NCBI RefSeq assembly: GCF_020921035.1
Contig: NC_063157.1
Span: 4,216,001-4,280,000 of the forward strand
Direction of reading: 5' to 3'
Origin: Rhodamnia argentea
Taxonomy: Eukaryota > Streptophyta > Magnoliopsida > Myrtales > Myrtaceae
DNA: 64,000 bases
Shown here piece after piece: positions 1 through 64,000 of this stretch (the stretch's first letter is position 1; the number at the start of each line of letters is the position of its first letter). The notes beneath the pieces are model-generated. The model made no database searches, had not been told where the DNA came from, and was given only the letters and a program-made list of their open reading frames with translations. Position numbers and translations under genes: made by a program.

Positions 1-3
1 TCA

Positions 4-784
4 TCACTGTCTGGACCTTGACTCTGCCCTCCTAGCCTCATCACGAGTTGAAGGGAACAGCTCCACATACCTTGATCCGATGGTCATTTTATCCTTGCTC
101 ATAGCTCTCCTGGCCTCTTCTGCGGAGGTAAACTCCATAAATGCCTCTCTAGTTACTTTCCCGTCTGGCCTGCATGCTATGTGTATCCTGTCTTTTACCA
201 CCTCATACTCTATGAAGAATTCAATTATTTCAGGTTTCTTCACAGAGAAGTGAAGTCCAAGCATCTTCAATATTTCAGTGAATTCCATTTGGTCCTTATC
301 ATCAAACCTTTTCGGTCTAGATGGAGCTGGCGTAGGATTTTCCTAAATAGTCAGTATCATAAATACCTTCACAGTTAACTTCTGCAGCGACAGTATTGTA
401 GTAATGTTGCCTCTTGCACCTAAAAAATTCCACGTAGCGATGTCCCATATTTTGTCGATCTCTCTGGAGGGCAAACTTGACATGCATTTTTCCTGCAAAG
501 ACAACAAGGGCCTCCCACAATAAGCGTCCATTCTTATTGATCAGCAACACATCCACTATGTCAAGTCCAGCAAAGAACTTGTAGATGTCGATGTCCGTGC
601 AGTTGAAGGGTAGTCCCCTTGGATGGACAACTGGAAAGGAAGGGGGATGATAGCCACCACCATATCCAAAAGGTTAATACCCAGCTGGACCGCTGCTTAC
701 TGTGAAGTAGGGACTCGATTCCATCATTCTTTGTCTCTTTGAGCCGACCTCGTACCCAGCTGACACCCCCCCGCCTCCCGACAT
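4..784 (-). pseudogene. Broken copy of plant hnRNP H/F-like RRM protein
   Basis: The minus strand from an ATG at 784 encodes a recognisable plant two-RRM protein of the hnRNP H/F type (like Arabidopsis At5g66010, about 255 residues). Landmarks in order are EVGSKRQRMMES, GLPFNCTDIDIYKFFAGLD, FALQRDRQNMG, RRAMSKDKMTIGSRYVELF and the natural C-terminus ESRSRQ followed by stop. The frame is interrupted by one in-frame stop in the N-terminal linker (near 690) and one frame change between the RRMs (near 330). Conserved residues are also altered, for example GLPFSV to GLHFSV. No introns interrupt the coding part, which would fit a retrocopy if the parent has coding introns; I cannot verify that here. 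The intact family binds G-rich RNA and acts in splicing. Recognition is strong; the mechanism of origin is unsure. Confidence 0.8.
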
Positions 785-2191
785 TGCCCGTCGATATAGA
801 GTGAAACAGCAAAGTAATACAGCCAATATTTAACCTTGCCTACTAATGATCAGGAGCAAACCTCAGCTCTCCAGGAAAAGGAGCAAGAGAAGTAGATTTG
901 ATGACCTTTGAGAGCACGTAAATGCTACTTTTGCAGCGCAAGAAGACATTTGGCACACACGACATTCAAAAAGACAAACAACCATTGGTTAGGGCTTAAG
1001 ACCATACAGGCACTTGCAAGCTGACAGGACATGAAATCCGAGACATAATGACAGATGAATGACACAAACCATGCAATAACTGCTGTTAAGTATGTTTAGC
1101 AGAATCGAGTCTTTGCATCTGATTACAGAGATAGATATTAAGACAAAGCATCAACAGTCATTAATCATGAGAATCAAGTTAAAACCAGACGATAAAACGT
1201 CTCCACAAGTTAAGGGTTCATTTGTCTCCGTGAAACCTTCATGATAGAGGAAAGTACTACCCATGGAAATTATTTTCAGGAAAAAGGGTTAGTTTTTAAT
1301 GGTTTGGTGATTTAGGGAAAATGGTTTCCTACTTGCCAAAAAGGGAAGTCGTTCTTCCCCAATCCAAAGTTGTTGTTTTCAATCCATGGAACCATAGATC
1401 AATAAGTTTTCCATCATCTAAACACTTATAAATCGGAAAACAATTATATGGAAACAGTTTTCCTTTATCCGAAATAGTTTTCCTTCAAATAAACGGACTC
1501 TAAGTCGCAGAAGATTCTCAAAAACACATTGGCAGGAGTATCCTAACCCAGAGAGGCAGAGAGAGAAAATTCAACCGCAACAAGAAAAGCGACTGGCATA
1601 TTAGCTCGTGCCCGGTTTCTCTTACAGTACAATCTCCCCAAAACCATTTCTAGCACACACCAATAACACACTAATGTCAAACCATCCCTTCGCCTCTCTC
1701 CAGACCAGAACAAGAAAACCATCCCACTTACCTACACACATTTAGGGTACAAGAGCAATTCATTTCAGACACCTATCAGAATCATGCGACCTGGTTCAAA
1801 CTAACAACGAAACAAACAACAAACCAGCCTTATCCCACCAGGTGTGGTGGCCAATTCAATTAAAAGAATGGAATGCCAGACAAATTTCAATTTAAGGACG
1901 TGGAATGTCTCTCACAGAGCATAAATTTCCAATATTTGACTAACAAAATACCAAGGATTGCTAATCACAACATGCCTTGAATTTCCGCACGATAGCCACT
2001 AATCTCCACGCCGAAAGTTGAATAATATCGTAAGGTGATGCATGTCCATCAATTCTTTCATTCAAACAAACAGTGAAACAACACTCGATTCACCAAATTG
2101 GAGGATGCAAAAAAAAATGTATTTTCAGCTTAATAAAAGCAAAAAGACAGTACAAGAAATCACTACCATCTAATGGGTTATTGCAATTACC
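785..2191 (-). other. Possible 5' leader and leader intron of the hnRNP-like copy
   Basis: No coding sequence is visible. On the minus strand a good donor (CGAAAG|GTAATTG, exon end at 2191) lies downstream of promoter-like motifs. A candidate acceptor (ATCATTAG| at 843) lies just upstream of the hnRNP-like start codon. This would make a leader intron of about 1.35 kb, common in plant RNA-binding-protein genes. It is inference from splice-site patterns only. Confidence 0.35.
1225..1505. mobile_element. Small foldback MITE
   Basis: Left end GGTTCATTTGTCTCCGTGAA and the reverse complement of the right end (GTCCGTTTATTTGAAGGAAA) are imperfect inverted repeats. The interior is AT-rich with repeated GGAAAA and TTTTCC blocks typical of plant foldback MITEs. 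No coding capacity is seen, and the target duplication was not resolved. Confidence 0.45.
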
Positions 2192-2407
2192 TTTCGGGGC
2201 GACCGTCCAAGAGTTTCCGAAGCAAAGCTGAGAAGATTGACGTCTGAATTGTGGAGGGTGAGGGGCAACCGAACGAATTGAAACTGTGAGAAAAATGAAA
2301 AGGAGCAAAGTCGTCTTGTTTTCAATCAAGGGAAAGCCTGAAAAGAGAGAGTGGGATGAATCGTCGTCGCTGAAAATGTGCTCAGGCTCAGACCCGATAC
2401 GGGCAAA

Positions 2408-2421
2408 AGCCCAACGGCCCA
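2408..2421. promoter_or_regulatory. Paired site II (TGGGCY) promoter motifs
   Basis: AGCCCA at 2408 and GGCCCA at 2416 are adjacent. On the minus strand they read TGGGCC and TGGGCT, the site II elements bound by TCP factors in promoters of plant housekeeping genes. They lie about 220 bp upstream of the candidate leader donor at 2191, so they could have driven the hnRNP-like copy. The motifs are seen; the role is inferred. Confidence 0.4.
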
Positions 2422-2719
2422 ACGTTGTCGCCGCAATTCGGAGGTTTTGGGAGCCGGTCCTATGGTCATTGGTTAAGTTAAAAATTCGATTTTTAGGACT
2501 CTTAGCATTAGAAGATTACCAATTGAACACATTAAAAAAAGGGAAAACTCAGCCAATTTGCCTCCCAACAGTTCACCAATTTGGGCGATGGACCGGCGCA
2601 TGTATGATTCTGACTGAAAGCGTTTAGTGCTTCTTTCATGTGATCTATGATTAGTCAGTACTCCATCGCAAATGACCCTGCAAAACAAATTTACTAGTTT
2701 CTGCTCCCATTCATGTACA

Positions 2720-3314
2720 CTATCCGATATTTACAATTACAGTCTTAACAATCACAAAATGGTTTGCACGGCTTTCGTTACGGTCCCGCAAAGACGGACC
2801 ATGCAATGAACATGCGACCATACCCTCAACGGCATATTCAGAATGGACAAGAGATGGATGGTGCCGATACGCAACAAATTCTACGCCGTGCTGCGATCCC
2901 GACCTGACCACCCAATTTTTCGTCCGAAGATGAGAATACGGTTTTTGAAAAATTCAGGGAATGGAGTTTTCTTATCCATCATGTATCTCCATAACTCTTC
3001 ATAGGTTTTTCGACAAGTATCTCCACCGTGAATGCCGAGGCATTTGAGGGTATAGAGCAAAGATAAAAGGCTTCCTCCATGCTCAATTGAAACCACTGCT
3101 TGTCCTTCTCAGCTGTGACTGCCAGTCGGCCAAAACATGCCCGATTTAGAATATCACTTTGATATGCCTCTACTGCAAGAAGAACAGAGCAACCTGAGAG
3201 CAAACCATGAGCATTTGACTCAATCAAAGATGACTGGAGCCGCGACACGATCTCGGACATTGGATCAGCTTGTGCTCTGAACTCTGCATCCTTTCCTTTC
3301 CATCTCGGCCCCAT
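2720..3314 (-). pseudogene. Broken copy of tRNA-splicing endonuclease subunit SEN2
   Basis: From an ATG at 3314 the minus strand reads MGPRWKGK, then LLSGCSVLLAVEA, NRACFGRLAVTAEKDKQWFQL and, in other frames, YTLKCLGIHGGD, NWVVRSGSQHGVEFVAYRHH and LVHSEYAV. These follow the order of plant SEN2 (about 240 residues). The last motif carries the catalytic histidine region of the endonuclease fold. At least two frame changes (near 3060 and 2945) split it. About 12-15 residues after SEYAV are deleted, again shifting frame, and the C-terminus decays near 2720. The intact enzyme cuts pre-tRNA introns with SEN34, SEN15 and SEN54. This copy cannot encode it. Confidence 0.82.
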
Positions 3315-3329
3315 CGACGAAGACAACCC

Positions 3330-4260
3330 CAGAGTACTGGTGGGATGGAGTGAAAGGTAGAAAATTAGCAGAGGTCAGCAAATCAAGGATAACATAAGTA
3401 TCAGCTAATAGCACCAATATCTAAGAAAAAAAATTCTCTTATGCAATAATAACTAAGAAGAAATCCAAACCAATTAAAATCAGCACATCACACTCAAACA
3501 AATTCCAATAAGAAAGTATTTATCTCCACACCGGAACATTTTGATGACGAGCAAAGTGCGATGATTTGATACAAAATCAACAGCTGTAAATGTTGATTCC
3601 TAAGTGATGCATATTCAAGCAGCAGATAATCTTAGGACTTGTGGCGATAAAAATTGGGTCGTAGAAGATTGCTAATCTTAGTGCTTCATGTGCCTCCAAA
3701 ATGGATGATTCCACATGTAATCAGAAATTCACAGCTGCGCTTGACGTACTACTCATAAAAGAAAACTCTAGCCTCTTCTTCCTTCCAAGTGGGAATGATT
3801 CATCTACTGCAGGTACTTGGTGTTGTGACAGTTCATGCTACATTGCTCCAAGTTTTGGTGAGAGCCCACCATATTCACAACCACGTATAAAAAGAACGTT
3901 CTCGAGTTAAGAACTTCAGAGATCGGTTGTCATTCACCCTGTGGGTTAGACGCACGAGCAAAATCGAGAAACGCAGCACTGAACCCACCCAGTCTTGGTA
4001 CTTCTACGAACTCAGCAAATCTCTACGGAGAAGTCTGGACCAAAAGCCCCCAAACTCATAGTCAACTTTTAGGCACAAGTTAAGCAAATATCAAAAGCTA
4101 TTATTGATGCCCAGCGACTCCCGCAAGACATTTTCAAGACAAATGTTCCCGCAATTGCAAGAACGACGGGTAATAGGCCTAGTGAGCTATGCCAAAAGCA
4201 TCAATTTCTTTACGGCTTTAGCGCAAACTCCACTAGGCTGAAGATAGCATAAGGTTCTGC
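3330..4260. other. Spacer without recognisable gene
   Basis: An open frame of 69 codons at 3701-3910 (plus) has no recognisable family. Nothing else is supported before the tandem array begins at 4261. Confidence 0.4.
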
Positions 4261-5450
4261 CTCAATGTGAGAATTTAACCTTGCATTATAGGTTAGAAAC
4301 TGGCAAAACACTCCACCAGTTTAGTGGAATTTTCTCCACTCTCTCGACAATTGAACTCATAAAACATCTTCATTTCTTTCTAAAGAATAATTAAATCATG
4401 CTCTATGGCTATTAGCTACTGCTTCCCTTGATCTCCGCCACCACTCGGGCTCTGCTTCTATCAAGCCCAATGTTAAGCAACATTCTCCTTCCATGTAAAA
4501 ACTAAATTTTCAAAGAACTAAGTCGCATGTACCAGAGCAGAGATAAAGCCAAACACAACATTAAAACTCGACCTTAACTCGGAGGTCCATACCTTGTTCT
4601 TCCTTAATGTGAGACTTTAACCTTGCATTACAAGTTGCAAACTTGCAAAACACTCCACTAGTTCAGTGGAATTTTGTCCAATCTCTTGACAATTGAACTA
4701 ATAAAACATCTTCACTTCTTTCTAGAGAATTAGTTAAATCATGCTCTATGGCTATTACCTACTACTTCCCTTGATCTCTGTCACCACTCGAGCTCTGTTT
4801 CTATCAAGCCCAAGGTTTAGCACCATTTTCCTTCCATGTAAGAACTAAAATTTCAGAGAACTAAGTCGCATATACCAAAGTAGAAATGAAGCCAAACACA
4901 ATATCAAAACTCGACTTTAACCTGGAGGTCCATACCTTGTTATTCCTCAATGTGAGAATTTAACCTTGCATTACGGGTTGCAAACTTGCAAAACACTCTA
5001 CTAGTTCGGTGGAATTTTCTCCAATCTCTCGACATTGAACTCATAAAACATCTTCACTTCTTTCTAAAGAGTCAAAACTAAAGTTCAGAATCAAAACTAA
5101 AGTTCTTGCTCAATGTGAGAATTTAACCTTGCATTACAGGTTGTAAACTTACAAAACACTCCACTAGTTTAGTGGAATTTTCTCCAATCTCTCGACAATT
5201 GAACTCATAAAACATTTTCACTTCTTTCTAGAGAATCAATTAAATCATGCTCTATGGCTATTAGCTACTGCTTCCCTTGATCTTTGCCACCACTCGGAAT
5301 CTGCTTCTATCAAGCCCAAGGTTCAGCAACATTTTCCTTTCATGTAAGAACTAAAATTTCAGAGAACTAAGTCACATGTACCATAGTAGAGATGAAGCCA
5401 AACATAACATCAAAACTCGACCTTAACTTGGAGGTCAATATCTTACTTCG
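4261..5450. repeat. Tandem array, unit about 342 bp, 3.5 copies
   Basis: Units start with CTCAATGTGAGAATTTAACC at 4261, 4603 (CTTAATGTGAGACTTTAACC), 4946 and 5109. Spacings are 342, 343 and 163 bp, and the last unit runs to about 5450. The third unit is truncated internally. Each full unit contains the same landmarks in order: CACTCCACTAGT, TCTCGACAATTGAACT, CATGCTCTATGGCTATTA and GAACTAAGTCGCAT. Similarity looks near 90 percent by eye. No conserved reading frame was seen across units. Confidence 0.9.
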
Positions 5451-5593
5451 ACCATGTGGTTGAACCGAAGTGAATTCGTAGTTGCGTTCTCTAACGCTAG
5501 ATTTCCATTACACTGAAGGGACCTAAATTTCAAACACTAAAAAGCTATAAATCTCAAGATTTACAAATTAGAGAGAAGAAAAAGCCTGCAGAC

Positions 5594-8500
5594 TGTGATG
5601 ACCCGACCATATTTTTTTTTAAATAATTAGTGCAAGAGGAAGAGAAGCTCATATTAAAACAGAAAGTCTTCATTAATAGAAATAACCGACCCAAGATACC
5701 TTCACACTAGGCGGTCATAACTAACACGATACAACAGACAACTAAATACAACCATAGACAATACTAAACACATAGCTACACACAAATATCTACGAACCCA
5801 ACAATGACCTAGTCCTCCACTACGTCCGGATCGCTCTCCTCCTCGGGCTCGCCGCCTTCATTGTCCGCATCGGCTCTACCATCATCGCCACTGTTACCCC
5901 CATCATCCAATATGTGTAACGAACCTAGCACATGTTCGCCTTGCCTAACAAACTAGGCAATAAATCTAAATAGGGACTAAGATCACTCGCCCCAAGTTAA
6001 CCCACACTACCGAAGTCCGCTTCATAAATATTGACTCGGACCAGGAAAACACAACATCCTTAGTCTAGGACTCAAAATTGACAAAAGCTCCGTAATGATG
6101 ATGTGGGAGAAGATCCATAACTAATGGTTGAAAAAATTTAGCAAGAATGAGCTATCGCCCGGCAAGAAAAATATCTAAGTATTACAAGCCATGATTTGAA
6201 TATCGCACAATGCCAATTTATCCAAAGACATGCATTTTTAATGGGTGTTATCAAAAGAAACATGATTGGTAATTAAAAGAATATTATTTCAATTTCGACA
6301 AAAAAAAAATTATTTATTGATCCGATGCAATCGCATTACATCCAATCAAACATGCAGTCATGGCGGGAATGAATTTCACATAGATGAATATGCCACGCAC
6401 TCACAAATATGCAGTTATGTAATTATCTCGTATTTAAGTCACATTTCTATTCACAACTTGCAAAATTTCTTGCCAAGAACCCACGGACTTCTTCTCGACA
6501 TCCACATATGGCACTACCAAGTTTTCCGTACTTAGGCATCTCCAACTCCGGAGGCTTTTCCGATTACACAACATGGGCTTTCCAAACTCCCGGGGCTCTA
6601 TCGGTAGGTTGTCTGATGGGGATTCTTTGCAACTTTTTACTCCATGATCAATGCACACATGTGTTTATGTATGCCATATGATCATGCCTTATGCAATTCA
6701 CTCGATTTACCACGATCCGGTACTCATAAGAACATTTTCTTACATAATAGTTTAATTCATCCCAACCTTGAAATTAGGGCAAATTTAGGCCTAAACAATC
6801 ACCGTGATTAATACACTAACTAAAATTATAAAATTCCCAAATTTCACAAAATAGTAGTTCATTCAGTGAGAATCAACTTTTGTTTGAAGTTCTTGAGGAT
6901 CAAACTCATATATCAATTTTCGTGAATAACATCTCTAGGGACAGATTTATACATTGAATGAATTTTATGCTTTTGCCCAAGTAAATCAACTCCAAAAATC
7001 ATCAAATTTTGATATTTTGTAGCTAAAACCCACTTCTACAAATTTTGTGACCAGAGCATAGATTATCTCTTTTTCTATTTTTCACAAAAATTTATGGGAG
7101 TGACACCAAATCTCAGTCCGAGAACAGAACACAATCAGTTAAAGGAGTGGTCTTAACCCTAACTTAAAATATCCCAAAAATTCCTAATTTAATATATGTT
7201 TTAGCTTAAGATGTCATCTCCAACTTTTATGTTTTGTGCTCAAGCCGTACATGCACACAAGAAGAGATATAAAAATTATTAGCATCAAAGGTTGGATCAG
7301 GCTTAGAATGGGACATGCAGTCCCGTGGGAGTAGAAATAGTAAGTCTAAACATACATGCTCAAAAAAATTTCTATTTAGTATATGTAGTAGGTTAGGATT
7401 TTGAGAATGAATTTCATGTTTTGACTTAAGTCATTTGAAGTTCACCAAAGATAGCACAAAAATGGCAAATCTAGAAGGATAGAGTGGTCCCGGTTCAGAT
7501 AATTTAAAATCCCGAACAAGTACGGGCTTTTGACCGACCATATGAATTTCAAAAATTCTGAAAAAAATATATGTTATATTTTAAAATGTCATCTTCATTT
7601 TGTATGTTTTTAACCAAAGCATTTGGGGTCCACAAAAATTGAAACAAAAATAGTAAAACGTGAGGGTCGGGATAGTCTCAAAACAGAACGACTTATAAGA
7701 TTCATTCCTTTGGTCATTTTCTTTCCACATAAATACGAAATCTACCATACACACATTGACATCTTATACTTCACATAAATTAGGTCTAGGAACATTGAAT
7801 TATAACATGTAATAAGAAGATGTTAGATTTACCTCAAATGCCAAAAACACTTCAACCTTTAGTGAATATTCCACTTGATTTTTCTTGCAACTCTCTTTAG
7901 ATCACTTTAAGGAAATAAACCTTTGAAAACCAGAGTGAAATGATAGAGAGGGAGTTCAACCAAGGTGAAAGAGGGAGAGAAGAATAGTTGAGTGCAAGTT
8001 AGTATTTGTCATTGATTTTCATTGGCTCTCATGGGTGGTGAAATGACCATTCATTGGGGTAAAAATCATGAAATTGACTTTAATAAATTTTGGCACAATT
8101 CCCCTGGGTTGGCAAACCATGATTTGAGGGGTGAAATGTCCATATAAGTTTAATTATATACATTATGTACATTAAACTTTAGTTTAGACTATAGTTTACT
8201 TTATAATTAATTGGCATTTCGATTAGCATGATATTATTAACTTTTTTATCAAATAATTAATCATGTGACATGTTCGAATTATTAGAATACTCAATTGATT
8301 CTAATAGCATATATTATGCTCTTGATAATTTTTCTTAATGGTTAATGTATACCATAGTCCTTTTAATTGATTTCTTAATATATTTGACTTAGTAAAAATA
8401 AAAATCCAAGTTATGCCATAACCGCACTCAATTAGCAAAGTAACATTTTTAGGATATCCCCTTCATATGATAATTACCCATAATTTCTCGTCCGAGAAAT

Positions 8501-8619
8501 TGAGCCCATATTGTCTATTATCAAAAATTACATGACATTAGTCAATTTTAAGTTAAGCAATTTAATTTTAATAGGTTTATCGCCTTCAATTAATTAGGCA
8601 AGAAAATTGAGATGTCACA
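5594..8619 (-). mobile_element. Large solo LTR-like element (fossil)
   Basis: The element is bounded by TGTGATGACCCG at the left and ATGTCACA at the right, giving TG...CA ends. The flanking five bases are CAGAC and CGGAC, a near-matching target duplication. Read on the minus strand it begins TGTGACATCTCAATTTTC and ends with a polyadenylation-like region preceded by a short acidic reading frame (near 5800-5900). These termini resemble plant LTR retrotransposons, probably Ty3/gypsy. No gag, protease, reverse transcriptase or integrase motif is visible, so it is best read as a solo LTR or a non-coding derivative of about 3.0 kb. It is inactive. Confidence 0.6.
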
Positions 8620-9735
8620 CGGACCATGACAGAAATTTGCTCGGGAGCTTCTTGAAGTTTTCCTTTGGGCAACTTTTCTTTCGCCGAGACGCCAAACAAG
8701 CACGAGCCAAGACTCAATTGGATCATATCGAGAATTGGCGATCCCCGATTTATGTTTCAAGAAAAAAAAAATTGGGCCTTATAGCCTACCTTTGGGAGAT
8801 TTTACATTCGGATGTGAATGATATGTTATCATTAAATGTGATCTAAGCTCTAATATAATCCCGTTTTGGAAGAAAGAAATTTTCTCTCAAGATAAATGAT
8901 TCAATATTTATCGTGCATCGCAAGCATGTGAGAGCTTTGCATCAAATATGTTACGATCTTTTACTTTGATATCATGTGGCGCTTCACGGAATTATTGATA
9001 AAAGTTCTAAAAGTTTAAGCTGATAAATGAAGACATGCTTTTATTTTTAAAATCATCAGCTTAAACTTTCAAATAGTTGATAGTAATCTCACTAAAATTT
9101 GACATAATATTAGAGTCGGACCTTATTCCTTTTGTTTGTGTTCATTTGTGCTAATCAAATTTACATGTTTGTACCTTTAACATAACGGTTTGAGTTTTTG
9201 GATTGAACTTTCTAATAATTTCATTGGGCCATACTCTATAGTCCATCTAATTTGCATTGATGTCGCGATTCGAATCTTGGACACTCTTACTTTTCCAAAT
9301 TTTTCCTCTATTTTTTATGCTCTATATCAACATGGACTAATGGGATATGTTGTTTTTTCTATTTTGTTCTCTCTTTTCATTTTGTCCTAAACATATATAA
9401 GCTTCATTCTTTGGCGAATTATTTTTACAAGCTAGGTTCAATGCACGACAAGACATGTTATCTGAGGCACTAAAAATCTGGTTTACGTATAGAGCCCCAA
9501 AAGAAATCAAAAACAATCACCTTCATCACCCATTTGCACGACAAATTTGCAAAACCAACGATTCTTTGGACTCATTTCTGCATGGCTAGCAGGGAAACCG
9601 AGAAATTCAGTAATTCTACCAACGATGAAGTAAGTCGAGCAGCCAATGTATTTGGACATCTCACAACAACATGTTTCTAATAAGGTGTAAGCTCAATAAG
9701 CAAAGCGGGCATGTGTCCCCTCCACATTCCCACAT
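8620..9735. other. AT-rich spacer
   Basis: No recognisable gene. A short frame at about 9582-9620 (MASRETEKFSNSTNDE, then a GTAAGT donor-like site) could be a relict first exon of the gene fragments that follow. That is speculative. Confidence 0.3.
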
Positions 9736-9835
9736 CTTCAAAAATGCAGATCACGAGCTTTTCGTTGATATAAAAATTGAGTTAACAAATAATTAATTAT
9801 ATTCAATGACACTCTTAGGCAAGCTTATCTTACAC

Positions 9836-11037
9836 ACCACAACCGCAAGATATTATTTGTATGTCACCCTGCCCATTTTGGAGCGGTTGTATTCCAACGG
9901 TTTGCACCAAATATCTCACTTGAAAATATTCTTGCTCTCACGGGGACAGACCATGATAGGGCTATCATGCTTATTGTGCACATGCTTAATGTTCCGCGAA
10001 TAAGCATGAGAAACATCATAATCAACTCCTCCATGCAGTATTGCGATATTAATCATGCTACTGTTCAGCCAAATGTTGGTTCTCCAATACCCGTGCGTGA
10101 CATAGTAAACGATGATATATGGTTAGCGGGAGATTTTCTTAGGATTAACCAATCTCATGGATATGATATCGGTAAAGATCGTGAAATGGTTTATTGTATA
10201 TATGATAACATGGTTGAAATTGCGAACCACATTTGGAATTGGTGGTATGGAACTCCAGCCAATACTTGGGTTTTAACGGGATCGATATCCAATGGCGCAT
10301 ACGGTGTACCCGCTAGCGAGCTAGGATCCTTCCCCGCTTACCGTAATAACGAAGTATGAGTTATTGTAGAAGATATTCCCATAGACTTAATGGATGGAAG
10401 GGGGATAGACGCTAGAGCTCAGTCTCATGGATATGATAGCAGTAGAAATTGTGAAAGGGTTTATTGTATATATGATAACATGGTTGAAATTGCAAACCAC
10501 ATTTGGAATTGGTGGTATGGAACTCCAGCCAATACTTGGGTTTCAACAGGGCTGATATCCAATGGCACATACGGTGTGTCTGTTGGCGAGTTTGGATCCT
10601 TCCCCGCTTACTGTAATAACGGAGTATGGTTATTGTAGAAGATATTTCCATAAACTTAATGAATGGAAAGGGGATATACGCTAGAGCTCAGTCTCATGGA
10701 TATGATATCGGTAGAGATCGTGAAAGGTTTTATTGTAAGGTTTTATTGTATATATGATAACATGGTTGAAATTGTGTATCACATTTGGAATTGGTGGTAT
10801 GGAACTCCAGTCAATACTTGGGTTTCAACGGAGCTGATATCCAATTGCGCATACGGTGTGCTTACTAGCGAGTTGGGATCCTTCCCCGCTTGCTATAATA
10901 ACGGAGTATGGGTTATTATAGAAGATATTCCCATAAACTTAATGGATGGAAGGGAAATAGACGCTAGAGCTCGGTCTTATGATTTCCACGAGGAAGTGGC
11001 CATGACTTTAGCACTAGCCATACGAGAACAGTGGTAA
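9836..11037 (+). pseudogene. Broken repeat-protein frame of unknown family
   Basis: A frame running from about 9836 to 10359 reads HFGAVVFQRFAPNISLENIL, then DHDRAIMLIVHMLNV, then enters a module containing IWNWWYGTPANTW. The module recurs in two further frames, 10390-10638 and 10663-11037, with a stop or frame change between copies. I do not recognise the family. The tryptophan-rich block and the flanking ELGSFPAY and IPINLMDGR are well kept in all three copies, suggesting the duplication happened while the sequence was still coding or that decay is recent. It sits directly upstream of the kinase-fragment array in the same orientation and could be an upstream part of the same ancestral gene. 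Confidence 0.5.
10153..10974 (+). repeat. Three tandem copies of a 270-bp coding module
   Basis: TCTCATGG starts units at 10153, 10423 and 10692, and a degenerate fourth start lies at 10975 (TCTTATGA). Spacings are 270, 269 and 283 bp. The first period is exactly 90 codons. Conserved blocks are GGAATTGGTGGTATGGAACT and GGATCCTTCCCCGCTT. Confidence 0.9.
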
Positions 11038-11109
11038 AAGGAGATTTGGGACTTCCTATTGATGTAAGGTATGTTGCAAACCATGATTATGGGTATATAC
11101 TAATATAGG

Positions 11110-12012
11110 TTGGAGCGATGCTAAAAGTATCACATGGATTCACCAGAATACTTTTGTTGTTAAAAGTAATAACCAAACCTTATCAAAATAATAATAATAA
11201 TAATAACTCGATCTTAGTTGTGCATAATTTTTCTCTGCATCTTCAAATTGACGCGATTTTTGCATCTATGAAAAACTTGTTATTCGACTATACAAAATAA
11301 GATTCTATAGAAGAAAATTTAATGGATTCAATGATTTTGATAAATAAAGCTAAAGAACATACAAGCAAAAATTCTAAAGTCAATGCCTGGGAGATAGTGC
11401 CCATAGGCAAATGTTATTATGAGTCGCTCATTTGCAAGAGTTGGGTATCGTTTATGAAGATATTAGGCCTAAGAGTGTTATGACTACCATCGGCTAAATT
11501 GATTGACATGGGAATTATTAAATGCCTGAGGTGAATGTGCCTTGGAAGATCTTGCATACAATAAGTTTAATCTTCTACGTTGGTAATCATGATATATTTA
11601 TCTAGGAAAAACTATTCTTGTTTGTGAGTTTGTGTTGATAACTGAAACCTCAACACGTCAAGACGCGGGGATGCTTCATCCTTGGTAACAACCAACACAA
11701 GAAGGCGATATGTTTAGTATTGGGTGTGTCTTCTTTTTTTGTGTCATGGCTGAAAATCCCACATTTGGCAATCTCATCTATCGCTTGCACGTAAGGCAGG
11801 CCAAACTCTCCCTTGTGTCAATTCGTAAAGACTTTTGGCCGATATTTTTGCTTTCTTGCAAAACTCAAATGACATTTTCATAAATTCGGATCACGAGCTT
11901 GTCATTGACATAAAGGTCGAGTTAATCTAAAATCAACTATAGTCAATGGCACTTTAAGGTCGGCTTAGATGCAAATTGCGAATCATTATTTTGGATATAC
12001 GCTAATATAGGT
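11110..12012 (+). pseudogene. Kinase-fragment unit A
   Basis: First full unit of the array. The catalytic-loop exon (about 11385-11575) is recognisable only by comparison with unit C, because its start codon context and frame are disturbed. The second exon (about 11690-11790) still reads EGDMFSIGCVFFFCVMAENP. It encodes no usable product as it stands. Confidence 0.6.
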
Positions 12013-13061
12013 TGGAGCAATGCTAAAAGTGCCACAATGGATTCACCATAATACTCTTGTCTTTAAAAGTAATAATCGAATCTTGCAAAAAAAAAAAACA
12101 ATACCCGAATCTTAATTGTGCATAATTTTTCGCGCATCTTCAAATTGACGAAATTTTTGCATCTATGAAAAAATTGATTTTTGACTATTCAAAATAAGAT
12201 TCTATTGAAGACAATTTAATGGATTCAATGGTTTTGGTAAATAAAGTTAAGAAACACACAATAAAATGGTAGATATTTTCATATTTTAAATGAATTGTTG
12301 ACTCACTAGAAAAAATTCTGAAGTCTACGCATGAGAGATAATGCCCATAGGGAAATGACATTAGGAGTCGCTCATTTGCAAGAGATGGGTATCATTCGTG
12401 GATATTACGCCTAAGAATGTTATGACTACCATCGACTATATTGACCGATATGGAAATTAGGAAATGTCTCCAAGGAGGGGAATGTGCTTTGGAAGATTCT
12501 ACTTACGGTAAGTTTGATCTTCTACGCTGGTAAACATGATAACTTTATGTAGGAAGAAGTATTCTCGTTTGAGAGTTTTTGTTGACACCCGAAACCTCAG
12601 CACAGCGAGGCACAAGGAGATGTTTCATCCTTGGAACAACCAACATAAGAAGGAGATATGTTTAGTCTTGAATGCGTCTTATTTTTTGTGTTATGGCTGG
12701 AAGTCATGCATTTGGCAAACTTCATCTATCACCTGCATGTCAATTCTCGATGGCCCCCTAGTTCGTGGCACTTCCCATGTCTCCGGCGTGTCAATTCGTC
12801 AAACAACACAAGGTAGACCAAACTCTCCCTTGTGTGGATTCATAAAAACTTATGGCCGATATTTTTCCTTCCTTATAAAAATCAATTGGCATTTTCAAAA
12901 TCTCGGATCACAAGCTTTGCATTGATATAAAAATCAAGTCAACCAAAAATCAACTATAGCCAATGACACTTTTAGGCAGGCTTAGATGCGAATTACGAAC
13001 CATTATTCTAGGTATATGCTACTATGGTATTTTTTTTGTTTGTTCGAACGCTAATGTAGGT
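12013..13061 (+). pseudogene. Kinase-fragment unit B
   Basis: The catalytic-loop exon begins at about 12323 and is followed by a GTAAGTTTGATC donor near 12509. The second exon near 12640-12760 retains a decayed form of the IRE1-like DLFSLG block. It is disrupted in several places. Confidence 0.6.
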
Positions 13062-14071
13062 TGGAGTGATGCTTGGAGTGTCACAATAGATTCACCATAA
13101 TACTTTTGTTGTTAAAAATAATAATGAAACCTTGCCAAAAAAAAGAACAATACTTGAATCTTAATTGTGCATAATTTTTTCGTGCATCTTCAAATTGATG
13201 TGATTTTTACGTCTATGAAAAACTTGTTATCCGACTATTCAAAATCAGATTCTATTGAAAAACAAATTAATGGATTCAATGATTTTGGTAAATAAAACTA
13301 AAGAACACACACAAAAAAACGTACATATTTTTCCTGTTTTAAATGAATTATTGACTTACTGATTGAAAATTCTAAATCCTACGCATGAGAGATAGTGCCC
13401 ATAGGGAAATAACATTAGGAGTCGCTCATTTGCATGGATTGGGTATCGTTCATGGAGATATTAGGCCTAAGAATATGATGACTGCCATCGGCGATATGGA
13501 AATTATCAAATGCCTCCAAGGAGGGGAATGTGCCTTGAAAGACCCTATCCAAGGTAAGTTTGATCTTCTACACTGGTAATCATGACAGCTTTATCTAGGA
13601 ATAACTATTCTTGTTTAAGAGTTTTTGTTGATACTTGAATCCCCAGCATTGCGAGACGCAAGGAGATGCTTCATCCTCGGGAACAATAACACAAGAAGGA
13701 GATATGTTTAGTCTTGGGTGCGTCTTCTTTTATTGTGTCACGGCTCGAAATCACAAACTCGGCAAAGCTCATCTATCACCCGCATGTCCATTGTGGCCCT
13801 CTTTCTCGTGGCACTTCCCAAGTCTCCGTTGTGTCAATTCGTCAAACAACACAAGGTAGGCCAAACTCTCCCTCCTGTCGATTCATAAAAAATTTTGGCC
13901 GATATTTTTGCTTCATTACAAAACTCCAATGGCATTTTCAAAAACTCAAATCACAAGCTTTCGTTGATATAAAAATCGAGTTATTAAAAAATCGACTATA
14001 GTCAATGACACTTTTAGATAGGCTTAGATGCGAATTGAGAATCATTATTCTAGATATACGCTAATATAGGT
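13062..14071 (+). pseudogene. Kinase-fragment unit C, best preserved
   Basis: Exon 13385-13553 reads GVAHLHGLGIVHGDIRPKN and ends in GECALKDPIQ before a consensus donor (AAG|GTAAGT). After an intron of about 93 bp the acceptor CCCCAG at 13646 opens an exon reading GDMFSLGCVFFYCVTARNH. The catalytic loop HGDIRPKN and the DMFSLGCVFF block match plant IRE1 (HRDLKPQN; DLFSLGCVLFFC) better than receptor-like kinases. The HRD arginine is glycine and no DFG exon is visible, so an active kinase is not expected. Assignment to IRE1-like kinases is from memory and moderate. Confidence 0.65.
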
Positions 14072-15022
14072 TGAAGCAATGCTAAAAGTGTCAAATTGGA
14101 TTCAAACCTTGCAAAAAAAAAAAAAAAAAGGAGCAATACCCGAATCTTAATTGTGCATAATTTTTTTGTGCATCTTCAAATTGATGCGATTTTTGCATCT
14201 ACAAAAAACTTGTTATTCGACTATCCAAAATAAGATTCTAGTAAAAAAAATTAATGGATTCAGGTAAATAAAGCTAAAGAACACAAAAAAAAAAATGGTA
14301 GATATTTTTCTTGTTTTAAATAGATTATTGACTACTAGAAAAAATTTCTAAAGCCTACACATGAGAGACCCGTAGGAAAATGACATTAGGAGCCGCTCAT
14401 TTGCTTGATATTAGGCCTACGAATGTTATGACTACCAGCAACTAAATTGATTGATATGTGAATTATCAAATGTCTCTAAGGAGGGGAATGTGCCTTGAAA
14501 GATCCTATCTAAGGTAAGTATGATCGTCTACATAATCACGACAGCCTTATCTAGGAAGAAATTCTCATTTGAGAGTTTTATTGATACATGAAACCTCCGC
14601 ACAGCGAGGTGCAAAGAGATGCTTCATCCTTGGGAAACAACCAACATGAGATTGTGACATGTTTAGTCTTGGATGCAGTATTTTTTGTGTGCCACACCTG
14701 AAAATAACGCATTTGACGAACCTCATCTATTGCCTGCATGTCGATTCTCGATGGCGCCTTTGCTTGTGGCACTTCCCAATTCTCCCTCGTGTCAATTCGT
14801 CATACAACACAAGGTAGGCCAAACACTCCCTCGGTCGATTGGTAAAAACGTTTGGCCAATATTTTTGCTTCCTTGCAAAACTCAAATGGCATTTTCATAA
14901 GTTCATATCACGAGCTTTTCGTTGATAAAAAAATCGAGTTAACTAAAACTCAACTAATGGCACTTTTAGGCAGGCCTAGATGCGAATTGCAAACCATTAT
15001 TCCGGGTACACGCTAATATAGG
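14072..15022 (+). pseudogene. Kinase-fragment unit D
   Basis: This is the most decayed of the first five units. The catalytic-loop exon (about 14360-14513) has lost the LHGLGIVHG segment but keeps the RPTNVM-like block and the downstream GTAAGTATGATC donor. The second exon near 14640-14700 has lost the FSLG reading frame. Confidence 0.55.
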
Positions 15023-16043
15023 TTGGAGCGATGCTAAAAATGTTCGAACAGATTCAACGTAATACTTTTTTCGTTGAAAGTAATAATCAAATCTTGCAAA
15101 AAAAAATAAACAATACTCGAATCTTAATTGTGCATAATTTTTTCGTGCATCTTCAAATTGATGTGATTTTGCATCTACAAAAAGCTTGTTATTCGACTAT
15201 TCAAAATAAGATTCTATTGAAGGAAATTTAATGGATTCAATGGTTTTGGTAAATATAGCTAAAGAACACACAATAAAAAAAAAGGTAAATATTTTTCCTA
15301 TTTTAAATGAATTGTTGACTCACTAGAAAAAATTTTGAAGCTTACACATGAAAGATAGTGCCCATAAGCAAATGACACTCGGAGTCGCTCATTTGCATGG
15401 GTTGGGTATCATCCATGGAGATATTAGGCCCAAGAATGTTATGACTTTGATCGGCCAAATTGACCGATATGAGAATTATCAATTGCCTCCAAGGGGGGAA
15501 TGTGCATTAGAAGATACTACTTATGGTAAGTTTAATCTTCTATGCCGGTAAACATGATAGCTTTATGTAGGAAGAAGTATTCTCGTTTGAGAGTTTTTGT
15601 TGATACCTGAAACCTCCGCATGGAGAGGCGCAAGGAGATGTTTCATCCTTGGATGTTCCAACACAAGAAGGAAATATGTCTAGCCTTAGGTGAGTCTTCT
15701 TTTTTCGTGTCACGGCTGGAAATCACGCAATTGACAAATGCCATCAATTTGCCTGCATGATAATTCTCGGTGGCCCCTTGCTCGTTACACTTCCCAAGTC
15801 TCCTTCATTTCTATTCGTCAAACAACACTAGGTAGGCCAAACTCTCCCTCGTGTCGATTCGTACAAACTTTTGGCTCATAGTTTTGCTTCTTTGTAAAAC
15901 TCAAATGGCATTTTTAAAAATTCCGATCACGAGTTTTCCGTTGATATAAAAATTGAGTTAACCAAAAATCAACTATAGTCAATGGCACTTTTAAGTGGGC
16001 TTAGATGCGAATTGCGAATCATGATTATAAATATGTTAATAGG
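15023..16043 (+). pseudogene. Kinase-fragment unit E
   Basis: The catalytic-loop exon (15348-15525) is open and reads GVAHLHGLGIIHGDIRPKN, ending in GECALEDTTYG before GTAAGTTTAATC. The second exon (about 15655-15730) is decayed. Together with unit C this exon is intact enough to infer the ancestral sequence family. Confidence 0.6.
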
Positions 16044-17343
16044 TTGGAGCAATGCTAAAAGTGTCATAATGGATTCACAGTAATACTTTTGTTGTTAAAA
16101 GTAATAATCAAACTTTGCCAAGAAAAAAACAAGACCCAAATCTTAATTGTGCATAATTTTTTCCGTGCATCTTCAAATTGATGCAATCATCTACAGTCAA
16201 TTTATTATTTGACTATTCAAAATAAGATTCAGTTGAAGGAAACTTTAATTGATTCAATGGTTTTGGTAAATAAAGCCATTTTCAATCATTTCTTAGCTAG
16301 CTAGAAGAACTCCTTCAACTCTAGGAAAGCGTGAGAGATGGTATCGTCTTTATGTGCAAATCTAGTGTTTTGATGAAAGAGTGGGAAAACATCACGTAGT
16401 GTATTTCCATGTCGAATGTGAATTTCGACTAAAAAATGTCAAATGTGAACATATGACCTAGGAAAAAATCAAACTTTTCAAAATGAGACTGCAGATTAAG
16501 AGAAGTCGGATTTCATGTAATTGAAATGAAAAGAAGTTCGGAGGAATTCAAATGTGCAAAGAAATGGAAATAAAATGAAAGGAGCGGGTTCGTGTGCGTA
16601 TCATCTTTCGCCGCCATCCAATGGATACTTCAAACAGATGCATGTTCATCAGAAGATCCTACAAGCCGTTCCACAACTTGGTCCACATAGGAACCACGTC
16701 ATTCAACAAGAAGTAGCCTCCTTGTGCAGTAGGAATTAAGATGAATGTTTGAGGGCGGATAACATAAGTAATGTACATTAGCATGCTAGACAGAGCACAC
16801 AAAACTATGAACCGATCTAGTCGGTGAAGTTTTCTTCTCTGTGGAGAAGTGGCCTCCATTTTTTTTTTTTTTTTGGTTTCCCTGCAAAACTTGAATGACA
16901 TTTTCAAAAGTTAGGATTACGAGCTTTTCGTTGATGAAGAAATCGGGTTAACAACAAATCAATTTACTCGAATGAGACTTTTAGGCGGGCTTAGATACTA
17001 ACCTTAGACCAAGATTCGAGGTACGCTATATAAGTTGGACCGATGCTGAACAATGGATTCATGGTAATATTTTTGTATTTAAAATTAAGAATTAAATCTT
17101 ACACCCTTGCAATGTTCAACTGACTCGATTTTTTCATCTACGGGAAGCTTATTATTTGAAGTTTTTAAAATAAGATGCTATTGGAGAAAATTAAATTTAT
17201 TCAATGGTTTTAGGAAATAAACCTAAACAATACAAATGCAAAAAAAGTACATACTTTTCTTGTTTTATTTTTGACTCGTTACAAGAACTCCTACATCTTA
17301 GCAATGCCTTAGATATAGTACCCATATTCATGGGTAAATATAG
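16044..17343 (+). pseudogene. Terminal kinase-array units F and G, rearranged
   Basis: Unit F keeps the spacer landmarks up to about 16280 but the kinase exons are replaced by unrelated sequence. That insert contains a minus-strand open frame at 16659-16907 with a hydrophobic segment and no recognised family. The GAGCTTTTCGTTGATGAAG landmark returns at 16920, and unit G (from 17034) is cut at 17343 by a MITE. Confidence 0.5.
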
Positions 17344-17644
17344 GGGAAAAGTACACTAAAATTGTCATAACTTGTGTACGGTATTCACTTGAGTGCCATA
17401 ACTTTCAAAACGTTCACTTAAGTGCCATAACTTTCAAAAATCATTCACTTGAGTGCTACAGTAACTTTTCCGACGTGCCGCGTCAGCTTTCCGACCGCCA
17501 CGTCGGCTTTTCCGGTTGTCACGTCAACATGGCATTCAAGTAAACTATTTTTAAAAGTTATGGCACTTAAGTGAACGTTTTGAAAGTTATGGCACTCAAG
17601 TAAACGCCGTACAAAAGTTATGGCACTTCTAGTGTACTTTTCCC
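17344..17644. mobile_element. Mutator-type MITE with perfect 10-bp target duplication
   Basis: The 301-bp element starts GGGAAAAGTACACTA and ends TAGTGTACTTTTCCC. The two ends form long imperfect inverted repeats built on the phrase AGTGCCATAACTTT. It is flanked on both sides by GTAAATATAG (17334-17343 and 17645-17654). A 9-11 bp duplication with long inverted repeats is the signature of Mutator-like elements. The centre is a GC-rich stretch with repeated CGTCGGC and CGTCA blocks. No transposase is present. Confidence 0.92.
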
Positions 17645-17654
17645 GTAAATATAG

Positions 17655-19640
17655 TGTTTTGTTTAAATAATGGAAAGGCATCATGTAATGCATTTGATGA
17701 CCCTGCAAAAAAGTAATTTCGCATCACTACCATTTTCATTGGGCGATTTGTGAACTTGACTAATTTCCATTTCCTTGTATTCTCAATTCTTATGTGTATC
17801 AAAGGTAGCCTGAATCTTGTTGAACTTGGGTCAAATATCTGTCCGACTGGTGTGGCTATACTTGATGAGCAAAAATTGTGTCTATCCCATTCATTTCTTT
17901 TGGCAATTGACAATAGAGGCTGGAAAAAAGATAGACCACGCCATAGCCTAAATGCGTCCGAAAACCGCGATATTTCAATGGAAGATGACCATTGGACGGA
18001 AGCCTGGTTATTAAGGCTATAAGTGCGTTACCCACCCACGAACATATAAATTCCAATCTTTCCTAGCACAATATTAAGAGAAGATCTTCTATATATACAC
18101 CGAAGAGTATTTTGTTTGAAGATTCTTAGGGTTTAGCATATGGCACTAACTATGAAATAAGAATGCTAGGGACCAAATGATTAGGTTGTTAATTTGGATG
18201 CTTGGAGTAGATAATTACTTGCTTCTTGTCATAGTCAAACAACTCCTTCATCTCGGAGTCAATGAATTGTGAAGCGCGTAAAAGTTTTCAGACATTTTGG
18301 TTACTTTCTCATCGAGCTAATACAATATTAATTATTAGAGAGACTACAACAATGGCATATTTGTGATGCTTATGAATTCAGAAAGTCGGTCTACCTTAGT
18401 GTTGTTCGTGTAATTGCTTTCTTTGAGCATGTTGGGCTATACTTCACTTTTTATATATTTATAAAGTTTTTTTTTTCAAGTTCAGACACAATGCTGTCCT
18501 TTCTTTGTCAGATCTAGGCTAGAGAATTAGAAAATAAAAAGGATCCAATTCGATTCTTTGAATGAATTTGACAGCAACGGGCCACCACTTTTTTTTTTTT
18601 TTTTATTGCAATTGGGACGACAAAATAGAACCTATGTTTAGGCTAACATAGTCAAATATCACTATACCAATAGTTCTGTCATAGATTTATTACGAGCCAT
18701 GCGAAATAAGACCCACAGCATTTATCTTCCAGAACAAATTAAGGTACTCTTCTCAGTGGAATTCTAATGATTTTTGAGTTGAATGCATACAAGGCTTAGT
18801 CAGTCACCTTGTATAGCTCGAATTGCGTGAACTCGTGGGTCATATCTTATTTAATTGATGGCTCTAGCAGAAGCTCCTCGGACCATTTCCTTTGGGTCTC
18901 TACAATTACTTCGATGCACGATTTGCGACTCTTGATAGACTTGTAAGGAGTGGCATCCAAAGAAGATGAATGTTTTGAGCAGTACTTCGGAAGAGATGCG
19001 CAATCTAAATTATTTCCTAGATTGAATGGGATAACTTTCACTTAGGAAAGTTTTATTGCATTAACCAATAATTACCAATTTTAATATATACCAGAATATC
19101 GGGTGCAAGCATATCAATATAGTATAGATTGCATCATGTCTCTTTGTCAAGTCATTGATTCATCATATATCATTTGTATCACGCCATCCATTTATGCTAG
19201 GTCATCATACGTGCGTGCCACATCGTTGCCATGTCATACTTGCATGCCATTTAGTTAGATCGCATGTCTAGGTTTATTAAATTGGAATTGCATGTCATTC
19301 TAGATTAAAGTTCATTTTTGCATGTCATTTTAATAAATGTATTTCATGCTGTGTTCTAATAGTTAGCATATTTCATGTCATTGCATTTAGATTAAGTTCA
19401 TGCATTGCATATAACATAGATTTCATTTAAATAAAAGGACTAATCAAGTTGTTAGTTAGGTTACAGAATGCATGTTAGCCTATATTTAGCAATTTAAACA
19501 AATGATTTGCAATTGATAGGGAATTTTTTATCAAGTTATGTAGTGCTTTGTTTTATTAAGTGTTAATCAATGTTTGGGCAACCGCATGATCATATAACAT
19601 GTTAGTATTTACGTTAAAATTAGGCCAAGTCGCCTCACAA
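17655..19640. other. Spacer without recognisable gene
   Basis: The sequence is AT-rich. Short open frames at 17750-18022 (plus) and 18847-19041 (minus) match no family I know. The stretch 19080-19640 is rich in CATGTCAT and GCATGCCA-like words, suggesting decayed repeat DNA. Confidence 0.3.
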
Positions 19641-19960
19641 AATATTTTTTTAAAATAAAAAGAAAAGGTACCGAAAGGGCATTAGAAATTTCTAGCGTAA
19701 TCCCCATGTTCTTGATCTCTGTTAATTGAAGTAAAGTAATCTCCCGTGATTTACATAGGTGTCTAATCAATCTACAAAAAATGATTAGTGGTGACTCATA
19801 AATAAAATGAATTTGGCATGATAATTAACCCGAAGTTGCAATGAGCAAAGCTTGGGAAAGCCCGAGCCGAGTCTTCGGACTTAGCAATCCCTCAATTTTC
19901 GATTTCCGGAAGTTTGCAACAACACCAGCACCAAAATCCGAGTCCCATATAAAGAAGCAA
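19640..19960 (+). mobile_element. Probable LTR retrotransposon remnant (fossil)
   Basis: ACCGAAAGGGCATTAGAAAT, then AGGTGTCTAATCAATCT and TTAGTGGTGACTC, resemble the LTR end and leader of plant Ty3/gypsy elements as I remember them. No matching second end or coding domain is visible, so limits are unclear. It is a broken, old fragment. Confidence 0.3.
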
Positions 19961-21600
19961 ATGGTTCAAATCATATCACAACAATACGCTCAAACCATAA
20001 GACCCACTCGATAAAATCCTTAATAAGCATATCGACCTTAAAAGTCACCGACGAAATCATTGATGGAATGTCTGAAGATCTCGTCGACTGTGGCTTTTTC
20101 AATGGGCAGAGTTTAAGTGGAAATTATAACACGTGGCGAACATCGATCGACTCTAGACATGGAAGGAAGTTGAAGTCTTGAGTCCAGGAGAATCCATCGA
20201 TTGAGGGACAAACATGGGGAATCGAATTCTTCTTAAGGAAGTTCAGGATGTATACCGGACCATCCATTAAAGATAGAAGGGAAGTCATAGGCAGAGGCAA
20301 ACGCAGAGGAAGCTCAACATCATCTAGAACACATAGACAAATCTCTACAGACAATTCAACCACTTTGAACAATAATCGTACAACAGCAAAGAGGGAGTTC
20401 ATCTGGTTTTGAAGAAGATAATTCCTATTAGATCTTCACTTAGGTTTTGAATCTCAAATCGGCTTAGATTATATTTCCTAAGTTTGGCATTTGTATTTGA
20501 GTATAAAAGCCCTTAAGTTGAGTGTTGTAAGCTTTTTTACCTCCCTTTCGTACTTCAAATTCTCAGTAAAAGTTCCTTGCCATTTCATTTTCAGTTTTCC
20601 AATTTTGCTTGTGCAATGTCTTATTAATTCACATTTTGAAAAGTTTTTGAGATTTCAAGGTATATTAGAATCTTATCTATCTTTAATTTGAAGTCTCATT
20701 TGATATTTTAATTGGTCATCAATCGATTTCCATCGGCTTTAACAATAGAGATCACTGCACTTCCAGCGGCTAGAGAAAAAAGAAAGAAAAAACAAGTAAC
20801 TCAAACTTATAACCATCATTGAACACACCTTCTTACAGTAAAAGAAAAGAGAGGCACAAAAGAACAAGCAGAAGGATTACTCAAACTTCTATGAAAAAGA
20901 AGCCAAAAATTCCGGAACCGAAATGGCTCCGTTTCTTCTGCACGTTTTCGCCATTTTTCCTTTCTCGTGCATGCCAATTAAGAGATACTTCAACCACAAC
21001 CGCAATCGGTAACTGCTTATTACATTGATCATGGTATGAAAATGAGGGAAAATTACGCGATATTACCCGACACTTCCCCTTGACAGCGAAACCGTCTCAC
21101 TTTCAAGTGAGCAACTTTCTGCAACTTTTCTGTGTCCTATATCCGCAATGTATCGGTCAATGGGTCCAGGAGGCACAGGCTATGATGGCGACTGAGTCGC
21201 CCATGTGTTGTTCTCTACATTTTTCAGATGATTTTTGCTTTGCCGTGCGTGCTCATGAGAGATGCTTCAAACCATCACCCCATCTGCATCTGCTTGTGAT
21301 GTTGATCATGGTATAGAATTGAGTACGACTACATGATATTTCCCCTACCCATCTGCGCTATATCTTTCCAGGTTCGAGTGAGCAATTTTCTGCATTAGTA
21401 TTCTCTGCTTGTATGAGTTTTCTGTCTGATAAGTGATAACCCCCAATTTGTTTCAGTCAATTTGGAGTAAATAAGGTACTAATGTTCAGAGCATACCAAG
21501 GCATAAAGAAATACAGCAAAGCCAACAGAATATGGATTCTCAATGCCTTACAAAACAATTACAACTTCACTTTTCATTCATACTCAAAACCGAATAACAA
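19961..21600. other. Spacer with an imperfect duplication
   Basis: No gene is recognised. Segments at about 20965-21135 and 21245-21410 share CATGGTAT, TGAGCAAYTTTCTGCA and related words in the same order, so they look like an old direct duplication of about 280 bp. Confidence 0.35.
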
Positions 21601-21639
21601 ACCCAATTCAGCTCGAAATCAAGACGGTTCCAGACCGAA

Positions 21640-22797
21640 CTAGAACACTGGCCACATGTTTTTCGGATCCAGAGGGCATGGGCTCGGGGTGATCCAAGCC
21701 GGGGGTGGCCACAGGATCCTCAAGTAATCCGGTGAGAAGGCCGCCCTCTTGATGCTATGGTCCTCCATGCAAAAGACATGGACTTTAGCACCATAAAAAT
21801 CATTCAACTCAGTGAAGTAAATGCAGTTCCCAACGCACCCACCAAACTCTTGCACAGACACAGAGAAGCAACTGTGATCACCCAGAAACAGGGCCACACC
21901 ATCAAGCGTCCTCACTTCATCCCATTTGCCCCATTCTTGATCCAACCTATACACTCTAAATCCAACGGCCTCCAAGCCGACCTCCCGGTTGTTCCAGAAC
22001 CTTGTCACACCGCCCACGTCAAGGTACCGGTCAACCACATAGAGGTCGCCACCCAACTCCACCAGGTGCTTCCTGTCGCCACCGCCACACATGGGCGGCG
22101 AGAACTGCACGACTTGGAAAGACGGGTCGATCCACGAGACGGTCCCAAGCCTATCCACAGCATAGAACTGCCCTTTGTAGACCATGACATCGTCAAAATG
22201 ACAACCTCGGCCTTCAATCACACTCCATCCCTCATCCCCGTACCTCCAATACCCCAATTTCCCTCCCTCAAGAATCCCAACTACCGCACACTCCCCTGCA
22301 TCGGCCCACGCCGAATCAGGGAACAGAGCTACCTTCGCGACACAGCGCAAATTGACCCCCTCATCGACCTCGACAGCGTACTCTTTACCAATCTCGGTGA
22401 CCCTGAAGTCCAAAGTGTTCAACACGTTAGGAAAAGCACCAGGCTTGTACTTGATGGGCTGCTTCGAGAGCGGACTCAGGAGGCGGAGCCGACGGCCCGG
22501 CTCTCCGGATTCTTCCAGCTTGACGAGCCAGCCAACCGCTGGGCCGGACTCCTCCGGCGGTTGGAGGCGGTAGAGCGTGGATTGAGTGACGAAGGCGTGC
22601 TTTTGGCTCGGTAGGAGGGGGAGTTTCAGGGGAAACAGAGGAGGGTTGTTGTCACGATGGGGAAGTGGAGGGATCAGAGAACGCCAAGAAGAGCAGACGC
22701 TGCGGAATCGGCGGACGTCGGTGAGAGCGTCGAGCCTTTTCGCGATCATCCACCAGAGCTCCTTGGGGAGATCGGACCATGGGATTGTGTTCTCCAT
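21640..22797 (-). CDS. F-box protein, SKIP23-like, with DUF295 domain
   Basis: A single-exon gene of 385 codons starting at the ATG at 22797 (MENTIPWSDLPKELW). The upstream in-frame extension lacks an ATG. An F-box occupies residues 5-50 (DLPKELWWMIAKRLD, FRSVCSSWRSLIPP), and DUF295, a beta-propeller-like domain, fills the C-terminal half (LVELGGDLYVVDRYLD; LRILWPPPAWITP). SKIP23-type proteins bind SKP1/ASK through the F-box and serve as substrate receptors of SCF ubiquitin ligases; the target is unknown. The gene is intact, with no introns, as usual for this family. It is clearly paralogous to the gene at 36186-37328, sharing VCSSWRSLIPP, LGDH/YSxFSV and GNCIYFT. Confidence 0.9.
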   Translation of the reverse strand: MENTIPWSDLPKELWWMIAKRLDALTDVRRFRSVCSSWRSLIPPLPHRDNNPPLFPLKLPLLPSQKHAFVTQSTLYRLQPPEESGPAVGWLVKLEESGEPGRRLRLLSPLSKQPIKYKPGAFPNVLNTLDFRVTEIGKEYAVEVDEGVNLRCVAKVALFPDSAWADAGECAVVGILEGGKLGYWRYGDEGWSVIEGRGCHFDDVMVYKGQFYAVDRLGTVSWIDPSFQVVQFSPPMCGGGDRKHLVELGGDLYVVDRYLDVGGVTRFWNNREVGLEAVGFRVYRLDQEWGKWDEVRTLDGVALFLGDHSCFSVSVQEFGGCVGNCIYFTELNDFYGAKVHVFCMEDHSIKRAAFSPDYLRILWPPPAWITPSPCPLDPKNMWPVF

Positions 22798-22829
22798 CTT
22801 GCAGGGAGAGTCAAGGACCAAGAACAGCG

Positions 22830-23900
22830 GAGTCGCAGATGAGCAGTCCTGACTCCTGACTGGCGGCTTTACTTTTTTTTTTTGGGCTTTCTATTTTATT
22901 ATATGAGGACTAATGATGGACTTTCCTTTGTTAGTCGTTTCGTTTATATGGCACCCCAAAAAAAAAAAATAGTTGACTTTGACCAGATTGGAAGTTCGAA
23001 ACCCCCGAGCAGAACCAATTGAAGGCTCTCTCCTCTCTGGGCAGGCCCCTCGGGCCCTCAACCATCTCCATCACCAAAGGACCCGTCGATGCTTGCCTCG
23101 CCATGGGCGGCCGGCGCAGCCCCGCGTCCTTCTGAGCACCACTATGTCGTCGGCAACCCAGAACCCGCCCTCCGAGCGAGGACGACACCCAACAGGCCCC
23201 CCCGGCGCTCGTGACCACCCTTGCCCCTATCTCTCCCTTCCACGTCCTCCCTGCCGCGACAACTCCTCCGCCAGGGTTGATGGTAGCCTTCGGCCTCGAA
23301 ACAGGAGAAGAAAATCAATATATGTATTATGTGGCTTGCCCTATTATTCATTTTTCCCAACTCTAAATTAATTTCTTGGCTTTTTTAACATCTCCGACTA
23401 GTTTTGAGATGATGGGGATATCACCGTTCGAAATACAACGAGAAATTATTTGCCGACTTTTTGGTATTTTGACAATGGAAAATCGATCGATCTATGAAAA
23501 TTGTTTTTTTCTTTTACCGAATACAACAAGCTTATGACGTCAATCTTTTAATAAGAAAGAAATCACATTTTCTAAACAATGTAAACTAAATTTTTTACTT
23601 GAACACGATTTTTAAAAAAAGAAAGATATTTTTCGTGATCATGAAATTTTCAGTTAAATAAATGTAGTGTCGAATGGAATGAAGGTAAAATTACTTTTGT
23701 GATCATAAGAAGATATGGTCAACGGAAATGCCATCACTGCTTTCTTCCTTTTTCTTCTAAAGGACGTCACTTTGGTAGCCGCGAGCGTGAAGCTCATCAT
23801 AGTCCAAACTTGATCACCAATCACCGAGTCTCTGTAATTTAGGTGGAAGTCTCCTCGGACTTTTTTGTCCCAAAGCTTATCCCGTCTTGGTCTTTTACTC
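22830..23900. other. Spacer with a GC-rich block
   Basis: A GC-rich segment at about 22990-23330 is open on both strands without a recognisable product. It resembles the GC-rich cores of foldback elements elsewhere in the window. The rest is AT-rich. Confidence 0.3.
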
Positions 23901-23904
23901 TTTA

Positions 23905-25035
23905 GCTGCGTTTGATTGTCCGGACATAGATTGAGATAGAATACGATAAGGTGGGATAAGAAATCCTTCAAATTGTCTTTTGAATTGTGTAAAATCTCAT
24001 CATATGTTCGGTAAATATCCGGATATAACATGGATATCAGGATGTGCAACCATGCCAATGACCTCCTACGGACGATGGTGTTAACAGCCACGGCCACCGT
24101 GCCAAGCTAGGGCATAGCCTTATGGCATCCCCTAAATCTAGAACTGTAACCATCATTTGAGGTGGTCGCACTCCTACCACTGTGGTTGTCCTTGTTGAAG
24201 GTCGGCAACAAAACAAGGCAGCTAACACATATCAACGCAGGCACCAATAAGGATTAAATATCATTCAATTCCTTACGCTTCTTGTTGGAAAATAAATTTT
24301 GAGATGGAAACCTACTGGTCGATTCAAGTGCCCACATTTCTTCTCGGTCAATGCTTAACCGTAGCATAAAAAAACCTATTGATCGATTCAAGTGCCCAGA
24401 ACCCTACCCCTTGAAAGGCAACTACAGTCTAATTAGACATTGATTAGTTTTTTAGAATCAACTAAGAAAGAAATCATCAAGGATCTGCACCGTCGTAATC
24501 GAAACCATGTCAAGGATCTGCGGTCGAAGTGAACCAATTAAGCATAGTTAGGGCTTGGCCGACCTCCTGTTCGAGATCCAAGGATCGAACTTGTCAGTTG
24601 AGTTCGGGCTTGATGACGACGAGGACGACCGCAGCCTGCTCAGTGAGAATCAGTGGTGATGGGCTGTGGTAGAGGTGACCACGGTGGTTGAGGGCGGAGG
24701 TGACCGCGATGGGCTGTTATGGCGCTGATCCTCAAGCGGTGACCAAGATAACGTGATCGGCTGACTAGATGACGATTGGCAGTTGTAGGACGATAGCGAT
24801 TGTCGAAAGTAACAACAATCTCATGGTGGTCATGGTCCTTGTGCGTAGTGAAGAGTGACCGATTATCCAGATGGTGGCGTCTTCACCGCATCTTTGGAAA
24901 AAGAGGATTTGTTAAGTTATTTGTAATCTTTTTATATTCAACCCAGGTTTATTCCCCCTTCTCCGGATTTCATCCAGCATTTTATCCAGGTGTATCAGGT
25001 CCGGAGGACATTGCCAAGCATCAAACAAGATAATT
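23905..25035. mobile_element. Possible large foldback element
   Basis: The left end GCTGCGTTTGATTGTCCGGA and the inverted right end (TTGTTTGATGCTTGGCAATG, then TCCGGA) are weak inverted repeats. Between them is a GC-rich, direct-repeat-rich core around 24050-24880 (GGTGACC, GGTGGT). Boundaries and class are uncertain. Confidence 0.3.
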
Positions 25036-25039
25036 TTTT

Positions 25040-27360
25040 ATCCTCTCCGGACTCAAATTTGGATCACCAAATGCATCCTTTAGGAATCAATTGCCTTCAA
25101 TCACGAACTAGATGTCCGGTCCGGTTGTATGAGGATTGGGAGGGAAATCACAACGAAGCACCAGAGCGCTCAATTGCAAGAGAAACATACAAAAGCTACA
25201 GCACAAGTCATTCAAGAACATCATTCTTCGAGCAAAGTTTGGTAATAAATTCTGCGATATTGCGCAGGTATTTTTTCCGAGTTCCTGTCTTGCGCCCCTA
25301 GCACTCTGCCTACCTGTTCGTGTCGGTTTCGGGACAGGAGCAATTTGGGTTTTGTGTATTGTTTTCAGACGAACCCCAAGCGAGATGAGAAAGACCTCTT
25401 GCAAAGCCGGTGCGCGCCCGATGATTCCGTGTAGCTGGGACTTCCGAGGGGATACAAGAACCCAACAGAGACCCATTGCATCAACTGATAATGAATTACT
25501 TCAACCATTTCTCATCAAAGATGAGGATGTCAATAAGCAAGCACTAATCCTAATATGTTCTTCACAGTTTCTGCTGACTAAATGTTTTCTCCTTAGACAA
25601 AGAGGACTTAGCCCACTATGCACAAAAGTCCTGATATGTTCGTCCCGTGGCGTTGGTAACTGATGCAGATGACCTTTCTCGCAAGTTTGTACTTTACCAC
25701 CATGTGCTGCTATTCATGGTCAAAATGACGAATAATGGCCAATAGTTCCGGGAGTTCGAACCGAGCGCTCAGGCAATCATATGTTAATTCGCGAAACCGG
25801 TGAATCGGTAGCTGATAGCGTTCATTCCATTTCTTGTCCTTTAAGCGTTCTGTCTCCCCATGTGAGTGTGATCAACGTCTCGCTCGCAAAGCCACCAAGT
25901 TTGCGCGTGCAAAACTTGTATTGCTCGCTCCTAGAGAAGCTTAGCAATAGCATCAAGGAGCCACTAAATTGTTGTCCTAATCTGCGGCTTCAAGCTAATC
26001 GTCGCCTTCGGAGATTTAGCTCATTCCAGAGCATACAAATCAGCGCAGCGAGCTCTAACGCATTGATTTGGCTCGAAACTGCAAAAACATGACGGCAAAC
26101 TCATTGGCTCTTTGCTTGTGCCGTTCCGAGCCGATGAATAAACCACTTTCTTTCGAAGACTTGATGAGGTGAAGTTAGACTTGTCAAAAGGATGGTGCGC
26201 TCAAAAATGATCCAACTCATATTGACCACTTTAGCCTTTTTTTGACCTATTTTCGTGCAATACAAATCTAGTTACTCATATCGGACATATCTCATATTAC
26301 TAAAATTATTCAATATCAAATTCAATTTATAAAAACTTATTTCTTATAAATTCATAAAAAAAAAATATATTGCTAAACTACTGTGGACAATTTTTATAAT
26401 AGTAAAAAAAATTGTGACTTTTTGTATTTTATATTTTCTCTTTTTTCTTTTTTCTTTTTTTCACTTCTACGTCCAGCTAGGGTTGATGGTGACCGGCAAC
26501 GACCGACGACCATGACGATCGACAGCAAGTGGATGGCGACCCGCTAGATCCCGACAAGCTCGAGGCTCGTCCGAGACTGTTGCAGGTTACATATATTTTG
26601 GATTCAAGTTAAATGGGATGAGACCCTTATAAACTTAGACTTTAACATAACAACCCACTTTGACCCATTTCAAAATTTTAAGTGGCCCATATTCCATTTG
26701 GACCCACTAAAATTGAGTTGATCAAATGAGTTGCTGACCCACGTTGCCACCTCTAGACGTAGCGTGCGATGAATCTATTTTTTAGTCTTGATTTCTTTGG
26801 AATTTTGTAACGACCCCTACGTAGAAAGGCTAATAGATAAGGTTTCAAATGTAATTTCACTTTCCCTTTCCCTTTTCTTTTATCGCTCCGTAATCACCGC
26901 ACCGAATCCGAACCCCACCAAACCCCAGCACGCAAACTCCTTTTGTCCATCTTTCTACTCTTAACCCCGTTAGCCGCCTCGTGACGGACCTTGACCCCTA
27001 TCCCGTCGTCCGCACCGGCAACATCAGCACCGCCCCATTCAACTCAGCCACCGTCGCTGGTCAGGCCACGCCGCATCTCGCCTCTGTCGTAGCGGCCTTC
27101 TCCCGGGTGTTTTTCCCCTGCCACCTCTCTCAACCCGACGCAGGTCTTAATGGCGCCTCACGACCATCGAGTCTCGCAGCCACGGAGGCACTATCGGCTC
27201 CAAATCTGGATATAGCATCATAAGAAATTTGGATGAAAAAAATTACCCTCTATTCTAGCATAAATAGACGTTCTTGAAATGTTATCATCTACAAAATACC
27301 CCAAACAAGGGAAAAAATAAATTCCAACATATTTCCTTAAGTTGACTTGCTCTTGACAAA
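25040..27360. other. Spacer without supported gene
   Basis: A 175-codon open frame at 25136-25663 (plus) and others at 25781-26092 and 26981-27223 show no recognisable domain. Codon choice does not look coding. GC-rich patches at 26470-26590 and 26890-27220 resemble transposon cores. Confidence 0.3.
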
Positions 27361-27364
27361 CGGT

Positions 27365-27690
27365 CCTATTGTAATTGCACTAATTCGGTGCTAAATTTTT
27401 TGTTACCAATTAAATCTTTAACCTTTTATATTTGTGCCAAAATTCAATCCATTTAGCCGGCCGGTGCTGGCGTAACATCACCCGCGCCGACGTAGATAAT
27501 TTTTTCCTTCTCGCCGATCGATGAGCCGTGGTCGGAGTTCGTCCACCTAGCCCAATCATAGCTCGCCGGCTAGTGGGAAGAAAAATAAAAAATATTAAAA
27601 ATTACTCACGTTAGTGCCAATTGACCAAATAGATTGAACCGACACAAATGCAAAATATTTATGACAAAATTAGTACAATTATAATAAATT
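27365..27690. mobile_element. Foldback MITE with GC-rich core
   Basis: The left arm (ATTGTAATTGCACTAATT) and the inverted right arm (ATTATAATTGTACTAATT) match over about 90 bp. The core at about 27455-27580 is GC-rich (GCCGGCCGGTGCTGGCG). The words TTTGTGCCAAAATTCAATCC and inverted GGCACTAACGTGA ally it to the larger element at 34095-35133. Confidence 0.5.
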
Positions 27691-27982
27691 TGTGATTTTT
27701 TTAATAATTTTTCTCGAACTCATGGCTGGGGCCGTGGAGAATGAGGGAGGGCGAGGGTTCTTTTTATTCGAGTATCCATTGAATATGAGTCGTGATTTTT
27801 AGATTTTAGAGGGGTTATTTGGTGTGACAGCTACATCTAGTTATAATAAGATGAAATTCATGGCACGCGAAGATTAGTGATTCTCCTCCAATAGCCTTGG
27901 GAAATAAGATCGGGATCGGCGGAATTGTTTTATTACCTGGGAGAGATCTACCACTATTTATTGTGGCACGACACGATTAAGA

Positions 27983-29280
27983 TCACGAGATACAACGCAT
28001 GGAATAAATGGACACGGAGGCATCCGTCGCCAGAGCACCGTGAACCCGAGCATGGTCACTCTCCAAGCCGTAGTCCATCATCGGACGGTATTCCAAATCC
28101 TCGTCGTGCTCTTGTGCGAACTCCGGAATCTCGATCTCGCTCCTCCTCACGTGGTCCCACAGTAGGTCGAGCCGGCTCACGTAGTTCAGCTTCCCGTACA
28201 ACCTGCCACACATAACCGCGTAACCACCCATGTCAAGAGTTGGTGTGCCTGGTCTGCTATGTATCACCTAGATTTCGTTTGTTTCGTGCAAAATGCATGA
28301 TCTGAAAAATATGTTTCTAAAAACAATCGCTTATATTGCTTGTGAAAATAAACGAATGATAAATATTATGATCATCCATGAAAATCAATAATTAAAAAAT
28401 ACAATATAGGCAATTATTTAAAAAAAAAAAAGATATTTTTCGAATCATGCATTTCTCGCTTAATAAACAGAACGTTAGTAGCCAATTATTCATGTTTCGT
28501 TTGAAAAGACAATGCAAATGGCATTAGAAACTGAATTGACTCGCCCGGACGGATTTGGAACGTATCCATTCATTACTCACCCGCCGGTGAAGAGAAGGCG
28601 GCCAAAAGTGGCGAAGAAGAGGCGGGCCTGAAGGCCGGGTTGGACGAAGTGGACGGTCTCGAGATTGTCCATGACCTGGGCAGGGATCGAGTCGTACATG
28701 GACCGGAGGGCCAAGAATCCGGGGAAGTTGTCGCTCCTCTGGACTTCGCTGTGCACGTACACCACACTGAACCGCTTCCTGCTCAGCCTCGGATAGATCT
28801 TCTCCTCCAGGTACTCGTTCACTACCTCGGTGCTCAGGAATCGAGCTGACGATCAAAACCATTACCAGTTAATCTCTCGCTCGCATAGAAACCGATCATA
28901 ATTAGTGAGTTTCCAGTAGCTCTAGTTCCCCGTTTCTTCACTAAGGTCTCTCTGGTTCGTCTTGCAATTGAATGAACCATGATTTTTCCGAGTCTTCGGA
29001 GGATCCAATTCCTAACTAGATGTGAAAAGTCCAGCAACAATTGAAGATGCATGCCACGGATTAAAGTTTCCAGCGTTATGTTCGGCGAAAACAATCGCAT
29101 TTTCAGGAGTGGCGCAACATTATAACCCGAATTTAGATGACGGGGGCATCTTTTACCTGGGAAGAACTTCCCGACAATGCGGAGAACCTTGCGGCCGCGC
29201 TTGTCCCGGCCCTTGATCTTGAAGACCTGGAGCTTCTCGATCAGCTGTTCTTGTTCGGCCCGAGACAAGACCACGCACAT
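27983..29280 (-). CDS. CRAL-TRIO (Sec14-like) domain protein
   Basis: Three exons on the minus strand: 29280-29157, 28845-28581 and 28202-27983. All junctions are GT-AG and in frame, giving 202 residues. The N-terminus MCVVLSRAEQEQLIEKL is followed by KIKGRDKRGRKVLRIVGKFF, SVVYVHSEVQRSDNFPG, LQARLFFATFGRLLFTGG and LYGKLNYVSRLDLLWDHV, and the tail ends SIYSMRCIS. This matches the short plant CRAL-TRIO family related to GDAP2 and to Arabidopsis At4g35750. Such domains bind or transfer lipids, but the ligand of this family is not known to me. Exon 2 follows the consensus closely and no lesion is seen. Intron 2 contains a foldback MITE. Upstream lies a (GA)n tract. Confidence 0.9.
28270..28480. 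mobile_element. Foldback MITE in intron 2 of the CRAL-TRIO gene
   Basis: AAATGCATGATCTGAAAAAT at about 28291 is mirrored by ATTTTTCGAATCATGCATTT at about 28435. The outer ends TTTCGTTTGTTTCGTG and the inverted TTCTGTTTATTAAGCG also pair. It is AT-rich and non-coding, and lies wholly within the intron. Confidence 0.55.
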
Positions 29281-29401
29281 TTTCGCTCCCTCTGCTGGCT
29301 TTGGACTCAAGGCTGCTGTTCGTCTGTGGTAGTGAGGGAACGGGTGCAAGGAACGGCTGGCGGAATTCATACACGAGACGACAAGTGCGAGACATGTGAT
29401 T

Positions 29402-29427
29402 ATTGTGAGAGAGAGAGAGAGAGAGAG
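29402..29427. repeat. (GA)n microsatellite in CRAL-TRIO upstream region
   Basis: About 12 GA dinucleotides about 120 bp upstream of the start codon. CT-rich tracts in the sense strand at this position are common in plant 5' leaders and core promoters. A role is inferred only from position. Confidence 0.7.
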
Positions 29428-29479
29428 GACATGTCGGATGAGACAGGAATATGCGAAGGCATCTTCCATTTTCTGGGAC

Positions 29480-30515
29480 GAGTCGATCGCTGATGATCTG
29501 ATCTGAGATCGGGCTCCATGGCGCGATCTTGCCGATCGTCATTGGCCGCGTCAGGTGGGCGGAATCGTCGTCCGTCCGTCCACCCTTCTCCACAAGAGAT
29601 GCGTCCACGTGAATGAACGATTATAGAGTTGGCAAGGAAAGCAGAGATGCAGAAGAAGGGTTTCCTTTTGCTTCTGAAAAATCGATGCACTTTCAAAACT
29701 CGGAATATTATTTGTTTATAAATCCTGACCCTCGTCTTCTTTTTTACCTTAAACGTTACAATCGTGTTAAAGGACATTTGTCCACCAGGGAATTAATTAG
29801 ACTAAATCAATGAACATTGTACGGTCTTGTAATCTCTTTTCCACGCTTTCGATGGATAAAAGTTTGTATTAAACATCTCCTCCAATTTATAAAAAAAAAA
29901 GTTCCTGTCATAATAACTCTATTTTAAGAGCTTGTCCAGGTGTTCTCCCTGAACATCACGTGGCGTGGAGGAGGCGATGGCATCACCATCGCCTTTACCG
30001 TCCGATCTCTAGAGGAGCTTCTCTCGATGATTGACCAAAAGCTCAATACCCATATTGATATCCTCAAAATTCCGGAGAGCGTATGCTCTTCATGGCTTGT
30101 GCACCTAGAAGAAAATCAAGCATTAGTGAGAGATGGGATGAAAGTATCATTAGTCCTAATGGCTAGGATTGCTCCAAGTTGCCTTCCTTTCATTCTAATT
30201 AGTCTTCCTCGCAAATCGTACGGTCTTGTTTTCCATGCATTTCTCTTCGCAAATCGTGTTGAAGTTGTAGTGTAAACAGTTCTAGAATCACGAAAATCTC
30301 AGGCAATATCCCCACGTTCTTCTGTCTTGTTCATTTTCTTGAGCTAGGGCATTGAATTTAATCGCACTTGTTTCATATGGAGCGACCTCGTGAAATTATC
30401 GCCTTTGCATATCTAGATGTAAGTTTTGGGAACTCATGATTAACAATGGAAGAAGAAAGCAAAGGAGGAGGCTATCCAGCGAAAAAGAACAAAGATAAGT
30501 AACCATAGAGACTAA
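29480..30515. other. Spacer without recognisable gene
   Basis: Open frames at 29613-29813 and 29940-30275 (plus) were inspected. Neither shows a domain I recognise. Confidence 0.3.
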
Positions 30516-30519
30516 GGGC

Positions 30520-31540
30520 CGATTTGATAACGATTATAATCCAAAAAAGTAATTCTAATTAAAATCATATTTTATGATTCTGTTTTCCGAATGATTTTTA
30601 GAGAATCAGAATACGTTTGGTAATTGCACAAAATTTCTATTCCGAAAACAACTAGGTGGCGGGAATTCTTTTTTTAAAAATTTTTTAACATTTAAAAAAA
30701 ATTAATTTTTTTAACTTCCCCCCATTTTTTTAATTTTTAAATTTTTTATTTCCCTCCCCCTTCTTTTTAAATTTTTTTGTTAAATTCTTAGGCTTATTTT
30801 TAAATTTAATTTTACAAATTGTATTTATAAAAATTAGTTTTTAATTTTAATTTTTTAGTTTTTTAAAAAAGTTAAGAAGCCGATGTGGACTTAAAATTTT
30901 TAAAAAAACTGAGATTTTTTTCCTTTTTGTAATTCTCAAAAGTGATTTTTTTCCAAAATGAACTTTTTTTATTCTTTCTTTTTGTTAAATTCTAAGGTCC
31001 GTTCCCAGAAACATTTTTAGAGCAAAAATAAAAATAAAACAAAGTTGATTCTGAAAAAAAAATCACTTTTAAGAATTAAAAAAAAAATAAAGTCTCCATT
31101 CTTTTAAAAAGAATAAGTCCACGTGGACTTCTGAACTTAAAAAAAATGAAAATTAGATTTGAAAATTTTGGAATAACTAATTTTTTAAATGCATTTTTTA
31201 AAATTAAATCTAAAAATGAGCTTTAGAATTTAACCAAAAAAAAAATGAAAAGCAGAGGGGAGATTTAAAATTTTAAAAAAATTAAAAAAGAAAAAAAATA
31301 ATATCTTTTAAAAATTGAAAAATGGGGGAACTATAAAGATTTCAAAAAAACTTCAAAAAAATTAAAAATTTTAAAAAAATTTTAAAAAAAAATTCTTGCT
31401 ACCTAGTTATTCCCTGAAACAGAAATTTTGTGTAATTACTAAATGCATTCTGAATTTCTAAAAATCATCAAGGGAATAGAATTAGAAAATATGATTCTGA
31501 TCATAATTACTTTTTTGGATCAAAATCGTCAAACAAGCTT
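30520..31540. mobile_element. AT-rich giant palindromic foldback element
   Basis: The left arm (GATTTGATAACGATTATAAT, then TCCAAAAAAGTAATTCT, then CACAAAATTTCTATTCC) is mirrored at 31380-31540. The right arm, inverted, reads TTTGACGATTTTGATCCAAA, TAATTATGATCAGAATCAT and CACAAAATTTCTGTTTC. The interior is almost pure A/T and itself inverted around about 31030. The length is about 1.0 kb with no coding capacity. Termini of the form GGGCCGATTTGATAACG resemble plant hAT-type MITEs, but no clear target duplication was found. Confidence 0.7.
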
Positions 31541-31678
31541 AAAGGTATTCAACTCTATTGAGCCAAGTAGAGATTTGACTAGTTTTTTCCTTAAAAAACC
31601 AGGAGAGGATTTTAAAGGACTTAGCTTTGTCACCTCTATTGTCTTGTCGTCTTGAGAGTAGAAATTAAAAGTAAAGGT

Positions 31679-32080
31679 TAATATCACGAAAAAGTATAAA
31701 CTTGTATACATATGTCAATTTTATCTCAAATTAATTTTTTGATCACCTAAAATTTCAAATTAGTATATATGTGATAAATTCACCTTCCGTTAGATTCCGT
31801 TAAATGATACACGACAGTTGATGGATGTACCGATTTGGGATTTTTACCGTCCTTTTTTTAAAGGTATATCAAATTTAGATTTTATACGATTTTAACTGAA
31901 ATTAACAGAGGGTAAATTTGTTATAGGTGTATCGGTTTGATTTTTTTTTTTTTTTTTTGTGATCAATAAATTAGTTTGGGGTAAGATTGTCATAAGTATA
32001 TCAATTTAGAAATTTTTGTGGTAAAAAAATATTTAGGATAAATTTATTAGAAGCGTACTAATTTGAATTTTTCATTGCAT
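31679..32080. mobile_element. MITE of the same family as 50685-51198
   Basis: The left end TAATATCACGAAAAAGTATA and internal phrases (ATCTCAAATTAATTTTTTGA, GTGATAAATTCACC) match the element at 50685-51198. The middle carries the same CGTTAGATTCCGTTAAATG-like turn-around. The right end is decayed and the target duplication is not clear. Confidence 0.6.
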
Positions 32081-32369
32081 CAAGGGTGAAAGTAATGATA
32101 TATCAGATTAAGAACTAAAATAATCTAAAAAAGGGTTTTTGCCTCACATCGACTAGAAGGATGAGAGACAATTACATGCTACGAAATGGCAGAAGAAAAA
32201 CAATAGAAGACTCATCTCCGTGCCCGGGGGTGGCAACGAGAACTAATAATCGATGATGTTTATTGCTGGTTGAAAACTAATTCCAAACCCCTCTTTCGCC
32301 TTGTTTCTGCCCTAGCCATCAAGAATTTCTGGAAGGGTTTCTTTTCTAGCCTGCCATTTCACATAAAAA

Positions 32370-33280
32370 ATCAATCAATGTCTTCCAATCGAAATCTCGA
32401 GCTTATTTGCCCCTCCTCGCGTCTCTAGCAATCGCCAGACTGTCTTCACAATGGGGAGATCGGCCCCATCGTCGAAACTCCCGACGGAGTTGTGGTCGAT
32501 GATCGGGAAAAAACTCGACACCCAAATGGACATGGACCGGTTTCGTAGCATGTGTTCGTCGTGGCATTCCTCACTACCTCCCGTCTCAGAGTTGCAGCTC
32601 GGAATTGGAGAGGCCCGGGTCTATCTTCTCGAGCCGCCACCAACGTCTACGGAGCTACCATTTTTCACAACGGAGATTACAACGCCGTCTAGCACTTCTG
32701 CTTTTTCTCCTGCGAAGGCATTTGCAACCTGTGGATGCAAAGCCGTGTGGTGCTTGTCAGTCTTCTTCGTTACCTATTTAATCTGTCTTATCCTATGCAA
32801 CCATGGCGTGTTCGTCAGAGAAACTCGAGCTCGCATCTTCTTCAAGTTGTTCCGACATGGAATATTTAAAGATCAGAGTATAGAAGAGAACTATAGTCTT
32901 TGCGAATTGTAGAAGAGGATATAGAGAAGCAAGAAGAGAGAAGGAGCTCCTCTTTGTTTGTTAGTGAGCACGCGGTTGTGACCAGCTATGAACTTAGTCG
33001 TAGCCGACGCGATGCTTATGGAAATTGTCGGTAAAGCAAAGATCGCTCATTAACAAATCCGCGCCAAGACGCTTGGATGTTTTGCAAAGATACTGGATTT
33101 TGTGGAATGCTTTCCTGATGGAAGTAAAAGTGCCCAAGCAATCTGCTCATGTTGGAACAGAAGGCTTTTCCTACATGGCTTTGTTTCAGGTGTTTTGGCT
33201 CGTCCTAGAGAGAGAATGGCTTTGTTCCTAGTCTGCTTTAACTCAGGCACTCACGAGCATCTCTGGACATTGCTCTGTTT
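32370..33280 (+). pseudogene. Chimera: F-box gene 5' part joined to LTO1 3' part
   Basis: The first part, 32370-32640, including the ATG at 32451, reads LPTELWSMIGKKLDTQMDMD and MCSSWHSSLPP. It is a close relative of the 5' end and leader of the F-box gene at 36116-36390. At about 32650 it switches, in frame, to LPFFTTEITTPSSTSAF, which is exon 5 of LTO1. The sequence then follows LTO1 intron 5 (GAACTATAGTCTTTGC, TGTGACCAGCTATGAACTTA), exon 6 (FAKILDFVECFPDG) and intron 6 (TGGCTCGTCCTAGAGAGAGA). The open frame stops at 32912 inside the LTO1 intron part. The thioredoxin CxxC is lost. Because introns are included, this is a genomic rearrangement, not a retrocopy. A short truncated F-box product of 153 residues is possible on paper. 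Confidence 0.85.
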
Positions 33281-33283
33281 TCG

Positions 33284-33676
33284 GAGCAAAAGAACACTTT
33301 AAGTACCAATATTTGTGTACGGTGCTCACTTTGATGTCAATATTTTTTTTATCGCTTAAATACCAATTTTTTTGAAAAATGATTATTTAAGTATCAACTC
33401 CGGTGACGTCGCCGAAATTTCTTGCCGTTGACACTAAAGTGATCTTTTTTTCTCCGATTAGTACTAAAATGATTATTTTTTGGATCACTTTTATTGTCAT
33501 TTTTTTTTAAAAACGATTATTTAAGTGCTAACTTTGGTGAGGTCGTGAAATTTCTCGCCGTTAGTACTAAAGTGATTGTTTTTTTCTCCGATTTGACACT
33601 TAAATGATCTCCAAAAAATATCGATACGAAAGTGAGCGCCGTACGCAAATATTGGTACTTAATGTATCCTTATGCT
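33284..33676. mobile_element. Foldback MITE next to the chimera
   Basis: The left end GAGCAAAAGAACACTTTAAG plus TACCAATATTTGTGTACGG pairs with the inverted right end GAGCATAAGGATACATTAAG plus TACCAATATTTGCGTACGG. Two internal direct repeats carry CTCGCCGTTAGTACTAAAGT-like phrases. The CGTACGG word recalls the 17344 element, but the outer termini differ. No certain target duplication was found. Confidence 0.75.
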
Positions 33677-34084
33677 CTTTTTTCTGCTATTGCTAATGAT
33701 GGCATAATCTATCATCCACTTGTTCTTCATCGGCAAACCCGATAGTACCATTAAGCTCCAGAGAAAAGAGTTCCTTGAACGCGGCTGCAAAGCATTGGGA
33801 GTTGATGCTTCTCATATGGGGAAGGAAATGAGTTCCCATCAGATCGAACGTTTTCAGCACAAAAAAAAAAAAAAAAAGAGAGAGAGAGATCTAGAAATCG
33901 GGAACTGCTCTAGAATCGGCTAGCTTATATAAATTATTCCACACCACACCGGTTTTTTTAGATTTTTCCAACATCTAACACAACTTAAATGTTCATTTTA
34001 AACACCTATTATGAAACAACACGCATGCATTTTCACACCGACCATGCCACTATGAAATGGGGATGTCCTGTCCAATCAACTCAG
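33677..34084. other. Short spacer
   Basis: A 67-codon frame at 33720-33923 (plus; KLQRKEFLERGCKALG) looks protein-like but I do not recognise it. It runs into a poly(A) and (GA) tract at about 33860-33888. Confidence 0.3.
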
Positions 34085-34094
34085 TTGTATTTAA

Positions 34095-34587
34095 GGAAAA
34101 ATTATTAAAAAAGTCATAAATCTATCTTATTTTTGTTAATTCGGTTTTATATCTTTTAATTTCGTTAATTAAGTCATAAACCTTTTGTATTTATGACAAT
34201 TCAATCATAAACTTTTTTTTGTATCAATTCAGTGTTAAACATTTTATATTTATATAAATTCAATCCATCCGACCAACTTTGATCAGACTGCATCGACATG
34301 ACAATTTTTAATAATATTTTGATACTTTTCTCAAATTTATATTTTTTTGTTCTTTTTATTTTTTTTATTTTTGGTTCTTCTTCTTCCTCTAGCCACCGGC
34401 TATCGGCTAGAGGCGGCTGAAGGGGAGGGCCAGGCGGCCACCAGCGTCGTTGGGTGAGGCCAAATCACGCCATGGGTGGGCGAGAATCGACCTTGCCAAA
34501 TCTAGATGAGGCCGAGATCACCCAGCCATGGCATCACCATTGCCAATTCCTTCCTTCGAATCCCTCGTCTTGTTCCCAAGCTAGCCA

Positions 34588-34678
<91 letters not shown>

Positions 34679-35133
34679 CTTTAGGTTTGAGTTGGAGGAA
34701 GGAACAGGCAAAGGCGACGCCATGGCTAGCAAGGCCGAGCCTCGCCTAGCCATGGCGTGGCTTGGCCTCACCCAACGATGCCGGCACCAATGGCCCTCTC
34801 CTCTAGCTGGTTGCCGGCAAGCCAGCGGCGGGAGGAAGAAGGAGAACTAAAAAACCAAAAGTTTTACAAAAAAATAAAACTATAAAAAATAAAAAAAATT
34901 AGTAAAATATTATTACAAATTGCCACGTTAGCGCTAACCCGACAAAGTTGGTTGAATGGACTGAATTGGCATAAATGCAAAAGATTGATGACTAAATGGA
35001 CATAAAAAAAAAAAGGTTTAGGACTGGATTTGTACAAATGCAAGTGGTTCATGACTGAATTGGTAAAATTAAAAAGTTTATTACTGAATTGACAAAAATG
35101 CGATATGTTTAAGATATTTTTGACAATTTTTCC
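34095..35133. mobile_element. 1.04-kb palindromic foldback element with (CT)n apex
   Basis: The ends are GGAAAAATTATTAAAAAAGT and, inverted, GGAAAAATTGTCAAAAATAT. The flanks TTGTATTTAA (34085-34094) and TAGTATTTAG (35134-35143) agree at 8 of 10 positions, a Mutator-like target duplication. The outer arms (about 250 bp) are AT-rich. The inner arms (34380-34590 and 34680-34860) are GC-rich and also inverted copies of each other: CGTTGGGTGAGGCCAAATCA against CGTTGGGTGAGGCCAAGCCA. A pure CT tract lies at the apex. There is no transposase. Confidence 0.85.
34591..34674. repeat. (CT)42 microsatellite
   Basis: Eighty-four bases of uninterrupted CT lie almost exactly at the midpoint of the surrounding foldback element. 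The apparent serine-leucine open frames here are artefacts of the repeat. Confidence 0.97.
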
Positions 35134-35143
35134 TAGTATTTAG

Positions 35144-36185
35144 ATATATTGCTTCCTGTTTCATCGGTGTTTATTGTGACCATCAACGTAAAGAAAATAT
35201 TTAGTGGTTTGCAAGCGCCACATCAGCCGCCGATGTGGCGTGCAATTTTTTTTTTTTTTAACCATGAACCAATTAGAACTTAACATATGAATATGACCTG
35301 GCACCTCCGCCATTGGTGATGGCAAAGCGAGACGGGGAAATTGGGCTCAAAGTGACCAGAGATGGAGGAAGAAACGCATGAGGAGATGGGAACCGACATG
35401 GATTGAGATTTTTTATTTGTCATAGGCCAAATCCAGGCCTATATATGTGTGTGTGTGTGTCAAGCTCTAATTGGGACAAGATGAAATAGCTGCCGATGTG
35501 ACGCTTGCAGATCGGAACAGAATTCCCTAACATTGTTTGGCATGTTAGAAGTGACATGGTAGATTCGGGCCATCCAAATAAAAAATGAACGCCCCAATTG
35601 ATCCACATCACTAGATATTTTCTCGCCTATATGGGGCCCAGCGAGCAAATAAAGAAAACAAGAAACAAATGAATGGAAGGAAAAAAAAAAAAAAGCGAGA
35701 AAAGTCGAAACAAAGGAAAAAGACAAAAGAGAAAAAGGCGAAACGAGGAGAGAGTGCGGATTGTCTGCGTGGAGTTAGTGCCGGAGAGAGGAAAGAGGAA
35801 AACAGCGTAGGGGATGCGAGTCTCGGCCCAGCGAGCGAAGAGCAGGGGAAAGAAAGAAGAAAACAGGGCTGCCATTTTCTGGTCAATTCGAAGCTTAAAC
35901 ATCGACGGAATTGACTCACATTTTGGTACGTTGTTCGTGAGATCGAGGACTACGAATTGATCTCCGAATTCTCTAATCATGGTTAGGATTTTTGTTATCT
36001 TATTTGTATTGTTGATATTGAGTGCCTCTGTGCGTTACTGAAGAGAAGCCTTTGCGTATCCTTCGTTACAATTGGAAAGCAGGACCTACTAGACTGGGGT
36101 GGCAAAACATTCGCCGTCTTCCTATCGAAATCTCGAGCTCAATTGCCCTCCTCGTGTCTCTGGACGATCGCCAGGCCGTATTGCG
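35144..36185. other. Spacer and 5' region of the second F-box gene
   Basis: Purine-rich stretches at 35670-35880 and a short (TG)n at about 35448-35460 are present, with no gene. The last 70 bases before 36186 (CCTATCGAAATCTCGAGCTC) are the leader shared with the chimera at 32375-32450. Confidence 0.35.
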
Positions 36186-37328
36186 ATGGAGCGATCGGTC
36201 CCGTGGCCGGAACTCCCGACTGAGTTGTGGGCGATGATCGGGCGAAAGCTCGACACCCACATGGACGTAGACCGGTTTCGCAGCGTCTGTTCGTCCTGGC
36301 GTTCCTTGATACCTCCTGTCCCGGCGTTCAAAATCAGAATTGGAGGGACCCTCATTGAACGCATGGTCTATCTTCTCGAGCGACCACCGTGGTCTCTGGA
36401 GGACTCGCAGTGCTCTCCGTCTCGCGAAGGTTGGTTGATCAAGGTCGCTGGAAAGGCCACAGAAGATGAGGACTTAAGTGGTCAAGGCAAGTTTCAGCTC
36501 TTCAATCCGCTCTCAAGCCTACCCATCTTGTTCGAAGACGGGACCTTTCCTAAGGTTTTGTGTCCTATGGATTATAGGGTCACTGACATTTTTTCAGAAC
36601 TTTATCTCATAGGAGGGTATGGACAAAGTTATGAAGCAAAGAAGGTGGTCATACTTCGGGATTCTCCAGGGACCGCTCTAGAGGAGACTTTGGTTGTTGG
36701 GATTTTTGGTAAAGGGAAGCTAAAGTATTGGAAACATCAGGATGAGGATTGGAATGCGTTGGACGATCCGAATTGCCAATACGATGATGTCATTGCTTAC
36801 AAAAGGCAGTTTTATGTTGTTGATAGGTTTGGCATTGTGTCCTGGATCGATCCTTCTTTTAAGATCGTGCAGTTCTCACCTCGTGTTTGCGGCGACGGCA
36901 GGGTCGGGGACCGGAAGCACCTGGTGGAGTCAGGCGGAGATCTCTATGTGGTGGATCGATATTTCGATGAGGAGGATAAACGTTGTGGGATGGCTGCGAT
37001 GGATACTGCTAATTTCAAGGTTTATCGGCTGAATCAAGAATGGGGAAAATGGGATGAGATAAGGGATCTCGGTGAAGTTGCTCTCTTTCTGGGCGATTAC
37101 AGTTCCTTCTCGGTGATGCTGAAAGGATTCAACGGATGCAAGGGGAACTGCATATATTTTACAGATTGCAGAGACAGGAGAGTTCGAGTATTTGATATGC
37201 CGGATCGCAGCATCAAGAAGGCATTGTGTTCGCCCGATCACCTGAGGATCCTGTGGCCACCCCCGGCTTGGATCGCCCCGAATGGGTTCGTCCTGAGTCC
37301 TTGCTCGCGCAAGGAGCTGATATTCTAG
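36186..37328 (+). CDS. F-box protein, SKIP23-like, with DUF295 domain
   Basis: An intronless gene of 380 codons. The start chosen is the ATG at 36186 (MERSVPWPELPTELW), because the in-frame extension upstream has no ATG. It has an F-box at residues 5-50 (ELPTELWAMIGRKLD, FRSVCSSWRSLIPP), then DUF295 with HLVESGGDLYVVDRYFD, LGDYSSFSV, GNCIYFTD and the terminal LRILWPPPAWIAP. Like other SKIP23-type proteins it probably pairs with SKP1/ASK in an SCF ubiquitin ligase; the substrate is unknown. It is intact. Its leader and N-terminal part are duplicated in the chimera 4 kb upstream, and a full paralogue lies on the minus strand at 21640-22797, so the family has expanded locally. Confidence 0.92.
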   Translation: MERSVPWPELPTELWAMIGRKLDTHMDVDRFRSVCSSWRSLIPPVPAFKIRIGGTLIERMVYLLERPPWSLEDSQCSPSREGWLIKVAGKATEDEDLSGQGKFQLFNPLSSLPILFEDGTFPKVLCPMDYRVTDIFSELYLIGGYGQSYEAKKVVILRDSPGTALEETLVVGIFGKGKLKYWKHQDEDWNALDDPNCQYDDVIAYKRQFYVVDRFGIVSWIDPSFKIVQFSPRVCGDGRVGDRKHLVESGGDLYVVDRYFDEEDKRCGMAAMDTANFKVYRLNQEWGKWDEIRDLGEVALFLGDYSSFSVMLKGFNGCKGNCIYFTDCRDRRVRVFDMPDRSIKKALCSPDHLRILWPPPAWIAPNGFVLSPCSRKELIF

Positions 37329-37329
37329 T

Positions 37330-38966
37330 TAATTCAGAGCAGAGCTCGTGAGTTGGATAAGATACAATGAGAACCGGCGTGTAATTGCTTAGTTGAACAG
37401 GGAGAGGAAAGAGTTTTTATCTTTTTCCAATTTGCATTTGCGTACAACCTTGATGATCAAATATTTTTGCATGCTTGTTTTGCCTTCTTTCTTTTGTCAT
37501 TTTTAAGCTGTGAGGGACAATGTAGTTCTTCGAGTTTGTCCTACTCTCTGCTCCCGCCGTGCCATGTCTCGTTACCGTCTTTGTCGATCTCATCCTATTC
37601 AATTCCGGGCATATGCGTGAAATCAGAAGCAGGTGAAGATTTAGATTTTCTGGTTATGGCACAGTGATTCCTGATTCTCAGCTTACGGCGGACTGTGCTG
37701 AAAATAATTTCTTCCTTGTCTGCATATGATGTGCCTTCAACTTGAGTTTCATCTTTTGCATTACCTTTAATGTGGCTAATGAGAAGCCTGAGTAGGAAGG
37801 AACAGAAGACCGGCATGGAATGAACTAAGTGCATTCCAAAGTGGCATGGAAGGTGTCCCACATTGACCGGTAGTAACATGGAAAGGTCAAATCAGTTATA
37901 TATAAACAGGGATTTTCTAATTTGTTCAGTATCTTTGCGCTTGGGGCAATGACGCAGCTAGTGAGGTTCTAACCGAGGCGCGTCTATTGCTGGTTGAAAA
38001 CTATTTCCAAACCCCCTCTTTGGCCTGGGTTCAAACTCAGACCATTGAGAATTTCTGGAAGGGCTCCCCATTGGGTGAAGCCCTACAATTCTAAGTTCAA
38101 AATATGATTGGGATGATTGGGTATTTGCGTGAGTTGTGGCTTGTTATAACCGATCAGAACTTGCCTATTGGAATGCTTTCTTCATGATTGTCCAAAGATA
38201 TGTTTATTTATAATGGTGACATACCTTTTGCTACCAGAACCGAGCCGGGTCAGTAAAAACCCAGATTTCCTTCACAAATCACATTTGAAGGAGAAGTAAA
38301 ATCTTCAATGGTTGATGTTCAAGAAGGGATGTTGCCGGGCCAGCAGAAGCACCTGCAGTGTTCTCGACAACTATGGCGAGCTAGTCAGACTGGAGCTTCT
38401 TCAAGTACAACGAGAAAGACGGCTGAGAATGAGTCGGTAACCAAGAGGGAGAACGATATGGAATTTGACGGATAAAGGTAGGATACGGAAAGAGACGGAT
38501 TTGACCAAGTTCTGGTGTGCTATGGCGCTACTATTTCTCACGATTCAATTTTGGGGTTTGAAGTTTGAAATCATTGTTAAAACAGTCAAAATAACTGTTT
38601 ATTTACTTGATACCCGAACAAGAAGACCCGCCCAAAAAATTTCGATTTGGGTTATAGGTCGGTTCAGTCCGGGAAATATTGACACTCCTGGATGTGCATC
38701 AAAACATGTCAATGGACCAAACAATGTACAAGCCTCTCATAGAGACATTTCATTAAATATGTACAGAAAAAGATAGGTACGAGTGACCTGATATTTGAGA
38801 CAAACGTTACAATTTCCACAAAAGTAAAAAAAAAAAAAAGGAGCTTTCCTGATGCCCAATGATTTGTAAAGCAACTAGTAAAAGAGAAGCACCATCTCAG
38901 ACTATGTATGATGTGTGCCGGTGTATTGGGAAATGGAAGTTATGCAGATCACAGAGATGAAGCATC
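37330..38966. other. Intergenic region between F-box gene and LTO1
   Basis: No gene is recognised. A segment at about 37984-38070 (TTGCTGGTTGAAAACTATTT; GAATTTCTGGAAGGG) also occurs at 32262-32345 upstream of the chimera. The two genes converge here. Confidence 0.4.
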
Positions 38967-41740
38967 TTAGCTAAGTCCTCTAAGTTCGTTAGATTCAAAT
39001 CCAGATGCTCGGGCAAGCTCTGACAATTCTTGCTCTCCGCTCAAAACCTGCAATGGATGAATTTCGGTGAGAACTCAATTTTTTTTCCTAGACAAGAATC
39101 ATCAACTCGAAACGCTTTGCAGCAAACACAAAGGAAAGTAATATTGGCCCCTTTCAGCATTTTGTAATTGATGGATCATGCAATCAATGCCCAGAGATGC
39201 TGGCGACTATTTTGAGTTAAAGCAGTCTGGAAACAGCTTTTGACCAGGAATAAAGCCATTCTCTCTCTAGGACGAGCCAGAAAACCTGAAATGAGGAAAT
39301 CCCCATACCTCACCATTTATCAGCCATGTAGGGAAGCCTTCAATTCCAACATCAGCACATTGCTTGGCTATTTTAGTTCCTTTCTTGTATCCATCAGGAA
39401 AGCATTCCACATAGTCCAATATCTTTGCCGCGTCGCGTCCAAACATCTGAATGCACATTGTTAATGAGTAAGCTTGTTTCACTGCAAATTTCATTAGCAC
39501 TATGTCGGCTATGACTAAGTTCATAGCTGGTCACAACCACATGTTCGCTAACAAACAAAGGGGAGCTCCTCTCTTCTACTCCTCTAAGCTCCACTCACCA
39601 ACAATTAGACAGGACGGGTTTCTGTGAAGTATATCCTCTTCTATATATTGCAAAGAGTATAGTCCTAACTTAAATTCTTAACTTCAGACATATTAAGAGA
39701 GATCAATTAGAAGAAGATGCGCAGTCGAGTTTCTCTAATGACCACACCATGGACCCAAAGGAGAAGACAGATCAAATAGATTCTGGAGGACCAATTACCT
39801 GCTTTTGTTCCAAACAGTGAGAGCACCAAAAGGCACCATACATTTTTGCACCTATAGAGTGCAAATGCCTTGCAAGAGAAACAGCAAAAGTGCTCGATGG
39901 TGTTGTAATCTCGGTTGTGAAAAATGGTATTTCCATTTCAGCAAGGCTGCTCAAATAAAGAAAGAAGAGAAAGTAGCATCAGGCAAGTGCATGCCTTCCA
40001 ATAAAAAATCGTTAAATGCGAATTCTAATTTCAAGAGATTTATGGTCGTTATTCTAGAGGAAATTCTCAAGCGAAGCTTTTCATTTACAACTCCTTCCAA
40101 GAAACACAATATATCTCAACAATCAATGGTGTGAATTGGTATAGAAGACACACCATTCAATTTAGCCAAAATATTTCAACTAAAAAAAATAGCCAAAATA
40201 TTATATGTTTGACAAAAACTGCAGATGGACTGGAGACTAATAGACGATGTGCCACCTTGAAGGGATTGATTGAGTAGTGCTATATGCAGTGCTCAGCGTA
40301 ACTACCACCAAGCTCACCATGCATAGCTGTAGTCCCATCGTCTTTTGTATCTCCTCAAACCCAAAATCCTGAGTAGGCAATTGACAGAATCATTAGGTCT
40401 TATTCCACTAACCACCACCTTAATCACTAGTACATGAAAGAGAATAGGAATTTACAGAGAGCACACCTTTATGGTAACTAAGAATAAACTGAATGACAAT
40501 AAAGCTGACAATAGACAGTAAGAGCACGATGCTCCAGAGAATTTTGTGCTCAAAAGGTACAAGAAGTATGCGCTAGCAGTTGCCATGGATGTCGTGATCC
40601 CAAGCAAAACCAAACGACCATTAGATTCCCCAAGTCCAAAAGGAAAATCTTTTCCTGTCAACCTTATGCCAAGAGCGGCAACAGTTCCATATGCAATCAT
40701 TCCAATCAACGGAAGAGGAATGCCTGTGAAGGCAAACATATCGTGATCAAAGTCTGCTTTCAACACAATTCCACGAGAGGATTTAGATGCATTCCTGGTA
40801 TGCAGATTTATTTGTCTGAATGCATGAGAACGGATGCAGTCAGATTTTATTTAAGCCAATCACTAAAGCATAGTGCTATCAAACGCAGTCGGATGCATCA
40901 AGGCATAAGTTAAACCCCGTTCCCACATGCCAAAAACCAGCATATCAAGTCGAAGAAGTGACAAATGCAAGATTGCTGCAACTTCACATTGCAAATGATC
41001 AAGATGCCTAAACAGCCAAAAACATATGCTAAAGAGTGCAGAGATTCATCTAATGCTCCCTTCTCTCAAATTTCCGCTAAAAACGACTATCAAACAAAGC
41101 AAAGCAATTGTGAAAAAGGCTTTCTCTAAGGTTCGCACTTCGGACAATAAAGTCCCGTAAGTTTCTGGAAATCTATCGTACTTCATCGCAAGAATATTAA
41201 GGAAACAAAGGGTATTGATAATTTAGCAGTAGAACGTTACTACACAGATCAAAAAGTGGAGACTGAAGAGAATACCAAAAACAGAAGCATAATCGCTGTT
41301 GAGCACGTCACCGCAGCTGCTGCCGCCGATAGGGCAAAACGCGTCTGAGTTTGTGAGCTTGAGATACGTCAAGTACGCAGTCTCGCAAAACCCTACGCCT
41401 CCAATACCCGCGCACAACTTGTAAGTCGAGCCGCTCGACGATGAAGCAGCACCAGCAGTAGCAGAAGACAACGACGACGTGCCGGCCTCCGATTCTGACT
41501 CCTGGCTCTCTCCGGATGACGAGCACTTCACCTGAACCACAAAAGCTCTGAGCTCACGAGTACGGGAAAGAAAGAAAAAAAAAACTAAATTGGCGAAATA
41601 CATAAGACGAAGGTGGTCGTCCTGCGTCGCACCTTGAATTGAAGTGATCGACGAGCGAAGGGAGGAGGAACCAGGCGAAGAGAGGCTGTGAGGTTGGAGA
41701 GGAATGGAGAAGATGGCGGCGCGTTGAGGAGACGCGCCAT
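38967..41740 (-). CDS. LTO1: Thiol-disulfide oxidoreductase LTO1 (VKOR-thioredoxin fusion)
   Basis: Seven exons, all with GT-AG junctions and matching phases: 41740-41633, 41531-41276, 40723-40467, 40368-40256, 39946-39799, 39446-39309 and 39047-38967. They give 366 residues against about 376 in Arabidopsis. Residues 1-70 are serine-rich and transit-peptide-like. The VKOR domain (about 75-240) has the loop pair C102 and C109 (CPIGGSSC) and the active site CSYC at 188-191 among four to five membrane helices. The thioredoxin-like domain (about 250-345) has FWCSHC at 284-289 plus C309 and C324. All eight redox cysteines expected of LTO1 are present. In Arabidopsis LTO1 sits in the thylakoid membrane and forms disulfides in lumen proteins, including PsbO, needed for photosystem II assembly. 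Its exon 5 to intron 6 region has been copied into the chimera at 32.6-33.3 kb. Confidence 0.95.
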
Positions 41741-44020
41741 GCTGTTTCCTGCTCCTTTCGTGGCTTCTGCGTCTTCCAGTTTCAGTTCTTCAAACTTTCG
41801 GTTGATTCGGTTCACCGCCTCAAAAACGTAGCTGCCGAATCGAACCGTGGCACGTCTGTGGGAGCCTGCCGGGTGACGGGTCGGTTCAAGTACCGGTCCG
41901 ATTTGGATCCACGGTCCAACCTGACAAATTTACTTAGGGTTTTCTCTTTGACCAAAAAAGAAAATTGGCCAAATTTCTTTTGGCCACTGTTTTATGATTC
42001 GGGATGTTTAGCATTCGCCACTCGGCATAAAATAAATGTTAACAAAACACTTGAAAAAATGATGTAAATTGTCTTGAATTTTGACCAAACGTGCAATTTC
42101 TTTAGCCATTTGATTTATTTAATGTGACCTATGAATTATTGGTAAATATTTTATTTAGTCTTTCCATTTATTCAAATGAGAAATCAGAAATTCTTTGATA
42201 ACATGAACTACTATATGTCGAGTTTGACTTTTTAGAAATGATGAGTCAACATATTCATATGTCAACCGATTTACTTTAAGAAAGACAAAAAATTAATAAT
42301 AATAAGTACTTCAAATGACCCTCTTCCTCAGACATCAATATTTCTTCTTCTTCCTCCTCAAAATCAAACTTCTAAGCAAATTGCTTGGAGCCTCATGATA
42401 AAGATGGTTTGATGGGTTGAGTTCGATGTTGGTGACGATTCGAATCTAGGGTTTGCACAGGGCACACTGCCTATATATATGCATGTCGGTGAAAATGTCA
42501 AATCCAATCAATTTGAAGGCGAGGTTGATCGAGTCGGAGAATTCTATTTCGACCAGAGAGTGAGAGCCATGTAGAAAGTGAAAGAAGAAGAAAAGTCTGT
42601 TTTATTTTTTGGTCGGTGGCCTCTGTGTGTGTGTGTGTGTGTTTTTTTTTTTTTTGGTCGAAAATGTGGCCTCTGTTGGAATGCGCAGGTTTGAGTTCTT
42701 TTGCAATAATATCTCACGTAAAAATTTCTTTTCCTTGATTTCTGATAAATATCTTGCGATGACAATTCATATGCAAGTTTTTTTTTCCCAGTGTTCAAAC
42801 TTAATATTTGTTAACTTGAATTAATAGAAAAATGACATTGAATATTTTTATATAATTTAGATATTAAATTTAATATTAGTAAATAATTTAAAGATCATAT
42901 TAAATAAATTAAAAATCTAAAGGCGCATATCCGACCAATGTTTAAAAATCTTTTATGTTATTTTCCAGAACACTCTCACCCATTTAACCATCGATGGGGC
43001 ATTTTCTAAATCGTGAAGAGAGTAAATCAAAGACCCGAATCTTTTACATTCGTTCGATTTTGAGATCACGGCATGATACGTCTGCATTGACATTCGACCT
43101 GTCTCAACCAACTATAGTGTTGGAGCCACGTCATTTTTCCTCATTTGCACGACATTCGTAATGCATCATTCTCGTGGCCAATTTTTTTCTCCTCGCGGAT
43201 ATGCAACTACTCCATAATTCTCTGGTTCACGTAAAGCTTCGTGAAAGAAATAAGAGAACCGAAACGCCTCCGTGTACCCTCGAGGTTTCAGGAAAGTAAC
43301 AAGAAAGTCAAGGCGTCATAGTTTTCAGAACCTCAAAGTTACAATAATCATGCTCTCTTACTAGATCTAGTATTCTTTGACCGGTCTATCTCGTCCATAT
43401 CGCTCTAGTCCATTACATTGCTTGTCAGAGTCAACTCTATAGCTTAGTAATGCTATAAATGAGCTCCTTTGTTAGTTAAGTTTAGATCTTAGAATAACCA
43501 CGAATTGTCTCCTTTTGCGCATTTCAAGCCTCTTTTATCAGTGGATCATGAGATTCTTATCATTTCTGTTTGTGAATTTTCACTGATACAGCAGATCCTA
43601 CCAAACAATGAACAAAGCAGGATATGTAAATATCCAGCTCTATTTCGGCAATTCACCAAACAATAGATAGAATATATCAAAATACTTAAATTTCATATCC
43701 TATCTTAACCCATCTTAATCAGACTTGAAATCCAAACAACCAATTATAACCACAGTGTACTACCTTCAAGGCATAGACTACAAAAAGACCATTTAAGTAC
43801 CTTTTCAGCTCCAAATGCTAAAACAAACAGCCTCCCGGTACTCGGGTAAACAATCCCAAACATAGCTCCTATCCATTTAATAAGCATTAGAAAACACCTC
43901 AATCCTGTCATTGACACCTAGACAAGATTATATGGCCCATCTTCAACAGCTGTGGTAATTGGCATGTTACTATGCCCTTATACTTGAACAGAGAATCTGG
44001 AAACACCATATCATCACAAA
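41741..44020. other. LTO1 upstream region and spacer
   Basis: No gene is recognised. Present are a short (GT)n followed by poly(T) at about 42624-42655 and AT-rich sequence at 42820-42960. A spurious leader frame precedes the LTO1 start. Confidence 0.35.
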
Positions 44021-44160
44021 ACATCATGCCACACACTTCATAAAGCAAAATTCAACTTCATATTACAGATCATCAACCAACAAGTTCTAGACATCGTGCC
44101 ACACACTTCATAAAGCAAAATGCAACTTCATACTACAGATCATCAATCAACAAGTTCTAA
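44021..44160. repeat. 70-bp tandem duplication downstream of the SR gene
   Basis: ACATCATGCCACACACTTCA at 44021 recurs as ACATCGTGCCACACACTTCA at 44091, followed in both by TAAAGCAAAATKCAACTTCA and CAACAAGTTCTA. There are two copies with few differences. They lie about 140-280 bp past the SR45a-type stop, possibly in its 3' untranslated region. Confidence 0.88.
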
Positions 44161-44301
44161 AGTATGACGCATGACCATAACAAAGAGATATGAAGAGCAA
44201 CTGTTTCGTAAACCTCTAGAAGACAGCCCGGTAACAAGTCACACCTAGTCCAACCACGATATCCCTTGGCAATTGGTCATACATTTTCCTAAGAAGAACA
44301 A

Positions 44302-46823
44302 TCACCTAGAACCACGAGGAGAATAGATAGGTGACCTTGATCTGTCCCTCCTTGACCTTCCACTGTAAGGTGAGCGCCTGGGAGAATAATCACGACCACC
44401 TCGATATGGTGAGCGCCTTGGGGATCTACGGTAGCCATAATCCTCCCGGCCACGATACCTACCACCACGGTCACCACGATCACCACGATAGCCTGTTTGC
44501 AATGCAAGAGTACAAATTTGTCTCAGAATCTTCAAAGAACACCTATTTCCATTGTCAGAAAAATGGGAAGCAAAACCCTCACCGTGGTCCCGAGTGCTCT
44601 TCAATCCAAGATATTGCCCAGGAGTTGGAGTCCGTGGTCGCTTCCTCCGTGACTGAAATAAAAAATGCATTACCTCAATATCGTGATCTCTCCCAAGGAA
44701 AGTACCCAACTAAAGATAATCAACCCATCATTCCAAAGGTTGGCCATCCAAAACACTTCTGCTACAGGCTCCGTTGCCAATTTCAATCACCACACAAACT
44801 TGAAGAAAGTACATCCTTCTAGATATAGTCCATCCAAACAACAAGAATTACAAAAAAAAATATATCTCAAATTGTGTGAAAGAAGTCAACAGGAGTAAAA
44901 GGTAACAAAAACCACACACAAAGATTAGTTTTCCAACAAATGGATGCCGGATATGAGATACCATATAATTCTGACTAGAAAGTTGTTGCTAATGTCCGTT
45001 GATTAGTTGAGAGTTGAAAGTGAATGCTGAGGTTGTATGGTTGTTGCAATATAGTTGCTATGTTTAGTTGATCAGATGCTTTTGAAAAGCTGTTAAAGCC
45101 GGCCATTGATCAAGCTGTTTCACTTAAGTTGACATGGATGAACTCATCATCTTTGGTTGCTGCCAACATAGCTGACGCAAAGTCTTCTGAATGTATCCAG
45201 AAAACCTCCAAGTTAAGAAGAAAGCTAGGTAATAAAAAATCTCACTACTTGCCAAGATCTGTAATATCACATTACCTTCTCAACAGTGATGTACCTCCCT
45301 TCTAAGACAGACTGATTCAGATACTTGACGCAACGATTAGCATCCTCAACAGTGTCCATGGTCACAAATGCAAAACCGCGAGAGATGCGTGTGCGAGGCT
45401 CCACCACGAGGAAGCAAGAAGCGACCTAAATTTCAAAGTCAACTCAGCACCTAATGCCAGACAGGAAAAGAATGTTCACAGCAATTCGAAATGTGAACTC
45501 CGATGAAGCTACTGACCTTCCCCTCTTTCGAAAAGTGGTCTTCTAGTTCCCTTTCAGTGACCCTAGTGGATAAACCGGTCACATAAAGTGCATTCCCAGG
45601 ATTATTATCATCCCTAGAATATAAATTTCACAAAAGTGGGTAAGTATAAGCGGCAGTGAAAGACAGACTAGAGCAAGCAAAACCATCGTCAACAAGTATC
45701 ACACATGCTTGTGAGAATTGAGATATACGGAATGAAATGCTAACACTTACCTGCCATGACTTCTGGATCTTGATCTGGATCAGAATACACCGGCATACCA
45801 CACAAATACAAAACCAGATTTCAGACACTGAAAGGACCAGTGGGCAGAAACTCATAACACCATAAACTAATGAATTCAAACCCTTCCAATACCTTCCACG
45901 GCTTCTGGACTGTGACCTCGGCCGGTGCTTGGACCAGGACGGGGACCTAGACCTGGACCTAGACCTTGACTGCTCTCTCCAAGGTGACGGGGATCTTGAA
46001 TACCTAATTAACAAGTGAACATGGATTTAACATTTCAAAGCAAGCAATATGTCTTGCCCCATGTTGTGTATTGGACTATTATTTGACCAAAGCACGACGG
46101 ATGCACATTGCTCTCGTAGCAAAAGAGATATTACCACTATAAGTTCCTACTCCTTGTTATTGATATATGATGCAAACAAGACCAAATAGAGCAAACACGC
46201 GCAATGCATTTTCTTGAAGGCTTCATAAGCTCGTGATATAGCCTAATTGGGCTTTGCCTCAATACATATGTTTCACGTCATCTAGGGACTGAAGCATTAA
46301 CAGGGAGACCAGACACAGGAATTTTATTGTGCACACAATTAACTCTAGCAACTTAAACACCAACCAGCCTGGAAAAGTGCCTTGCTGCATACCCAGCAGA
46401 CATGAAAAGGCGCATGATGCCATAAATGCTAATTTCTCGATGTGCACATCGAGATGAAATCTCCGAGACAGCATCAATAGGAGGAAAAACAGGTTCCCAG
46501 TCGCTCTGGCCAAAGCGTCAGTTCACAAAGTAACAAATGAACAATGTAATCTACCCATCCACTCGTTTGAAGCCACAAATGAGCACCGGATCTTTCGATA
46601 GAGCCGAAAAAAGACCAAGGCGCATAATTCTTGACCTAGACAAGCTAATTGGAGCGCACACGACGTCATCAAGACATTAAACTCGTCGGTAAATCAAAGA
46701 AAAAACAATAAACCAGTCGGATCGAAGCTTACTTCTTGCGAGGAGAATCTGCCTGCAAAGAATAAAGAAGAAAACAAGAGCCACTCAGTCACTCACAGAT
46801 CCCACATACGAGATCGAGAAAAC

Positions 46824-46855
<32 letters not shown>

Positions 46856-46862
46856 TTGCCAT
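44302..46862 (-). CDS. SR45a: Serine/arginine-rich splicing factor, SR45a type
   Basis: Eight exons on the minus strand: 46862-46860 (ATG only, tentative), 46752-46733, 46003-45893, 45774-45751, 45613-45517, 45425-45276, 44652-44583 and 44492-44302. They give 221 residues. Residues 8-52 are an RS region (SRSRSRSRSPSWSKHRP). An RRM spans about 60-135 with RNP2 LYVTGL at 62-67 and RNP1 RGFAFVTM at 101-108. Then come RTPTPGQYLGL and a second RS/RG tail ending SPIYSPRGSR. This RS-RRM-RS layout is that of SR45a/Tra2-like splicing regulators, which act in the nucleus and are themselves alternatively spliced under stress. Exon 2 (20 nt) and exon 4 (24 nt) are microexons. Exon 1 requires a GC donor (ATG|GCAACT); all other donors are GT. 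The exon 1 boundary is the weak point of the model. Confidence 0.9.
46827..46857. repeat. (GA)n microsatellite beside the SR start codon
   Basis: About 14 GA units lie immediately downstream, in gene sense, of the first ATG (46860-46862), within the proposed intron 1. Confidence 0.85.
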
Positions 46863-47340
46863 TATCGAGCAAGGAGTCCGAACAAGCGAGGCCGAAAAGC
46901 GAATTAGGGTTTGTAAGAGACAAATGTTCCTCCCGAAGATGCAAAGCTCTAGGGTTTGCAGAAAGGGAGACCCGGAGAGGGAGCGAGGGGACTCTATCGA
47001 GACGGAGCAGTTTTTATACGCGTGACTCTTTCGGCTCGGGTTAAATGCTCTGCGATTAGAGCACCTGGCTCGGTCGGTCCGACCGGTTTCGTCCCTCTCG
47101 GCCCGGAAAATAGAGGAAACATAGGTAAAAATTTATTTTTCAGCTCGAGCCTATTCTTAATTCGTAAAATTAACTTTATTATTTTCACTTATCTTATAAA
47201 AAATAACCTTGAAGTGTTTTCATTTGCAAAGCAAAAAGATCATGAAATACTTTACAACTCATGTCAAGTAAATATACAATTCCCACCCAAAATAATTTAC
47301 ATACGATTTGTCGGTTTAAATTAGTGACCTCAATCTCTAA
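46863..47340. other. Upstream region of the SR gene
   Basis: The probable promoter and 5' leader of the SR gene are GC-richer up to about 47110 and AT-rich beyond. No other feature is seen. Confidence 0.35.
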
Positions 47341-47344
47341 GGCT

Positions 47345-48225
47345 TCTTTCTTTCGCGGAAAATGCGACGCTTTCGGAAAATATTTTCTGAAAAGTTATTT
47401 TACAAGAAAATGAGAATGTTTTTTGGTGTTTAGCTAAACTATGAAAAAGACCCGAAAAATATTTTTCGTCTTTTGGTATGGAAAATCATATTCCTCCATG
47501 AACTCCTTTCAATAATTTTTTTTTATTTTTCTGTTTTTTTCTTCTTCTAAAAAATGTGAATTTTTAATTATTTATTTTTATCTTTTTTCTTTTCTCCTCC
47601 TTCCTCCAAACCACCACTCCTTCTTCCTGCAGCCACCCTACGATGGCCATGACTCAGCCCGGCGATCTCGGACTCACCCGGGGCCGATGAGCCACTAGCT
47701 CGACCATGGCCGATGAGCTTGAGGCTCGCCAGATCTACGCAAGTTCGGCCAAGGTCAACAAAGCAAGCTAGCCCAAGATTGCCGAGACCAACCGCCTTAA
47801 GCTCGACGGGCCGATTCATGGCCATCGCAAGGCAGCCGGAGGAAGGAGGACAAAGTGGCGGCTGGAGGAAGATTGAGCAGCAGTATGGAGAAAGGAAGAA
47901 GGAGGAGGAGGTAGAAGGAGAAAAAAAAAACTCAAAAATTAAAAAGAAAATATAAAATATACCAAATTTCAAAAATAAATAATGAAAATAAAGTAAAAAT
48001 AAATAATTATAAACGAAGGAAGTGTGAAAGAGATGAGGAAGGAAAGATGAGAAAAATGATCCTCACTTCTCAAAAAAGGAAATCATTTTTCTCAGTTTTA
48101 GAAGGAAATTTTCAGTTGACCAAAAAATATTTTTCTCGACCACATATTTTTCGCCCTCCAGACGCTAGAAATTGAGAAAAATATTTTTTTTTAAAAAACT
48201 TTTTCATGAAACAAACGAAACCTAA
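47345..48225. mobile_element. Foldback element with GC-rich core
   Basis: The left arm around 47370-47500 (GGAAAATATTTTCTGAAAAG; CGAAAAATATTTTTCGTCTT; TGGAAAATCATATTCCTCC) pairs with the inverted right arm at 48040-48200. That arm, inverted, reads GAGAAAAATATTTTTTGGTC and GAGAAAAATGATTTCCTTTT. The GC-rich core (47590-47880) is an imperfect palindrome (GAGCTTGAGGCTCGCC; CTTAAGCTCGACGGGCC). Open frames in the core are low-complexity and not gene-like. Exact ends and target duplication are unresolved. Confidence 0.6.
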
Positions 48226-48719
48226 GTCAAAAAATCTGCTTGAACCGCCTCCCCCCCTCCCCAAAAAAATTATATCAACCCGAAAAGATTGCAGTCGCGT
48301 TCAAATGTAAATAGCCAGAAATCTCAGATAGCGTATGTGGCATATAACTCGGGTCTCATCCTCTTACCTTGCAAGGCATGCTTCCAATCATAACCACAAA
48401 TGGACAACATCGCGAGACCAGACAAGCACAAATCTCAGACCTTTAGGAGCTGGCTGTGACTCATAAGCTTAGGTCTCATCCCCGTTCTCTTGAGGAAGCT
48501 CTTTCTCTTGGACAAAACTCGAAGTCCATGGGTCAAATCCGACAATTACTCGTAGAAACACACATACGTTGACAGGAACAGAACTTAAATAAGAAAAAAA
48601 ATACTAAACAATACGTTGGATACGTTTATTGTAAATATTTGAATACGATGGATTTCGTTTTAGAAAAGATAAAATCTCAAACACTTTTTACATTTCAACG
48701 ATTCAATTATGTAATTGGA
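48226..48719. other. Spacer without recognisable feature
   Basis: Two segments near 48315 and 48425 share the phrases AAATCTCAGA and AGGTCTCATCC or GGGTCTCATCC, possibly an old duplication of about 120 bp. No gene is visible. Confidence 0.3.
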
Positions 48720-49255
48720 CGTTTCTAAAGTTATGATATCTGACCTTACAAGGAATCTGAAGTATGATCGACGATCCCGAGTTCTTTTACTCCATTCAAA
48801 AAGTCTTTTCTGCCGGACGACTCCTAGGAGGCTAGAAGGGCCCTACTATCGGCCCTTATGGGCAATCGAGAGAAAGGGCCGAAACAAAATAAAAACCATT
48901 AATTGGGGTAAAGAAATACGAGCAATCAGCGAAAATAGCAAATGTAGCCCCTACCTCTCAAAAATAAGAGGATAGACAGGTCCACGAGTGCCCTACCCCT
49001 GAACCAGCAGCCTTCACGCCAAGCAAGACTGCCTTTGTCTCGTTCCTTTCTCCATTCTACCTCCTTCTTTGCTTAGTTTCAATAGAGTCCAAGGCAAAGC
49101 AAAATGCCCACTTTACTATTGGATTCGGTCAGCGTCGCTCCTTTAATTATGTCGTGACGTTTTGGTTACAGACGAACGCTTCGAAAGGCGACCCTCTCGA
49201 GCTTTCAGCTCTTTCCTAGATTGAAGTAGCCTTTCGTGGCCCTACCAAACGAAAG
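48720..49255. other. Probable mitochondrial DNA insertion (NUMT)
   Basis: The base composition shifts sharply to a balanced, GC-richer, low-repeat texture. It carries phrases typical of plant mitochondrial spacer DNA, such as TCTTTTACTCCATTCAAAAA, CTACTATCGGCCCTTATGGG and TTCGAAAGGCGACCCTCTCG. No transposon ends or plant nuclear repeat words occur inside. The assignment rests on texture and memory; a database comparison would decide it. Confidence 0.45.
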
Positions 49256-49784
49256 AAGTCACTATCAAAAAGCTCGCACCCTACACAAGTATGTTTTTGA
49301 ATAAGACTCCGTCGCCACGATCCAAGCCACCGGAACTGAATAAACGTGTCACAACAGAATGATACAAATCTAAAAACACCTCTTATGTACTTTTTTCTTA
49401 ATTTTGTGTGGCTATTTGCAAGACAAATATTGACAAGCAGGAGCAATCCTTGCCACGGCACAAAAGCGGTATGTCCTGGTGCACCGGTCGACAACATAAC
49501 CTCACTTTGACGTAAAAATGACATTTTTCTACTTGCCTTGATCTTCTTCTTGTTTAAAAAAAAAATTAATATGTAAAGATAACTTTTGCATTTAATTTCA
49601 CCCGTAATTTTAAAAATAGCATAAGATTACATAAATTAGCCTTGACCCAAAATTGCACTTTAGTAATAAATGTATTTTTGTCAAAACCTCATCCGTTGAT
49701 CACATGTTAATATGATGCCCCTTCATGTGATCAATGCACTCTATAACTTACTAATTGCAACAGTAATAATTTTTTTTAGATACG

Positions 49785-50600
49785 TCCTAAAACTTATCAC
49801 TAAAGTGCAATTGAATCATAAAACTTTTAAAAAAGGCAATCAAGTCCTAAAACTTGTCAAATTATCGTAATCGAGTTCTTCCGTTAACTCTATCCAATTA
49901 GGCTAACGAAAAATACTGATGTGTCATTTTTTTATTACTTTCTTTTTCTTACGTGGCGCCGACATGGCAAAAACAAAAAAGATAAGTTTAAAAAGACGTC
50001 ATTTTGATTTAAATTTGATTTTTAATATATCTTACTTAAACTAAATTAAAAAAAATAGCAGCAAAACCAGCGAGGGCCCCAAGCTCTCACCGTTGTCGCA
50101 CCCACCATCGCTAGAAGGTCGGCAATGATGGGGCGAGGGCTGGCCGTGGTCGCCGGGACCCGACCGGTGGTCGGTAACCCTAGCCGACGGCGAGCAAGAG
50201 CCCGTAGGCCCTCGTCGGCTCTTCCGGCAATGGTGGGGGCAATGGCACCAAGGGCCTACAGGGGCCCTCGCTAGTTTTAATCTACTTTTCTTTTCTTTTT
50301 TGTTCTTTTTTCAATTTTAGCTTATTTTTTTTCTAAATTTAATTTGATTAATATATTTTGAAAATCAAATATGGATTAAAAAAGACTTCATTTTGGATTT
50401 ATCTTTCTTGTTTAGCCATGTCGGTGCCATGTAGGGGAGAGAAAGTAATAAAAAAGCTAAGTTTGCATTTTTTTTTGTTAGTTTAATTGGATGGAGTTAA
50501 CGGAATAACTCAATTGCAACTATTTGACAAGTTTTAGAATTTGATTGCACTTTCTAAAAGTTTTAGAACTCAATTACATTTTTGTGACAAATTTTAGGAT
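49785..50600. mobile_element. Foldback element with palindromic GC-rich core
   Basis: The left arm (TCCTAAAACTTATCACTAAA; CAAGTCCTAAAACTTGTCAA; TTCCGTTAACTCTATCCAAT) pairs with the inverted right arm (TCCTAAAATTTGTCACAAAA; CAAATTCTAAAACTTGTCAA; TTCCGTTAACTCCATCCAAT) over about 130 bp. The core (50070-50275) is GC-rich and inverted upon itself: AGCGAGGGCCCC at the left against GGGGCCCTCGCT at the right. It is non-coding. The target duplication was not resolved. Confidence 0.8.
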
Positions 50601-50684
50601 TTGTAGTATAAATATCTTTTTTTTTTCACGAAATTGATTTTTTTCATTTTTACTGCCTTGAAGTGGAAGTTGCCAATTTAAATA

Positions 50685-51198
50685 GAGTTAATACCATGAA
50701 AAACCTTAAACTGATACACCTATGACAAATTTACCCCAAACTATTTTTTTGACCACGAAAAATCCTAAATCGGTATATTTGTAACAAATTTATCCCAAAC
50801 TATGTTTTTAACCATCAAAAACCTAAACTGGTATACTTGTGATAAATTTACCTTAAACTAATTTTTTGACCACGAAAAATTTTAAACCGATACACCCGTG
50901 ATAAATTTACCCTTCTTTAAATTAGGTTAATTCTACAAAAAATTTCAAATTGATACACCCGTAACAAATAGAATGTAAAAACCCTAAATTGGTACACCCA
51001 TAAATTGCCACGCCATATAACTTAGCAATTTGACGGTTAAATTTAACGAAAACTAACGAATGGTAAATTTGTCACAGGCATACCAATTTGGGATAAATTT
51101 ATTACAAGTGTGTCGGTTTGGGATTTTTTGTGATAAAAAAAATAGTTTGGGATAAATTAATTATAAATGTATCGGTTTAGGGTTTTCCGTGATATTAC
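50685..51198. mobile_element. Mutator-type MITE with perfect 9-bp target duplication
   Basis: The element is flanked by ATTTAAATA on both sides (50676-50684 and 51199-51207). Inverted ends are TTAATACCATGAAAAACC and, from the right, GTAATATCACGGAAAACC. The left half contains four direct subrepeats of about 59 bp, each with GACAAATTTACCCCAAACTA-like and GACCACGAAAAATCCTAAA-like phrases, starting near 50724, 50783, 50841 and 50900. The right half carries inverted versions. It is non-coding. Confidence 0.88.
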
Positions 51199-51207
51199 AT
51201 TTAAATA

Positions 51208-51791
51208 AGGGTGTCTAAATTTCTTTTTCATTTTGCAAACATCAATATATTAGAAATTTTCTTTTCATAATAAAAATACTGGACAATGTTTTCAAATAAA
51301 TGACGCATTATTGCAAAGCATAAAATTTTGAAGCAGAAAATATAAGATACATTCAATTAAGATAAATTATGTTCACTATTATTTTCAGAGTGTACAGTGT
51401 GATAGTATCACGGTGAAATATTAGGCATAAATTCAGAGAAAATTCTATCATAATTGCCACACATATTTTGTTATTCATAATACTTGTGTGGTTAATATTG
51501 CTAAATTATACTGTTACCGTGAAGCTTCTCAAATCGTCAGTGTCGGTTCAACCAAGGCTCACGCAGAGTCTTCCAAATCCTGACCCCGCGTCCATGCAAG
51601 CGGACATTCATCCTTCGTGATCGTTTCGGCCACCTTTCGGACGCGTGATTGTAGGGTGCTTTCGGCCTTGGCGTTCACAATGGAGCCACAGCACCCGAGA
51701 GAGTTGCGTACATTGTCAAAGCCTTCTCATTCATCTAACAGAATGCGCAGAACGTCGAAAGAGAGTGGCTCGTGATGTTCGATCGAGACCC
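51208..51791. other. Upstream region of the PPR gene
   Basis: AT-rich to about 51500, then balanced sequence likely to contain the promoter and leader. The frame is open from 51645 but lacks an ATG before 51792. Confidence 0.4.
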
Positions 51792-53372
51792 ATGCATCTG
51801 CTGAGCCCACGAGGAAAGCTAAAGCATCTGTTCTTCTCCACTGCAACATGTCAAACAATCAGATCCTACTCCAATGGAAGGGCATATAAATGTATCCAGA
51901 ACAGAGACTCGTATGATTATACGTACCTGTTGGAACGTTGCAGAAGCAGCTCGTGCCTCAAAAAAATACACGCCCAGGTCGTAGTCGGGGGATTTGAGCA
52001 GAACCCGTTTCTCGCAGCGAAGCTGGTCGGGGCCTATGGCGAATACGGGGCGCCGAACATGGGCGACGCGCGTAAGGTGTTCGATAACTTGTCGGACAGA
52101 GATGTTTTCTTGTGGAATGTGATGATCCGGGGTTATGCGAACTTGGGTCCTTTCGAGGAAGCATTGGACATATACTACCACATGCGGTTAAGTCGCGTCT
52201 CTGCTAACAGATACACGTTTCCATTTGTGCTGAAGGCTTGCGGTGCCATGAAATGTACGAAGAGAGGTAAAGTTATTCATGCCCATGTCGTGAAGTTGGC
52301 GTTTGACTTCGATTTATATGTTGGGAATGCTCTTTTGGCATTTTATGCCAAGTGTGGGGCGATTGAAATGGCTAGAGTAGTGTTTGGTGAAATCCCTCAG
52401 AAGGACATTGTCAGCTGGAATTCCATAATTTCTGGTTACACTTCAAATGGATATGCCGGTGAAGCAATAAAGCTTTTTCGTGCTATGGTGCAAGAGCACA
52501 ATTTTGTGCCTGATGACGCAACTCTTGTTGGAATTCTACCTGCATGTGCTCAAGCAGCGGCAATACACTTAGGTTTCTGGATTCATGCTTACATTATGAA
52601 GTTGGGTATGAAAGTAAATGCTTTCCTCGCTAGTGGGCTCATTTCAACCTATGGAAATTGCGGGCATGTCAAAATTGCAAGAGATGTTTTTGATCGAGTT
52701 TGCGACAAGAATATTGTTGTATGGAATGCGATGATAAGGTGCTATGGAATGCATGGTCACACAGATGAAGCACTTGACATGTTCTCCAAAGTCATAGAGC
52801 TCGGCCTGTGCCCTGATGGATTGATGTTCTTGTGTGTACTATCTACTTGTAGTCATGCAGGACTCGTCTCAAAAGGGTGGGAAATTTTTCACAGTATGGA
52901 AGCATATGGAATTCGAAAAACGGAGGAACACTATGCTTGCATGGTTGATCTTTTGGGCCGGGCCAGGTTACTTGACGAGGCTGCCAGACTCATAGAAACT
53001 ATGCCCATTCCTGCAGGGAAACATGTCTATGGTGCTCTGCTTGGTGCTTCTAGGGTGCATAATAATATAGAACTAGCGGAAAAAGTGGCGGAGAAATTGT
53101 TTGTGCTAGACCCTGATAATGCTGGCCGGTACATACTACTAGCAAAAATGTACGAAGATGTGGGGCGTTGGGAGGATGTTGCCAGAGCAAGGAAGCAGCT
53201 GAAAGAAAAGGAGATTAGGAAGCCAATTGGTTGTAGTTCGGTGGAGATCGAGAGCATTCACCACACTTTTGGAGTTCAGGACGAGTCCCACCCATATGCG
53301 CAGGAGATCTTTGAAACTCTCAAGAGTTTGGAGGGAATGGAAGATGAAGAATTAGTTATGACTTTAATGTAA
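51792..53372 (+). CDS. Pentatricopeptide repeat protein, PLS class, E subgroup
   Basis: A single exon of 526 codons from the first ATG, at 51792 (MHLLSPRGKLKHLFFSTATC). The basic, serine-containing N-terminus suits a mitochondrial or plastid targeting peptide. PLS-type PPR motifs follow from about residue 45 to 430, with signature strings DVFLWNVMIRGYANLG, YTFPFVLKACGAM, DIVSWNSIISGYTSNGYAGE and NIVVWNAMIRCYGMHGHTDE. The C-terminal E region includes YGALLGASRVHNN, GRYILLAKMYEDVGRWEDV and GCSSVEIESIHHTFGVQD. There is no DYW deaminase domain. Members of this class bind organelle RNA one base per motif and mostly specify C-to-U editing sites, recruiting a separate deaminase. The target is unknown. 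The frame is intact. Confidence 0.93.
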   Translation: MHLLSPRGKLKHLFFSTATCQTIRSYSNGRAYKCIQNRDSYDYTYLLERCRSSSCLKKIHAQVVVGGFEQNPFLAAKLVGAYGEYGAPNMGDARKVFDNLSDRDVFLWNVMIRGYANLGPFEEALDIYYHMRLSRVSANRYTFPFVLKACGAMKCTKRGKVIHAHVVKLAFDFDLYVGNALLAFYAKCGAIEMARVVFGEIPQKDIVSWNSIISGYTSNGYAGEAIKLFRAMVQEHNFVPDDATLVGILPACAQAAAIHLGFWIHAYIMKLGMKVNAFLASGLISTYGNCGHVKIARDVFDRVCDKNIVVWNAMIRCYGMHGHTDEALDMFSKVIELGLCPDGLMFLCVLSTCSHAGLVSKGWEIFHSMEAYGIRKTEEHYACMVDLLGRARLLDEAARLIETMPIPAGKHVYGALLGASRVHNNIELAEKVAEKLFVLDPDNAGRYILLAKMYEDVGRWEDVARARKQLKEKEIRKPIGCSSVEIESIHHTFGVQDESHPYAQEIFETLKSLEGMEDEELVMTLM

Positions 53373-53689
53373 TTAAAAGGAAAAATGAGGCTTACCGATG
53401 TTCTAAGATCAAGAGACACAGTCACTTCGAACCACTTTTCAAGCTCGATAGTTCAACGAGCAAAGAGTGCAGAGTACTAGATATCTTTGTTTCAATCGTA
53501 CATGGGTGAAAGTATTGGTTCGTCCCTTTCACAATCGCCGCTATGCATATGCGTGATACAGTGGAGATCATTTAACAAATGACCCGGTCGCTCGATTAGA
53601 GGTTTGGTTTGATATACTCTTCTTTGGCTTTTATTTTTGCCATCTTTAGTTGGCAAACATTTAATCCTTCTTGCTATCTGATGGTTCTA

Positions 53690-53945
53690 TGTATGGGTGA
53701 AGATCAAGCTATTGCACATTAACTGACTGTGCTATTGAGGATTACAAAACTCCATCTTCCTTTTGGTAATTTCTTACCAAACTAAGCAAAATTGTAAAGC
53801 ATGGGCAAAAGTGTGCTGGTTTTACATATTGGTCAAGATCAAGCTATTGCACATTAATGGACTTTACCGTTGAGAATTACAGAACTTCAACTTCCTTTTG
53901 GTAATTTCATGCCAAAAACGAGGCAAAAAGGATGGGCAAAAGAAT
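53690..53945. repeat. 135-bp tandem duplication
   Basis: AGATCAAGCTATTGCACATT occurs at 53701 and 53836. Both copies continue with CTTCCTTTTGGTAATTTC and GATGGGCAAAAG or CATGGGCAAAAG. The copies are perhaps 80 percent alike and lie downstream of the PPR gene. Confidence 0.85.
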
Positions 53946-55502
53946 CTTATTTCAAACCTTTGCATATCCTCTTCGCCCCTGTATCACAATCTGAAATTCG
54001 GAATTTCAGATTGACCATCAAAAAATAGGCGCGGGCACTATCATATCCGATTCGCTGTTGACCTCATCAGCATATAACCTTGGATTTTGCTCAACTATTA
54101 CTTGTGTTGGTTCCTCTGTTTTACATTATTGTTTATTTATGAGGTCTTTTGACTTTTGATCCAGTCTTTCTTCTTGATCTTCTTCCTTTCGTCAACAAAA
54201 TTTTCTGCCGAATTATTTTGCTTTACTTCACCTGCCTCGTTTTGGACACACTGCAATTAATCTCATCAACCTTACCACCATTATTCAATAGCAGTAAATT
54301 TGGTCCATTATTTGCCCAACTGAAGTTGAGGACTTCAAAGTTCTTTGTCAAAAGCATATGATTGGAAGGATAGATATAAACAATTAATGAGTCACCTCAG
54401 CACATTAGGTTTTGAAAGGTTCTTGCAAACTTCACCAGTTATGATCCATTACAGAAATTATCTAAGCATTGACAATTTGTTAAGCTCTGGTCTGTACCTC
54501 GTGTTTCTAAATTTCTTGTATTATAGGTAAAGAAATGATAGGCAGAAATTTGCGAAGCAACCACTGAAGATAGTGCTTTCCTCCTGGGTACTTCAGATAA
54601 ATTTCTTCCATAATAGTTATTTTTGTTCATTGCTCCTTTTTTACCTGAAAGCCCTGCCAAAAGTAATTCTTTGACAGTTTCAAGTACTCAAACATTCCTT
54701 TCAACTCCTTCACCGAACGTATTGCATTGCGCTATTCTCTTATTTATTTATCACTTTAATGGTCATGGGGCTTCCAATTTTTATCTTGAATATTATAACC
54801 TCAAATGATGAAATCTGAGTGAAATGTCATACTCATAGTTTACTCATTCAAAGCTTCTTTTGTATTGCTGTATCAATGTTTGTTAGAGTGTCATCTCACA
54901 TGTTATGACTTCCTCTTCATAGTTTACTTCTGGATTCAATTATAAACTTTTTGAGCTTGTTTTGTCACTTGACCACAGAAGATTGATCACTTATTCACTG
55001 GCGAACCAACCTGTGATCAAATCCTAGTTAGTTCTGAGGACAATCAAAGAGGAGAGCTAAATGTCTACAACAGTTGGATTATATGCATGGAATAATATTT
55101 TTACACTTTAACTTGCAATGGGATCGAGAATCTAAGAGACGTATCAAGTTGCTGGTTGCAGTTAATAGTGAGTTTATTCCATTTCACTCTGTGAAATAAA
55201 CTTTTTATGCTGCATTTTTTTGGTGCATTGTTTTCGTGGTAATTTTGAAGCTACACTTTTCAGCAAAAAAAGAAAGATGCTCAACAATATACTTACAAAA
55301 AGCTTCATGCTATTCTGAGTTTATAAATGTGTTTGGGCAGGGCTAATATTTATAAGTAAATAAAAAGCATATTAGGTGCACCTGTTAAGATGATCATACT
55401 GAACACTCAATTGCACTTTCTTGCAAATTCTTGTACAAAAACAATGATTAATCAGTATACATATGGTGATATAGTCCAGATTCACTGAATCATCTAACAG
55501 AA
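53946..55502. other. Spacer without recognisable gene
   Basis: AT-rich sequence. Open frames at 54149-54361 and 54623-54808 are short and show no domain. The last few hundred bases probably hold the 3' region of the minus-strand gene that follows. Confidence 0.35.
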
Positions 55503-56210
55503 TTACAGCCGAAGTGGTGGTGGAGCAGCTGTGGTTCTTCTCTTCCACAAGTTTATCTCTTTCTTGGGCTCTAGTACCATCTCATTTCTGCCTAGCACAA
55601 TGGGTGCAGAATGGGGTATGATCTTCTTGACCCCTTCTATTTCTTCATCATCCGAACAATCTGGAACTACTGCTGCACCGTGATCCCTCCAGTCGAAGTT
55701 GGTCAGTGCACCGCGTCCACTTGCAAATTTCCTCACATTGGCCAGGGAGGGCACTTTCTCCAGACCGAAAGGCTTACTATTGTCAGCAATATCAGATTTT
55801 TGGCCACGTTTTGCCGCCTTGAAGAGCTGAAATTTTGGAGGTGAATGACTCTTTTTCTTTACCTCTTTGGAACCTTTTTCCTCCAATCTGGTCTCTCCTG
55901 TCCTAGGCAAGTCCTGCCTGTTGAGCTTGCTTAGCCTCGTGTTTTTCTTCTTGTTCTTCACTTGTCCTATGCACGAAACTATTGGCGAGCCAGGTTCCCG
56001 GGCGTCAAAGCTTCCATTCTTCAGCCTTCTTCGAGCATCCTTCGGGATTATTGACGCAGTAGGAACCAAGAGCGCTTTCCCGGGAGTTCTGGGACTGATC
56101 GGCGGGCTCTGGAAGGTAACTGCAGGTGCCGCTTTTGGCAGAAACTTGAGCAACATGCCTTTAAGTTTCGATGGCTTCCCCTTCTCCATCAGGTTTGCAC
56201 TACTGGTCAT
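55503..56210 (-). CDS. Syringolide-induced protein 14-1-1-like
   Basis: An intronless frame of 235 codons from the ATG at 56210 (MTSSANLMEKGKPSKLKGML). A second in-frame ATG at 56189 (MEKGKPSKLKG) could be the true start. Features in order are LKFLPKAAPAVTFQSPPISP, IIPKDARRRLKNGSFDAREP, GSPIVSCIGQVKNKKKNTR, a lysine-rich middle and FASGRGALTNFDWRDHG, ending LWKRRTTAAPPPLRL. The layout matches the plant family named after soybean syringolide-induced protein 14-1-1, whose biochemical function is unknown to me. Strong positive charge and low complexity suggest a disordered, possibly nuclear or membrane-associated protein. TATA-like boxes lie about 45-60 bp upstream of the start. Confidence 0.8.
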   Translation of the reverse strand: MTSSANLMEKGKPSKLKGMLLKFLPKAAPAVTFQSPPISPRTPGKALLVPTASIIPKDARRRLKNGSFDAREPGSPIVSCIGQVKNKKKNTRLSKLNRQDLPRTGETRLEEKGSKEVKKKSHSPPKFQLFKAAKRGQKSDIADNSKPFGLEKVPSLANVRKFASGRGALTNFDWRDHGAAVVPDCSDDEEIEGVKKIIPHSAPIVLGRNEMVLEPKKEINLWKRRTTAAPPPLRL

Positions 56211-56255
56211 GCAATTTTATGGTTCTTGAATCCTTAATTCTTGTTCTAGACAGAG

Positions 56256-56272
56256 TATATATACATATATAA
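56256..56272 (-). promoter_or_regulatory. TATA-like box of the 14-1-1-like gene
   Basis: TATATATAC and TATATAAG overlap here. In the gene's sense they lie 46-62 bp upstream of the ATG at 56210, a plausible TATA position for a short leader. The motif is seen; its use is inferred. Confidence 0.5.
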
Positions 56273-56279
56273 GAATGCA

Positions 56280-57965
56280 GCGGGAGGTGTAATGACAACA
56301 AGAGAGCTAAGGATTTTAGCAAGTGGCAGAATGAGTCAGTTGACCTTTTCATTATGCAGGCATAACAGAGGAAAAGGAGAACATTGGAGTGGTTGACAGA
56401 ATAATGATTCTTTCAGGTAAATGAACCTTTTTTGTTTTTTGGCCGGCCTCAATTGAGTAACGGGTCTTCACCATTCATTGTGGGTGGATACATGAGGATT
56501 GACCTAGCTTTCTTTATGATGATTGTGTCTGAAATTAGATAAGAAACTAGCCATGCTCATTCAGGTCCTGGTTAAAACCTAGTGATTAAGCAAGAAAGCA
56601 TGCGTCATTGGAGACCAATCACTCAGTTACCCATGCTTAACTCGGAGGTAGAATCGAAACAAAAAAAATCTTGCCGGACCATGCTTCACTCATTCGAATC
56701 TAGAGCAAATGATGGCCGTTCGAATCTAGATAGGCCATGATTATTTTCTCCATACTTTTTGCTATGGCTATTCTTTAGGAACTCTCCAAGTGTTATGTCG
56801 CGTTCGTCCCCATTGTCATATAGTCGGATTGTCGTAGTCTCTTGGATAATTCGACGCTGCACTAGAATGGATTTTTTCTATTGTTTCGCAACCTAAGGCT
56901 AAGCAATTCAAAGCCAGGAGAGATTCTGTTTACTTATTCTTTGACATCATTCATATTTAATTCTACAGGTCTAGAATCTCACATTGGACGTTACACAAAG
57001 CCAGTTGGGCGTTAGACAAAGTCAGCCGTCTGTTTTGTAACATTTTTGTATATGTACTCTTTAGTTTTGGGGAATCCGTCACATTGCAAGCCGTCCCTCA
57101 AGCAAAAGTCTTTCTGCTTGCTTTTTCATTTTTGGATTCTGCTCTGCCAATGTCGTTCCGTCCAGTCCTTTCCCACCAAAAGCATAGCTACCCAAACTTG
57201 GTCTGCCTTTGGCGAGCCTGGGTTTGTTGTCCAAGCTTGTCAAGTCGGGTCAGGTTTGTGTAAGGATTCAATCCCGACACCACAAAATGCGAACAATGTC
57301 ATGTGAGTATTTGCTCATGGGTTACCTGATCTAGTGTAAATGGAAAATCAGGTGAACGCAATATTTCATATGGTCGAGATATAGCCACCGTGAGCTTATT
57401 GTCATCCGAAAAGATTTATTTCGTACCATAACAAAACGACCACTTATACAGTAGGAATAATGCAAACAAGATATTGAGAATCCGCCAGTTGAATCGTCTC
57501 CAACTTTGAGATTTGGAGTCAGCCCTAATTTTAAGATATGAGTTTGGGATAATGCAGCTCGAATTTCGAATTAGGACTCAAACTTTTTGCTAGTTAAAGT
57601 GTCAGGCAAGCTTACATTTAATTAGAAATGTAAGACTATTACGCCAAATTGATTTAAATTAGAAGTGAATGGGTATTTCAAAAAGCAAATGACAGTTAAC
57701 CGTTTAAATAAGTTTATTGTATCCGGTGCTAATTAAATTTTATTCACTTCGACATTATTCTCATTATTACATGGTTGCGACGGTGTCGTACGATGAACGA
57801 TTTATTGAATTTTTGTCTGGTATGAACAGGACGGCCCGAACGACTTTACGCGCCGAAGACGAAAAGGCAATTCGATCGCCCCGTCGTTTCCCCGAAGTCA
57901 ACAAAGACACCGTTCTTGTTCATCTTCTTCTTCTTCGCAATCAGCCTTCATCATTATCGTCTTCA
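56280..57965. other. Divergent intergenic region
   Basis: The upstream region shared by the minus-strand 14-1-1-like gene and the plus-strand gene at 57966. No gene, tRNA or clear transposon was recognised. Confidence 0.35.
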
Positions 57966-58346
57966 ATGGCGTCGATCTACGCCTGCAAGGAATGCGGGGC
58001 CAACCTCAACCTCAGCACCCTCCACCTCTATCCGCCGGACTTCTACTTCGAGGCCGGGAACAAGGACTCCCTCTCCTTCTCCTCCGTCGACGCCTCCAAG
58101 TTCCGATTCGAGAAGGAGGACAAGATCAGGCCCTTCTTCGAGACCCTCAACTACTGGGGCATCCAGCGGAAGCGGACCAAGATCATCTGCAACTCCTGCG
58201 GCCGCGTCGTCGGCCACGTCTACGACGACGGCCCTCCGATGACGGACAGTCCCGGGCAGTTCCACATGGGCCCGAGCCAGGTGATCCCTCGGGCTCCGAG
58301 GTACAGGTTTAAGAACAAGACTCTACACGTGACTTCTGAGACTTGA
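57966..58346 (+). CDS. At4g08330-like small zinc-ribbon protein
   Basis: A single exon of 126 codons from the ATG at 57966 (MASIYACKECGANLNLST); the longer in-frame extension upstream is leader. Two cysteine pairs, CKEC near residues 7-10 and CNSC near 78-81, could form one zinc ribbon. Between them are LHLYPPDFYFEAGNKDSLSF and the conserved RPFFETLNYWGIQRKRTKI. The C-terminus ends RYRFKNKTLHVTSET. The family is plant-specific and annotated as At4g08330, chloroplastic, of unknown function; no clear transit peptide is seen here. The coding part is strikingly GC-rich (third-position C/G) compared with its flanks. Confidence 0.88.
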   Translation: MASIYACKECGANLNLSTLHLYPPDFYFEAGNKDSLSFSSVDASKFRFEKEDKIRPFFETLNYWGIQRKRTKIICNSCGRVVGHVYDDGPPMTDSPGQFHMGPSQVIPRAPRYRFKNKTLHVTSET

Positions 58347-58569
58347 GAGGGTTTCCAGTGTTCTTTTTGGGTGAACTGTTAGGGCTTCAATATTTTCGTT
58401 GTTGGGGGAATTGGTATACGTTGGCGTTGGTATAGTATGGATTGGCTGGTTGTGCTATACGGATTGTGATACTCTCAGAGAAGTGCTATGTGTAAAACAG
58501 AGTACCCGCTTCGCTGTTGTTCTATACTTGCTCAATAAAATCATGAACTGAGTTGATGGTCCAGTGCAA

Positions 58570-58780
58570 TTCTATCCACTTTTGCTTCACCAGGGAACGG
58601 TTTAGGTTCTTATCTTGACATCAGGAAGCACGGTCGGCTGAAATGTATGCTTTTTAATTCGGTGGAGTTTCGCTATCTGATTTCCACGTTTGCTTTACCT
58701 CGGATCGGTTTTAGATTCTTATCTTGCAGTTGGGAAGCATGGTGGGCTGAAATGTATGCTTTGTAATTCGTATAATCCCA
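58570..58780. repeat. 108-bp tandem duplication in the 3' flank
   Basis: TATCCACTTTTGCTTCACC at 58573 and TTTCCACGTTTGCTTTACC at 58681 begin two copies. Both continue with GGTTTAGGTTCTTATCTTG or GGTTTTAGATTCTTATCTTG and GGCTGAAATGTATGCTTT. Confidence 0.85.
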
Positions 58781-58789
58781 TATGTTCTA

Positions 58790-60002
58790 CCTGTGATGTA
58801 AATCCATTCTAAGGATAGTTTGGAGGTTGGGATAATGTTTGTCCCTCATTTCTCTATACAAGATTGTACATTGTTTGATTTCTGTGGGAGGTCTTTGGAG
58901 CAAGGGGCCTTTTAATGAATACAACCATCTTATAGATTGACTATGAGAAATAAGATCACATAGAACTGAAGGAAAACAAGCCCTGTATTCTGTTGCAATT
59001 CGGAAAACTCATGAAACGAATGGAAGTCCTCCATGATCTTTTTATCCTTCTATATATGTAGATAGATTTCTAGATGGGATCTGATAATTTTGCATCTTGT
59101 GCTTGACTTGTTCTAGGAGCGCTCAGGTGCTTGACGACAAGGTACTTGGAATCTTCAAATCGCGTTTCTTTTTCCTTATTCCTTTCACCTGTTTTTTCTG
59201 TTGATATCATTTTTTATGTGAGCCAACTTATTGGAAAAGGCCCAGCTGCTGCTCTTGTTAAATTGCCCAATCCCATTATGCAGTGATCATCATGTTTTTT
59301 CCTACAATGCTGTCTGTGTTTAACCTCAATACTGTTCCATTGTTGTCGTTGGTCTTCTCTTAAATACTACTCATCACTGATGCATCATCTTGCTTCACCG
59401 TACGTATTCCTTGCAAAGATCTATGAATGCCAATGAAGTTACTCCAGTGAAGCTTTGTCAAATACTACTCAATACTAAGCAAATGACAGTGCTGTGAAAT
59501 GGTAACTTATTAATCTTCAATTCCTGTCAAACTTCTCGTGCTGTCTACAGCATGTCTATGTCAACGGCTTTTGCGCAAAGGTAAGCAGTCTGTGTGTCTT
59601 GTCCATTTGATCTCCTCCCTATCTTGCATTTAACCCTTATAGACTGTAACAAAGACTAAGGATGTACAATCAGTACTTTTCTCTAACTTGAGTCACATGA
59701 ATGTAATTACAAGTCTCTTTGCTCCCTGAGCTGCTGTTGCATCACCATTGCCTTCTGATTTCCGTAAAAACTTATGGTATGTTAATAGAAGGTTTAGCAA
59801 TTAGAATCGATCAGACGGCCCTATTACTAACAACTTCCCAGAGAAAAAGATTCAATTGTTGGCTTTGAGAAATCTGCTTGGCGGTGGACCTACTGGGGTG
59901 ACAGTGAAAGGTCTCGGGCTCATTAAAAGTTCTGCACAGACGGAACGTTTATTATGAGTGCTTGGCGTTTGGTCCGGCACTTCAAGACTTAAAGTACACT
60001 TG
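58790..60002. other. Spacer without recognisable gene
   Basis: AT-rich intergenic DNA. Exon-like patches near 59100-59150 and 59550-59580 are too short to support a gene. Confidence 0.35.
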
Positions 60003-60011
60003 CTATTCTCG

Positions 60012-60606
60012 GCCTAATTCCCTTTAAAAAAAAATCTAATTTTAGGTCTAGTTTTAAGTCTGTCCCTAACTTTTTTTTTGGTCAAGAAAATATTTTGAAC
60101 TTTAGGTCCAGTCCAAATACCGCCATGAATTTTTCTTTAGCTAAAAAAAACTCAAACTTTCGATCCAGTCTCAAATTTATCCCAATTTATTTTTGTTTTG
60201 AGAGAAAATCACTTGTTTTTACTCTAGTCTCAAATCTACCCCCCATCCGAAAATCGCCATCAATCCTTTTTAATTTTCATATGCTTGATGGTTTCATATT
60301 GGAGATAATTTTTCATATCACCTTACTGATGTGGATTTGTTATAGGTATGAAAATATCACGTCAAAATTGGGACATGACCATGGGGTGGATTTGAGAATA
60401 GATTTGAAAGTTGGTAGTCCTTTAAGACAAAATAAAATTCGAGGTAGCTTGCGGACTGGGACTTAAATTTTGTGGTTTATTGAAAAAAATCGCTTGGGAC
60501 GGATTTGAAACTGGACCTAAAGCTCAAGATTCTTTCCGAGACAAAAAGGAGTTCAGAGCATAACTGAGATAAGACCTAAAGTTTGGGGTTTTCAAGAGAA
60601 TTAGGC
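60012..60606. mobile_element. Mutator-type foldback MITE, 595 bp
   Basis: Terminal inverted repeats are GCCTAATTCCCTTTAAAAAA and, from the right, GCCTAATTCTCTTGAAAACC, extending as TTTAGGTCTAG and TTTAGGTCTTA. The flanks CTATTCTCG (60003-60011) and CTATTATCG (60607-60615) match at 8 of 9 positions, a Mutator-like target duplication. Internal subrepeats TTTAGGTCCAGTC and CGATCCAGTC recur. Open frames inside are not gene-like. Confidence 0.85.
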
Positions 60607-60615
60607 CTATTATCG

Positions 60616-61784
60616 TCAAAGAAACTGGCTTATTTGTCATCCTTTCTCAGATGAGCAACGAGCAGGGAACTATATTTTCATGTTTTTGGTGCTTTTGGTT
60701 GATCATATCATGAAAAGGAGCAAACATCTCCGTCTGGAAACTGTTCTGGGCGATGAAACATGTCATGGCATGAAGCTCACTGGAGAAGAATACCAGGGTG
60801 GAACTCAACTCAAGAGAATTCCAGCAAATGTTTAGATCATGTGAACTTCCTTTCCTTTGAATTTTGCATGACTGGTCAATAAACTCTCTTGAACTTCCTC
60901 GCCTTACTCTGTGTAATTGTTGACTTTTTTCTTACCTCTCTCTTTTCTGTTTCTGAGTTAGGCGGGCGTAGAAGTAGGTTTGGGATGATATGAAGATTAT
61001 TATTGTTGAATTTTTCTTACCTTTCTCCTTTCCTTTTTTTTTTTTTTTTCCCTTTTTGTTTTCGAGTTAGGCAGGCGTAGAAGTAGATTGGGGATGAGAC
61101 GATAGCAATCAAGTACCCAAAACCTATTGATATGGGCTTATCAAGAATAGAATTGTCCCTATGAATGCACCACCGTTGAAGCTGATGCGAATTTGGAGGT
61201 GCACGATCTTTATACACGAGATTTGAGGATCCGCGTCGGCATAAAAATGCAAAATCATGAAGAAAAAATGGACAACTGCAAGCCCTTCTATGCAAATCTA
61301 GAAAATCACAAATTTTCACGACAGAGTGTTTCGAAAAAATGAAAAGAAAATGAGAATGTTGTGCAAATCGATCATCGATCCAAAAAGAAAAGACAAAGTA
61401 ACTCTGGTAATCTACAAGATTACTGAATATATAATCTAGGCAAGTGGGTATCGTATTGAATTAATCTACGCAATTAAAGACTAAATCCTAATAGTCAATC
61501 ACATATTGATGATTTTTCCAAATATAAAAGTAAGTATAGCACGACCGTCTCTTCCAGTGACATGGAAACATTAAAACAAACGTTGTACGCGTAGAAAAAG
61601 CTTCAAACTTCAACGAGTTGCCTGCCATGCCGGTGCCACCTCTCGGCGCATCGCTACAATTAAAAACTTTCAGCTAAAAACCGCGAATTCGAGTCTTCGA
61701 TTCCCAGATCTCGCTCCATTTCTCTCTTTCTCCACTCTCCCCCACCGGAACCGAACTTGGCATTCACGCGAAAATCGACTTCAG
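60616..61784. other. Spacer and promoter region of the prolyl hydroxylase gene
   Basis: CTTACCTCTCTCTTTTCTGT with GTTAGGCGGGCGTAGAAGTA (60930-60980) is repeated at 61018-61088, an 89-bp duplication. A leader rich in CTC lies at 61700-61780. No other gene is seen. Confidence 0.4.
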
Positions 61785-64000
61785 ATGGCGAAGCAGAGGA
61801 CCTCCCGGTTCCCAGCGCGCAAGTCGTCGGCGTCGGCGGCGGCGTCGTCCTCGACCCTGATCCTCACGCTGCTCGTCATGTTCTCCTTCGTCGTGCTGAT
61901 CCTCCTCGCCCTCGGGATTCTTTCGATGCCCGGCAGCTCCTCCGGCGACAGGCCGAAGGCGAACGATCTGGCCTCCATCGTGAGGAATACTGTTGATAGG
62001 TGGGTGGCATTTGTTGATATCTCACTGTGATTTGGTTTCGGTTGCGTTGTGATGTGTGGCGGAATGTGGTTTGAGTGGGGTCGATTTGTTTCTGTGGCGC
62101 TGCAGGAGTAAGGAGGATGAAGGTCGAGGAGAGCAGTGGGTGGAGGTCATATCGTGGGAGCCTAGAGCTTTCGTGTATCACAACTTTTTGGTGAGTCTTT
62201 GTTTATCTAGTTGCTGTTGGAAAGGTCTCTGTTCTTCTTCTTGAGGGGTCTATGATTGCAATTTGGATCGTTGGGATATGCATCAACATGAGAGTTTCAA
62301 TGGCTTAATGAAGGCTAGATGTTTATGCTGATGCTGTTGTATAAGAAGCTATTAGTAACTATGGTAGAATTAATTTTTTAGCTGAAAGTGTCTTTTTGTA
62401 GGATGTCGTTTAGGTGAAATATGCATTGGCATAATCGTTGTATGGTTTCTTGAATCTGTTGATTGCTTTGAGCAATCATGGATGCTTGGCGACGGAGTTC
62501 TATGCAATTCTTAAAAATTCTCTTTCACTAGTTCAGGGGAATACTAAAAGGGCACTGTCTTCCCAGGGAAAAAGACAAGAAGGACAAATATATTAGACAA
62601 AAGTTAGAGTTCTTGTTCATGAGTCATTCGACCCGTGATTCAGTTCTTTCCCCATTTTATGCTCCGGGTTTTGGTGCACTTAAATGATCAATTCAAATAC
62701 CTTATTCCTCAATTTCCACCAAAAACTGCCTTCATGTGCTTAAATTGGCAGTAAATTGCCATTTTTATTGAGGTCTATAGCTGGCAAGTCCATTTGCACA
62801 TCATGACTTTACACCCTTTGCTGTTTGCAGTCCAAGGAAGAATGTGAGTACCTCATTGAACTTGCAACGCCTCATATGCAGAAGTCAACTGTGGTCGATA
62901 GTGAAACTGGCAAGAGTAAAGATAGCAGGTATGGACCCAAAATTTTCCATCTCCAATGGTGCACGAAAGAAATTTGATTATTCAAGTACTGCGAGTGTGA
63001 ATTATTAGCTATACTCAATCATAAGAAGCTCCAACTTCCTCATATAGGGTACGTACAAGTTCCGGAACATTTCTGGCAAGAGGACGTGATAAAACAATTA
63101 GAGACATTGAGAAAAGAATTGCAGATTTCACCTTCATTCCTGTAGGTAAGAGGCCGAGCTGCATTAAGGTTTTGCACTGGTGGATATCCATTTCAACAAT
63201 TTTCTCTGCTGCTGTTACCAAGTTTCGAAGTGTTATTTTTTACCTGTTCTGTTGTCGCTTCTTCCTTGCTTTCCTGTTTCTAACTTCAAAGATATGCTTT
63301 TGTGGAACCACAGGAATAATTTAGTACAGTAAGCTCATGTATTTAGGTACAAGTAAAAAATAAAGCTCCTGTATTTTGGTAATTATCCCAAGAATTACAG
63401 ATGTGGAGAGGAATATGTCTATCTGATTGAAGGATCAGACTAATTCCGGGTGGTTACCAACATTGGGTGTTTCTTTCAAAAACCATAAATGAAAAAGAAA
63501 AAAAAATATGAAGAAGAATTAAGATAGCACTTGTATGTTGTATGTACGTGTATATAGAACCTTGTAGAATAGGTGAGATTTGCATGAGAGTTTAGGTTCG
63601 ATTTAGAATAAGTTCTCAGCCGTGTTAGAGCATTGTTTTACTGTTTTAGAGGATTTTGCACTTGTGAAATATTATGAGGTAGCTGTTGTATGTGTACAGA
63701 GAGCTACGTGTGGAGAAATTTTTAGACTAAATGGTTTGAACCTACTAATTCATTTGTTTTACAGTTACCAAGGAGATCTATTGATCATTTTCATGAAGAG
63801 ACGATATTATAACATTCCTTTTTGTTGCTCTATGCTTCCTTAAATATCTTCTGGATATATCTAGATTTAGACTTAATCATTTGACAATTCCAAAATCCAG
63901 AGCATGGAGAAGGACTTCAAATGCTGCACTATGAAGTTGGGCAGAAGTATGAGCCACACTTTGATTACTTCCTTGATGAATATAATACCAAGAATGGTGG
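61785..64000 (+). CDS. Prolyl 4-hydroxylase, 5' part (cut by window edge)
   Basis: Five exons are visible: 61785-61999, 62106-62190, 62831-62928, 63048-63145 and 63901 onward. Junctions are GT-AG and in frame. The ATG at 61785 opens MAKQRTSRFPARKSS, a basic N-terminus followed by a signal-anchor helix at about residues 23-46 (LILTLLVMFSFVVLILLALG), so a type II membrane protein of ER or Golgi. The catalytic domain follows: QWVEVISWEPRAFVYHNFL, SKEECEYLIELATPHM, RTSSGTFLARG and HYEVGQKYEPHFDYF. H185 and D187 form the iron-binding HxD pair. Plant enzymes of this family hydroxylate proline in extensins and arabinogalactan proteins. The distal iron histidine and 2-oxoglutarate lysine lie beyond the window. 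Confidence 0.94.

Follow-up and report, generated by a model that had tools for sequence, protein, structure and literature searches.

The fused locus described here is very probably an old, decayed chimeric pseudogene of a known kind, unprocessed (that is, copied as DNA), in which the 5' end of an F-box/KIB1-4 gene is joined to an inner portion of LTO1. It lies in a 64-kb stretch of the Rhodamnia argentea assembly (346.7 Mb in 74 contigs; the window analyzed corresponds to C8:4216001-4280000), and the first-pass annotation of that window had proposed a DNA-level fusion of these two genes. Both a self-comparison of the window and a search of the whole assembly showed that the fusion is real. 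In the self-comparison, 32380-32654 matched 36116-36401 on the plus strand (76%, E 6e-54), corresponding to the leader and the initial 72 codons of an intact F-box/KIB1-4 gene, and 32656-33233 matched the opposite strand at 39929-39242 (E 1e-56; 66%, gaps included), corresponding to LTO1 from inside exon 5 via intron 5 and exon 6 into part of intron 6. An extra match in intron 6 (41 columns, 33 of them identical) takes the LTO1 similarity to 33272. The LTO1 part is thus inverted relative to the present LTO1 gene, as annotated, and the predicted LTO1 similarity beyond 32650 is present over 32656-33272; the annotated course through intron 6 was correct from exon 5 into intron 6, but the similarity ends inside that intron. 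The features of the locus and its surroundings are given in Table 1.

Table 1. Features of the fused locus, its intact relatives and the adjacent repeats (window coordinates).
Feature	Position	Strand	Remarks
Dispersed short repeat copy, just upstream of the F-box piece	32258..32337	+	8 other assembly places, 71-86%
F-box gene leader (5' untranslated) piece	32376..32450	+	alignment to sequence before 36186
F-box N-terminal coding piece, 68 codons	32451..32654	+	alignment to intact gene
Junction	32649..32658	+	alignments to both relatives
20 codons of LTO1 exon 5 that retain the LTO1 frame	32655..32714	+	
End of the open frame (65 residues): exon 5 remnant out of frame, unspliced intron 5	32715..32909	+	
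Remainder of LTO1 intron 5, ending near the exon 6 acceptor	32910..33083	+	boundary approximate
LTO1 exon 6 remnant	33084..33180	+	boundaries approximate
LTO1 intron 6 remnant, partial	33181..33272	+	
394-bp terminal-inverted-repeat element, MITE-like	33284..33677	.	65-nt arms, 85%
Intact F-box/KIB1-4 (SKIP23-like) gene	36186..37328	+	Pfam Beta-prop_KIB1-4 7.7e-42
Intact LTO1 gene, 7 exons	38967..41740	-	spliced frame 366 aa
LTO1 exon 5	39946-39799	-	
LTO1 exon 6	39446-39309	-	
LTO1 exon 7	39047-38967	-	

The assembly search with 32380-33280, in which the best candidates were scored, listed 16 matches including the locus itself. The best non-self matches were the intact F-box gene and LTO1 (E 3.8e-52 and 7.4e-55), and a second copy of the fusion was not found, none of the 13 other matches listed carrying both parts. 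Since divergence between the fused parts and their relatives is roughly 15-28% when gaps are left out, the fusion is not an assembler join of near-identical copies. Its designation as a pseudogene is based on a similarity to functional parents that is well over chance (E-values above), on the partial retention of introns 5 and 6, and on lesions that are disabling in comparison with the parents, including a frameshift, the loss of exon ends and splice donors, and missing domains. As such, the fusion probably lacks function.

Of the full-length relatives, the intact F-box gene matches the F-box piece best, and SKIP23-like is the label that we presume to be appropriate for it. The gene at 41740-38967 was named LTO1 because its product combines a VKOR domain (Pfam, residues 75-206, 1.3e-27) with a C-terminal stretch bearing a CSHC motif; there was no Pfam report for the thioredoxin-like part of the product. 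LTO1 is described in PMC3842002 as a VKOR fused to a thioredoxin-like domain. Both gene identities in the first-pass annotation are therefore upheld, and its exon numbering matches the 7-exon LTO1 model.

The junction and the open frame across it

At the joint both relatives carry TGGA and the fusion has CGGA, a weak microhomology, and the LTO1 part begins at about the fifth or sixth codon of exon 5. An open frame of 153 residues, annotated as an in-frame joining of the two genes, is present at 32451-32912. The junction is indeed in frame, but the agreement with the LTO1 frame lasts only about 21 codons: 32652-32714 reads ELPFFTTEITTPSSTSAFSPA compared to EIPFFTTEITTPSSTFAVSLA in LTO1 (17/21 identical), beyond which one inserted base shifts the frame. 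The 153 residues consequently comprise 68 from the F-box piece, 20 from LTO1 in frame and 65 from exon 5 read in a shifted frame and from intron 5 left unspliced. The idea that the open frame encodes a meaningful F-box protein with an LTO1 tail is not supported, because the tail leaves the LTO1 frame, enters unspliced intron 5 and shows no codon-position bias in its changes (22/66, 18/66 and 20/65 over the three positions in 32712-32909; chi-square p = 0.82).

Part of the openness of the tail was inherited by accident, given that frame 2 of LTO1, the same off-frame as that of the tail, is itself open over 76 codons (39937-39710). When the LTO1 letters are placed on the gap pattern of the fusion, two stops fall in the tail, where the fusion stays open. 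The tail was left open in 3.9% of 20,000 random-substitution trials (69 changes in 261), and the F-box part (44 changes in 204) stayed open in 16% if all changes were placed on the fusion branch and in 37% if half were, all of these simulations having been computed after the frame was seen and with one assumed direction of change. By the 3.9% value, the openness of the frame somewhat exceeds the expectation under one neutral model, which counts against the pseudogene reading.

Decay of the LTO1 part

Like LTO1, the fusion carries DNA from exon 5 to intron 6; unlike LTO1, it has lost the frame, the splice donors and the CXXC region, and it has no VKOR, since it begins at approximately LTO1 residue 250. 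In the exon 5 remnant, 26 bases were deleted along with the intron 5 donor. In the exon 6 remnant, 27 bases were deleted in three events, the last of which extends through the intron 6 donor, and there is one 1-base insertion. Because the exon ends and the donors of introns 5 and 6 are deleted, LTO1-like splicing of the fusion is impossible. The CSHC codons of LTO1 lie inside a deletion gap in the MAFFT alignment; BLAST places the gaps slightly differently, but the motif is still broken. The LTO1 frame in the remnant runs to ...AKPCGACQSSSLPI before reaching a stop, and the CGAC found there is off the position of the LTO1 motif. No match to exon 7 or to exons 1-4 of LTO1 was detected in 32131-33760.

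Identity outside gaps was 79.8% for exon 5, 71.7% for intron 5, 81.1% for exon 6 and 84.9% for intron 6, giving no sign that the exons were protected more than a constrained parent by itself would explain. The alignment also bears out the annotated presence of LTO1 introns within the fusion, and because introns 5 and 6 came along, the fusion must have been copied as DNA and not from mRNA.

The F-box part and the decay of its family

The leader and the F-box end of the fusion come from the KIB1-4/SKIP23-like family, but unlike the genes of that family the fusion has no beta-propeller domain (no Pfam KIB1-4 match in the fusion frame, versus 143.9 bits in the intact gene). The leader piece differs from the intact gene by three 1-base indels, and leaders resembling it occur in the F-box array at C8 2.48-2.50 Mb. 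Upstream of the leader, no sequence shared with the intact F-box gene was found at the threshold used. The coding piece is free of stops and frameshifts, and its translation is 61-65% identical to that of the intact gene (residues 1-72). It is without 12 bases, in frame, that the intact gene has, the sole indel there; this cleanness, next to a short leader with three 1-base indels, counts against the pseudogene reading. The piece had been described as a full F-box. Similarity to an F-box is present but weak, the Pfam F-box-like scores being 13.3 bits for the whole 153-residue frame and 15.3 bits for the F-box part alone, both under the cut-off of 24.3 bits, and the match spans only profile positions 2-33 of 47. 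The intact paralogue, at 20.6 bits, likewise falls under that cut-off.

The dN/dS of the F-box part relative to the intact gene was 0.46-0.48 (53 and 65 codons) and not 1, which counts against the pseudogene reading; such a value would also be expected with one constrained and one unconstrained branch, without being proof of that. Changes were polarized over the first 45 F-box codons, with a 22-kb paralogue as the sole outgroup. The changes unique to the chimera were distributed as 4, 5 and 5 over the codon positions, and seven replacements were derived in the chimera versus two in the intact gene (4 unpolarized). The relative-rate count of 14 for the chimera versus 7 for the intact gene (3 unpolarized) was not significant (p = 0.19).

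Decay is frequent in this family. The intact F-box protein gave 69 match rows in the assembly, 26 of which have in-frame stops, although these rows are pieces and one F-box copy may supply several of them. A tandem F-box/KIB1-4 array at C8:2483193-2499530, with approximately 0.87 kb per unit and in-frame stops in 20 of 25 rows, is a mass of pseudogenes of the same F-box family. The account of F-box superfamilies in 18 plant species in PMC3030570 reports many pseudogenes, enriched at loci without recruitment modules, and describes these pseudogenes as often interrupted by intron-like sequence. The fusion fits this plant F-box pattern, in that it resembles the broken copies without a recruitment module in a superfamily of fast birth and death; it differs from the pseudogenes described there in that, where its 3' part was lost, it carries a piece of an unrelated gene for a chloroplast protein. 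On a small scale, the fusion clearly illustrates how genes are broken, and their pieces joined to neighbours, within an F-box cluster that is duplicating.

Where the fused pieces came from

The intact genes lying 3.7 and 6-8 kb away had been put forward as the direct sources of the two pieces. They are the best matches, but neither the F-box tree nor a partial LTO1 copy on C9 supports direct descent from them. In a tree of 13 F-box leaders and N-termini, the chimera, the intact gene and a copy on C4 form no settled branching, and the chimera and the intact gene were grouped in 3% of 200 bootstrap trees. The C4 copy (C4:19866719-19867701) is an internal-deletion pseudogene that consists of the F-box leader and about 31 first codons beside the 3' flank of the gene, followed by the repeat block of the window; its 5' stub matches 36068-36278 and then, after 4 bases, 37514-37740, such that most of the coding region is missing. 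The C9 copy (C9:15564810-15565166) comprises LTO1 intron 6 together with a portion of exon 6 (91%), as well as exon 7 (87%), and then carries the same SINE-like repeat as the window. In a three-way alignment of exon 6/intron 6, the unique sites numbered 13 for the chimera, 9 for LTO1 and 6 for C9 (2 sites all different, 110 shared), and at all 9 LTO1-unique sites the chimera has the C9 state. An intron 6 block present in LTO1 is missing from both the chimera and C9. Given the unsettled F-box tree and the intron 6 states in common with C9, the fused pieces may stem from older or lost copies.

From the F-box - repeat - LTO1 block of the window, C4 retains the F-box and the repeat, and C9 retains LTO1 and the repeat. 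These partial blocks suggest that the F-box/LTO1 neighbourhood may have been duplicated and lost repeatedly. A search of the window flanks aimed at marks of a whole-genome-duplication block found no matches at C4:19.86 Mb or C9:15.56 Mb among the best 39 of 4780 and 40 of 1475 candidates.

How the pieces may have been joined and whether the product works

We propose that the 5' part of an F-box gene was copied as DNA and that an inner stretch of LTO1 would have been copied, inverted and joined end to end with it, probably through end-joining repair during or after duplication of the F-box/LTO1 neighbourhood. The product would then have decayed, losing its frame, having its splice donors and CXXC region deleted and coming to have a MITE-like element at its 3' edge. 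We infer end-joining after duplication because the best matches are nearby, there is microhomology at the joint and no element ends were found. It is unlikely that transduplication took place instead, with a Pack-MULE, CACTA or Helitron capturing fragments of both genes, combining them between its ends and inserting them at this locus; that scenario concerns the route of joining only, as its product would still be a pseudogene. In the accounts of PMC13317346 and PMC1947982, gene fragments captured between DNA transposon ends are in most cases pseudogenes without function, and chimeric ones occur, a description that the fusion resembles in being made of host-gene fragments, and repeats flank the locus on both sides. 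However, among 19 inverted pairs detected in 31400-34100, only A/T runs and a single AT-rich pair of 14 nt bracket the fusion, and the best inverted 14-mer match between the flanks (12/14) was equalled by 11 of 60 random zone pairs. No terminal inverted repeats of the kind that define a Pack-MULE were found around the fused fragments in 31400-34100 and the flanking zones. Also unlike a Pack-MULE or Helitron, the fusion is single among the matches listed in the assembly search and its best-matching relatives are within about 8 kb.

With respect to the product, it is highly improbable that the fusion is a young working gene whose 153-residue truncated F-box protein would be translated, bind SKP1 and compete with full F-box proteins. 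Such a role could draw on the open frame, on an F-box part without stop or frameshift and with weak F-box similarity, and on the 3.9% openness of the tail under one neutral model, but the F-box score below the Pfam cut-off, the origin of the tail from frame-shifted exon 5 and intron 5 with no codon-position bias, the deleted splice donors and an upstream region unlike that of the intact gene at the threshold used all argue against it. The SKP1-competitor reading of the first-pass annotation would rest on little besides the open frame. We give a similarly very low probability to a partly de novo F-box decoy, for which the leader would have to have kept or gained promoter activity and the F-box to bind SKP1, with a largely new tail and no substrate domain. 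Were it expressed, the frame would represent a natural decoy of the F-box type, its tail derived for the most part from intron DNA. A non-coding role, with the LTO1-like stretch regulating LTO1 or F-box genes through a transcript or through small RNAs, is extremely improbable, as the LTO1 similarity is only about 72-85% outside gaps, which is low for small-RNA targeting. Such a role has a parallel in maize elements, in which captured gene pieces are reported as siRNA reservoirs able to silence donor genes (PMC13317346). The chimeric pseudogene assignment is accompanied by a caution: an open frame that spans a fusion junction should not be taken for a chimeric gene before its frame, splice sites and domains have been compared with both parents.

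Repeats and elements around the locus

Both the repeat that lies shortly before the F-box piece and the MITE-like element bordering the fusion on its 3' side are read as separate insertions. The upstream repeat, which also occurs at 37982-38063 in the window, was considered as a third captured gene on account of a protein-like frame; that candidate was rejected, since an alignment of 10 copies, 7 of which begin at the same 5' word, indicates a dispersed SINE-like repeat. The repeat is about 160-175 bp long, with window copies at 37931-38097 and 32258-32337, and by its look the latter is probably SINE-like and outside the joined genes. The SINE reading is not clean, as similarity continues into the flanks for about 100 bp in the window, C4 and C3 copies, and beyond the repeat also in those of the fusion and C1. 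The copy at the fusion is closest to one at C8:2.444 Mb (86%), a place that also has upstream DNA in common with the fusion; no F-box remnant was found there at the thresholds used.

The inverted pair 33284-33348/33613-33677 was considered as bracketing ends of the fusion and was rejected because it belongs to the separate, high-copy MITE-like element, for which there are at least 39 other long matches at 79-82% (best 40 of 1450 candidates). Farther downstream, 33714-33781 is a 68-bp match (79%) to C9:15952964 within a stretch of longer open frames, perhaps a transposon or endogenous viral remnant. An inverted-repeat element of about 1 kb (34094-35134), with arms of approximately 400 nt at 71% and a long CT run in the middle, lies in the interval that separates the fusion from the intact F-box gene. 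Elsewhere in the window, 11074-16276 and 4250-5444 are tandemly duplicated blocks with approximately 75-83% and 89-91% identity between copies, respectively.
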